Shown: positions 1 through 39,953 of the stretch, one piece after another
Layout of the letters: each line of letters starts with the position of its first letter
How positions within the stretch are numbered: the first letter of the stretch is position 1
Assembly: GCA_021791495.1 (NCBI GenBank)
Contig: JAJYWN010000033.1
Span: forward strand, 1-39,953
Direction of reading: 5' to 3'
Length of the DNA: 39,953 nt
Source: Bacillota bacterium
GTDB lineage: Bacteria > Bacillota > Sulfobacillia > JAJYWN01
Notes under the pieces: model-generated
What the model saw: the letters and a program-made list of their open reading frames with translations, nothing else
Told to the model about the DNA's origin: nothing
Databases searched by the model: none
Program-made: the position numbers and the translations under genes

Positions 1-1745
1 CCCGGACTGCCGCCGGCGGATCCCGGGTCGCCGCCCGCGCCGGCGGACGCGCCGCCCCTACCAGAAGGGGGTCCGCCCTGGCCGGAAGAAGAGGCCCGCG
101 GCGCCGCCGTCTTCCCACCACGGGAAGGAGGTTTGGCCCGGCCCGCCTCGGCCGAGATATCAAAGGCCACCAAGCAGTCGCGGCCCAAGTACTCGCAGAG
201 CGCGGTGGTAATCAGAGCCTTGCTGGCTTCGGCATCGCATCGGTCGCGGTGGAACTCGTAACCGGGTCGAAAACCGATGACCACGTGGGCGCCGCGGACG
301 GCCAGCGGATTGCCTTCGCGCAGCATGGCGTGGGTCACGGGGTTTCGGCTCCTGATGTACTTCAGGACCTGCTCCCACCGGTCCCAGACCGTCTCGAGCA
401 GACGCTCGTCGGTGACGGGAGAGGGGGAGGAGGTGGAGGTGGCCGTGCGTTTAGGTGTGGCCGGAGGTACGCCGACCGGAGCCGGCGTTGGGGCGGTCGC
501 CACGGCCGCAATCGCCGCGGGCACCACGACCGGAGGACCAGCCGCCACTGCCGGAGGGGCAGCCGCAGCTGTCGGAGGGGCAGCCGCCGGTGGCGTTGCG
601 GCAGCCGGGACTGCCGGCTGGACTAGAGCGGGTGGCGGCGCGGCAGCCACTTCTTCGCCTCCCGGACCCGCCAGTTCCAGCAGAGCCAACTCCAGCAACA
701 GGCGCGGCTGCGACGTCCAGCGCATATCGCTTTCTTTCGATGCCAGGTGCGCCAGCACCGCCGAGATCTGTTCCACCGAAAAGCCGCGCGCCACCCTTAC
801 CAGCTGTTCCACCGAGGCCGGCGGCAGGTCTACCAGCGCCGCGGGGTCACGGCAGACGCGGGCCAACATGATGTCGCGCCAGTGTCCGAGGTACTCACGG
901 TAGAACTGGCGGAGGTCGGTGCCGGCGGAAACCTGTTCGGCCACGGCTTCAAGGATGGCAGAGTGGTTGCCCACTCCCACGGCTTCGGTCAGGCGAAAGA
1001 AGACATCCTCCCGGGTCCCGCCCACGACCTCCAGGACATGGGCCAGTTCCACACCGTTCCCGGCATAGGAGATACTCTGGTCGAGAAGGCCGAGGGCGTC
1101 TCGGAGGGCGCCGTCGGCGCGGCGGGCGATGTAGTCACGGGCTTCAGGCGAAAGCTTGATCTCGTTCTTCTGCGCCACCAGGTCCAGGCGCGCCGCGATG
1201 TCCCGCACCGACAGGCGGTGGAAGTCAAAGCGTTGGCAACGCGAGGCGATGGTCTGGGGCACCTTGTGGGCTTCGGTGGTCGCAAGGATGAAAAGGACGT
1301 GGGGCGGGGGTTCCTCCAAGGTTTTCAGGAGCGCGTTGAAGGCCTCGTTCGAAAGCATATGGACTTCGTCGATGATGTAAACCTTGTAGCGCCCTTCGGC
1401 CGGGGCGAAGCGGGCCTTCTCCCGTAGGTCGCGGATCTCGTCGATGCCGCGGTTCGAGGCGGCGTCGATCTCGAACACATCCAGGGACGACCCCTGGGTG
1501 ATGGCCACGCACATGCCGCATTCCTGGCAGGGCTCGGGTCCGACCCCGCGCTCGCAGTTCACGGCCTTCGCCAGGATCCGGGCCACGCTGGTCTTTCCCG
1601 TGCCGCGCGGGCCGCAGAAGAGGTAGGCGTGGGCCAGTCGACCGGTGGACAGGGCGTTGGTCAGCGTCTGGGTGACGTGCCGCTGCCCGACCACCTCATC
1701 GAAAGAGCGTGGCCGCCATTCGCGGTATAGGGTGAGGTAGGCCAT
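1..1745 (-). CDS. dnaX: DNA polymerase III subunit gamma/tau (3' end cut by window edge)
   Basis: Clamp-loader ATPase of the replisome. The start is the ATG at 1743-1745 (MAYLTLYREWRP), and 581 codons are visible before the frame leaves the window. The AAA+ core shows Walker A GPRGTGKT (about residues 45-52), four zinc cysteines (C64, C73, C76, C79), the DExx box DEVH (126-129), sensor 1 ATT (155-157) and the arginine-finger motif SRC (168-170). An Ala/Pro-rich linker follows (about 370-440), then a second folded domain (about 445-550) typical of the tau/gamma C-terminal region, then a Gly/Ala/Pro tail. No slippery A-run for gamma/tau frameshifting is visible. It lies downstream of the SRP RNA gene, and in related bacteria a YbaB-family gene and recR follow. 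Confidence 0.97.
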   Translation of the reverse strand, partial: MAYLTLYREWRPRSFDEVVGQRHVTQTLTNALSTGRLAHAYLFCGPRGTGKTSVARILAKAVNCERGVGPEPCQECGMCVAITQGSSLDVFEIDAASNRGIDEIRDLREKARFAPAEGRYKVYIIDEVHMLSNEAFNALLKTLEEPPPHVLFILATTEAHKVPQTIASRCQRFDFHRLSVRDIAARLDLVAQKNEIKLSPEARDYIARRADGALRDALGLLDQSISYAGNGVELAHVLEVVGGTREDVFFRLTEAVGVGNHSAILEAVAEQVSAGTDLRQFYREYLGHWRDIMLARVCRDPAALVDLPPASVEQLVRVARGFSVEQISAVLAHLASKESDMRWTSQPRLLLELALLELAGPGGEEVAAAPPPALVQPAVPAAATPPAAAPPTAAAAPPAVAAGPPVVVPAAIAAVATAPTPAPVGVPPATPKRTATSTSSPSPVTDERLLETVWDRWEQVLKYIRSRNPVTHAMLREGNPLAVRGAHVVIGFRPGYEFHRDRCDAEASKALITTALCEYLGRDCLVAFDISAEAGRAKPPSRGGKTAAPRASSSGQGGPPSGRGGASAGAGGDPGSAGGSP

Positions 1746-1872
1746 GGCGCTAAGTGCTCCCGGGTCGGATTGGGTCGGTTCTGGCCGAAACCGGAGAAAA
1801 TCCGGTAGAATCGGCGGTTGGACTGACCCTTTCTACTCCGTGGACAGTTTTCCCTTTGAAAAGAAAATTGGC

Positions 1873-2119
1873 CGTGCGTCCCCGCTTGGACCTTCTCCTC
1901 CGGGCGTGACCGTCGCAGTTAGCTCTGGCCAGGCGACCCCGCGGCACACGGGAGGGCACGATTACCGTTGCTCCCTTCCGGGCCTGGCGGGTTTTTCGCG
2001 TTCCCGTTGCGCGGGACCCGACCTTCGTCACCACTTGCGGCGGGCGGACCCCACAGAAGAAGGCCGCGGCTGGGTCTCGACCCCGCTATAGCGGATTGCG
2101 GGTGCAGGGCACCGCTACC
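1873..2119 (-). ncRNA. ffs: Signal recognition particle RNA, long (Bacillus-type) form
   Basis: On the minus strand the S-domain helix 8 is unmistakable: GCCAGGCCCGGAAGGGAGCA, with the GGAA tetraloop at 1976-1979 and the flanking Ffh-binding internal loops. Upstream lie the hairpin GGGTCCCGCGCAACGGGA and, near 2113, a 5' section resembling the Alu part of clostridial and Bacillus SRP RNAs (CCCTGCACCCGCAATCCGCT). Downstream the GTGCCGCGGGGTCGCCTGGC strand closes the long central helix. The ends are estimated from family length (about 250-270 nt) and may be off by 10-20 nt. The RNA scaffolds Ffh for co-translational protein targeting. Confidence 0.9.
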
Positions 2120-2183
2120 TCCCCGTCCAGCACGACCAAACCTTGGCATTCTTAGATATGTAGTTTTCACCAAGAATGCGTTG

Positions 2184-2272
2184 CGGAGAGGGTGGGATTT
2201 GAACCCACGAGACAGGTATCCCCGTCTACTCGCTCTCCAGGCGAGCCCGTTCGACCGCTCCGGCACCTCTCC
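2184..2272 (-). tRNA. tRNA-Ser (anticodon GGA)
   Basis: An 89-nt cloverleaf on the minus strand: acceptor GGAGAGG pairs with CCTCTCC, the anticodon stem CTCGC/GCGAG encloses CT-GGA-GA, the T arm has GGTTCAAATCC, and the variable arm is long, as expected for a class II serine tRNA. The anticodon GGA reads UCC/UCU. The sequence following the discriminator is CAA, so the full CCA end does not appear to be encoded. Confidence 0.97.
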
Positions 2273-2310
2273 GTAACATGAGACGCGATATGTGATTTGT
2301 GCAGTTTGTG

Positions 2311-2399
2311 CGGAGAGAGTGGGATTCGAACCCACGAGGCAGCTTTCGCCGCCTACTCGCTTTCGAGGCGAGCGCCTTCAACCTCTCAGCCATCTCTCC
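2311..2399 (-). tRNA. tRNA-Ser (anticodon CGA)
   Basis: An 89-nt class II tRNA on the minus strand: acceptor GGAGAGA, anticodon stem CTCGC/GCGAG enclosing CT-CGA-AA, and a long variable arm. The anticodon CGA reads UCG. Its 5' end lies inside the 3' end of tadA: the tadA stop codon at 2386-2388 is within the tRNA, so the two overlap by 14 nt. Both genes are on the same strand, so a shared transcript would have to be cut at the tRNA 5' end. Confidence 0.97.
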
Positions 2400-2859
2400 G
2401 GGCTTTAAAGAAGTCTCGAATGACTTTCTGACATTCATTTTGGAGGACTCCTTCAGAGACCTCCAGACGATGATTATATCGTTCATCGCGCACGATGTCG
2501 ACAGTGGAACCGCAGGCGCCTGCTTTTGGGTCGCGCGCGCCGAACACGAGACGGTCGACGCGGGCCTGCACCAGCGCGCCGGCACACATGGGGCAGGGCT
2601 CGATGGTGACGTACAAGGTGCACCCGGAAAGCCGCCATCCGCCCAGCGCGGCGCCGGCGGCGCGGATGACAAGCATCTCGGCGTGCGCGGTCGGGTCGGC
2701 CAATTCCTCGCGGCGGTTGCGGCCGCGCGCGATGATCGCGCCATCCTTGACGATGACCGCGCCGATCGGCACTTCGCCGGCCACGCCCGCCAGTTCGGCT
2801 TCGCGCAAGGCTTCGGTCATGAACATCTCGTCGGTTGTCAAGACACTGCCATTCACCAC
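2386..2859 (-). CDS. tadA: tRNA-specific adenosine deaminase TadA
   Basis: Converts A34 to inosine in tRNA-Arg(ACG). The cytidine-deaminase fold is clear: the zinc ligand and catalytic glutamate are in TAHAEM, and the second and third ligands are in PCPMCAG. EVPIGAVIV matches the family's N-terminal strand. The length (157 aa) fits the family. The start is unsure. The longest frame uses GTG at 2857-2859, while homologues usually begin a few residues before DEMFM, which points to the TTG at 2839-2841. No strong ribosome binding site decides between them. The 3' end overlaps tRNA-Ser(CGA). The order tadA - ffs - dnaX is the conserved Firmicutes neighbourhood. Confidence 0.95.
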   Translation of the reverse strand: MVNGSVLTTDEMFMTEALREAELAGVAGEVPIGAVIVKDGAIIARGRNRREELADPTAHAEMLVIRAAGAALGGWRLSGCTLYVTIEPCPMCAGALVQARVDRLVFGARDPKAGACGSTVDIVRDERYNHRLEVSEGVLQNECQKVIRDFFKARRDG

Positions 2860-2900
2860 AGCACTGTCTATTCTAACTGCGCGAGGTTCGAAGCGTCAAA

Positions 2901-3941
2901 TCACGGCGCCGGCCGCCGCGGCGAAGCGGGACTGGGCGTCGCCGAAGCTGATGGTTTTGGCATTCTGTACTGTAGTCTGAGCGCTTCAGGGTCAGCAGGG
3001 TCCAGGGCCAAGGCTTCGGCCAACACCTGTACCGCTTCCTGACTCTCACCGCACGCCAGCAGGACTTCCGCCAATATCACTTGCTCCTCCGCACACGGAG
3101 GATCCAACTCGAAGGAACGGCGCAGGAAGGAGAGGGCGGCGGTTTCATCGCCTTGGGCATGGGCAACCTTGCCTTTGAGGAACAAACCATAGGCCTCGAA
3201 AACCTTGTTAGGATTGAGGTGAAGAGCCTTCTCAATCGCCGAGGAAGCATCATCCAGCCGACCGAGAGCTACGTAGCTTTCCGCCAAGTCGAGCCAAAGC
3301 TCCGGGTCGCCCGGACGACTGGCCAGATCCGCCTTATACTCTTCCACGAGACTCGCTTCGACCTCACGCGATAGACTCGGAGACAACTGCGCGAGCCGGG
3401 CGGCGCGCCGCGCTTCCGTGGAAAGCTCGCGGGCGGTTACATCGAGCAGATGGGACTTAACGGCCAAGTCAAACAGGGCCCCGGATGATGGTTCAGCCAG
3501 GGGTGCCAGGCGGTCAACGCCCGCGCCGACCAGGGCGGCGAACGGTTCGGCCGCCCGCCGGACGTTTAGGGTGGCCATTCGGAGATGAAAGAACCGGGGG
3601 CCTTGGGGCCAGGCTCCGCCCTTGGGGCTTTCACCCGTCGGATATGCGAGCGCGGCTTCGGCCACTTGGCTAAGCCTGTGGCCGGACAACCGGAAGGTTT
3701 TAGCGCAGACACGGACTAGCTGGCGGCAATGGTGGGCTAGCTCCGATGCCGCGATTTCTAGGTCGATCAGGAAGAAATACAGCTTCGGGAAGCTATCACT
3801 CCCCTCCGCTGCCTCAATGACCCGGATCATGTCTTCAGACTGATCGACGACCTCGTCGAGGGCCAAGGCCAGGTCCAGGGGAAGTCCGACGTCGATCGCG
3901 GTAACGTGCAAATACGAGGATTTCACGGGCCTCTCAGTCAC
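2901..3941 (-). CDS. Tetratricopeptide-repeat protein, function unknown
   Basis: A 346-residue soluble protein. The N-terminal ~180 residues are helical and I do not recognise them. From about residue 205 to 325 there are three or four TPR units: LWLDLAESYVALGRLDDASS, an AYGLFLKGKVAHAQGDETAA segment, and VILAEVLLACGESQEAVQVL, each followed by the usual ALxLxP turn. The tail is Pro/Ser-rich. The start is GTG at 3939-3941, overlapping the stop of the upstream gene by 8 nt (GTGACTGA), so translation is probably coupled. TPRs usually mediate protein contacts, and the partner may be the upstream product. No signal peptide is seen. Confidence 0.85.
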   Translation of the reverse strand: MTERPVKSSYLHVTAIDVGLPLDLALALDEVVDQSEDMIRVIEAAEGSDSFPKLYFFLIDLEIAASELAHHCRQLVRVCAKTFRLSGHRLSQVAEAALAYPTGESPKGGAWPQGPRFFHLRMATLNVRRAAEPFAALVGAGVDRLAPLAEPSSGALFDLAVKSHLLDVTARELSTEARRAARLAQLSPSLSREVEASLVEEYKADLASRPGDPELWLDLAESYVALGRLDDASSAIEKALHLNPNKVFEAYGLFLKGKVAHAQGDETAALSFLRRSFELDPPCAEEQVILAEVLLACGESQEAVQVLAEALALDPADPEALRLQYRMPKPSASATPSPASPRRPAP

Positions 3942-4359
3942 GGGTGTCCACTCCTCTCTCCTTCAGGGCTTCCTCGACCATGGACATGGCGCGGTGGGAC
4001 AGTACCCGGTCTGGAAAATGGTTAATGGTCTCTTGAACTAGCTCTAAAGCAAAAGGAAAGACCTCAGTCGTGTGTTTCTCGTGTATGCGGGCTAACTCTG
4101 TAGCTACTATCCCTGCATGTTTGGCGATATCGTTCCACCATTTGAGTTCGCATTGGTTGCGATGGGGACTTGTACGGATCTTATCGAGGTGATCAAGAAT
4201 TGGCTTTGTTCGGTGTGTCACCCTGCGGAGCAGGTCCTTCCTGGAATAGCCCAAAGTGGGGGCTCCCAGTGGTCCGAGTCTACTTAGTACGCGGCCACCG
4301 AAGAGGGCAGTTTCGCCACCGTCTGCCAGAATCCTCCAACCATGGCTACATCGTGACAA
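3934..4359 (-). CDS. Hypothetical protein coupled to the TPR gene
   Basis: A 141-residue protein that I do not recognise. It is basic and helical in the middle (LLRRVTHRTKPILDHLDKIR), with KWWNDIAKHAGIVATELARIHEKH and VEEALKERGVD towards the end. It has no membrane segment. The start given is TTG at 4357-4359. There is no convincing ribosome binding site, so the true start could be downstream. The stop overlaps the GTG of the TPR gene by 8 nt, the main argument that this frame is real and co-expressed. It is divergent from the PPOX-family gene at 4464. Confidence 0.65.
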   Translation of the reverse strand: MSRCSHGWRILADGGETALFGGRVLSRLGPLGAPTLGYSRKDLLRRVTHRTKPILDHLDKIRTSPHRNQCELKWWNDIAKHAGIVATELARIHEKHTTEVFPFALELVQETINHFPDRVLSHRAMSMVEEALKERGVDTRD

Positions 4360-4463
4360 GTTGCCCGCAAGGAGATAAAGTCAATTGTGGCGGTTCTGGC
4401 TCTGGCTCGGCAGCCCACCAGACCATTCGCAAGCCCAAGAACCGGCCGAAAGGGGTCTTTCAC

Positions 4464-4955
4464 TTGCCGCTCAGCATCGTCCGAAGACCGGACCGAAGAG
4501 GGACTTTCGAAGAGGCTGTGGACCTGGTAGCCCGGTCCCAGATCGGGCACCTGGGGACCGTGACCGACGACGGCTACCCGTACGTGATCCCGATCTTCTA
4601 TGCCATGCTCGACGGGCGCATCGTCTTCCATTCCGCAAGGGCCGGGCAGAAGATGGCGAACATCGCCCGTGACAGCCGCGTCTGCCTGGAGGTTTCCCAC
4701 TCGGCGGGGTTCGCGCCTAATGAGAAGCTGTGCGATTGGGAAGCCCGGTACGAGAGCGCCGTGGTCTTCGGGCGGGCCAGCGTGGTGACCGATCCGGAGT
4801 CGAAAATGGCGGCGCTCCAGGCCATTGCCCGGAAGTACGCGGGCACGACTGACTACTCGACGATCAAGAACCTGGCGTCGGTAGCGGTCGTCGCCATCAC
4901 GATCGAGGCTGCCAGTTTCAAGAAATATTGGCCTGCTGAGCGTCCCACGAACTAG
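4464..4955 (+). CDS. Pyridoxamine 5'-phosphate oxidase family protein (NimA-like)
   Basis: A split-barrel flavoprotein of 163 residues. The motif series RRPDRRGTFEEAVDLVARSQ, GHLGTVTDDGYPYVIPIFYA, FHSARAGQKMANI and RVCLEV is characteristic of the Nim/FMN-binding group. Members bind FMN, and some reduce nitroaromatics, but the substrate here is unknown. The open frame extends ~100 codons further upstream, but that part does not look like protein. TTG at 4464-4466 is chosen because an AAAGGGG ribosome binding site sits 8 nt before it and it gives the usual family N-terminus. It is transcribed away from the TPR pair. Confidence 0.85.
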   Translation: MPLSIVRRPDRRGTFEEAVDLVARSQIGHLGTVTDDGYPYVIPIFYAMLDGRIVFHSARAGQKMANIARDSRVCLEVSHSAGFAPNEKLCDWEARYESAVVFGRASVVTDPESKMAALQAIARKYAGTTDYSTIKNLASVAVVAITIEAASFKKYWPAERPTN

Positions 4956-5001
4956 TTGCAGAGCTTGTCCGGAGCGGCTACCGCGGCGCGGGCGGCCCGA
5001 T

Positions 5002-5781
5002 TCAGCGCCACCGAGCCTGAATCTTCTCTACCAAGTGTTTCGCCAGAATGTCATAAAAGATGTCGCCCTGTTTAGCTGTGGCGCCGCGGGGGTCGCCCCA
5101 GTTGCCGGCGGGCGCCGTCCCCTTGAGATCGTAGTCGTACACGAAGACCTCGGCGTCGCGGCCTTTTGCCAGGTACGTGGTAACGGCCGGTTCCGGCGCC
5201 GCCTGGGAAAGGTCAACGAAGGCCGGCTTTACGGCCAGCACGGCAGCCGTTTCCTGTTCGCCGCCGTGGGCTTCCCAGATGGTCGACAAAGGCCGGCCGT
5301 AGGCGGCCTCAACCTTATCGCGGATGGGGCGGCTGGTCTGAGCGGCCAGCATGTGGGCGTGGACGACTTGGACCTCGGGGTATTCCCGCTTCAAGCGACT
5401 GGCTGCCAGATCCAGGGTGGTGCGGTTGCCGCCATGGCCGCTGATGAAAACGAAGCGGCGGAACCCTTGGGCCCGCAGGCAGTTCGCTTCTTCATAGAGA
5501 ACGGTCGCCAGTATTTCATGGGGAATAGAGATGGAGCCGGGGAACGACAGGTGCTGCGGGCTGTAGCCGACCGGGAGAACCGGCGCCACCAAGGCGTCAA
5601 GGAGGCCGGCCATCCGGCGGCACAGTTCTTCGATGATAATGCTATCCGTCCCCATCGGCGCGTGCGGACCATGGTTCTCGGTGCTCCCGATGGAGATCAC
5701 GACCATGTCGCCGCCGCGGTCCAGGTACTCCTTGACCTGCGGCCAGCGCAGCTCTGGCAAATAGCGAGTGGGCATTTTCAA
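5002..5781 (-). CDS. Creatininase family amidohydrolase
   Basis: A 259-residue protein of the creatininase / creatinine amidohydrolase fold, a metal-dependent hydrolase of cyclic amides and related substrates. The metal-binding signature STENHGPHAPMGTD (E35, H37, D46) is followed by SGHGGN (H116) and HGGEQET (E175). True creatininases have a further conserved Glu two residues after the SGH His, which is not evident here, so the substrate may not be creatinine. The start is TTG at 5779-5781, 7 nt after GGGGG. An ATG two codons later is the alternative. It lies 11 nt downstream of the dehydrogenase stop, so the two form an operon that may process a small ring-opened metabolite. Confidence 0.9.
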   Translation of the reverse strand: MKMPTRYLPELRWPQVKEYLDRGGDMVVISIGSTENHGPHAPMGTDSIIIEELCRRMAGLLDALVAPVLPVGYSPQHLSFPGSISIPHEILATVLYEEANCLRAQGFRRFVFISGHGGNRTTLDLAASRLKREYPEVQVVHAHMLAAQTSRPIRDKVEAAYGRPLSTIWEAHGGEQETAAVLAVKPAFVDLSQAAPEPAVTTYLAKGRDAEVFVYDYDLKGTAPAGNWGDPRGATAKQGDIFYDILAKHLVEKIQARWR

Positions 5782-5792
5782 GTGAGATCCCC

Positions 5793-6563
5793 CTAGTCGA
5801 TGTACTGCCCGCCGTTCACGTCCATGGCCTCACCGGTGACGAACCCCGCCCCGGGGGAGGCGAAGAAGAGCATGGCCGCGGCGATGTCGTCGGGATAACC
5901 GACGCGGCCGGCCGGTATGGTCTTGAGGATTTCACCAATCAACGGGCCTCGGGTGATGCCCTTGGTCCCGCGGGCTTCGATGAGGCCGGGGCAGACGGCG
6001 TTCACGGTGACGTACGGGGCCAGCTCCTTGGCCAAACCCTTGGTGAGGCCCAGCACCCCGTTCTTCGCCGCCGCGTAGGCCGATTTCGAAACGGTGGCGG
6101 GCGGTCCGCCGCCGTGCTTGGCCGAGATGGAGGCGGTGTTGACGATGCGCCCCCACTTGTTGGCGATCATTTGGGGAGCGAGGGCATGGGCCCAGCTCCA
6201 GGCGGACCCCAGGTTATGCGCCAGCACCCAGTCAAAGTCGTGGCGCGTCAGCTCGAAGAAGGTGCGCGGTTCGCCGCCGCCAGCTACGTTAATGAGGATG
6301 TCCACGTGACCCATGCTTTCCAGGGCAACCGTCGCCATCTCTTGGACCTTAGCGTCGTCGGCGCAGTCGCCGACCAACACCGAGGCCTGGCGGCCCAGCG
6401 CCCGGACGGCCGCGGCCCGCTCTTGCGCCTGCTGCTCCCGCAGGTCCACGATGATGATGTCGGCGCCGGCCCGCGCCAAGGCCATGCAGGTAGCGCCGCC
6501 GATGTCCCCGCCGCCGCCGGTGACGACGGCGACTTTTCCGGTCAGATCGTAGAATGGATGCAC
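5793..6563 (-). CDS. Short-chain dehydrogenase/reductase (SDR family)
   Basis: A classical 256-residue NAD(P)-dependent oxidoreductase. It has the Rossmann motif TGGGGDIG (about 15-22), D40 after strand 2 suggesting NAD preference, NVAGG (about 92-96), catalytic S145, Y163 and K167 (SAYAAAKNG), and the C-terminal GEAMDVNGGQ typical of FabG-like members. GTG at 6561-6563 is chosen because GGAGGGG lies 7 nt upstream. The longer frame to 6836 reads through non-protein-like sequence. It is the first gene of a pair with the creatininase-family gene. Confidence 0.92.
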   Translation of the reverse strand: MHPFYDLTGKVAVVTGGGGDIGGATCMALARAGADIIIVDLREQQAQERAAAVRALGRQASVLVGDCADDAKVQEMATVALESMGHVDILINVAGGGEPRTFFELTRHDFDWVLAHNLGSAWSWAHALAPQMIANKWGRIVNTASISAKHGGGPPATVSKSAYAAAKNGVLGLTKGLAKELAPYVTVNAVCPGLIEARGTKGITRGPLIGEILKTIPAGRVGYPDDIAAAMLFFASPGAGFVTGEAMDVNGGQYID

Positions 6564-6732
6564 GCTTCGACCCCTCCACTGTCTTCGTTGGGCGATTTCC
6601 GGCTGTCCAGGCATATCATGCCTGCCTGTGCATGCCTTCCATGTCCGAGGCGCTAACGCCTTCCGGCGGACTGGTGATTTGACCACGCGGGCAACGCGGG
6701 TCACGCGGGCCACAAGACCGCGAGGGCAGGAA

Positions 6733-6760
6733 TAAGCCCCCTCGGGGAGCCGGGGGGGCT
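6733..6760 (-). terminator. Hairpin, likely terminator of the secreted-protein gene
   Basis: Stem AAGCCCCC / GGGGGGCTT starts about 25 nt downstream of the stop of the 6784-7464 gene, on its strand. The stem is strong, but the T-run after it is poor (ATTCCT), so termination is inferred from position and stability. Confidence 0.5.
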
Positions 6761-6783
6761 TGGGGGAGTCGGAGCCCTTTCGC

Positions 6784-7464
6784 CTATTTGTAGGCGCCGA
6801 AACCGGGCTGGGCCAGGCTCTTATAGAGCACCCCATGGGTGTCGTAGGCCGGGTCGTTGTAGACTTCCAGCACCAGCGCGAAGGCGCCCCAGATATCCGG
6901 GCCGATCTCCTTACCGTCGTCCGAGTACCACACTCCGGCCACCTTGTGGGCCGTGGACGGCACGGCGACGATTTTCACGAAATCCACCCACTGGCTGCCG
7001 TCGGGATTAGTATCCACCATGTGGTTGGTCTCCCAGGCGCCCGAACCAATGTAGTTGCCGGGGCGGTCCAACTTGCCGTCGCCGTCACGGTCCATGTTAC
7101 TCAGCCATGCATCATTCCACTTCATTTCAAGCTGCGTGGTCCGGTAAGGCCAATACCACCTGGTCGCGGCCCGCGGGTTCTGGGCCAGGTAGGTCGCGTC
7201 TTCGCCGGCGTAGGGAGGGAAGCCTTCTCCGCCCAGGTAGACATTAGCGTAAGACCCGAGGAACATGTGGGCCTGGTAGTTGTAACCGTAGGGGTCGAAC
7301 CCCACCATCAAGGGTTGACCGTGGAGGTAGTGGGTGGGCTGATACACGAGGACTCCGTCCTGAATGGAAGTACCGGACTTGGCCGCCCACCCCACACTGA
7401 ACACGGAGACAAGGATGACACACAGGACCATCACCACGCACCACCGTTTGGCGCTCTTCTTCAT
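6784..7464 (-). CDS. Secreted protein of unknown function with EF-hand-like loop
   Basis: A 226-residue protein with a clear signal peptide (MKKSAKRW, hydrophobic VVMVLCVILVSVF, AxA-like cut near WAAK). The mature part is rich in aromatic residues (YGYNYQAHMFLGSY, RWYWPYRTTQLEMKWND). It contains DRDGDGKLD (about 125-133), a calcium-binding dockerin/EF-hand-like loop, just before a GSGAWETNH segment. I do not recognise the family. The ATG at 7462-7464 has GGGAGG 8 nt upstream. It stands alone, with the hairpin above on its 3' side and ~115 nt to the beta-lactamase stop upstream. Confidence 0.85.
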   Translation of the reverse strand: MKKSAKRWCVVMVLCVILVSVFSVGWAAKSGTSIQDGVLVYQPTHYLHGQPLMVGFDPYGYNYQAHMFLGSYANVYLGGEGFPPYAGEDATYLAQNPRAATRWYWPYRTTQLEMKWNDAWLSNMDRDGDGKLDRPGNYIGSGAWETNHMVDTNPDGSQWVDFVKIVAVPSTAHKVAGVWYSDDGKEIGPDIWGAFALVLEVYNDPAYDTHGVLYKSLAQPGFGAYK

Positions 7465-7581
7465 TCACATCGCCTCCCGTTCGTCTGGATACCGGTTCCC
7501 GCCGAGATGTGTTGCACGCGAGTATAGTAGATTCGAGCGGCGACGCGTATGTCCTTCCCACAAATTACCATTCGAGCATGA

Positions 7582-8436
7582 CTAGTTCAACAGCTTCTTG
7601 TGCTTCAGAATTTCCTCGGTCAGTATCCTCGCGACGTTAGTCTGGAGGCCCTTGCCTTCGACCTTGGTGGCGAAGAAGAGGACGTTGTCATCCGTCTCAA
7701 GATAGCCCACAAACCAAGCCAGGTGACCTCCGGCGAAACCGGTCTTGCCCGAAAGAACGCTCCCGTTTCCCCTTGCTAGCACCATGATCCGTTTCACCGT
7801 GTCGATGTTCTTCGGCGAAAAAGGCAGCTCCGACGCGTAGAACTCCCTCAGGAAAAGGACCTGCTCCAAGGGGGATATCCGTAGAGACGAGTCCAGCCAG
7901 AAGGTGGTTAGCCCTCCGGAGAGATTGGCGTTCCCATAGTGGGTCTCGTCTAGGAAGCGCTGCATCCGCTCTTTGCCAACGCCCGAGGCCAGCCGCTGAT
8001 AGTACCAGACCACGGAGGCGGAAAAGGCTGAGGCCAGGGTGTGATCACCATTCCAGGCAGGAATCTGATACCGAATCCCGTCCCACTTGAACAGCGTGTT
8101 CTCATCCTGCACGACCCCGGTCTCCAGTCCGATGAGGGAATTCAGGATCTTGAAGGTCGAGCAGGGCGACACCCGCTTCTGGCTGTCCTTCTCATTGTAG
8201 ATAGACCACTCGTTCTTGTTCCGATCGAATAGAACGAAGCTTCCGCTGACGCCCGCAAAGTACTGCCCCAAGGCATCGGGGGTGATTTTCTCCTTGATGT
8301 CGGTTAGCGGCGTCGCCGTTCGGTTAGCTTCGGCAATCAGCGTCTGCCTGGACCAATACCGGAACCCGAGGAAACCCAGTAGGAGAAATGCGATGGCCGC
8401 CAGGGCAATCGCAGCCTTCGTTCTCACCGTTCGCAT
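7582..8436 (-). CDS. Class D (OXA-type) beta-lactamase or penicillin-sensing homologue, membrane-anchored or exported
   Basis: A 284-residue serine hydrolase. All class D motifs are present in order: PCSTFK (nucleophile S93, carbamylable K96), SVV (141-143), YGN (167-169), KTG (231-233) and the WFVGYLE strand after it. The N-terminus has one hydrophobic segment (about 8-26), a signal peptide or anchor without a lipobox. The same fold forms the sensor domain of BlaR1/MecR1, but the four-helix metalloprotease part of those receptors is absent, so a stand-alone enzyme is more likely. The ATG at 8434-8436 has GGGGGTG 6 nt upstream. No BlaI-type repressor is seen nearby. Confidence 0.92.
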   Translation of the reverse strand: MRTVRTKAAIALAAIAFLLLGFLGFRYWSRQTLIAEANRTATPLTDIKEKITPDALGQYFAGVSGSFVLFDRNKNEWSIYNEKDSQKRVSPCSTFKILNSLIGLETGVVQDENTLFKWDGIRYQIPAWNGDHTLASAFSASVVWYYQRLASGVGKERMQRFLDETHYGNANLSGGLTTFWLDSSLRISPLEQVLFLREFYASELPFSPKNIDTVKRIMVLARGNGSVLSGKTGFAGGHLAWFVGYLETDDNVLFFATKVEGKGLQTNVARILTEEILKHKKLLN

Positions 8437-8645
8437 GTTTCACCCCCCCCGTCCACCGTGGTTCGAGGCGGTTGGCGCCTACTCCTTGCGCCGAACAGGT
8501 AGGGGGGTCGTGCAACCAGCTCACATTGAGGTCGTTCTTACCCTGGGTGGGGAATTCGGCTCCTGGAGGAGTTTGGCATACAGTCCTGAATGAACCGTGT
8601 CGACCAGATTGGTGAAAAACGGGGGAACAGCCAACGCTACGGCCT
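8437..8645. other. Intergenic stretch upstream of the beta-lactamase gene
   Basis: About 210 nt between divergent frames. It must carry the beta-lactamase promoter on the minus strand, but I see no convincing -35/-10 pair and no dyad suggestive of a BlaI operator. Confidence 0.4.
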
Positions 8646-9005
8646 TTGTTACTGTGGGCTCTGCTCACGGGTACCGGCGCCATAATCTTGGCCCTGCCAG
8701 ATGCGGCGCCGGCTATCATCACTCTGAGTCCTGAACATGGCCCTTCCTTCGTTGATGGGCTGGGCATCGTTGGACTGTTGGCCGGGTTCGGCGTTCTGCT
8801 CGGCGTGATCCTGCGGCGTCGCGCCTCTCTGACTCGTAGTCTCAAAGCACGGCCATGGCTTGTGGCCGGACTCGCGTTCTTAGCCGGAATCGGTAGTGGA
8901 CTGGTGCTGGCCGGCGTGTTCACCGCCTTTCGAGCCTGGTGGATGGTGGGGATGCTCTTTCTGCAGGGCTTCTGGTTGGCACTTGCCGTGCTTGCCCATG
9001 CCTGA
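8646..9005 (+). CDS. Small putative membrane protein
   Basis: A 119-residue frame with three or four hydrophobic segments (WALLTGTGAIILAL, GIVGLLAGFGVLLGVIL, WLVAGLAFLAGIGSGLVLAG, MLFLQGFWLALAVLA) separated by a basic loop (RRRASLTRSLKAR). A stop at 8613 limits the start, and the only start codon before the first helix is TTG at 8646-8648, without a good ribosome binding site. The even spacing of helices argues that it is real. I do not recognise a family. A further hydrophobic stretch occurs after the stop in another frame (see 9024-9256), so the gene may be frameshifted. Confidence 0.5.
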   Translation: MLLWALLTGTGAIILALPDAAPAIITLSPEHGPSFVDGLGIVGLLAGFGVLLGVILRRRASLTRSLKARPWLVAGLAFLAGIGSGLVLAGVFTAFRAWWMVGMLFLQGFWLALAVLAHA

Positions 9006-9023
9006 GCGCTCCGCAGCGTCCGG

Positions 9024-9256
9024 AAGTTGTCCACAGGAAACTGGCATTCCTCGCCTCCGGAAGAGGATACCCACTGGGGAGCTATTACCTTGGGGGCGCC
9101 TTTCGGGATACTACCATAGGCTTGGTCGTCGAATGGGTTCTATCGGTTCAGGTAGGGATCAGATCGAGAAGCAGAACCCGAACACCAAGGTGGGTAGCCT
9201 GGGGGGCTCTTGCTCTGGTAGTGGGTGCTTCGATTCTGGGATCCGTCTTGACTTAG
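9024..9256 (+). pseudogene. Possible frameshifted 3' part of the membrane gene
   Basis: In the frame +2 relative to the preceding gene, after its stop, the translation runs VVHRKLAFLASGRGYPLGSY and ends in a hydrophobic helix (WVAWGALALVVGASILGSVL) before TAG at 9254-9256. It has no start codon or ribosome binding site of its own. It could be the displaced C-terminus of the 8646 gene or a chance frame. Confidence 0.25.
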
Positions 9257-9434
9257 GCCATCCAGCCCCGCGGCCAGGCAAGAGCGGCGGATAGTCAAAC
9301 GCGGCGCAAACTACCTCACCTGAACGGTGTCGGCGGCGACCGGGAAGGTGCGCGCGTAGTCCGTATCGGGGGTGGGGGGGGTATCCGCCGCCATGGGGTC
9401 GCGGGAGTCAATTCGGGATACGATTCTGAGACCA
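9257..9434. other. Intergenic DNA with a possible minus-strand peptide remnant
   Basis: No complete gene. On the minus strand, ending at the TAG at 9311-9313, a frame of about 40 codons reads protein-like (segment SRIDSRDPMAADT), but it has no start or binding site and runs into the inverted-repeat element. It may be the tail of an interrupted gene or chance. Confidence 0.25.
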
Positions 9435-9710
9435 ACAGGGTATCTTGGGTTTACCCCCGGCTATTGTGCTGGCTTTCACAAGGAGGCGGCACATCTCTCG
9501 GGGTGAGGAACGTGCGGCCTTGCTTTCCTTTCCGCTGCTAGAGAGCACTGGTCCAAATTCTTGTTCCTGGGCGGCGCGACAGTCCGGAGGAAAGTGGGTT
9601 TCGACGGAGCACGCGAGGCTCCGAAAGTCGGCGGCGGAGGTTCGAAAGGGCTCTCCAATACCCCCCTAGGGTATGTTTCCGCGACGGGGGGTAAACCCAA
9701 GATACTCTGT
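9435..9710. mobile_element. 276-bp element bounded by 24-bp inverted repeats, MITE-like
   Basis: Arms 9435-9458 and 9687-9710 are inverted copies with one mismatch in 24 bp (inner part GTATCTTGGGTTTACCCCC identical over 19 bp). Each arm is followed outside by the trinucleotide CCA on the plus strand (9432-9434 and 9711-9713), which could be a 3-bp target duplication. The interior (228 bp) has no coding frame that I trust, but contains smaller dyads such as CGGAG...CTCCG near 9618-9636. It could be a miniature inverted-repeat transposable element or a structured RNA with a long closing stem. Confidence 0.5.
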
Positions 9711-9904
9711 CCATTCGCCAAAGGTGTCTGGAGTTTACTTCCCCCGTGGTTTCCGCCGCGCCGCGACAGGTGGCCTGAAGACTACCCCTGTTCTCCCTTG
9801 ACAAAAACGGGCGGCCGGCCCTCCCAGAGGTGTCTTCTTTCCGCATATAGAAACTTGCTCAGAAGGTTTCATCGACCGCCTGTTGTCTGAGGAGGACTGT
9901 CTGC
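9711..9904 (+). promoter_or_regulatory. Leader region of the large exported-protein gene
   Basis: About 190 nt upstream of the ATG at 9905. A perfect -35-like TTGACA lies at 9798-9803, but at 17 nt spacing there is no recognisable -10. The ribosome binding site GAGGAGG is at about 9889-9895, 9 nt before the ATG. Confidence 0.35.
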
Positions 9905-12826
9905 ATGGTACGTCGGCTTCTTCTGCCCATTCTGGTCATGTTTACCCTGGTCACCAGCGCCCTGCCGCAGCCGGCGGCCGGGGCCGCCGGGTTCGCCGAA
10001 GCCGCCGGGGCGGCCGCGGCCGCGGGGGCGGGAGGGACGGCAGAGGTAGCCGCCCCCTACACCGTCGCCTACACGCTCACCATTACTGGGAAGAACCAAG
10101 CGGATATCACGATCAAGGTAACCGGTGCGCCCGGTTCCACCACCGACCTGAACGGTGAGTCGATGGGCTCCGGCTTCCCTGCCATGGGCGCCGTCGCCGT
10201 GACGGACGGCGGGGGCCAGGCGCTGCCCTTTGCCTGGACGGGGCAGAGAGGACGGATCCTGCGGGTGCAGAACGGGAGCGCCGCGGAGTTCACCGTGCGC
10301 TATCCCTATGATGCGCTCCGTACCATCGGCCCCCAGTACCAGCAAGTGGTCTTCGAACCCGCGACCGTGCTCTTCATCGCCGACAACGTCTTCCTGATGC
10401 CGTCGGCGGAACCTTCCCGCATCACCGCTCGGGTCATCCCGCCCGAGGGCACGAAGGTCTTCGCCTCACTGCCCGAAGATCCGGAAGAGAACGGCCAGTT
10501 CGTCGCCACCAAGGATCTCTGGGGCGACCTGCGGTACGACTTCGGCAAGGCCTACTTCACCGGCGGCAAGCCGCTCTTCGTCCTCGACCATCGCACCGCA
10601 TGGGGCGATCTCTATCGCTATATCTGGTTCGACCGCGACGCGGTGAGCCAGATGTGGCTGCCCTCCTACGGCGATACCCCCTGGGAAGAGGCGGAAGCCT
10701 ACATGGCGACGGCGGAACGGCTGGCCAAGTACGAGCGGGAACACGTTATGGGCCCCTTGCCGCCCCATATCGTCCTCTTTACCGATGTGCGTCACGCCGA
10801 AGACCAGAGCCACGCGGCCATGTCGAACACCGACTTCTTCCACTACATGCAGATCTGGTCCCGCGATTCCGAGGGGGAAGTGGCGCACCACCTGCTGCAC
10901 GCCTACACCTTCCACTTCCAGGACCAATCGAAGATGTCCCTCGAGGCCGCCGGCTTCCGCAACTTCCTCAAGGAGGGGCTGCCCACCTACATAGAGCTGA
11001 CCGCCCCGGCGGCCCTCACCGGTGATGATCGCACGACAGGCAAGGTCTTCGAGTTCTGGGCCCTGGAGCAGCGCGGCCGCCCCTTCGGCATTCAGCAGAA
11101 CCTCGACTACCATGTGAAGTACAACCAGTCGACCATGCGGGTCTACTTGCTGGACCGCTACATTCAGCGGGTGACCGGCGGTCGGAAGGACATCACCGAC
11201 TTCACCCGGGCCATGTGGGACGTGGTCAAGGACCGCCAGGCGCCGGCGGAGTTCACCGAGGCCGATGCGCTGGGCGCGTTCGCCAGCGTGGTGGGTGCGG
11301 CGAACCAGGATTACATCAAGCAGGTGGACGCGCTGACTGACTTCCCGGCGGCCGATTTCGCGCCTTTGCTGCCGGCGTTCAAGGAGTATGTGCAGTGGAT
11401 GGCCGACCGCTGGTTCGGGGGAAATCAGCTGCTCTTCCTGGCTTACCTCGATATCGCCGCCGCCAAGGGCGGCAACTGGCCGCACTATGCCACCTTCCCC
11501 CATCAGGTTCCGTTCAAGATGAGGGAAGCGATGTCACCTTTCTGGCAGTACTTGCAGGGACGGCCGGGGGCCGACACGGGAGCCTACACCCAGGCGGACG
11601 TGCTGGCGGCCTTGAAGGCCTCCACCGGCCAGGACCATTCGGGCTTCTTTGAGTTCTGGTCGGCCCAGGGCTTCTCCCTGGATCCCAACAGCCTCAGGTC
11701 GGTGGGGGACTGGAATCCCGACGCGTCCTCCGAGGGTGACCGGATGCCGCTGGCCTTTGAGACAAAAGGCAGCCTGGAGATGGAACATAACCTGGCCGGC
11801 GTCCCACAGCAGGCGACGGCGGTGCTGGACGCCCCGGCGCCCGGCAGCACCGTGGACATTCAGGTGGCCTTGCATAATCCCGAGCGGGTTCCGCCCATGG
11901 AGGAGGCCTTGTCGGCCGTGTCCGGGGATAACGTGACGCCGATAAGCAATGAGCGTTTCGAATATCGCGGCACTACGTACGTACGGGTCTTCTTCCGGGT
12001 GACGACCGCCGACCCCGAGCGGCGCCGTTTTCCCTTGACGCTCACCCTGCCCGCGGCCTCCTCGTATCCCAGCTTCCGGGTGTTCAGACCGGAAAACGTC
12101 CAGGACCGTGACCTCGGCACGCTTTATTTCCTGCCACCCATCGCGCCGGTGAGCTTTGAACCGACCGTCGACGCCGCGGCTCGAAAGCTGACCCTGCCCG
12201 CCGTCGGCCTGAAAGGGGCGCGGTTCGCTATCACCGGGACCGGCGGCGGCACCGGCACCGACGCCGGCAGCGGCGCCGGCAGCATCACCACGCAAGCCGT
12301 CCCCGGGGAGACGGTGCAGCTCAAGGGCAACGCGCCTCAGATCGGCATCGATCTCTTCGACAGCTACGGTTTCTTACGCGGCCGCGAAAGCGTGAGTGTG
12401 GCGTCGGCGGCCGAGCCCCCGACCCAATCGAGCCAGCCCCCGGCGCAGTCTCCGACCGAACCACTGCCCAACGGTGAAATCCGCGTGACGCTGGATGGCC
12501 GGGCCCTTGCCTTCGACGTGCCGCCGGCGAACGTAAACGACCGGGTGTTGGTGCCGCTACGAGCTATCGCCGAGGCGCTGGACGCCACAGTCGGCTGGGA
12601 CGCCGCCACGCAGCGAATCACCATGACTCGCGGCGGCCATCGGGTAGGGCTCACTGTCGGTGAACAGCAGGCGACCTTGGACGGACAAACCTTAACGCTG
12701 GACGTGGCCCCGCTGCTTCGGAACGACCGCACCTTGGTACCGGTCCGCTTTATCTCGCAATCAATGGGTGCGATCGTGAAGTGGGACGAGGAGAGCCGGA
12801 CGGTGATCATTACCTCCGGGCGATGA
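9905..12826 (+). CDS. Large exported protein: degenerate gluzincin-like domain plus copper-amine-oxidase-type stalk domain
   Basis: A 973-residue protein. It has an N-terminal signal peptide (MVRRLLLPILVMFTLVTSAL, cut near AAGAAG) and an Ala/Gly-rich segment. Residues ~60-300 look like a beta-rich N-domain as in M1/M61 peptidases. A peptidase-like centre follows: GEVAHHLLHAY (E325, H328) with KEGLPTYIE (E357) 32 residues later. This resembles HExxH...E, but the first His is Gly (G324), so catalysis is doubtful. Residues ~370-620 are helical. Residues ~860-973 form a stalk domain (VLVPLRAIAEALDATVGWD ... VPVRFISQSMGAIVKWD) found in Gram-positive surface proteins. A Pro/Ser/Gln linker precedes it. 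GAGGAGG lies 9 nt before the ATG. It is monocistronic and converges on the AHSA1 gene. Confidence 0.88.
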   Translation: MVRRLLLPILVMFTLVTSALPQPAAGAAGFAEAAGAAAAAGAGGTAEVAAPYTVAYTLTITGKNQADITIKVTGAPGSTTDLNGESMGSGFPAMGAVAVTDGGGQALPFAWTGQRGRILRVQNGSAAEFTVRYPYDALRTIGPQYQQVVFEPATVLFIADNVFLMPSAEPSRITARVIPPEGTKVFASLPEDPEENGQFVATKDLWGDLRYDFGKAYFTGGKPLFVLDHRTAWGDLYRYIWFDRDAVSQMWLPSYGDTPWEEAEAYMATAERLAKYEREHVMGPLPPHIVLFTDVRHAEDQSHAAMSNTDFFHYMQIWSRDSEGEVAHHLLHAYTFHFQDQSKMSLEAAGFRNFLKEGLPTYIELTAPAALTGDDRTTGKVFEFWALEQRGRPFGIQQNLDYHVKYNQSTMRVYLLDRYIQRVTGGRKDITDFTRAMWDVVKDRQAPAEFTEADALGAFASVVGAANQDYIKQVDALTDFPAADFAPLLPAFKEYVQWMADRWFGGNQLLFLAYLDIAAAKGGNWPHYATFPHQVPFKMREAMSPFWQYLQGRPGADTGAYTQADVLAALKASTGQDHSGFFEFWSAQGFSLDPNSLRSVGDWNPDASSEGDRMPLAFETKGSLEMEHNLAGVPQQATAVLDAPAPGSTVDIQVALHNPERVPPMEEALSAVSGDNVTPISNERFEYRGTTYVRVFFRVTTADPERRRFPLTLTLPAASSYPSFRVFRPENVQDRDLGTLYFLPPIAPVSFEPTVDAAARKLTLPAVGLKGARFAITGTGGGTGTDAGSGAGSITTQAVPGETVQLKGNAPQIGIDLFDSYGFLRGRESVSVASAAEPPTQSSQPPAQSPTEPLPNGEIRVTLDGRALAFDVPPANVNDRVLVPLRAIAEALDATVGWDAATQRITMTRGGHRVGLTVGEQQATLDGQTLTLDVAPLLRNDRTLVPVRFISQSMGAIVKWDEESRTVIITSGR

Positions 12827-12852
12827 CCCCAGCCTTAGCACACATGAGATCA

Positions 12853-13296
12853 TTACATGCCGAGTGAAGCGGAGAGCCCCGCGAGAATACCTGCCCAGCT
12901 CTGTTCGCAGCGGCTGGCGTATCCGGCGTATTCGGGGGACAGATCATGGGTCAAGGTCAACTCGCATCCGGTATCTAGCGGTCGGATCTTGACCGTAACC
13001 CGGTCAACGGTGGTCGAGTACATCGCAACGCCGTAGACGAAGACGAGGCGGCGCGGCCGGTCGATCTCCAGATACTCGCCGAGATGCTCCGCATCTTGGC
13101 CGTCACGGCGCTCCACGATGGCGAACTTGCCCCCGACCCGAGGATCGATCTCCACACGTACCATCTGACCGGTGGGCGTGGCAAACAGGAACTTGCAGGC
13201 CTTTTCCGGATCGAGCCAGGCGTCGAAAACCCGTTCTGCTGGAGCGGCGAAATGTCGCGAAACGCGGACCTTGGTGGTCTCCGTGTCTGAAGTCAT
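12853..13296 (-). CDS. SRPBCC / AHSA1-type domain protein
   Basis: A 147-residue START-like fold of the Aha1-C-terminal (AHSA1) group. It has KVRVSRHFAAPAERVFDAWLDPE at the start, VEIDPRVGGKFAIV, GEYLEIDRPRRLVFVY, the beta strands VTVKIRPLDTGCELTLTH, and a C-terminal helix around W134 (EQSWAGILAGL). These proteins bind hydrophobic ligands in a cavity, and the ligand cannot be told from sequence. The ATG at 13294-13296 has GAAAGGACG 6-8 nt upstream. It is on the same strand as, and ~70 nt downstream of, the frameshifted phosphotransferase, so the two may share a transcript. Confidence 0.9.
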   Translation of the reverse strand: MTSDTETTKVRVSRHFAAPAERVFDAWLDPEKACKFLFATPTGQMVRVEIDPRVGGKFAIVERRDGQDAEHLGEYLEIDRPRRLVFVYGVAMYSTTVDRVTVKIRPLDTGCELTLTHDLSPEYAGYASRCEQSWAGILAGLSASLGM

Positions 13297-13368
13297 CTGG
13301 ATCGTCCTTTCCGGTCAGAGATCTGATTTCGCGGCGTCCTCTTCTCCCGGCGCTGGCCGAAGACCTGT

Positions 13369-14348
13369 CTAGGCGCCATCGTCGGATGCGAACGCCATCT
13401 CTACGATTCGGCCCGGCCTGAACAAGTCCATGAAGCCGTCGACGGCTGCTCGCCGGATCTCCGGGGCGAGATCGGGCAGGAACAAGACTCGTTCACCGTT
13501 TGCGGCCATGTCCTGCACCGCCACCCCGTAGCGATAGTACGTCAGGGCGAGTGGGTCGATGGCGGCGGCGCCGTAGCCCTCCAAGAAGCACGCCGTCTGC
13601 CGCGGACTGACCAGGCCACTCCGAAGACCCCCCACCACATACATCAAATCGCGCTCTTTCAGGGCCAGGATCGTCTCGTCCCAATCCACCACCCACATTT
13701 GCCCGGCGGTGTCCAGCATGATGTTCCAGGTATGCAAGTCGGCATGGCATAAGGCCAGGGACGGAGGCGGGGAAGTCCGTCGAAGGTGGTCGCCAAGGGT
13801 GTCCGTTCGCTCCACCACCCGGTGGATGTCGTGGTGGCGAGCGTGCCAGAATGCGGCCAAGTCTTGTTGGATGGGGTCGGAAGAGGCATGCCCCGCTCCC
13901 GCAATGACGGATTCGAGGTCCGATATCAGGTGGCGCCCGTTGGGGACGAAGGGTTCGCGCGGGACGAGCTGCTGCAAGTCGGGCGGGAGCTGTTTGGTGT
14001 GGACCTGCTTGAACGCCGCTCCCAACGCGCGCCAGTGGTCATCGGACAGGCCGACCTCGCCGGCGGCACGACCATCGATGAAGGGGTAAAGGCTCAAGGC
14101 ATAGTCGCCTACTTGGACCCACAAGGCCCCGGTGAGCGTGGTGATCGGTGCCGCGATATGCGGCACCCCTTGGCCGTGAAGATACGCTGGAACGACGAGG
14201 CTCGGCAGCCTGAAGCCCCAGCTGGCGCGTAGTTTCAGGAAGTAGGTCTCGCCCCGGTAGTCTCGGCGCGGTAGGCGTAAGAGGCGGAGTCATTCCCCAC
14301 GGGCAGAAAGGTCAGCGATGAGACGGTGAGGCCATAGTGCTCAAGCAT
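13369..14348 (-). pseudogene. Aminoglycoside phosphotransferase-family kinase, frameshifted near the N-terminus
   Basis: The C-terminal 265 codons carry the APH/choline-kinase signature: Brenner motif HADLHTWNIM, metal motif VDWDE, and YPFIDG. The remaining N-lobe is upstream in two frames. From the ATG at 14346-14348 the translation is MLEHYGLTVSSLTFLPVGND, running to SYAYRAE, then the frame fails at about 14259-14264 and YRGETYFLKLRASWGF continues in the next frame. Adding one base would restore a 326-residue protein of normal family length. The homologous lysine strand (YFLKLR) is intact. This is either a recent frameshift or a sequence error. Substrates in this family range from antibiotics to amino alcohols. 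The last 39 nt are partly duplicated at 17140. Confidence 0.85.
13376..13414. repeat. 39-bp direct repeat, copy 1 (3' end of phosphotransferase gene)
   Basis: Matches 17140-17178 at 37 of 39 positions in the same orientation. Here it encodes the last residues of the kinase (RIVEMAFASDDGA). Confidence 0.9.
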
Positions 14349-14615
14349 GACCGCCCTGATTACACCACTGGCAAGCTTAGGTTGGTCACGCAAAGAGAAG
14401 AACCGCTCCTTTGAATCTGGTCACACCGGCCCCGGTCCGTCCCGAGTCGACAGTCGCGGCCGGAGAGAAGTCGACCCTGTGGCGGTGTACCACAAGAACG
14501 CCAAGAGTTCCTGCCCCAGGACGGAAGGTCCCGCAGCCGCGCCAGACCCCTGCCCGAAAGTGTGGCAAAGGTCTGGCGCGTCTTACCGGCGAGTCCCGGA
14601 AGGTACTTCGGGCCG
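14349..14615. other. Intergenic DNA upstream of the phosphotransferase gene
   Basis: About 270 nt without a gene. Its only visible structure is the 11-bp perfect hairpin listed separately at 14538-14580. Confidence 0.5.
14538..14580 (-). terminator. Strong hairpin downstream of the membrane-protein operon
   Basis: Perfect 11-bp stem CGCGCCAGACC / GGTCTGGCGCG with a 21-nt loop, 36 nt after the stop of the 14616-15026 gene on its strand. There is no T-run, so it is a stem-type terminator or mRNA-stabilising element by position. Confidence 0.45.
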
Positions 14616-15026
14616 CTAAGCCGCCACCATACCCCGAAGCACGGTCAGGTAGATGCCGACGTTCAGAATCACCGCCGCCACATACAGAGGGTGGAAGAAG
14701 AGGGCGAGTACCACCAGGGAGACGAGCGCGGAGCCGCCGGCCAAGCCCGACCACACCCCGTGAGGAATGATCCAGCCCGCCAGACTCAAGCCGGTGCCAA
14801 GAAAACCGATTCCCGCCGCCAGCCAGAGCACCCCGGTCAGAGCCAGGATCGGGCGGGATTCCAGGCCAAGTTTGGCCAGAAGCCAGGACTGCCCAAGGTT
14901 AACCGGCCACCATCGGATCCAGCCTGGGTTGGCGATGCCGAGCGAGCCTGTGAACAGCCCGCTTGACTGCGCCATGGTGATGAAGCCGTGGATGACAAAG
15001 AGGATTGAAATGGTCATCTTCAGCAT
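14616..15026 (-). CDS. Four-helix membrane protein, unknown
   Basis: A 136-residue integral membrane protein. Hydrophobic segments lie at about 4-20, 60-80 (ILALTGVLWLAAGIGFLGTG), 84-110 and 112-130. GLFTGSLGIANPGWIRWWPVN between helices 1 and 2 is probably an outer loop. The topology resembles DoxX/DoxD-like proteins, but I cannot assign it. The ATG at 15024-15026 has AAAGGGAG 8 nt upstream, inside the last codons of the STAND gene, with a 5-nt gap between stop and start, so the two are translated from one mRNA. Confidence 0.8.
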   Translation of the reverse strand: MLKMTISILFVIHGFITMAQSSGLFTGSLGIANPGWIRWWPVNLGQSWLLAKLGLESRPILALTGVLWLAAGIGFLGTGLSLAGWIIPHGVWSGLAGGSALVSLVVLALFFHPLYVAAVILNVGIYLTVLRGMVAA

Positions 15027-15031
15027 GTTGA

Positions 15032-17087
15032 TTACTCCCTTTCTGTTAGCCTATTGATCTTCAGCGGCCAGTTCCCGAAGGCCGTTGGCCGTGAGCCGGT
15101 AGATGATCGGGCATTGGGCCGCGAGATCCGGATCACTGGTAGCCAAGCCTTGAGAGGCGTGGCAGCCTTGAGCGCCAGAAACGCGCGGTCCCGTACCACC
15201 TCATCATCGTCCCGCAGGAGGCGGCGCAACACATCAATGGCCTGCTCTCCACCGATGGCCGACAGTGGGTACACGGCAGACCGGCGAGCCTGCGGATCGG
15301 GTCGCGCGGCCAGCTCCAGCAGGGCGGGAAGAGCTTGCTCGCCCATTCCAGCGAGGATATCGGAGCAGAAGGATGTTTCGACCCCGCGGGTGAGGGCGTC
15401 AACGATGAGAGCGGTCGCCATGCTCCGCGGCGAATGGAGATAGCGAGTATAGGACTCTCGCGCCGCCAGTTCCAACGCCTGATCGAAGTAGGCACGGGCC
15501 TGCTCCGGCTTTCCCTGCCGCCATTCCTTGCGGGCCATCACCGTGAGAGCCACGTGGAGGTGCCACCGCGCCTTGATGCTGGAGAGATACTCGAATGACT
15601 GGCTCATGATCTTCTCGGCGCGTTCGCTTTCGCCCCAGACCACCAAGGCCGAAGCCAGCACGTGGCCGCAAAGTGCCTCGAACCAGCGCCAGCGTCCGCG
15701 GGCGCGGGAGTATGCCTCTTCCGCGAGCTGGCGGAAGGCGGTGGCGTTACCCCGGTGAGCTTGCAGAAGAGCGAGGTGCGTGGTGGAAAGAAGGCCGACC
15801 ACGGGTTCTCCGAAGAGCTTGCCCCCCAGCCGGTTGGCTTCCACGAACTCGGACTCTGCCTCATCGAGCCGCCCAAACTCAAGGCAGATGCACCCGTACC
15901 AGAGATGCGCCAGCCCCAGGGCCAGCAGGTCGCCGCGGCCGGTTCGGGCTTGGATACACCGGCGGGCCAGCCTTTCGGCCTCTTCCAGGTGGCCCTGATC
16001 CCTCAGAATCAGGACCATGGCGTGGGCGCCGCACAGCTCGAGGTCAGGATCGGCCTCGAAGGCCTGACGGTACCACTCCATAGCCTGTCCGTATTCGCCC
16101 AGGGCCTGGTGGACTTCACCTTGCAGCAGGGCGACGGCACCCATCAAGGGTTGGTCGCCGCGGCCGCGCGCCGTCTCCCAAAGTGCGTTCAGCCGCTCCC
16201 TGGCCGCCGGCGGGTGGTCGGCGTAGAGCTGGCGGCACTCCGCCACTTCGGTCCAGAGCTGTTCGGCGGCGGGTTGGCCGCAGGAGATCTGGTGCGAGAA
16301 CTCAGGCAGGGAGAGACGTCCGGACAGCCACTCCTCGGCTAGAGTTCTGGCCAGGTCCGGGCCGATGTGGGGAGGGCGGTCGGCGACTAGGCGCGACACG
16401 AGTCTGTGGCACCAGACTTCGCCTCCCTCTTCCTTGGTCTGGTTCCATATCTCCGGGGCCAAGGGCATGCCGCCGGTGGCTGTCAGGCAGCCTTGCCAGC
16501 CATCACCAGGGCCCAGCCACTCCGAGGCTTCACTCGGCATGAAAGACAGCTCCGGAGCTCGCACCATCCGCAACCGCGGTCGGAGGGTGTCGGGGTCGAA
16601 AGGCAAGGGGGCTCTGGTAGCCAGGGCGATGGCCAAGGTGGGTGGGGCGTACCGTGTCACGACTGCTAGGAAGTCGGCCAGAAATGCGCAGCCAAAGGCG
16701 GACTCGAGGTTGTCCAAGGCTATGCAGGTGACCGAAGGCCTTACGGAAGCTTCGTTTACGATCTGAACGGCCAATTCCCGAGGATCGGCTTCCGGCAAGC
16801 CGGGCGGATTCCAGTCCGGCCAGGCGGACCGCATCCCTGCGGCCAGGTGCGCCACAAAGACCCGACTGTCTTGGTCGTGCTCATCCAGGCGGTAGAACAA
16901 GGTCGCGCCCGTGCCCGCAAGCGCCGCTCGGCAGCCAAGCCACTGCGCCAAAAGCACACTCTTGCCGAAGCCGGCCGGGGCCGGCGACCAGGAATTGCTC
17001 GGAGGGCGCGCTGGCGGTCAGCCGCGGGCGTACCAGGCATCCGGCCAGGGACGGCGAAACGAACTTACCTCGAAAGACGGTACGCAT
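15032..17087 (-). pseudogene. MalT/LuxR-type STAND ATPase with TPR and HEAT repeats, frameshifted in Walker A
   Basis: From the ATG at 17085-17087 the start MRTVFRGKFVSPSLAGCLVR, followed by PRLTASAPSEQFLVAGP, is the classic MalT-family entry, but one extra base in the run at 16977-16980 breaks the frame. In the next frame AGFGKSVLLAQWLG completes the P-loop. Removing one G gives a 684-residue protein. Walker B is CIALDNLE. About ten TPR-like repeats follow (AMEWYRQAFEADPD, LEEAERLARRC, LDEAESEFVEA), then a HEAT-like segment (RRSAVYPLSAIGGEQAIDVL) replacing the usual C-terminal LuxR HTH. No DNA-binding domain is visible. It may be an inducer-binding signalling ATPase, now broken, or a sequence error. 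The downstream membrane gene is coupled. Confidence 0.85.
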
Positions 17088-17139
17088 GTACCTTCTCTTT
17101 CGTTGACTCCCGCGTCCTTCCTATCCAGAGCAGGGGTGG

Positions 17140-17178
17140 CCATCGTCGGATGCCAACGCCATCTCGACGATTCGGCCC
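17140..17178. repeat. 39-bp direct repeat, copy 2 (fragment of a phosphotransferase 3' end)
   Basis: Copy of 13376-13414 with two mismatches. On the minus strand it would encode RIVEMALASDDG, but no kinase gene surrounds it. It abuts the truncated XRE gene, marking a recombination joint. Confidence 0.85.
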
Positions 17179-17179
17179 C

Positions 17180-17320
17180 GCGGACTTGGCGGGCGTCAGA
17201 CGCGAAACCATCAGCCACCTGGAGAAGGGTAAGTATAACCTCTCCCTGAGACTGGTCTTCGACATCGCCAAGGTGTTCCACACCACCGTGGACGAGATGT
17301 TCTCCGTGACGGAGGAGTAG
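17180..17320 (+). pseudogene. 5'-truncated XRE-family transcriptional regulator
   Basis: The C-terminal two-thirds of a short Cro/XRE repressor of the YozG-like type: ADLAGVRRETISHLEKGKYN, then LSLRLVFDIAKVFHTTVDEM, ending FSVTEE. The recognition helix and the KGKYNPSL-like turn are intact, but the first helix and start codon are missing. Upstream sequence is the phosphotransferase-end fragment. The stop (17318-17320) lies 1 nt from the stop of the convergent MFS gene. Homologues are ~65-75 residues, and 46 remain here. Confidence 0.75.
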
Positions 17321-17321
17321 G

Positions 17322-18608
17322 CTAGTGAGGTGCCGCTGCCCGTCTCATCATGGCGAACAGCGGGAGCGACGCGGCTTGAGCCGCCACCGAGAAGATGATC
17401 ACCGCAGCCACAGAGCGGTCATACATTGCGCCCATGACCGTGCTCCCGATGAAGAAAGCGATTCCGTACGCGGCGTTGAAAACGCCGTAGGCCATGCCGC
17501 GGAGGTCGGTACGGGTGAGGTCGGCAACCGCCGCCCGGACGATGGTCTCCTGAATCCCCATCCCCACACCCCATAGCGCGATACCCAGCCAGGCACCAGC
17601 GACCGACCCGCCGAAGGCGAGCAGTGTGGCCGGAATAGACGTGACCGGAAGCAGCAAGAGGGTGCCCAGACCCACGCGGTCATAGAGCTTGCCGACCACG
17701 AGGGCGGTAACGCCATCCACGGCCATGGCGATGGCGAAGGCCACCGGGATCTGCGGATCGGACATCACCTGATGGGCTTTCAGGTGGTAAGAGATGACCT
17801 GGAAATGCGCGAAGCCCAGTACGGCTACAGCGCTGAAGGCCATGTACAACCAGAACTCGCGTGAAAGCCGCCTGCCGGCGCGCTCCTTGCCCTGCTGCTT
17901 CTCGGGCTCGCCTGCCGGCTCGTCTTGCTTCGCCCCTGCCTCCTCCGGCTTCGCCCCAATCTCCTCTGGCTTCGCCCTAATCTCCTCCGGCTCCATAGCC
18001 GAGGGGTCGGGGAACCGCCGCTGCGTCAGGGCCAGGACGGTGAGGGATAGAAGGGCCGGGATCAAGAGGAGGGCGAAGCCCGGTCTGAACCCGCCGCGGA
18101 TGATCAGCGCACCCGATAGAAGGAGCGGTCCCCCAATGGCTCCGACTTGGTCCAGCGCTTCCTGAAGCCCGAAGCCGTACCCCCGCCCGACCTGCTTGGT
18201 GGCGAAAGAGAGCATGGCGTCTTTCCCCGGCGACCGGATCGCCTTCCCGAAGCGCTCCAGAATCACCAGGCCGGCCGCGACTTCCCAGCGTCCGGCGAGG
18301 GCTAGCAGGGGCACGGCCAGGAGGCCGACCGCATATCCCACGTTGGCCAGCAGCCAGTATCGCTTGTACCGGTCCGCCAGATACCCGGAGACCAGCCGGA
18401 CTCCATAGCCGAGAAACTCGCCGAGACCGGCGACGAAGCCCACCGTTGTCGCACTGGCGCCCAGGGTCAGCAGAAATGGCCCGTTAACGCTGCGCGCACC
18501 CTCATACGTCAGATCGCCGAACAGACTTATGATTCCGAAGAGCAAAATGAAACGTATGGCCTGCTTGCGAACGGTAGCCGCCGAGGCCGCCGAGTCAGAT
18601 GATGTCAT
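17322..18608 (-). CDS. MFS transporter
   Basis: A 428-residue major facilitator with ~12 helices. The loop-2 motif GYLADRYKRYW is the MFS signature, with the pseudo-repeat KLYDRVGLG in the second half. The central cytoplasmic loop (about 205-240) is a charged tandem repeat (KPEEIGA units). The substrate is unknown. The ATG at 18606-18608 overlaps the stop of the ChrB-like gene by 4 nt (ATGA), which fixes the start and indicates coupling. The longer frame upstream is a shadow of the ChrB-like gene. The pairing suggests efflux controlled by, or working with, the ChrB-like protein. Confidence 0.92.
   Translation of the reverse strand: MTSSDSAASAATVRKQAIRFILLFGIISLFGDLTYEGARSVNGPFLLTLGASATTVGFVAGLGEFLGYGVRLVSGYLADRYKRYWLLANVGYAVGLLAVPLLALAGRWEVAAGLVILERFGKAIRSPGKDAMLSFATKQVGRGYGFGLQEALDQVGAIGGPLLLSGALIIRGGFRPGFALLLIPALLSLTVLALTQRRFPDPSAMEPEEIRAKPEEIGAKPEEAGAKQDEPAGEPEKQQGKERAGRRLSREFWLYMAFSAVAVLGFAHFQVISYHLKAHQVMSDPQIPVAFAIAMAVDGVTALVVGKLYDRVGLGTLLLLPVTSIPATLLAFGGSVAGAWLGIALWGVGMGIQETIVRAAVADLTRTDLRGMAYGVFNAAYGIAFFIGSTVMGAMYDRSVAAVIIFSVAAQAASLPLFAMMRRAAAPH
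17926..17988. repeat. Three 21-bp tandem repeats in the MFS gene
   Basis: Units at 17926-17946, 17947-17967 and 17968-17988 encode seven-residue charged repeats (such as AKPEEIG) in the central loop. Units 2 and 3 differ at two positions. They are in frame and probably vary in number between strains. Confidence 0.8.
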
Positions 18609-19183
18609 GGGGCAGTCATTCCTCCGCCATCTCCCCGGGCTACGGTTACTTTTCGGGGGGAACTCTCCTCCTTGTGGGCACGATCGCAGAATTCGGAGAG
18701 AACGCCTTCGCATCTGTTCAGCAGCTGGCTGACTTCCTGCCTCAGGGCAGAGCCGGTGAAATCCCGGCGACAGACCTTGTCGAACCAAGCTCGCAGTTTC
18801 GCAAGCTCCTCTTCGTTCTCCTCAACCTCGGCGAAGGTGAAGTTCTCAACGCGGGTTTCCTTGTCGATTTCGGCGAAGAAGTCCTGGCACTTGTCGATGA
18901 TCTCCCGGTACTCGTTGTCCCTTGCATCAGTGAAGGCGCGACGGATATTGGCTTCATCCCTCTCGGTGAGCGAGGACACGCGGAGCATGGTGGCCTGCCC
19001 GCCAAGGGTCTCGATCTCCCTGGCAAGGTCGCCGAAGTACGCCCTGGCCTGCTCCTGATCCGGCAGCACCCACAGGGATTGCTGGAAGTTCACCGCTCCG
19101 GTCCTGCGGAGCTGTCTCCAGACCGAGACCCTGTTCCGCGACGGCTCCGAGGGCAGGTTATAGGTCAGCAGGAGCCACTCCAT
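18605..19183 (-). CDS. ChrB N-terminal domain-like protein
   Basis: A 192-residue protein matching the N-terminal part of chromate-resistance regulator ChrB: WLLLTYNLPSEPSRNRVSVW, then RQLRRTGAVNFQQSLWVLPD, then a helical region (EYREIIDKCQDFFAEIDKE). Full ChrB (~300 aa) also has a C-terminal domain, which is absent. The ATG at 19181-19183 is preceded by GGAGGAGG 7 nt upstream. It is the first gene of a unit with the MFS transporter, and ChrA, the usual chromate carrier, is not here. Tandem dyads in its promoter region suggest autoregulation or TetR-like control. Confidence 0.85.
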   Translation of the reverse strand: MEWLLLTYNLPSEPSRNRVSVWRQLRRTGAVNFQQSLWVLPDQEQARAYFGDLAREIETLGGQATMLRVSSLTERDEANIRRAFTDARDNEYREIIDKCQDFFAEIDKETRVENFTFAEVEENEEELAKLRAWFDKVCRRDFTGSALRQEVSQLLNRCEGVLSEFCDRAHKEESSPRKVTVARGDGGGMTAP

Positions 19184-19210
19184 GGATTCACCTCCTCCAG
19201 CTAACTCGAT

Positions 19211-19241
19211 GTAACGGACGTTACAATGTAATGTTCGTTAC
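19211..19241 (-). promoter_or_regulatory. Two GTAA-N6-TTAC operator-like sites upstream of the ChrB-like gene
   Basis: GTAACGGACGTTAC (19211-19224) and GTAATGTTCGTTAC (19228-19241) share the half-sites GTAA/TTAC with centres 17 bp apart. The second extends to AATGTAA...TTACATT. They lie 28-58 nt before the start of the ChrB-like gene. The form fits a dimeric repressor. The binding protein is not identified, and the ChrB-like protein is the nearest candidate. Confidence 0.7.
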
Positions 19242-19315
19242 ATTGGTGTGGGGTTCCTTCAGGAAAGCTGGGGGGTGACCCCAAGTCGAAGGGCCAATCG
19301 CAGCTATATCGGTGG

Positions 19316-20716
19316 CTACCTGGCTGCCAGCAGAAATCCCGAGGTAGCGATGGCCGCTGCCCCTAAGGCGTACGGGAGGGCGGCGCTGGCGTACCTGGCT
19401 ACAGGGATCTTCATGACCCCCGATACCAGCACGGGGAGGTCGGACAAGGGGGAAGCGCTGTCTCCCACCGAGCCCCCCGCCCAGACCGCGCCGAACGTGA
19501 GGGCAAGGTCTACGCCGTGCGCGCGGCTGAGCCCGGCCGCCAGGGGCATGATCAGCGCCCAGGTGGCGAAGGAAGATCCTATCACGTAGGAAATGGCGCC
19601 TCCCACCAGGAAGGCGGCCGCCGGCACAGCCCAGCGGGGAACCGACCCGACGAGCACGGAGGAGACAAAGGTGTCGAACCCGAGGTCGCGCACGTTCCGC
19701 GATAAGGCCCAGCTAAGAACGAGGATAGCCAAGAGAGGGATCACGTTCTGGCTGCCTTCGACCAGGTGAGTCTCCAGCTCGGTGAAGCTAACCTTCTGAG
19801 ACCGATACAGTGGTACGGCCACCACCAACGACAGCAAAGTCGCCGCCATAATGGAGGTGGTGAAATCGGGCGCCCCCGCTTTTCCGCGCCCGGTCCACCA
19901 GAACAGGAACACCGTGGACAGCAACAGCACTCCCACAGGCACTATCAGATTGATGAGTTTGGCGGGGTATTCGGGCGGCAGTTTCTTCAGAAGCTCGTTG
20001 CGCTCTTCGTGGACCGGGGTGAATTCTTCCTCGCCGCTCAGAGCGCTAATCCTCAGCCGCCCGTAGCCCAGACCGAAGAAGGTTATGCCCAAACTGATCA
20101 CCACGAAAGCAATGGAGTAGAGGTTCCAGTAGACGCTGCGGAGGAACAGGCTGAAAACGGCCGCCGGCGAGGCGGCCCCGGCGGCGCCGTCCGGCACGTT
20201 GGCGCGCACCAAGCTCACCATGTAACCCGCGTAAGCCGTGGCCAGCGGAATGAGGACGATGGTTTGACCTGTGGTGGCAGCCATCACAAACGCCAGCTTA
20301 TCGCGGGAGCCCTTGACCTTATCGATCAAAGGCTCCAGCACCGACCCCACGCTGAGGGTGCGAAAAACGTTGTCGAAGAAGGTGAAGGGCAGGATCAGCC
20401 AAGCCGTCAAAAGGAGCCCGCGTTCGCTTCTCACCCGCCGGCGGGCGGCGTCGGTGAAACCGGCCACACCGCCGGAAACCTTGACCACCTCGGCCAGCGC
20501 CCCGAAAAGGGCGATGAACATCAAGGTAAACGCATTCCCCCGCTCCGCCACGGCGCCGGCCAGGTACTCGCTGGCCCGCAAAAGCCCGTCGACGCGCGGT
20601 CCGGTGATGGCGAAGGAGCCGACGAGCACTCCGACGGCCAGCGACAGGACCACACGGCGGGTCAAAATGACGGCGCCCAGCGTCACTAGCGGCGGCAGGA
20701 CCGATATCCAGTGCAA
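19316..20716 (-). CDS. NhaC-family Na+/H+ antiporter
   Basis: A 466-residue membrane protein with about 12 helices. Family hallmarks are FGALAEVVKVSGG, PFTFFDNVFRTLSVGSVLEP and the late motif GAVWAGGSVGDSASPLSDLP. NhaC-type carriers exchange Na+/H+ or malate/lactate couples, and the ion here is not known. The start is TTG at 20714-20716, with GGGGGGA 5-6 nt upstream. It follows the P-type ATPase gene by 26 nt in the same direction and is probably part of the ArsR-controlled unit. An unusual partner for a metal ATPase, it may balance protons or sodium during metal export. Confidence 0.9.
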   Translation of the reverse strand: MHWISVLPPLVTLGAVILTRRVVLSLAVGVLVGSFAITGPRVDGLLRASEYLAGAVAERGNAFTLMFIALFGALAEVVKVSGGVAGFTDAARRRVRSERGLLLTAWLILPFTFFDNVFRTLSVGSVLEPLIDKVKGSRDKLAFVMAATTGQTIVLIPLATAYAGYMVSLVRANVPDGAAGAASPAAVFSLFLRSVYWNLYSIAFVVISLGITFFGLGYGRLRISALSGEEEFTPVHEERNELLKKLPPEYPAKLINLIVPVGVLLLSTVFLFWWTGRGKAGAPDFTTSIMAATLLSLVVAVPLYRSQKVSFTELETHLVEGSQNVIPLLAILVLSWALSRNVRDLGFDTFVSSVLVGSVPRWAVPAAAFLVGGAISYVIGSSFATWALIMPLAAGLSRAHGVDLALTFGAVWAGGSVGDSASPLSDLPVLVSGVMKIPVARYASAALPYALGAAAIATSGFLLAAR

Positions 20717-20742
20717 CGGCTTCCCCCCTTATCAGGGGGTTA

Positions 20743-22914
20743 TTATGCTTCGCGGGAGGCTTGGGGCCGCGGCGCGCCGTACCGCAGAGTTCTGGTGGCG
20801 TTGAATATGGCTATCAGAGCCACGCCGACATCGGCGAAAACCGCTTCCCAGATCGTTGCTACCCCGAAAGCACCGAGAACCAGGAAGAACGCTTTGACCC
20901 CCAAGGCAATGGCCACGTTCTGGCGCACGATCCGGCCGGTGTACCGGGCCGTCTCCAACGCCACGGCCAGCTTCGACGGTTTGTCCTCCATGAGCACGAC
21001 ATCGGCCGCTTCGATGGCGGCGTCGCTGCCCAATCCCCCCATGGCCACACCCACGTCGGCCCTGGTGATGACCGGGGCATCATTGATCCCGTCACCGACG
21101 AAGGCCAGCTTCTGCCGGCGGCGGTCGGAGAAGCCCGCTTCCAGTTCCTCCACCTTGGCCACTTTGTCTTCGGGGAGGAGTTCGGCGAAGAAGACATCTA
21201 TTCCCAGGTCACCCGCCACTCTGCGGGCTACGGCCTCCCGGTCGCCCGTAAGCATCACGGTTCTCTTGACGCCCAGCTTCTTCAGTCTGGCGATGGTCTC
21301 CTTGGCGTCCGGCTTCAGCTCATCGGAGATCACCAGATAGCCAGCGAAGACCCCGTTCACCGCCACCAGAACGCAGGTACCCTCGGCCTCGCAATTCTCG
21401 TGGGCGATGCCTTCCCTGTGCATTAGGCGGTCGTTGCCTGCCAAGACCGCCTTCCCGTCTACCACCGCGCTGATACCGTGGCCGGCGATCTCCTGGTAGT
21501 TGGCGACCCTCTCCTGAGAGATTTCCTGCCCGTAAGCCGCCCGGATAGATTGAGCGATAGGGTGGGTCGAATAGATTTCAGCCGCCGCGGCCGCGGCCAG
21601 CAGCTCGCCTTCGGCGAAACCGTTGCCCGGCACGACCCGCGTAACGCGGAAAACCCCCCGGGTGAGAGTCCCGGTCTTGTCGAAGACCACCGTGTCCAGG
21701 TCCATCAGAGCGTCAAGGAAGTTGGCCCCCTTCACTAGGATACCGCGGCGGGACGCGCCCCCGATGCCTCCGAAGTAACCCAGGGGAATGGAGACTACCA
21801 AGGCGCACGGGCATGAGATCACCAACATGACCAGGGCGCGGTAGATCCATTCGGAGAAGGTGGCCCCCGGAATTACCAGAGGCGGAATTACGGCTACCGC
21901 CAGCGCGCCGAAAACCACGGCGGGGGTGTAGTAGCGGGAGAAGGAAGTGATGAACTGCTCGGTCGGGGCTTTCCGGGCGGCGGCGTTCTCCACCAATTCG
22001 AGGATGCGGCTGACGGAGGAATCGCCGAAGGACCGGGTCACCTTGACTTCCAGCAGTCCCGACCCGTTCACCACGCCCGCCAGAATTTTCTCCCCCACCT
22101 CGACTTTCCGAGGGACGGATTCCCCGGTTAAAGCGGAGGTGTCCACGAAGGATTGCCCTGTCGTGACTTCGCCGTCCAAAGGCACCCGCTCACCGGGGAG
22201 AATGATGACGGTCTGCCCGGGCTGTACCTGCTCAGGCTTGACATCTTCGGTTTTGCCTTCTGTCTTCAAGTGGGCGATCTCCGGCCGGATGTCGAGCAGC
22301 GCGGCGATGGAGCGGCGCGAGCGGTTCACCGCCCGGTCTTGGAAATACTCGCCCACAGCGTAGAAGAGCATCACCGCCACGGCCTCGGACAATTGGTGAA
22401 TGGCGATGGCGCCCAAAGTGGCGATTCCCATCAGGAAATTCTCATCGAAGACCTGCCCCCGGGCCAGGTTCCTCACGGCCGCCCATAGCACCCTCCAACC
22501 CACGAGGAAGTAGGCGGATAGGAGCACAAGGTATTCGGCCCAGGAGTGACTGGTGCGATGAAGAGGTTCATTGAAGAAGATGCCTAGCGCCAGCAATACT
22601 CCCGCGATGAATAGGTGATAGGGACGCGCTTCTTCGGCGCCGTCCCTGTCCTCGTCCTCCCCAACCTTCGCGCCCTCCGCCCCCTCCGCGCCCTTCCCTC
22701 CGTTGGACCCGGCGCGCGCCGGCCCCGCTATCTTCACATCGGGCTCTACGCGGGCGATGATCTCCTTGGCGGTGAGGAGAAGTTCAGGGGGGAGGTCCAC
22801 GCTTGCGGTGGCAAAGTTCACGGACACGGTCTCCATGCCCTTTTCCCCGCGCAGCTCTCGCTCTATCTTCAGAGCGCAATCGGCGCAATCAAGCCCGGTT
22901 AGTTTATAGCGCAT
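20743..22914 (-). CDS. cadA: Cd2+/Zn2+-type P1B ATPase
   Basis: A 723-residue heavy-metal exporter. It has an N-terminal HMA domain with GLDCADCA (C10, C13), then an acidic/Gly linker (~70-95). Actuator domain TGES is at about 263-266, the translocation motif SCPCALV has C368 and C370, and the phosphorylation motif is DKTGT (D412). STHP of the nucleotide domain, TGDRE and GDGINDAPV follow, and a late-helix DVGVALIAIFNATR with the Asp typical of Zn/Cd/Pb pumps. These features indicate divalent Cd/Zn/Pb rather than copper. The ATG at 22912-22914 has GGGAGAG 6 nt upstream. It is 20 nt downstream of the ArsR regulator gene. Confidence 0.95.
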   Translation of the reverse strand: MRYKLTGLDCADCALKIERELRGEKGMETVSVNFATASVDLPPELLLTAKEIIARVEPDVKIAGPARAGSNGGKGAEGAEGAKVGEDEDRDGAEEARPYHLFIAGVLLALGIFFNEPLHRTSHSWAEYLVLLSAYFLVGWRVLWAAVRNLARGQVFDENFLMGIATLGAIAIHQLSEAVAVMLFYAVGEYFQDRAVNRSRRSIAALLDIRPEIAHLKTEGKTEDVKPEQVQPGQTVIILPGERVPLDGEVTTGQSFVDTSALTGESVPRKVEVGEKILAGVVNGSGLLEVKVTRSFGDSSVSRILELVENAAARKAPTEQFITSFSRYYTPAVVFGALAVAVIPPLVIPGATFSEWIYRALVMLVISCPCALVVSIPLGYFGGIGGASRRGILVKGANFLDALMDLDTVVFDKTGTLTRGVFRVTRVVPGNGFAEGELLAAAAAAEIYSTHPIAQSIRAAYGQEISQERVANYQEIAGHGISAVVDGKAVLAGNDRLMHREGIAHENCEAEGTCVLVAVNGVFAGYLVISDELKPDAKETIARLKKLGVKRTVMLTGDREAVARRVAGDLGIDVFFAELLPEDKVAKVEELEAGFSDRRRQKLAFVGDGINDAPVITRADVGVAMGGLGSDAAIEAADVVLMEDKPSKLAVALETARYTGRIVRQNVAIALGVKAFFLVLGAFGVATIWEAVFADVGVALIAIFNATRTLRYGAPRPQASREA

Positions 22915-22934
22915 CTGGAACTCTCCCTTGGTTG

Positions 22935-23297
22935 TTATTGTCCTTCGGCAAAGTGCTCCTGCGCCTGTCTGATAAGGTTCAAAATGTGGTCATCATCCAG
23001 GGAGTAGTAGACCATTTTCCCTTCTCGACGATACCGCACTAGACGCAGGGCCTTCAGGAGCCGCAAGTGGTGCGAAACGGCGGGCAAGCTCATCTCCAGC
23101 ACTGTGGCAAGATCGCAGACACAGAGCTCTTTTGTGGCCAGCAGGAAAAGAATCTTGGTCCTGGTCTCATCTCCCAAGACCTTGAAGATCTCCGATAGAC
23201 CGGCCACTTCCAGCACTTTCTCCCGGAGTTCATCCACATTACACGAAGGGCAGAAAGTATCACAAAGGTCTCTGTTCTTTCCCGACTCCGGGTGCAT
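22935..23297 (-). CDS. ArsR/SmtB-family metal-sensing repressor (CadC/CzrA-like)
   Basis: A 120-residue winged-helix repressor. Helix alpha-3 carries ELCVCDLA, the metal-binding ELCV(C/G)D box of ArsR/CadC sensors. The recognition helix is MSLPAVSHHLRLLKALRLVR, and the wing is YRREGKMVYYSL. The N-terminus has three cysteines (CDTFCPSC), as in CadC-type sites. ATG at 23295-23297 is preferred, with GGTG 8 nt upstream. A TTG one codon earlier is possible. It is the first gene of arsR - cadA - nhaC, directly behind a perfect operator dyad. Expected to leave DNA on binding Cd, Zn or Pb. Confidence 0.93.
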   Translation of the reverse strand: MHPESGKNRDLCDTFCPSCNVDELREKVLEVAGLSEIFKVLGDETRTKILFLLATKELCVCDLATVLEMSLPAVSHHLRLLKALRLVRYRREGKMVYYSLDDDHILNLIRQAQEHFAEGQ

Positions 23298-23318
23298 CAA
23301 TGCGTCACCGTCCTAACG

Positions 23319-23336
23319 ATTAAGCAATTGCTTAAT
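23319..23336 (-). promoter_or_regulatory. ArsR-type operator
   Basis: Perfect 18-bp palindrome ATTAAGCAATTGCTTAAT, 22 nt before the repressor start and immediately downstream of the -10 box, where binding would block transcription. Confidence 0.85.
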
Positions 23337-23339
23337 TAT

Positions 23340-23369
23340 TAAATAACACTGTTGCCTCGGATTTGTCAA
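23340..23369 (-). promoter_or_regulatory. Sigma-A promoter of the arsR-cadA-nhaC unit
   Basis: On the minus strand TTGACA (23364-23369) and TATTTA (23340-23345) are separated by 18 nt. The predicted transcription start falls in the operator dyad. Confidence 0.75.
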
Positions 23370-23456
23370 CTGACGGTGTACCGAGGAGCTAAGGCTGGCC
23401 CGATGTGATGTCTTGATTACAAACTTGTGTTACCGAGGCCTTGGCTCTGGTTCAGG

Positions 23457-23588
23457 GCCGAAGCTGAATCGCGGGATTTGCGGATTCACCTCGATGACCT
23501 GGACCGGCGTATCCGGGAGCTAGCTGCGTTTCGCGATGAGTTGATGCGCCGGTACGCACAATCTCCACACATTTGCGCGCTACAGTAG
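23457..23588 (+). pseudogene. C-terminal remnant of a MerR-family regulator
   Basis: Forty-three codons ending at TAG 23586-23588. The stretch EAESRDLRIHLDDLDRRIRE, then LAAFRDELMRRYAQSPHICA, has the long dimerisation helix and terminal Cys region of metal- or redox-sensing MerR proteins. The DNA-binding domain and a start codon are absent upstream, and 23370-23456 shows no helix-turn-helix coding. It lies in the gap between the ArsR promoter and pspA. Confidence 0.5.
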
Positions 23589-23615
23589 AAATGAAACGCA
23601 GGGGAGGTCAAAGCC

Positions 23616-24356
23616 ATGGGTTTCTTTGATCGTCTTAGAGCGATCCTTGGAGCCAAGATTGAAAAGAGCCTCGACGCCATCGAGGATCCCAAGGAAATGT
23701 TGGACTTCAGCCTTTCCGAAATGGAGAAGAGCCTGGGGGAAGTCTCGGAGAACCTGGTGCAGGTCACCTCCTCAAAGAAGAGACTGGAGATGCAACTCCA
23801 CTCCTTACAGGCGAGCGTCGAGAAGTATGATGAACAGGCCCGGCAGGCCCTTTCCCTTGACCAAGAGGACCTGGCCCGGGTTGCCCTCTCGCGTAAGGCA
23901 CAGGCTGGCGAGCGGCTTGCCAGCGTCGAACAGCAGATCAAGGACCTCCAGCATCACGTGGACTCGATGATCCAGACTCGTGAGGAACTGCGCGACCGGA
24001 TCAGCTCGTTCCGTGACCGCAAGGAGGAGCTGAAAGCCGTCTACGATGCCTCCAAGGCTCAGCTGGCTGTAAAGGAGAGCATGGTTTCTCTGGGCAAAGA
24101 TACACACAACATTGCCGGCGTTATCGACCGTACCGAGTCACGCATCCAACAGGTACAGGCTCGAGTGCAGGCACTCGACGAGTTGGTGGCGCAAGGTCTG
24201 GCCAATGATGTTCTGGGCGACGGCACCGACGATGTGGACCGGAAACTCGCGGCTCTAAGCCGGAACGCACGCGTGGAGGATGAACTGGCGAGATTGAAGG
24301 AGCAAGTGGCGGCAAGGGAAGCGAAACCTGAGGCGGCACAAGAGGAGGGCCACTGA
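23616..24356 (+). CDS. pspA: Phage shock protein A / IM30 family (PspA)
   Basis: A 246-residue ESCRT-III-like membrane-stress protein. The amphipathic N-terminal helix (MGFFDRLRAILGAKIEK) that binds stressed membranes is followed by EDPKEMLDFSLSEMEKSL and a long coiled coil to about residue 200 (KDLQHHVDSMIQTREELRDR), then a charged tail. The length fits the family. The ATG has GGGGAGG 8 nt upstream. The next gene starts at the overlapping ATG (TGATG), so the two are coupled. It assembles on the inner face of the membrane when lipid packing or proton gradient fails. Confidence 0.95.
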   Translation: MGFFDRLRAILGAKIEKSLDAIEDPKEMLDFSLSEMEKSLGEVSENLVQVTSSKKRLEMQLHSLQASVEKYDEQARQALSLDQEDLARVALSRKAQAGERLASVEQQIKDLQHHVDSMIQTREELRDRISSFRDRKEELKAVYDASKAQLAVKESMVSLGKDTHNIAGVIDRTESRIQQVQARVQALDELVAQGLANDVLGDGTDDVDRKLAALSRNARVEDELARLKEQVAAREAKPEAAQEEGH

Positions 24357-25039
24357 TGGGCTGCGGAGGAGGATTCCGTTTCGGCCGATTATTGGCGGAC
24401 ATCGAATACGGATCACGGTTGCTGCCCGGCGGCGGCTACGGCGGATACGGTCACAGCTGCGTGGAAGACACCATTCGTCGAGAGCTGGACACGCTTTACG
24501 CCAACGGTACGGTGACGCACGATGAGTATCAGGATGCTCGCAAGGCCATCGACGCTGGTCGTTTTACCTTGGATGATTTGTGGGAACTGCGACAGCGAGC
24601 CGCCAAACAGAACAGCGACAACGTCCAAGCCGGTCCGGATGGCGACGAACTCCGCAAAACCCTCGCCCAGTTGGAGTCGAAGGAGCGCGATCTCAGTGAG
24701 GCTCGTCAACGCACCGAGAAGGTCTGGAAGGAACTGAACTCCTCCATCGAGGATCTGGCGAAACAGATCACTCGTCAAGAGGAACTGGCTAGGACGGCCC
24801 TGAGTTCTGATGAAGAGGAGGCTCGCCGGCACTTGACCCGGCGGATGGAACTGGCGGAGCAGTCGGCGGGCTTGGAAGGCCGGGCGCGGGAACTCTCTGA
24901 GGAAATGGAGCGTCTGGACGCCCTGAGCCAGCGCATTCGGACACGCATCGCCGAGGTCACGGCCCTGCGGCACCGTGAACGACTGGCCCGGCTGGAGGCC
25001 GAAGTCCTGAATCTGCCTGGGATCAGCGACGACCACTGA
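24356..25039 (+). CDS. PspA-associated coiled-coil protein with SHOCT-like N-terminus
   Basis: A 227-residue partner of pspA, starting 1 nt inside its stop. The first 35 residues are Gly-rich (MGCGGGFRFG, LLPGGGYGGYG). Then ELDTLYANGTVTHDEYQDARKAI resembles a SHOCT-type motif (short helix, G-x-I/V-T-x-E-E/D-Y). The rest, about 95-215, is a heptad-rich coiled coil (LAQLESKERDLSEARQRTEK, RELSEEMERLDALSQRIRTR), similar in pattern to PspA but without the N-terminal amphipathic helix. It may co-assemble with PspA. I do not know a named family. Confidence 0.85.
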   Translation: MGCGGGFRFGRLLADIEYGSRLLPGGGYGGYGHSCVEDTIRRELDTLYANGTVTHDEYQDARKAIDAGRFTLDDLWELRQRAAKQNSDNVQAGPDGDELRKTLAQLESKERDLSEARQRTEKVWKELNSSIEDLAKQITRQEELARTALSSDEEEARRHLTRRMELAEQSAGLEGRARELSEEMERLDALSQRIRTRIAEVTALRHRERLARLEAEVLNLPGISDDH

Positions 25040-25095
25040 ACTCCCCCGCACCACACCGGGCGAGGCCCTGGCCCTCCTCCTCGGCACCTTGTCAG

Positions 25096-26937
25096 TCAAT
25101 TGACCCTGGAGAAACCCCAGCCGTTCCACTTCCAGGCGGTGATCTGCCTTCGCTGCGGATCGCTGTAGCTGCCCTCCAGGGTGACGAGTTCGTTTTGACC
25201 GTCGCCGTCCAGGTCTTCGAGGGCCAGATCGAGGTTGGGCCGGTCCAGGTTCGAGGATTGCCAGACGGCCTTCATGCGGCCACCGACAAGGTCAAAGATG
25301 AAAAGGTGGTTACGGACGGTGGGGTCGTCGCGCTCCACCCAGAAGGGCCGGCACAGGCCGAAACTGCCCGCCTTCCACACCGAAAGATTGAGGTCGGGCG
25401 TGCCGTCGTTGTCGGCATCGCCCAAAAGGAAATACTCCACCCACCAGTCCTCGGGCGTCTGCCAGATGACGCCCCCGGCGCCGGACCTTGACCCCGCGGC
25501 AAGGGGATCCAGGGAGACCGTCAGCCGGCCGTCGCGCAGCGCGTAGTGCTCTGTGGCCCCGTCACGGTCCAGGTCGAAGTCACGATCTTCGACGAGGCGG
25601 CGGGCCGGAGGCGTGGCGCCGACCGCCGCCACGTACTTCCTTGGCAGTTCCTCAGTGGCCGGCGGAGCAATGGCCGTGATGTCCAGCCCCAGCCTCTGGA
25701 CCAACGCGTCCGCCTCCGGGCCCGTCATGGCCTCCGGCTGGCAGTGAGCGTTGATGCGCGTTGGCACCAGCTCCATCCTGACCACGCCCGCAGCCTTGCT
25801 TACTAGGAACCGCACCAGCAGCCCGCGGCGGGTCTCCTCCGACCAGAGCTGGTCGAAGATGAAGTTGCCCAGGCTGTAGAGGATGTACTTGCCGCGATAC
25901 TGCTCTATGGGCTGCACCACATGGGGGTGGTGACCCAGCACAAGGCTGGCGCCGGCGTCGATGGCCGCGTAGGCCAGCACGGTCTGGACCGAATCGGGCC
26001 TGAGTTCGTATTCTGTGCCAGCATGGAGCGAGACGACCACGAAGTCGGCCATCGCCGCCGCGGCGGCGATGGCGGCCCGCATGCGCGCTGGGTCGGTGAG
26101 GGCCACCTTCATGAGCGTCGGGTCGGTGACAGCCACCCGTGCGTGTGTCAGGCCGGTGGCGGCGGTCCCAGGGGCGTCCGGGCCAGTGACGGTGGTGGCG
26201 GCTGTGGCAGCAGTCCCAGGCACATCAGGGCCGGCCCGGTAGGCTTTGGGGAGCAGGGCCGTTTCACCGAAAGCCAGGAAGGCGAAGCGCATCCCCTTGA
26301 CCTCGAAGAAACGGGGAGCCAAAGCCTCCTCATCGTCCCGGCCCGCCCCCACCGGGGTCACGCCGGCACGTTCCAGGTTCTGCAGCGTGTCCGTGATGCC
26401 GCGCGGGCCGAAGTCCGGGATGTGGTTATTGGCCAGAGACAGGACGGTGAAACCGGCCTGGGCCAGGGCTCCGGCCATGACGGGGTCGGCGCGGAGCACC
26501 ATTTCGGAGATGTCGATGGGGCGCCCGGGCGTGAGCGGCCCCTCCAGGTTACCGAAGACCAGATCCCCTTGGCGCAGGTGTTCCTGAACTGCCGCAAAGG
26601 GAAACGCCGGGTCGCCGACCGCCTTGACCGCCCCGGCCACTCCGCGGGACAGCATCACATCACCCACGGCTACCAGCGACACCAGTTCCCCCTCGGCGGG
26701 CAGGCGCATGCGAGCGGCGCGGAAGGCCTCGAAGCTGCCCGCCCCGGCCTGGCCGGAAGCAGCAAAGGTCACCAACAGAACCGCCGCGGCTAGGAGGAAA
26801 ACCGCTGGCGGCGGCAGGGGCGGCCTCCGGGGTAGCCGCAAGGACGGTCGCGCGGGCGTTCCTAGCGACGCCTGGAATGTCGACAGGATGGCGGACTGCG
26901 GAAATGCGCTCAAGGGGCGATGAAGACCGCCGTCCAC
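25096..26937 (-). CDS. CapA-family (poly-gamma-glutamate synthesis type) exported phosphoesterase-like protein
   Basis: A 613-residue protein. A Pro-rich head precedes a hydrophobic anchor (AVFLLAAAVLLVTFAASG, about 46-63). The metallophosphatase-like CapA domain runs from about 85 to 400: VGDVMLSRGV, FGNLEGPLT, SLANNHIPDFG, SLHAGTEY, GHHPHVVQ and YSLGNFIFDQ. An insertion at about 232-285 has two copies of GPD(V/A)PGTAAT. The C-terminal ~170 residues carry FG-GAP/VCBS-like calcium loops (DFDLDRDGATEHYA, GDADNDGTPDLNL, EDLDGDGQNELV). The GTG at 26935-26937 overlaps the DUF3160 gene by 28 nt. A TTG at 26911-26913 overlapping its stop (TTGA) is an equally good coupled start. Confidence 0.9.
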   Translation of the reverse strand: MDGGLHRPLSAFPQSAILSTFQASLGTPARPSLRLPRRPPLPPPAVFLLAAAVLLVTFAASGQAGAGSFEAFRAARMRLPAEGELVSLVAVGDVMLSRGVAGAVKAVGDPAFPFAAVQEHLRQGDLVFGNLEGPLTPGRPIDISEMVLRADPVMAGALAQAGFTVLSLANNHIPDFGPRGITDTLQNLERAGVTPVGAGRDDEEALAPRFFEVKGMRFAFLAFGETALLPKAYRAGPDVPGTAATAATTVTGPDAPGTAATGLTHARVAVTDPTLMKVALTDPARMRAAIAAAAAMADFVVVSLHAGTEYELRPDSVQTVLAYAAIDAGASLVLGHHPHVVQPIEQYRGKYILYSLGNFIFDQLWSEETRRGLLVRFLVSKAAGVVRMELVPTRINAHCQPEAMTGPEADALVQRLGLDITAIAPPATEELPRKYVAAVGATPPARRLVEDRDFDLDRDGATEHYALRDGRLTVSLDPLAAGSRSGAGGVIWQTPEDWWVEYFLLGDADNDGTPDLNLSVWKAGSFGLCRPFWVERDDPTVRNHLFIFDLVGGRMKAVWQSSNLDRPNLDLALEDLDGDGQNELVTLEGSYSDPQRRQITAWKWNGWGFSRVN

Positions 26938-29174
26938 TCTGGCGGCGACGGGGCCTTGACTTCATTCAGCATCTCGTGCCACCGGCTATCAGTTAGGCGA
27001 TCATTGAGGGGCCACGGGAATTCGTAGTAGGAGTAGACACCGCCCACGGCGATGCGCAGCTTACCGTCGACGGGCACCAGTGCGTAGATCCGGTTCACGT
27101 AGCCGGTGGCCTCCTCCAGCACCGAGCCGTTGGGGTTAGTGGCCACGTCGGCCACTAGGGCCGCAGGCTTATCGCCCGACTGACCGCGGTGGACGACCCC
27201 TTGGTCCTTCAGGGCTTCCAGCCAGAAGTGCTCCAACTGGACCCCGTAACCGCGGATCAAATCGTACTCGGCGTCGGTGAGCGGGCTCGCCGCCAGTTCC
27301 TTTTCGGAGATCGTCTTAAGGGAGAGGGTGAGTTTCTCCAGCCGGTCCAGACTGGCGGCATCCTGCTCGCTCAGGAGATTGCGGGCCGCGAGGCCGTCGG
27401 TGGTCGCCTTGGCCAGCGCGGCCAGGCGAGCGTATAGGTCGGGGTAAGGCTCGACGTAGCCGCGGTCGTCTACCTTGTCCATGCCCCCGCCGGCCTCCGC
27501 GTATATCTGTTTGGCGTAGAGGATGGTGTCGTGCTTCAGTTCGGCCCAGTTGCCGAGGAAGGTATTCAGTTCCTTCCTGGTCCAGGCCTGGCCGCGCATG
27601 AAGGCCGGGTAACCGGCGGGCTTCTCCGCCAGGAGGGGCCGTAGCGCGTATAGCCAGCCCCAATAGAGGTTCTGCGTCCAGGACGTGCGGTCGAGGCCGG
27701 CGATGTACTTGCGCATTTTGGCCATGTTCTCGGGGTAGTTGGCGTATCCCGTTTCGCCCATCGACTCCAGGATGGCGTAGGCCTCTTGCGACCCGAGGGC
27801 GGCCGGGATGTCCAACCCCCGGGGTAACATCCGGCGCTGACCCTGGCTGTTCTCCTTGACTTCGCGGTAGACCAGCCGCTGGAAGATGGAGGCGTCCAGG
27901 GTGAACCGCTGCCCCATGAACCGGAAACCCTTGATCTCCTTCTCCCGGTCGGGGTTAATGATCTCATCGAAGATGGGGATGGAGTTAATGGCCGGCGGCG
28001 CCAGGCGGGCGGTGGCGTCCAGGAAGGCGCGCCATTTCCCGGCATCTGAAACCAGGGTCTGGAGGGTCGGGGCGGTGCCGGCGCCGTAGGCTTTCCGCAG
28101 CGCCCCGTCAAGTTCAAAGTAGCCGATGTCGTCGCTTTCCCCCACGAAGAAGGTTGTGGGATCGTAGATCATGTTCCAGGTCGCGGCGTTGTCGCCTTGG
28201 TCAAGAGCCGTGACGATCAAAGCCGCAGACCGCATTTCGTCTTCCCGGGAGAGGCGGAAGGTCATGCGGCCGTACCACATCATGGTCCGGAAGTAGGCCT
28301 TCAGGTCGTCGGCCGTGTCGTAATGGCCCCGCGGCACGTACTGGGAGTAGTCCTCCTTCAGGGCCTCCACCGGATTCGTGCTGCCGCCAAGGTTAAGGAG
28401 CGGCGAGACGACGATGCCCTGATGCGAGGCGATAAGGTCCAGTTCATCGGCCACCTCTTTCTCAACCGCTTTCGGCACCGCGACGGAGGGGTCCAGCAGC
28501 TTGCTCCCCACCGCGAAGAAGCCGACGTTCCGGCGGGCGGCGTTCTCCCAGGCCGTGCCCTTGAGGGCCGCATACTGCTCCTGCGCCCGCGCCAGCATGG
28601 CGCCGTTGAGCTTGCGCAGCACCGGGACCAGGCTTTCCGTCTCCACCATCCGCAGTAGGTGGTCGAAGAACAGGTGGTAGTTGTGCAGGAGGGAATCGGT
28701 GGTCACGAGGAGAGGCACCGGCCGGTAGCGGCTCATCTCGTAGAGCATGAAGAACTCCCGGTCCTGGCCCGGGACTACGGCGAAACCGTTCTGGACGAGG
28801 AGGTTTTGAGCGGCCGGCAACAGGCGGAACATGTCCGGGTTGGTGACGTTGCTGAGGTCGGCGGCAGCCTTCATGGGCTGGACCGAGGGAACGACCTTGA
28901 CGGGCGACTCAGATGGGAAAGGAAACCCCCTCTCTACCTTGGTCGGCGGTGCCGGTGGCGGTTTCTGGAGCCCTGGGGTCGGAACCCCGCTCCCTTGGGA
29001 AGCGGGTGAGGGCAAGGATGTCGGCGGGGGGTTCTGAGACCCCGGGGTCGGAACCCCACTCCCCTGAGGAGGGGATGGAGGTAAGGGCGCGGGCGGCGGC
29101 GTCCGCTTGGTGCACCCTGCAATCATTAGCGTCAACAACAAGATAACGGCGACCAGTGCCCTGCGACGGAACAT
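26910..29174 (-). CDS. DUF3160-family lipoprotein
   Basis: A 754-residue putative lipoprotein. Signal II peptide MFRRRALVAVILLLTLMIAG with lipobox cysteine at residue 21, then a Pro-rich linker with a duplicated unit (GSGVPTPGSQNPPP / GSGVPTPGLQKPPP, about 37-75). The remaining ~640 residues match DUF3160: NGFAVVPGQDREFFMLYEMS, VTTDSLLHNYHLFFDHLLR, YFRTMMWYGRMTFRL and the C-terminal YSYYEFPWPLNDRLTD. The family's biochemical role is unknown; it is extracellular, anchored to the membrane. The ATG at 29172-29174 has GGAGGGGGAG just upstream. It precedes and overlaps the CapA-type gene, a link suggesting a shared cell-surface role. Confidence 0.9.
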   Translation of the reverse strand: MFRRRALVAVILLLTLMIAGCTKRTPPPAPLPPSPPQGSGVPTPGSQNPPPTSLPSPASQGSGVPTPGLQKPPPAPPTKVERGFPFPSESPVKVVPSVQPMKAAADLSNVTNPDMFRLLPAAQNLLVQNGFAVVPGQDREFFMLYEMSRYRPVPLLVTTDSLLHNYHLFFDHLLRMVETESLVPVLRKLNGAMLARAQEQYAALKGTAWENAARRNVGFFAVGSKLLDPSVAVPKAVEKEVADELDLIASHQGIVVSPLLNLGGSTNPVEALKEDYSQYVPRGHYDTADDLKAYFRTMMWYGRMTFRLSREDEMRSAALIVTALDQGDNAATWNMIYDPTTFFVGESDDIGYFELDGALRKAYGAGTAPTLQTLVSDAGKWRAFLDATARLAPPAINSIPIFDEIINPDREKEIKGFRFMGQRFTLDASIFQRLVYREVKENSQGQRRMLPRGLDIPAALGSQEAYAILESMGETGYANYPENMAKMRKYIAGLDRTSWTQNLYWGWLYALRPLLAEKPAGYPAFMRGQAWTRKELNTFLGNWAELKHDTILYAKQIYAEAGGGMDKVDDRGYVEPYPDLYARLAALAKATTDGLAARNLLSEQDAASLDRLEKLTLSLKTISEKELAASPLTDAEYDLIRGYGVQLEHFWLEALKDQGVVHRGQSGDKPAALVADVATNPNGSVLEEATGYVNRIYALVPVDGKLRIAVGGVYSYYEFPWPLNDRLTDSRWHEMLNEVKAPSPPEWTAVFIAP

Positions 29175-29720
29175 GAGACTCCCCCTCCGACTTGGCGGCT
29201 TCTACTCGCCGGCTTCCACTTGCCAGCTTCCAACTCCTGTCAGTATTGGGCCATATTCCTATGACGACGCAAGAAGGGCCTCGGTTCTCCCCAGCATCTC
29301 ACCGCGACTTGGTGGCTCCATCAAGAGGTGGCCTTCCAAATGCCATTTGCACTTCCTGGCCTACTGAACGTGTTCAAAAAATGACATGCCTGGCCTGGCT
29401 TTTGCATTAAACGTTTCTAGATGTCTTCGCTCAGACTCCAGCCGCAACTGAACAGGTTGCTGACCAGAAAGCGTTGTAGCCGCCCTCGAAGTCGGGTCTT
29501 CTCGTGGGGTTTGGCGGCGCCAGGTGCTCAAATCTAAGGGCCGTTAAGGCGACCAAGGGTTCCATTCCTGCCACATAGGACAGCGCCGTATCCAATCATG
29601 ACTTGTCCTGGGGGCGTCTATTTCCAGAGGATGCCACATAAAGGTTCGAAAAGCTGGGCGAGCTGTATTGGCCTACGCCACAGTGGAGATAGGTGATATC
29701 CGTAGACAGGAGGTGACGGC
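29175..29720. other. Long intergenic region
   Basis: About 545 nt between the divergent DUF3160 and small-protein genes, less GC-rich than its neighbours. I see no gene. It contains the sigma-54-like site at 29391-29406 and short repeats (GCCACATA at about 29570 and 29633). Confidence 0.5.
29391..29406 (+). promoter_or_regulatory. Sigma-54-like promoter element
   Basis: TGGCCTGGCTTTTGCA has the -24 GG and -12 GC exactly 10 nt apart, with TTGCA at -12, close to the RpoN consensus. The nearest downstream gene is at 29721, about 310 nt away, and no enhancer-binding activator is in the window, so this is a sequence match only. Confidence 0.3.
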
Positions 29721-29909
29721 ATGCCTCTCGAGAAGCGGGACACTGGAGACGGAAGGGTCGTAGTGACGGACAAGCGATACCGGCTTCCCAAAAATCACGA
29801 CCCCGAGGTCGAAGCCGTCTGGGCCAAGAGGTTCATGGACGGCTATCTGGACTTGACTGAGACCATATACCAGTTAACCAGGCCGCCAAAGAAAAAAAAC
29901 GGGCGATAG
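29721..29909 (+). CDS. Small protein A of a convergent paralogous pair
   Basis: 62 residues, MPLEKRDTGDGRVVVTDKRY, then RLPKNHDPEVEAVWAKRFMD, ending in a Lys-rich tail. Core DGR-VVTDKRYRLPK and VWAKRF-DGYLDL recur in the convergent gene at 29917. An excellent ribosome binding site, AGGAGGTG, lies 5 nt before the ATG, so translation is very likely. The fold is not known: possibly a short beta-hairpin followed by a helix. It ends 7 nt from the stop of its paralogue. No family name comes to mind. Confidence 0.8.
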   Translation: MPLEKRDTGDGRVVVTDKRYRLPKNHDPEVEAVWAKRFMDGYLDLTETIYQLTRPPKKKNGR

Positions 29910-29916
29910 GCAGCTG

Positions 29917-30120
29917 TTAGGCCCCTGTCTTGTCCGCCTTGTTTTCGTCTCCGTCTTCAATGGCACAAGCTATCTCTTCCAAGGACAACTCCACGGCCAG
30001 ATAGGCGTCGCGGAACCTGCGCGCCCACAGCCGCAGGACGTCCTTCTCTCCCTGCTTCGGCAGCCGGTATTTCTTGTCAGTAACCAGGGTCCTTCCATCA
30101 ACGATCTTTTTCTGCATCAC
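29917..30120 (-). CDS. Small protein B, paralogue of protein A
   Basis: 67 residues: (V/M)MQKKIVDGRTLVTDKKYRLP, then KQGEKDVLRLWARRFRDAYL, with an acidic tail (EDGDENKAD), the opposite charge to the basic tail of protein A. The shared core is DGR--VTDK(R/K)YRLPK and the W-A-(K/R)-R-F helix. The start is GTG at 30118-30120, 7 nt after AGGAGG. The next codon, ATG, is the alternative. The start region overlaps the last 20+ nt of the membrane/GAF-like gene on the same strand, so expression is coupled to it. Confidence 0.8.
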   Translation of the reverse strand: MMQKKIVDGRTLVTDKKYRLPKQGEKDVLRLWARRFRDAYLAVELSLEEIACAIEDGDENKADKTGA

Positions 30121-30859
30121 GCTCAAACCTCCTGACCGAGCTGACAAGGATACCTAGTGGAGCGGCGTACGGCATACATAGATCCATCACGCGTTCTTGG
30201 TCAAGGCCTGACCCCGATAGCGGGAGTTTCGAGTCCACGTTCAGACACCCGACGGCCTTGGCTGGGTTCTTAGGTCCCGGAAGCGGCATCGCAAGAACCG
30301 AGCCGACGTTGCGTATGGCGGGAAGCTGCTTCTCGTTAATCCCCCAGGGGGTGGAACCGTCCGGTCTCCTGAACTCCTTAAACTGCGCAGCCTTGTAAGG
30401 CGTCCAGTCACCGGAAACTGGGCCGCCGTCTGAAACCGCCAACCCGCAGCACCCTTCTATGAGTCCGTCCTTTCCTCCTGCAGACCAGGCAAGTTTGAGC
30501 TCAGACGCCGAGAAGCGGCCTCTATGCCAACGGATTCGCAGGTATCTGTCTTTGCCCAGCACCATGACGTTGACCCGATAGCCGTTGCCAAGTACGGCGG
30601 AAAGCCTCCTGAGGTAGGTAACGATGAGCTTCTCCTGAAGGGCAATCCGTTTGTACTTTTCCCTTTGGCGGAACGCGACAACGGCCAGAACCGTGCCGAA
30701 ACGCGTCACCCATATCATCGTGATGATGATGGGAACAGCGAACTTCTGGGGCAGCCAACTCTTCACGACGTCGGTGCCCGAGATGAACCAGGCGAGAAAG
30801 AGGTTGACGTATGTGGCGTCGATGCTGAGCCACGTCCAGAATCGCCGAAGATTCATCAT
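30098..30859 (-). CDS. Membrane protein with C-terminal GAF-like domain
   Basis: 253 residues. Two N-terminal transmembrane helices (about 10-30, YVNLFLAWFISGTDVV, and 42-64, VPIIITMIWVTRFGTVLAVV) are followed by a basic amphipathic stretch (RQREKYKRIALQEKLIVTYL). The cytoplasmic domain resembles a GAF sensor: YLRIRWHRGRFSASE, WSAGGKDGLIEGCCGLAV, and the closing RNVGSVLAMPLPGP, then AVGCLNVDSK and PYAAPLGILVSSV. A late cysteine pair (CC) is notable. Start ATG ATG at 30854-30859, with a weak ribosome binding site. Small protein B follows, overlapping. No output domain is fused, so a signal would have to be passed to a partner, perhaps the small protein. Confidence 0.8.
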   Translation of the reverse strand: MMNLRRFWTWLSIDATYVNLFLAWFISGTDVVKSWLPQKFAVPIIITMIWVTRFGTVLAVVAFRQREKYKRIALQEKLIVTYLRRLSAVLGNGYRVNVMVLGKDRYLRIRWHRGRFSASELKLAWSAGGKDGLIEGCCGLAVSDGGPVSGDWTPYKAAQFKEFRRPDGSTPWGINEKQLPAIRNVGSVLAMPLPGPKNPAKAVGCLNVDSKLPLSGSGLDQERVMDLCMPYAAPLGILVSSVRRFERDAEKDR

Positions 30860-31072
30860 AGGTCTTACAGGTTAGACATTTCTGTGCCATATCCTGCCAA
30901 ATCCAGGTGATATCTCTTCCGAAACAACATCTTCTTAGATAACTGTCGCCTACTACTTACTGCCACGCGCATTCGGCAAGTCCCGAATTAGGCTCGCGGT
31001 GGCCCGTCCTAGCTTGCACTCCCAGATAGTACACATCCCACCCAAGGGCGACCATCACCGTAGGTGGCCTGT
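30860..31072. other. Intergenic region without recognisable features
   Basis: AT-richer than the neighbourhood. It should hold the promoter of the membrane/GAF-like gene on the minus strand, but no clear hexamer pair is seen. Confidence 0.4.
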
Positions 31073-31543
31073 TTACGGTGGACGCACGGGGACTCGAACA
31101 ACTGACCTTCTGAATGCCATTCGGACAAGCAGGATAGTCGCCCCAAGCAGGGCAAGCGTGCAAAGGGTACCGGAGGGAGACCGCCACACTGAACCTGATC
31201 TTGCCTGGACAACTGCCTCGGAATGCGGCAAACCGAAGAAAGTATAGGCCGTGAGGACGGCCCTGAATTCCCGGGCCGGTGTGTGCCGGCTCCACTCGCC
31301 CCCCGGCAGAGCCTCGCCGAGGGTGATGCTCCGGACACCGACCTTCGTGATCCAGATCTGCTCGAGGGGGTTCGACCAGAGCCAACCCGCCTCAACCCTG
31401 GCGTACTGCGCGGCTTGGCCCGCCTCACTGGCCTGGTCGAGCACCACCCCATCCGGAATCAGACGGGGTATTTCCAGCGCCGCCAGGTATAGAACCAAAA
31501 GCCCCAGCCAGGGAACCCATGTTCTCTTTCTCACCCACTCCAT
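31073..31543 (-). CDS. Small membrane protein, unknown
   Basis: 156 residues. One helix is at the N-terminus (WVPWLGLLVLYLAALEI, about 10-26) and one near the C-terminus (LCTLALLGATILLVRMAF, about 127-144), with a ~95-residue region between them on the outside or inside. The middle holds GWLWSNPLEQIWITKVGVRS. I do not recognise a family. The ATG at 31541-31543 has GGAG about 12 nt upstream, so translation may be weak. It is divergent from the nucleotidyltransferase gene. The 213 nt to the membrane/GAF-like gene show nothing. Confidence 0.6.
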   Translation of the reverse strand: MEWVRKRTWVPWLGLLVLYLAALEIPRLIPDGVVLDQASEAGQAAQYARVEAGWLWSNPLEQIWITKVGVRSITLGEALPGGEWSRHTPAREFRAVLTAYTFFGLPHSEAVVQARSGSVWRSPSGTLCTLALLGATILLVRMAFRRSVVRVPVRPP

Positions 31544-31767
31544 TACGCTTCAGCGCTCCTCTCTCAGGCCGTTCATGGGTTGCCGTCGAGCTTGTGCCAC
31601 ATACCTTCGACGCGGGGAGGAGAACCACTGTTCTGCGCCAAGTAGTCAAGTCGAATCGGTCGGTGTTTGCTTGGGTCTGCGGGCACGATTCCTGCTCCCT
31701 CTCGGTCTGAGACATGGTCCGAGGGCTAGGCACGGAATACTTGCGAAAAGTAGTGGAGGCGATAGAG

Positions 31768-32361
31768 ATGTCACATCCGCCGGCTACGCTGAGCAGGACC
31801 AGACTCGTTGAGGCACTCGTGGCCACCCTCGACCGGGCGATGCCGACCTGTTCGAGGTTCGCCTACCGGCTGGTTGGGACCGGGGCGGCCCTGCTGCACG
31901 GAGTGGACTTGCCGGCAGCCGACATCGACATCCTGGTGCGGGAGAGGAAGGCGGTGGACGCGTTCGGGGCAGCGCTGTCCGAGTTCAAGTGTATTGACGA
32001 GCCGGCCTGGCTACCCGACGCGAAGCAGTACTATGGCAACTGGGAGGTCACCGGAGTCGAGGTCGGCTTCAGCACGGTCGAACTTGAGTCGGACCTGGAC
32101 ACCATCGAAACCTTTGGCCGCGGCCCATGGGAGCACTTCGTGCACCTGCCGTGCGGCAGCCATGAAGTGCCCACAGTGTCGCTGGAACTGCGACTTATCA
32201 CAGAGGTCTGCCGCGGCCGCGCCGAACGGTACGGGCCCCTGATCGAGCACCTTCGTGCCAAGGGTTGCGACCTTGGTCTGGTTCACAGAGGACTCGTCAC
32301 AAGGGGTCAGCCGGAAGAGGTGCGCGAACAGGTGATGAGGAGACTCAGGCGGTTCCCTTGA
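31768..32361 (+). CDS. Nucleotidyltransferase-fold protein (MNT/AbiEii-like)
   Basis: 197 residues. The catalytic-type motif is YRLVGTGAALLHGVDLPAAD followed by IDIL, i.e. the G-(S/T) strand-turn and D-x-D metal pair, though with GTG in place of the usual GS. The later SLELRLITEVCRGRAERYGP is a helix as in AbiEii-type enzymes. Its substrate cannot be told. ATG at 31768 is chosen for GGAGG 8 nt upstream; the longer frame from 31714 adds 18 weak codons. It precedes the Imm-5-like gene by 25 nt on the same strand. Confidence 0.8.
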   Translation: MSHPPATLSRTRLVEALVATLDRAMPTCSRFAYRLVGTGAALLHGVDLPAADIDILVRERKAVDAFGAALSEFKCIDEPAWLPDAKQYYGNWEVTGVEVGFSTVELESDLDTIETFGRGPWEHFVHLPCGSHEVPTVSLELRLITEVCRGRAERYGPLIEHLRAKGCDLGLVHRGLVTRGQPEEVREQVMRRLRRFP

Positions 32362-32386
32362 CTTCCCACCAGGGAGATCGGAGAGG

Positions 32387-32914
32387 ATGGATAGGCGAAT
32401 GATCTTCACGAAGATCCGAGACCCCAGGCTTGTCACCGTGCGCCGCGGTGGCAGCCTACTGGATGCCGATCATCACCTTCTTGCAGTGTGGGCGGCCGAT
32501 TGCGCGCAGCATGTGCTGCACTTCTTCGAGCAATCGCAACCCGGTGACGACCGTCCGCGCCGAGCGATAGAACAGGCACGCGCTTGGGCGCGGGGTGAGA
32601 TCAGGATGACGGAAGCCCGAACGGCAGCCTTTGCCGCCAATGCCGCGGCTAGAGAGGTGTTTGGCGCCGCGAAGGAAGCGGCTCACGCCGCCGGGCAAGC
32701 AGCGGCGGTGGGTCATGTGGCAGCTCACGAGCTGGGTGCGGCGGCATACGCGATCAGGGCCGTGCGCGCGGCGACTCCTGAAGGCGGGCGGGATGAGGCC
32801 GGTCGCTTGGAGTGCCAGTGGCAGCGTGCACAGCTTCCAAGCGAGATCCGCGAACTTGTGCTCGACGACCAAAGGCTACGCAACGAGAAATGCTGGTCCT
32901 TGTTCGATTGCTAA
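32387..32914 (+). CDS. Imm-5-like (putative immunity) protein, copy 1
   Basis: 175 residues. WAADCAQHVLHFFEQ with DDRPRRAIEQARAWARGE and the Ala-rich helices (FAANAAAREVFGAAKEAAHA) match proteins annotated in databases as putative immunity or Imm-5-like. It is all-helical. The C-terminus RELVLDDQRLRNEKCWSLFD is typical too. The true function is not established in general; the name comes from toxin neighbourhoods. The ATG at 32387 or a second at 32399 may be used. A paralogue lies at 36046-36603. Confidence 0.75.
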   Translation: MDRRMIFTKIRDPRLVTVRRGGSLLDADHHLLAVWAADCAQHVLHFFEQSQPGDDRPRRAIEQARAWARGEIRMTEARTAAFAANAAAREVFGAAKEAAHAAGQAAAVGHVAAHELGAAAYAIRAVRAATPEGGRDEAGRLECQWQRAQLPSEIRELVLDDQRLRNEKCWSLFDC

Positions 32915-33069
32915 CCACCCCTAGTCCAAAACGGGAAAGGCCCTTGGCGCCGCCAGTTGGCAGGGCCAGGGCCTCCCGAAACTCCCTGATACAATCCTCA
33001 AGTACGGTGGTGAGAGAGGGCGACCGGGTGACTGGCCCAACCGCCCCCTTCACACAGCAATCTTCTCAG

Positions 33070-34029
33070 CTAGAACGCGAACCGTTGGGTACCTATGGTT
33101 ATTGCCAACGGGCGGGCCCAGAGGTACTTGTTCGTGACTATCCGGTAGTCGAAGAAGTACAGCGCCCCACCGGTCGGGTCCGAACCAGCCACCGCCTGGC
33201 GGGCAGCCTTGATGGAGTCGGCCGAGGGTGCCCTGTTAATGGTGCCGTTGGACACTGGCTCGAACTGGTTCTTCTGGTAGATTACTCCCGATAGGGTGTT
33301 CGGGAATTGGGAGCTTAGCATACGGTTGATCACCACCGCGCCGACGGCCACCTTGCCCAGGTATGGTTCGATGCCTGCTTCGGCCTGAATGAGGTGGGCC
33401 AAAAGCATGATGTCCGCCTCGCCGGCCTGAATGCGGGGGTGGGTCCCGGAGCTGGACGGAGGTTGGTCGGGGGAGGCCGTCAGTCCGAGGGCCTTGTTCG
33501 TAGCCGCATCGACCACCGCCGTGACCGCAAGGCCGCGGTCGGCCTGGAATCGACAGAGGGCGGAAACGGTCTTTCCCATGAGCACGCCGTTCACCGGCCC
33601 AACGTCATACCCCTTGGCCGCCAGCGCCCGCTGCAACTGCTCCACACCGGGCCCGGTGTCGCCCACCGTAAACGGGTAAGCGCCGAGATTGGCTGTGACA
33701 TAGTGGAAGTGCTGGTTCAAGGCCTCCAGGATGGCGTCCCTGGTGGCGGCGTTCACCTTGCCCGTGACGGGGAGACCCCAGTCCCGCTGAAACGCGGATA
33801 CGCGGTTCCCGGTGACCGGGCCGAAGAAGCCTGTGTAGATCCTGACGGGGTAACCCAGAAGGTCGAGGTCGGACTGCAGCGCGGCTACCTGCGCATTTTG
33901 GTCACCGTACGATAGTGGAGCGGCTAGGGTGGCCGCCGCGGCGACCTGGGGGACTCCAAGCAAGACTGCGGATACGATGAGCAAAGACGAAGCGAGAAGA
34001 CGAATCGATTTGGTGAAGTGCCTTGGCAA
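33070..34029 (-). CDS. sleB: Spore cortex-lytic enzyme SleB-like hydrolase
   Basis: 319 residues: a signal peptide (hydrophobic LLASSLLIVSAVLLGVPQVA, cut near AAA-TLAAP), two peptidoglycan-binding domains (about 41-100 and 121-182, each ending AFQRDWGL / RFQADRGL), a Pro/Ser linker, and a Hydrolase_2 catalytic domain (205-319) with E217 in LIQAEAGIEPY, the family glutamate. The enzyme is a lytic transglycosylase of spore cortex, supporting a spore former. TTG at 34027-34029 is preferred because AGGAGG lies 8 nt upstream. An in-frame ATG at 34048-34050 places that site inside the gene. SleB is usually under sigma-G, and no clear site is seen. Confidence 0.9.
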   Translation of the reverse strand: MPRHFTKSIRLLASSLLIVSAVLLGVPQVAAAATLAAPLSYGDQNAQVAALQSDLDLLGYPVRIYTGFFGPVTGNRVSAFQRDWGLPVTGKVNAATRDAILEALNQHFHYVTANLGAYPFTVGDTGPGVEQLQRALAAKGYDVGPVNGVLMGKTVSALCRFQADRGLAVTAVVDAATNKALGLTASPDQPPSSSGTHPRIQAGEADIMLLAHLIQAEAGIEPYLGKVAVGAVVINRMLSSQFPNTLSGVIYQKNQFEPVSNGTINRAPSADSIKAARQAVAGSDPTGGALYFFDYRIVTNKYLWARPLAITIGTQRFAF

Positions 34030-34105
34030 AAGGCAAACCTCCTTTGTCATTCCTTTGATGGGCGGACGCCGGGAGTTTTCTTTGCAGGCAGGACGAGGGT
34101 TTGTT

Positions 34106-34147
34106 GGATGGACCCTGAACACATGGTAACATAACAAGGGTCCATCC
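34106..34147. repeat. Inverted repeat upstream of sleB
   Basis: 11-bp perfect arms GGATGGACCCT (34106-34116) and AGGGTCCATCC (34137-34147), spacer 20 nt. It lies 77-118 nt before the sleB start and may be an operator or a hairpin ending transcription entering from the right. Confidence 0.6.
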
Positions 34148-34243
34148 GTCAGGGCCCAAAATTGGTTTTAGCAGGTATAACCTGGAACCATCCAGTTTCA
34201 GGGCTCTGAGGACCTTGGATTCCAGACGGGACTACATGGCCTT

Positions 34244-34666
34244 CTATTGTGCCGCAGCCGCGACCGCGGCCAGGAGTTCTGTGGGGCTAAAGACCGGTAG
34301 AGTCGCCTTCGCGAAATCGCGCCCGTTCCGCGTAACGATGGCGGCCATGCCGTTCGCCTTGGCGGCCTCATGCAAGACGGCATCCTCATAATCCACGAAG
34401 TCGAGAGCGAGCGCTCTATCGAGCACGCCGCGATCGACATGAGCCACATCAAAGAGAGCGAGCAGCTCGCGCACCTGCGCACGGGCTTGCTCGCGCCCGA
34501 ATGATCGCGCGGCGATGTAGTAAACCGTCGTGGCGGTAGTGGCGCAGATCGAACCTTCAATCACGCCGGTGTCGACAAGGGTGAAAAGCTTGGCGGCGGC
34601 GTCGACGTGCGGCTCCCTGGCCAGAAGGACATCGAGGACCACATTCGTGTCGAACATGACCTTCAC
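34244..34666 (-). CDS. PIN-domain ribonuclease toxin (VapC-like)
   Basis: 140 residues. The acidic PIN residues are visible: D6 in MFDTNVVLDVLL, the central DFVDYEDAVLHEAA, and TRNGRDF near the end. Members cleave RNA, often tRNA or rRNA. The GTG at 34664-34666 overlaps the stop of the antitoxin gene by 4 nt (GTGA), the typical coupled arrangement. No truncation is visible. The C-terminal AAVAAAAQ is low complexity. Confidence 0.92.
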   Translation of the reverse strand: MKVMFDTNVVLDVLLAREPHVDAAAKLFTLVDTGVIEGSICATTATTVYYIAARSFGREQARAQVRELLALFDVAHVDRGVLDRALALDFVDYEDAVLHEAAKANGMAAIVTRNGRDFAKATLPVFSPTELLAAVAAAAQ

Positions 34667-34905
34667 TTGTGCTTGTCCTCCAGGTGGCGGCGATAGTCTT
34701 CTTCAGTCACGGCCCCGCCCTTTAGGGAACCGATGAGGGAACGCACACGGGGTGTAACCCTAATCTCGGGGACATCTTCATTCGCGTCGATGAGGGCAAA
34801 GTAATCGGCCACGAGCTTCGAAACGGACTTGCCCGATTTGGCCGCATGGTGTTTCACGTTGCGAATGAGCCGGTCGTCTAAGCGTAGTGTCAACTTGGTA
34901 TTCAT
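34663..34905 (-). CDS. Antitoxin of the PIN pair (ribbon-helix-helix-like)
   Basis: 80 residues: MNTKLTLRLDDRLIRNVKHH is a ribbon-helix-helix-like N-terminus, followed by AAKSGKSVSKLVADYF. The C-terminal half (VRSLIGSLKGGAVTEEDYRR) should bind the toxin. Families with this pattern (DUF6364-like) often precede PIN toxins. The ATG at 34903-34905 has AGGAGGTG 4 nt upstream; the longer frame from 34926 is unlikely. Expected to bind the dyad at 34917-34948 and repress the operon. Confidence 0.9.
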   Translation of the reverse strand: MNTKLTLRLDDRLIRNVKHHAAKSGKSVSKLVADYFALIDANEDVPEIRVTPRVRSLIGSLKGGAVTEEDYRRHLEDKHK

Positions 34906-34916
34906 GCGCCACCTCC

Positions 34917-34948
34917 TGACGTACATCTGTTACCTCTATTGTACGTCA
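34917..34948 (-). promoter_or_regulatory. Toxin-antitoxin operator overlapping a promoter
   Basis: Perfect 9-bp inverted repeat TGACGTACA (34917-34925) / TGTACGTCA (34940-34948). On the minus strand the -10 TACAAT (34938-34943) overlaps the upstream arm, with a -35-like TTTACG 17 nt further up. Binding of the antitoxin here would block RNA polymerase. Confidence 0.7.
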
Positions 34949-35058
34949 CGGCGTTCGACCCGTAAACCGCGGGTTGCAGTTTGATCTCCGAAAGGAATGA
35001 TCGCCCCTCCAGCTTAAGCTCCCCATGTATCCCTGATCTCAAGGGGGGAGACGGAGCA

Positions 35059-36006
35059 ATGAAGAGATACCTTACGCCCGAGGACGTCGATAGGGCGGGC
35101 AGCCTGATCCGCCGAGTCGGGCGAGCCGTCGACGTGGCGCGGTTTGATGCGCATTTCGCCACAGAGCCTGCCGCGAGAGCCATGGCCGTGGACACTGTCG
35201 TCAGGTGCCTGAGGGATTACTGGAACCCCGACGGCGGGTTCGGCCATGGGTTAGAGAGCGACTTTATGCTCCCGGATTCGTCTCCCATGGCTACGTCCAT
35301 AGGCCTGAGGTCTCTGGATGAGGTCGGGGCTGCCGCGGGCGACGACCTTGTCGCGCCGACCATCCGCTACCTTGAGCGGACTTTCGACCCTACGCGCCAA
35401 GGCTGGTTCGCGGTGCCCCGGCAGGTCAACGACCACCCGCATGCGCCGTGGTGGGGTTTCGATCCGAACGAAGGCGGCACGGTCATCGACCGGAGTTGGG
35501 GAAACCCTACCGCGGAACTCATCGGCTACATCTACAAGCACCGCTCGTTGGTGTCGGCGCTCGACGTCGAAGCCCTGGTCAACCACGCAGTTGATTACCT
35601 GAACAGCAAGCGGGAGTTCCCGTCGGAACATGAGGTCTTCTGCTTCATCGCCCTGCACAGGCTGCTTCCGGCGGAGATCTCAGAAGCGATTGAGCCCAAG
35701 CTCCGGGAGGCTGTCCGGAGCCTGGTAAGGACCGACCCCCGCGAGTGGGGCCACTACGTCCCCCGGCCTCACCACTTCGCGAGTGACCCATCGCTGGCCG
35801 AGATGTTCGGTTTTGGCCCCGATGTCATGGATCCGGACCTGGATGACCTCGCGGCGTCCGTCAAACGCGATGGCGCTCTCTATCCCGTGTGGAGGTGGGG
35901 CCAGTACCCTGAAGCGTGGGAGAGGGCGAAGCAGCATTGGACCGGTTATATCACGCTCCGGGCTCTGTTGGTGCTGAGAGCCTTCGGCCGATGCGAGCCT
36001 CGATGA
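35059..36006 (+). CDS. Alpha/alpha-toroid-like (prenyltransferase/squalene-cyclase-repeat type) protein
   Basis: 315 residues. Repeated helical segments with Trp and Gly-Phe-Gly turns (CLRDYWNPDGGFGHGLESDF, RQGWFAVP, PWWGFDPNE, GNPTAELIGYIYKH) suggest a terpenoid-cyclase / prenyltransferase toroid fold. Members of this loosely annotated group are mostly uncharacterised. The DxDD motif of class II cyclases is not seen, so cyclase activity is unlikely. ATG at 35059-35061 has GGGGGGAG 8 nt upstream; the frame to 34981 is unlikely coding. It converges with the second Imm-5-like gene (40 nt apart). Confidence 0.75.
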   Translation: MKRYLTPEDVDRAGSLIRRVGRAVDVARFDAHFATEPAARAMAVDTVVRCLRDYWNPDGGFGHGLESDFMLPDSSPMATSIGLRSLDEVGAAAGDDLVAPTIRYLERTFDPTRQGWFAVPRQVNDHPHAPWWGFDPNEGGTVIDRSWGNPTAELIGYIYKHRSLVSALDVEALVNHAVDYLNSKREFPSEHEVFCFIALHRLLPAEISEAIEPKLREAVRSLVRTDPREWGHYVPRPHHFASDPSLAEMFGFGPDVMDPDLDDLAASVKRDGALYPVWRWGQYPEAWERAKQHWTGYITLRALLVLRAFGRCEPR

Positions 36007-36045
36007 CCGCAATGGCGATGGATCTGATGTTGAAAACCGCGCCGC

Positions 36046-36603
36046 TCAGGCCTCGAGGCCTTGGACCGGACCTCGGATGCCCGCATCCAGCTCATAGAGG
36101 AGCATGTCCAGGCGACTCTTTCCGGCTTGACGAGAGGGCATCTGCAGCAGGACTTCGCGCACTTCAAGGGTGACGTGTTCGATTGCCCAACGAACCTCAC
36201 CATCGCCGATGCTTGGATCGCCGCCGTGGTCGAGTTCAAGTGCCAGAGCGGCATAGGCCGCCGGACCGACAATGTGCTTTGTTTGCTGGACATCCGCCAA
36301 TGGATGCGTGTAGGCGCTCGACGCCGCAAGGCACGCGGCGTTGGCGGCGGCGGCTGCCGCGGGATCGTCCGCCTCGCGTGCAGCGGCATACGCCGACAAG
36401 GCAAGGGTACGCAACTGAGTCGTTCGCCTTCCCCCAGCGGCGAACACCCGAATGCCTCCAATCGCGGCACGGGGCCGGGAATCTGAATCAGCATGCTTCT
36501 CATATATGGGCAGCGCTCTTTCCGCGCAGTCCGCGGCCCAGCTCCCCAAGGCCCTAAGTGACTTCAGGGTTAGCGCGAAGTACTTCTTGAACTCGCGACC
36601 CAT
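36046..36603 (-). CDS. Imm-5-like (putative immunity) protein, copy 2
   Basis: 185 residues, helical and Ala-rich: SWAADCAERALPIYEKHADS, DSRPRAAIGGIRVFA, LSAYAAAREADDPAAAAAAN, ending in LLQMPSRQAG and LDMLLYELDA. It shares WAADCA, D-RPR-AI and AAARE with the 32387 gene, and may be an ancient duplicate. The ATG at 36601-36603 has AAGGAGG 6 nt upstream. No adjacent toxin with a recognisable domain is seen. Confidence 0.8.
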   Translation of the reverse strand: MGREFKKYFALTLKSLRALGSWAADCAERALPIYEKHADSDSRPRAAIGGIRVFAAGGRRTTQLRTLALSAYAAAREADDPAAAAAANAACLAASSAYTHPLADVQQTKHIVGPAAYAALALELDHGGDPSIGDGEVRWAIEHVTLEVREVLLQMPSRQAGKSRLDMLLYELDAGIRGPVQGLEA

Positions 36604-36847
36604 CCTTTGCCTCCTTACGCTACGGGTACTACAAGGCTACGCTCGGTCCGGCGAGGACGCCTGACGGTAGAACACAGCCGCCCGTTCGAAGAGGGGGCGG
36701 CTGCAGCGCCTGCTGTTTGCTTCAAGGTCACTTCAGGATTCCCTTTGCAGACGCTGTTTGATCAGGTGGCGCTGCCGTCTGCGGAATGGGCAACGGCATA
36801 AGCACCACCGCCGCTCGGCCCCTGTCCGTTAGGCGCATCCAGTAGGG
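36604..36847. other. Intergenic region with a GC-rich hairpin
   Basis: About 245 nt between the divergent Imm-5-like and MNT genes. Perfect 9-bp stem CAGCCGCCC / GGGCGGCTG at 36675-36703, loop 11 nt, without T-run. Its role is unclear. Confidence 0.5.
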
Positions 36848-36853
36848 TATAAT
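36848..36853 (+). promoter_or_regulatory. -10 box (TATAAT) of the MNT gene
   Basis: Perfect TATAAT 20 nt before the ATG at 36874 with AAGGAGGTGG between them, so the leader is very short. No good -35 at 17 nt upstream. Confidence 0.6.
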
Positions 36854-36873
36854 AGGGGAAGGAGGTGGTCCCC

Positions 36874-37176
36874 ATGCTCACAAGAGACAGAGCTGTCCAG
36901 CTGCTTCGCCAGAACCGGGAGTATCTGAGCGCTGAGTTTGGCGTGAGCAGGATTGGCCTCTTCGGCTCGGTCGCCCGTGACGAGTCTACGGACTCCAGCG
37001 ATGTCGACATAGTCGTCGAGTTCAGCCGGCCTATCGGGTTTCGGTTCGTCGACCTTGCGGACTATCTGGAAGGCCTGCTGGGCCACAAGGTCGACCTCCT
37101 TACATCAGCCGGAGTCCGGGCGATCCAGTCTCCGCACATCTTCAAGTCGATCTCTGAGGGCGTCGTCTATGTCTAA
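36874..37176 (+). CDS. MNT-type nucleotidyltransferase antitoxin (MntA-like)
   Basis: 100 residues. The minimal nucleotidyltransferase motif is complete: RIGLFGSVARDESTDSSDVD followed by IVVEF, with the GS and D-x-D pair. C-terminal helices (FVDLADYLEGLLGHKVDLLT) are typical. In intact modules this protein AMPylates and silences a HEPN ribonuclease. ATG at 36874-36876, 5 nt after GGAGGTGG. The HEPN gene starts at the overlapping ATG (37169) but is cut to 18 codons, so the antitoxin is an orphan. Confidence 0.9.
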   Translation: MLTRDRAVQLLRQNREYLSAEFGVSRIGLFGSVARDESTDSSDVDIVVEFSRPIGFRFVDLADYLEGLLGHKVDLLTSAGVRAIQSPHIFKSISEGVVYV

Positions 37177-37225
37177 ACGATCCGACTCAGAGCTTCTCCA
37201 GGACATCCTCAGCGCTGCCCACTGA
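37169..37225 (+). pseudogene. Truncated HEPN toxin (HepT-like) remnant
   Basis: ATG at 37169-37171 overlaps the MNT stop. It reads MSKRSDSELLQDILSAAH then TGA at 37223-37225. The first residues match the usual HEPN start (MS-R-D--LL-DIL-A). After the stop the sequence no longer resembles HEPN, so the rest is deleted. The catalytic R-x4-6-H is missing. Confidence 0.65.
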
Positions 37226-37259
37226 GCCATTGCTTGGCATCCGGTGCCGTCAAGACGGC

Positions 37260-38264
37260 TTAGGTCAGACCGCGCAGCGCGGCAGCTTCCGCACGCAGTT
37301 CGGCCTGGTATGCGACCGGATCGTCGACGCCGGCATCGGCAGGATTAGCCAGGTGCCAAGTCACCGAGGCTTGCATGCAGGCGTCTGGTGCCATTTCTTC
37401 AGCGTATCCCAGGAGGTGTCGGATCTTGGTGGTGTCGGCCACCATGTGTTGCTGCTGGGTGCTAAGAAAGGCAAGGTGCTTTGGAAGTACGGCGTCGGGT
37501 ACCAGGCGGATATCGGCAGCAATGCCTGCCGCCCGACCGATGGCCTCGGCCCACTGGTACATGGTCAACACGACCGGCTCCCCGACATTGAAGACATGCC
37601 CGGGGGCCTGATCCGATTCGGCGGCCAGGACGATGGCGCGCGCGGCCTCCTTCGCAAAGACACGATGCCAGAGCCAAGCGCTGCCGCCTCCCATCACGAT
37701 GGGAACCCCGTCCAGGATCCGCCGCAGAAACATCCGCTCCCGGCGTTGCCCATCGTGGGGTCCATAGACCATCGGGAGGCGGACGACCGTCGCCGGGAAA
37801 CCTGAGCCCGCTCCTAGGACCGTACGCTCCATCAGGATCTTATCGTACTGCTCCATCCCTGGATGCTTACCCCGGTAGAGATAGAGAGTGGGGCGTAGCG
37901 GTGCCTCTTCGCCGAGGGGCACAGCGTCGGTGGCGGGGCCGCCGGTTTGCACGGCCTCCCACGCCCGGTACACGTCCATGCTGCTGACGTGAACGCTATG
38001 GGCGACGCGTCCTCTGAAAGCATCCACCACCCAACGTGAGTCCCTATCGTTCATGGCATGCATATCGATCAGGGCGTCGAAGGCCACCCCTGCCGTCCGT
38101 GCCGCCAGCTCGCGACGTTCGCCGTGCAGGTGGGCGACGGGGAACTCCCACGCGGCTTCGTGGGCGCCCCGATGGAAGACCGTAACCTGGTGACCGCGCC
38201 TGTTCAACTCCTCCACCACGTGCCGTCCAACGAATCTCGTGCCGCCGATGACCAGAACTCGCAC
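37260..38264 (-). CDS. NAD-dependent epimerase/dehydratase-type (extended SDR) protein
   Basis: 334 residues. Rossmann motif VRVLVIGGTRFVGRH at the very N-terminus, SSMDVY (about 94-99), VRLPMVYGPHDGQRRERMFL and HRVFAKEAARAIVLAAE are typical of atypical extended SDRs. The canonical YxxxK is not clear; QYDKILMERTVL occupies its place, so catalysis may differ. GTG at 38262-38264 is chosen, with GGAGGTG 6 nt upstream; an ATG five codons earlier (38277-38279) is the alternative. It is convergent with the MNT/HEPN remnant. Substrate: probably a nucleotide-sugar or similar, not determined. Confidence 0.9.
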   Translation of the reverse strand: MRVLVIGGTRFVGRHVVEELNRRGHQVTVFHRGAHEAAWEFPVAHLHGERRELAARTAGVAFDALIDMHAMNDRDSRWVVDAFRGRVAHSVHVSSMDVYRAWEAVQTGGPATDAVPLGEEAPLRPTLYLYRGKHPGMEQYDKILMERTVLGAGSGFPATVVRLPMVYGPHDGQRRERMFLRRILDGVPIVMGGGSAWLWHRVFAKEAARAIVLAAESDQAPGHVFNVGEPVVLTMYQWAEAIGRAAGIAADIRLVPDAVLPKHLAFLSTQQQHMVADTTKIRHLLGYAEEMAPDACMQASVTWHLANPADAGVDDPVAYQAELRAEAAALRGLT

Positions 38265-38345
38265 GCCCTCCACCTCCATATCCCATCTCGCGCCACAACA
38301 CGGTTCGCCCGTGGCGATGCTCCGCCCGGCGCGCCAAGAGATGAA

Positions 38346-38924
38346 CTAACGGCCCGTTTTCAAGGACTGGCCTTGCTCCATCAGGCGCCGTCCCAGCGAG
38401 TAGTAGGCAGTCGGTGCGTAGATAACCGGCTTCAAGGCCGGGATGTCGACTGTGCCACGCTCGGCGGTGCCTATGCCTTCGTCTACCAGGATGTTCTCCA
38501 CCTCACCGAAGAAGATTGTGGCGTCCCCCCAATCGAGTGTGCGGGCCACGCGACACTCATAGGTCCAGGGAGAGAGGCTGGGTAGCGGGACGTCGAGCAC
38601 CGCCCCCCGCTCCCAAGCCATGCCCGTGTCGGCTACCTTGTCGGCGGTGAGGCCGGAGACGCTGCCGCAGTAGTCAGCCGCTTCCAAGAGGTCTTCGATC
38701 ACAAGCGAAGCCGAAAAGACACCCGCTTCGAGGATTCTAAGCGTAGTGGCTTTCTTGCGGGCGTTGCGTCCCACAAACATGAGGGTGGGCGGGTTAAGAC
38801 CGGCAAAGGTGACCCAAGTCTTCAGGCTGAAAATTGGGCGGCCGTCCTGGGCGAAGCAGCCCACCAGATAGGCCGGCTGGGGGAAGAAGCCCCTCTGGGG
38901 AGCTACGGAGCGTTTAGTCAACAT
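38346..38924 (-). CDS. Flavin reductase-like domain protein
   Basis: 192 residues. FMN-binding split-barrel of the flavin reductase type: FFPQPAYLVGCFAQDGRPIF, WVTFAGLNPPTLMFVGRNAR, KKATTLRILEAGVFSASLVI and the C-terminal IFFGEVENILVD. Only the part from the ATG at 38922-38924 is protein-like; the longer frame is a shadow of the PPOX pseudogene. It overlaps that gene's stop by 11 nt, so the two once formed an operon. Redox partner unknown. Confidence 0.88.
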   Translation of the reverse strand: MLTKRSVAPQRGFFPQPAYLVGCFAQDGRPIFSLKTWVTFAGLNPPTLMFVGRNARKKATTLRILEAGVFSASLVIEDLLEAADYCGSVSGLTADKVADTGMAWERGAVLDVPLPSLSPWTYECRVARTLDWGDATIFFGEVENILVDEGIGTAERGTVDIPALKPVIYAPTAYYSLGRRLMEQGQSLKTGR

Positions 38925-39304
38925 CGAACGACTTCTTCTCCAAGCTATGGTAGTAATCGCCCTGCCTGGCGCGGAAGCGCAGAACGGAGTAGTCGGGATC
39001 GCTCGGCCCAAGGGGGTAGTACTTCGTCCACCCGTCTTTCCCGAGCAGGGCTTTGAGCGCCGGGTCACTGACGACCTCCATGTCACCGACGAGCATGAGG
39101 CCCTCTACTCTTTCAAAGTCCACGAAATAGATGCCGGCCCGTCTGTCCTGCCTGAACTGAGCCACTCGCCTGGAAGACGTGAAACATGCCTTTGATGTTC
39201 GGGTAGCCGCCTTCACCGATGGACCCCACCAGGGCGCTACGGCTCTGCTCGACCAAGGCCAACGCGCTCGCGAACACCTGCTCCAATTCCATACTCCGTT
39301 CCAT
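38914..39304 (-). pseudogene. Pyridoxamine 5'-phosphate oxidase-family protein with internal deletion
   Basis: N-terminal part from 39304: MELEQVFASALALVEQSRSA, then SIGEGGYPNIKGMF, in one frame. C-terminal part SSRRVAQFRQDRRAGIYFVD, then GLMLVGDMEVVSDPALKALL and YYPLGPSDPDYSVLRF in another. They join at about 39178-39188 and lack the usual ~20 residues around the STNTSSRRVAQF strand, with a frame change. The family (general stress protein 26-like) binds FMN or F420, so this copy should be inactive. Start: ATG at 39302-39304 or 39290-39292. Confidence 0.8.
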
Positions 39305-39343
39305 CCTCCCTACACCCTCCTACACTCCACCCTACGCCCCACC
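39305..39343. repeat. Short degenerate tandem repeat
   Basis: Low-complexity stretch of CCTAC(A/G)CC-like units between MarR and the PPOX pseudogene (39307-39352), about six imperfect copies. No function assigned. Confidence 0.5.
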
Positions 39344-39784
39344 CTATACCCCGCCGAGGTTCTTCAGGATCCGGTCCAGGTAACTCTCGAACACGTCGAT
39401 CTCCGCGCCGGTAAACCCTTGATAGAAGAGGTCCGTCATCTCCGCCGATACCTGGTCGTAGGAGCGGCGGAGTGCCTGGTGCGAAGCGGTCAGGCGGATG
39501 ATCTGCTTGCGGCGGTCGGTCTCCGAGGGCCCGCGCGACAGGTGGCCGGCTCTCTCTAGGTTATCGAGCATGCGGGTGAGGGTCGACGGGCCCAGCCCCG
39601 TGCGCCTGGCCAAGGTTTCGATGGGCACGCCGTCCTCCTGCCACAAGGCGAACAGAATGCGGCCCTGAGCCGGGTTCAGGTCGTGGACGCCGTGCTCCTT
39701 CAGCTTGCGGGCGAAGACGCGGCCGGCCAGCTGGTGGACCTTGGAGATGAGAAAACCACCTCGACGAAGGGGCGATTCGGGCAT
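39344..39784 (-). CDS. MarR-family transcriptional regulator
   Basis: 146 residues: winged helix with GRILFALWQEDGVPIETLAR, TGLGPSTLTRMLDNLERAGH as recognition helix and the wing SRGPSETDRRKQIIRLTA. The first helix is preceded by KLKEHGVHDLNPAQG. ATG at 39782-39784, GGGAGG 10 nt upstream; the longer frame to 39943 is rejected. It lies just before the PPOX/flavin reductase genes and probably regulated them and the divergent gene at the right edge. Confidence 0.93.
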   Translation of the reverse strand: MPESPLRRGGFLISKVHQLAGRVFARKLKEHGVHDLNPAQGRILFALWQEDGVPIETLARRTGLGPSTLTRMLDNLERAGHLSRGPSETDRRKQIIRLTASHQALRRSYDQVSAEMTDLFYQGFTGAEIDVFESYLDRILKNLGGV

Positions 39785-39818
39785 GTTTGGCTTGCCTCCC
39801 AGGGAACGACTGCTTAGA

Positions 39819-39840
39819 TATACAATATTACGGTATACAA
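39819..39840. promoter_or_regulatory. Operator-like repeats upstream of marR
   Basis: Direct repeats TATACAA at 39819-39825 and 39834-39840, 15 bp apart, within an AT-rich pocket. On the minus strand TTGCCG and TATTGT at 17-nt spacing form a plausible promoter covering these sites. Confidence 0.5.
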
Positions 39841-39875
39841 CTAACGGCAAGGGCTCAAACACAAAGGCGGAGCCT

Positions 39876-39953
39876 TTGGCACACGAGCCATTCGAGGAGA
39901 AGACGGAGCCGCTCGCAGCGATATTGCGCGAGCAGCAGGTCAATGAGATCGGA
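39876..39953 (+). CDS. N-terminal fragment of a divergent gene running off the window
   Basis: From TTG at 39876-39878, an open frame of 26 codons reads LAHEPFEEKTEPLAAILREQ, then QVNEIG, to the window end, with AGGCGGAG just upstream and a stop (TAA) above. Protein-like, helical, but too short to identify. Divergent from the MarR gene. Confidence 0.45.
   Translation, partial: MAHEPFEEKTEPLAAILREQQVNEIG

What the first reader, a model, noticed from the sequence alone, without database searches (positions are those of the whole stretch)
29721..30120. Convergent pair of paralogous ~65-residue proteins with opposite tail charges
Two small genes face each other with 7 nt between stops and encode the same core (DGR--VTDK-YRLPK ... 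WA-RF-D-YL). Tail A is Lys-rich (RPPKKKNGR), tail B Asp/Glu-rich (EDGDENKAD). Each has a perfect AGGAGG site, so both are very likely translated. I know of no named family. Convergent paralogues could regulate each other by antisense or act as a complementary pair.
Basis: partly seen in the sequence, partly recalled or inferred. Interest (0 to 1): 0.62.

Follow-up and report, generated by a model that had tools for sequence, protein, structure and literature searches.

The report
SpoIIS-like toxin–antitoxin module, spare antitoxin
The two tiny facing genes are real and related, but the one on the minus strand is the second gene of a two-gene unit with a membrane protein that closely resembles, in layout, a known bacterial self-poisoning system (SpoIIS), so the pair is most likely an antidote plus a spare copy rather than two partners that regulate each other.

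Summary
In detail: A (29721-29909 +, 62 aa) and B (29917-30117 -, 66 aa) are convergent paralogues, 7 nt apart, each with a perfect AGGAGG; A-B protein similarity exceeds all 5000 shuffles. The "pair" reading misses the main fact. B overlaps by 20 nt the 3' end of a 253-aa gene (30098-30859 -) encoding N-terminal membrane helices plus a divergent GAF domain. A third paralogue, C, on another contig follows a truncated copy of that gene. Distant relatives of the membrane-GAF gene occur in about ten other Bacillota genomes and on a Leptospira plasmid. Nearly all are followed by a 57-80 aa gene, and several lie beside restriction-modification or Wadjet genes. No library names the family. Its anatomy matches the SpoIIS toxin-antitoxin system (membrane-GAF toxin SpoIISA, tiny antitoxin SpoIISB, duplicated second antitoxin SpoIISC) and the GAF-membrane toxin toxFtsLD9, but Pfam's SpoIISA/SpoIISB models do not match. 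Best explanation: an unnamed SpoIIS-like module in which B neutralises the membrane-GAF protein and A is an extra antitoxin (about 0.5). Toxicity and neutralisation are inferred, not shown. The opposite tail charges are not conserved (C is basic), arguing against a charge-complementary pair. Antisense overlap is not excluded but unsupported.

The parts
29721..29909 (+). Gene A, 62 aa, stand-alone paralogue; proposed second (orphan) antitoxin
   Evidence: no membrane-GAF gene or remnant found upstream
29708..29713 (+). AGGAGG ribosome-binding site of A, 7 nt before ATG
29917..30117 (-). Gene B, 66 aa, second gene of the operon; proposed antitoxin
30128..30133 (-). AGGAGG ribosome-binding site of B, 10 nt before ATG, inside the upstream gene
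30098..30859 (-). Membrane-GAF gene, 253 aa: N-terminal hydrophobic helices, C-terminal divergent GAF domain; overlaps B by 20 nt; no recognisable ribosome-binding site at the listed start; proposed SpoIISA-like toxin
29910..29916 (.). 7 nt between the convergent stop codons of A and B
29797..29818 (-). Terminator-like stem plus T run for the B transcript, inside A (antisense); weak, may be chance

Best explanation
A chromosomal toxin-antitoxin module that works like SpoIIS of Bacillus. The 253-aa gene (30098-30859 -) makes a membrane-anchored GAF-domain protein that damages or disturbs the membrane or cell division when free. B, translated from its own strong ribosome-binding site inside the end of the toxin gene, binds the cytosolic GAF domain and keeps it inactive. 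A is a diverged duplicate of B that has lost (or never had) its toxin gene and acts as a second antitoxin or anti-addiction copy, as SpoIISC is to SpoIISB. Shown: the homology of A, B and C, the overlapping gene order, the GAF relationship of the family, recurrence of the two-gene layout in other genomes, and defence-island or mobile context in several. Inferred: toxicity, binding, neutralisation, and A's role.
For: (1) B overlaps the membrane-GAF gene by 20 nt; C follows a 5'-truncated copy of the same gene by 4 nt. (2) Membrane-GAF relatives in 10 of 154 genomes of the class (own genome included), plus G168, G381 and a Leptospira plasmid, nearly all followed closely by a 57-80 aa gene. (3) GAF assignment: relatives reach the Pfam GAF cut-off and the family profile weakly finds solved GAF domains 3o5y/3ksg. 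(4) One type of partner gene is under purifying selection (dN 0.03, dS 0.30). (5) Same anatomy as SpoIISA (248 aa, membrane helices + GAF), SpoIISB (56 aa), SpoIISC (45 aa), with antitoxin duplication documented in Bacillus and antitoxins diverging beyond recognition (PMC6562991, PMC4926146, PMC4526809). (6) toxFtsLD9, a membrane-helix + GAF protein, is a validated toxin (PMC10440598). (7) Patchy distribution, broken copies, and neighbours such as Wadjet genes, type III R-M and RmrA. (8) Where the large gene is broken (C8, G034, G381, G501) the small gene is still open, as expected for an antitoxin, though this is weak (see against).
Against: Pfam SpoIISA (PF14171) and SpoIISB (PF14185) do not match; profile comparison with a true SpoIISA and SpoIISB gives nothing. 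Only about two membrane segments rather than three. Many partner genes elsewhere carry a membrane helix, unlike SpoIISB. Intact-small/broken-large loci could be chance, because the small gene is a roughly fourfold smaller target, and frameshifts may be assembly errors. No expression or toxicity data. Structure predictions were too weak to use (pLDDT 38.6 and 65.7).
Confidence: 0.5

Rival explanations
1. The membrane-GAF protein is a membrane-tethered sensor and effector of a phage-defence module (or an accessory of R-M/Wadjet islands) and the tiny protein is a co-effector or signalling partner rather than an antidote; in relatives the tiny protein with its own membrane helix may even be the toxic part.
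For: In G519/G521 the unit directly follows a type III R-M gene and in G521 it is convergent with RmrA; in G168 it lies between Wadjet genes; in G475 it follows a gene with an HmaC-like match. Type-1 partners have a strong C-terminal hydrophobic helix. GAF domains are classic ligand sensors (established knowledge).
Against: The window copy is not beside an R-M or Wadjet system; A, B and C have no membrane helix; orphan A and C survive without an intact large gene, odd for a co-effector.
Confidence: 0.27
2. A and B are a convergent pair that regulate each other by antisense or form a charge-complementary complex.
For: 7-nt gap; opposite tails; a terminator-like stem for the B transcript lies inside A.
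Against: C is not in a convergent pair and has a basic tail; no unusual RNA fold at the junction; the A/B arrangement was seen only here.
Confidence: 0.06
3. A (and C) are decaying leftovers of former toxin-antitoxin loci with no present function; only B works.
For: A has no partner gene and diverges from B with a weak purifying signal (dN 0.36 / dS 0.52 uncorrected); C's large gene is truncated.
Against: A keeps an intact frame, the shared core motif and a perfect ribosome-binding site.
Confidence: 0.15

Closest known systems
SpoIIS (SpoIISA-SpoIISB-SpoIISC) toxin-antitoxin system of Bacillus
   Same: About 250-aa protein with N-terminal membrane helices and C-terminal GAF domain, followed by a tiny gene; a second paralogous tiny gene nearby; patchy, horizontally moving copies outside Bacillus (PMC4926146, PMC6562991).
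   Different: No sequence match to PF14171/PF14185 or to a real SpoIISA/SpoIISB; about two instead of three membrane segments; the second small gene is convergent, not in the operon; partner genes of relatives often carry a membrane helix.
toxFtsLD9-PanA toxin-antitoxin pair of Gelidibacter mesophilus (NetFlax)
   Same: Membrane-helix plus GAF protein of 281 aa encoded in a two-gene unit (PMC10440598).
   Different: Its antitoxin is a Panacea-domain protein, not a 60-aa peptide; no FtsL-type match here.
fRMsr-type and other free-standing GAF proteins (3ksg, 3rfb)
   Same: GAF fold; G-x-C-G motif in the family (GCCG).
   Different: Membrane-anchored; the segment that holds further catalytic cysteines in fRMsr (from own knowledge) is replaced by TR-x-LGS-x-x-SIP, and GCCG is not kept in all members, so an enzyme role is unlikely.

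Membership tests
SpoIIS toxin-antitoxin | Toxin of about 250 aa with N-terminal transmembrane helices and cytosolic GAF-fold domain | tested here: met
   P0003 253 aa, hydrophobic N-terminal helices, GAF by family profile and relatives
SpoIIS toxin-antitoxin | Match to Pfam PF14171 (SpoIISA) | tested here: not met
   0 matches in own genome; a true SpoIISA in G196 matched with 285 bits
SpoIIS toxin-antitoxin | Match to Pfam PF14185 (SpoIISB) | tested here: not met
   A and B have no Pfam family at E 1; a true SpoIISB matched
SpoIIS toxin-antitoxin | Three transmembrane helices with the invariant Arg38, Tyr42, Asp78, Asp225 | tested here: inconclusive
   about two membrane segments; sequences not alignable with SpoIISA
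SpoIIS toxin-antitoxin | Small antitoxin gene directly downstream of the toxin gene | tested here: met
   B overlaps by 20 nt; C and relatives likewise follow closely
SpoIIS toxin-antitoxin | Toxicity of the large protein and neutralisation by the small one | not testable with these tools
   needs expression experiments
toxFtsL (NetFlax D9) | FtsL-like helical domain and PanA partner | tested here: not met
   no FtsL/DivIC match at E 1; the adjacent partner is a ~60-aa gene without any Pfam family
Known anti-phage defence families (PADLOC-DB 2.0.0) | HMM match of either gene | tested here: not met
   none of 9 membrane-GAF members matches; A/B none credible

The most novel reading that the evidence does not exclude
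A widespread, unnamed family of membrane-GAF + tiny-protein modules, not related by sequence to SpoIIS, sits in Bacillota defence islands and acts as an abortive-infection system in which the GAF domain senses a small molecule made during infection and the tiny protein sets the threshold; orphan copies such as A act as anti-addiction antidotes.
Probability: 0.22. Interest if true: 0.72.

Novelty: new variant of a known kind. Interest (0 to 1): 0.45.

Why it matters
SpoIISA is a membrane toxin built on a GAF domain whose trigger and physiological role are unknown. A diverse family with the same layout outside Bacillus, several members beside phage-defence genes, suggests that the layout is general and offers natural variants to test what the GAF domain senses. 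It also shows how a striking 'convergent pair' can be an antitoxin plus a spare copy.

Tried and rejected
Pfam, NCBIfam, PHROGs, PADLOC searches of A and B and a PDB search of B: nothing usable. Scans of genome contigs (B, membrane-GAF protein) and viral contigs (B, alignments A3/A4): no relatives; plasmid and phage tblastn: only the Leptospira plasmid hit and one non-significant phage hit. Weak A1-profile hits in long frames of G088, G325, G348, G474, G460 were judged chance. Homology of B to the partner genes of other genomes: the motif VTD-x-[RK]-[FY] is shared with the type-1 partners and pairwise scores beat most shuffles (1/2000 to 28/2000 for the best pairs), but the profile comparison (E 0.012, 3.5% probability) and the frame-ranking test (ranks 5 of 1659 and 3 of 690) do not establish it; type-2 partners and the Leptospira partner show no consistent similarity. 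AlphaFold models were too poor to search folds with. RNA structure at the stop-stop junction is not unusual. I considered using broken-large/intact-small loci as proof of toxin identity, but the small gene is only about one fifth of the combined target, so four out of four is expected about 0.4 of the time by chance; it is only consistent.

Full report
What was checked. The window is one whole contig (C27, 39,953 bases) of a 4.2-Mb draft genome in 81 contigs. Each has AGGAGG, 7 and 10 nt before its ATG. A and B are paralogues: whole-genome six-frame search E 2e-9, alignment score 114 against at most 52 in 5000 shuffles. The DNA similarity is limited to a 44-nt block within the genes, which argues for an old duplication and against an assembly artefact.

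A third copy and a partner gene. The same search found a third paralogue, C, on contig C8 (L008:3375-3551; B-C score 87, maximum of shuffles 53). B's start lies inside the end of a 253-aa gene, 30098-30859 (-), with a 20-nt overlap. Directly upstream of C, 4 nt away, is the C-terminal remnant of a homologue of that same gene. A has no such gene or recognisable remnant. So B and C belong to a two-gene unit and A is the odd one out. The listed start of the 253-aa gene has no evident ribosome-binding site, whereas A and B have perfect ones; this would fit stronger synthesis of the small protein, but the true start of the large gene is not certain.

The large gene. It has hydrophobic N-terminal helices (one clear segment at residues 44-62 and a weaker one before it). 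Distant relatives were found on a Leptospira interrogans plasmid (L011), in G168, G034 and G381 of the phylum, and with a five-row profile in 10 of 154 genomes of the class, the window's own among them. The C-terminal part is a divergent GAF domain: four relatives reach or exceed the Pfam GAF cut-off (others below it), and the family profile weakly finds solved GAF domains. Motifs kept in most members are R-x-N-[VIL]-M, G-C-C-G, W-G-[IL] and a G-V-L-N-x-D strand.

The small partner genes. Of the loci that are not cut by a contig end, nearly all have a 57-80 aa gene right after the large gene; in G524 a 367-aa HTH protein takes its place. There are at least two sequence types: type 1, with the motif [DNSE]-[AG]-T-x-x-V-[TV]-D-P-R-F and a C-terminal membrane helix (G034, G519 twice, G521, G501, G475); type 2, with K-K-G-L-Y (G168, G041, G038). 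That these are real genes is supported for type 1 by dN 0.03 against dS 0.30 between G519 and G521. Window A/B share V-T-D-x-[RK]-[FY] with type 1 at the same place in the protein, but this relationship is suggestive only.

Context. In G519 and G521 the unit directly follows a type III restriction gene, and in G521 it also faces an RmrA-type antitoxin gene; in G168 it lies between Wadjet JetA/C/D and a second JetA/JetB; in G475 it follows a gene with an HmaC-like match. In G034 the large gene is split by about 3 kb with transposase-like frames. The distribution is patchy (6 of 34 genomes in one family). The window's own neighbourhood has no R-M system but carries a PIN-domain gene and two Imm5-like genes.

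Mechanism. A literature search led to SpoIIS of Bacillus: SpoIISA is a 248-aa membrane toxin with a cytosolic GAF fold, neutralised by the 56-aa SpoIISB and by the 45-aa paralogue SpoIISC; the two antitoxins arose by duplication independently in two lineages and have diverged nearly beyond recognition (PMC6562991, PMC4926146, PMC4526809). A second membrane-helix + GAF protein, toxFtsLD9, is a validated toxin with a different antitoxin (PMC10440598). The window module has the same parts in the same order: membrane-GAF gene, tiny overlapping gene, and a paralogue of the tiny gene close by. The most likely mechanism is therefore that the membrane-GAF protein is toxic when free, B binds and silences it, and A is a second antitoxin. 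None of toxicity, binding or silencing has been shown.

Membership. By sequence it is not SpoIIS: PF14171 gives no match in this genome and no above-cut-off match in the class, neither A nor B matches any Pfam family, and profile comparison with a true SpoIISA and SpoIISB from G196 finds nothing. SpoIISA itself is so variable (about 20% identity between the B. subtilis and B. cereus types, PMC4926146) that this failure does not exclude common origin. So: works like SpoIIS, plausibly; a member of the Pfam family, no.

The charge-complementary idea is weakened by C's basic tail and by the fact that the convergent layout was seen only for A/B. Antisense overlap cannot be excluded: a terminator-like stem for B's transcript lies about 100 nt beyond B's stop, inside A, but overall terminator hits are within chance and the junction RNA is unremarkable.

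Verdict. A real, moderately interesting find: most likely not a regulatory pair but one antitoxin-like gene of an unnamed membrane-GAF module plus a spare copy; a new variant of a known kind.

Noticed in passing
L008 (G000 C8) 3153-3551 and 3616-4635: 5'-truncated membrane-GAF remnant with an intact third small paralogue C, just upstream of a gene that reads like spore photoproduct lyase (from own knowledge of the family).
   Followed up: partly
window 32387-32914 (+) and 36046-36603 (-): Two Imm5-like putative immunity genes (PF21805, E 6e-41 and 1e-20) within 4 kb, without an evident polymorphic toxin between them.
   Followed up: no
window 31714-32361 (+): 215-aa protein with a nucleotidyltransferase-like motif (GTGAALLHGVDLPAADIDILV) but no Pfam family above cut-off, next to the module.
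   Followed up: no
window 7582-8436 (-): Penicillin-binding transpeptidase-domain protein of 284 aa with S-T-F-K and a lipophilic N-terminus; looks like a class D beta-lactamase (one search gives the domain; class from own knowledge).
   Followed up: no
window 33070-34137 (-): Cell-wall hydrolase with peptidoglycan-binding repeats; looks like spore cortex-lytic SleB, suggesting a spore former.
   Followed up: no
L045 6111-7214: In G524 the gene after the membrane-GAF gene encodes 367 aa with an HTH domain, a glycine-rich hydrophobic stretch and an N-terminus (PGLHIQADTGFDLIQPGYRP) that may echo the small partner.
   Followed up: partly
L011 2908-3911 (Leptospira interrogans plasmid p2): Membrane-GAF relative with a 4-nt-overlapping 80-aa gene, followed by a nucleotidyltransferase/HepT-type toxin-antitoxin pair.
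   Followed up: partly
L036 (G034): Membrane-GAF gene split by about 3 kb of transposase-like frames while the small gene stays open.
   Followed up: partly
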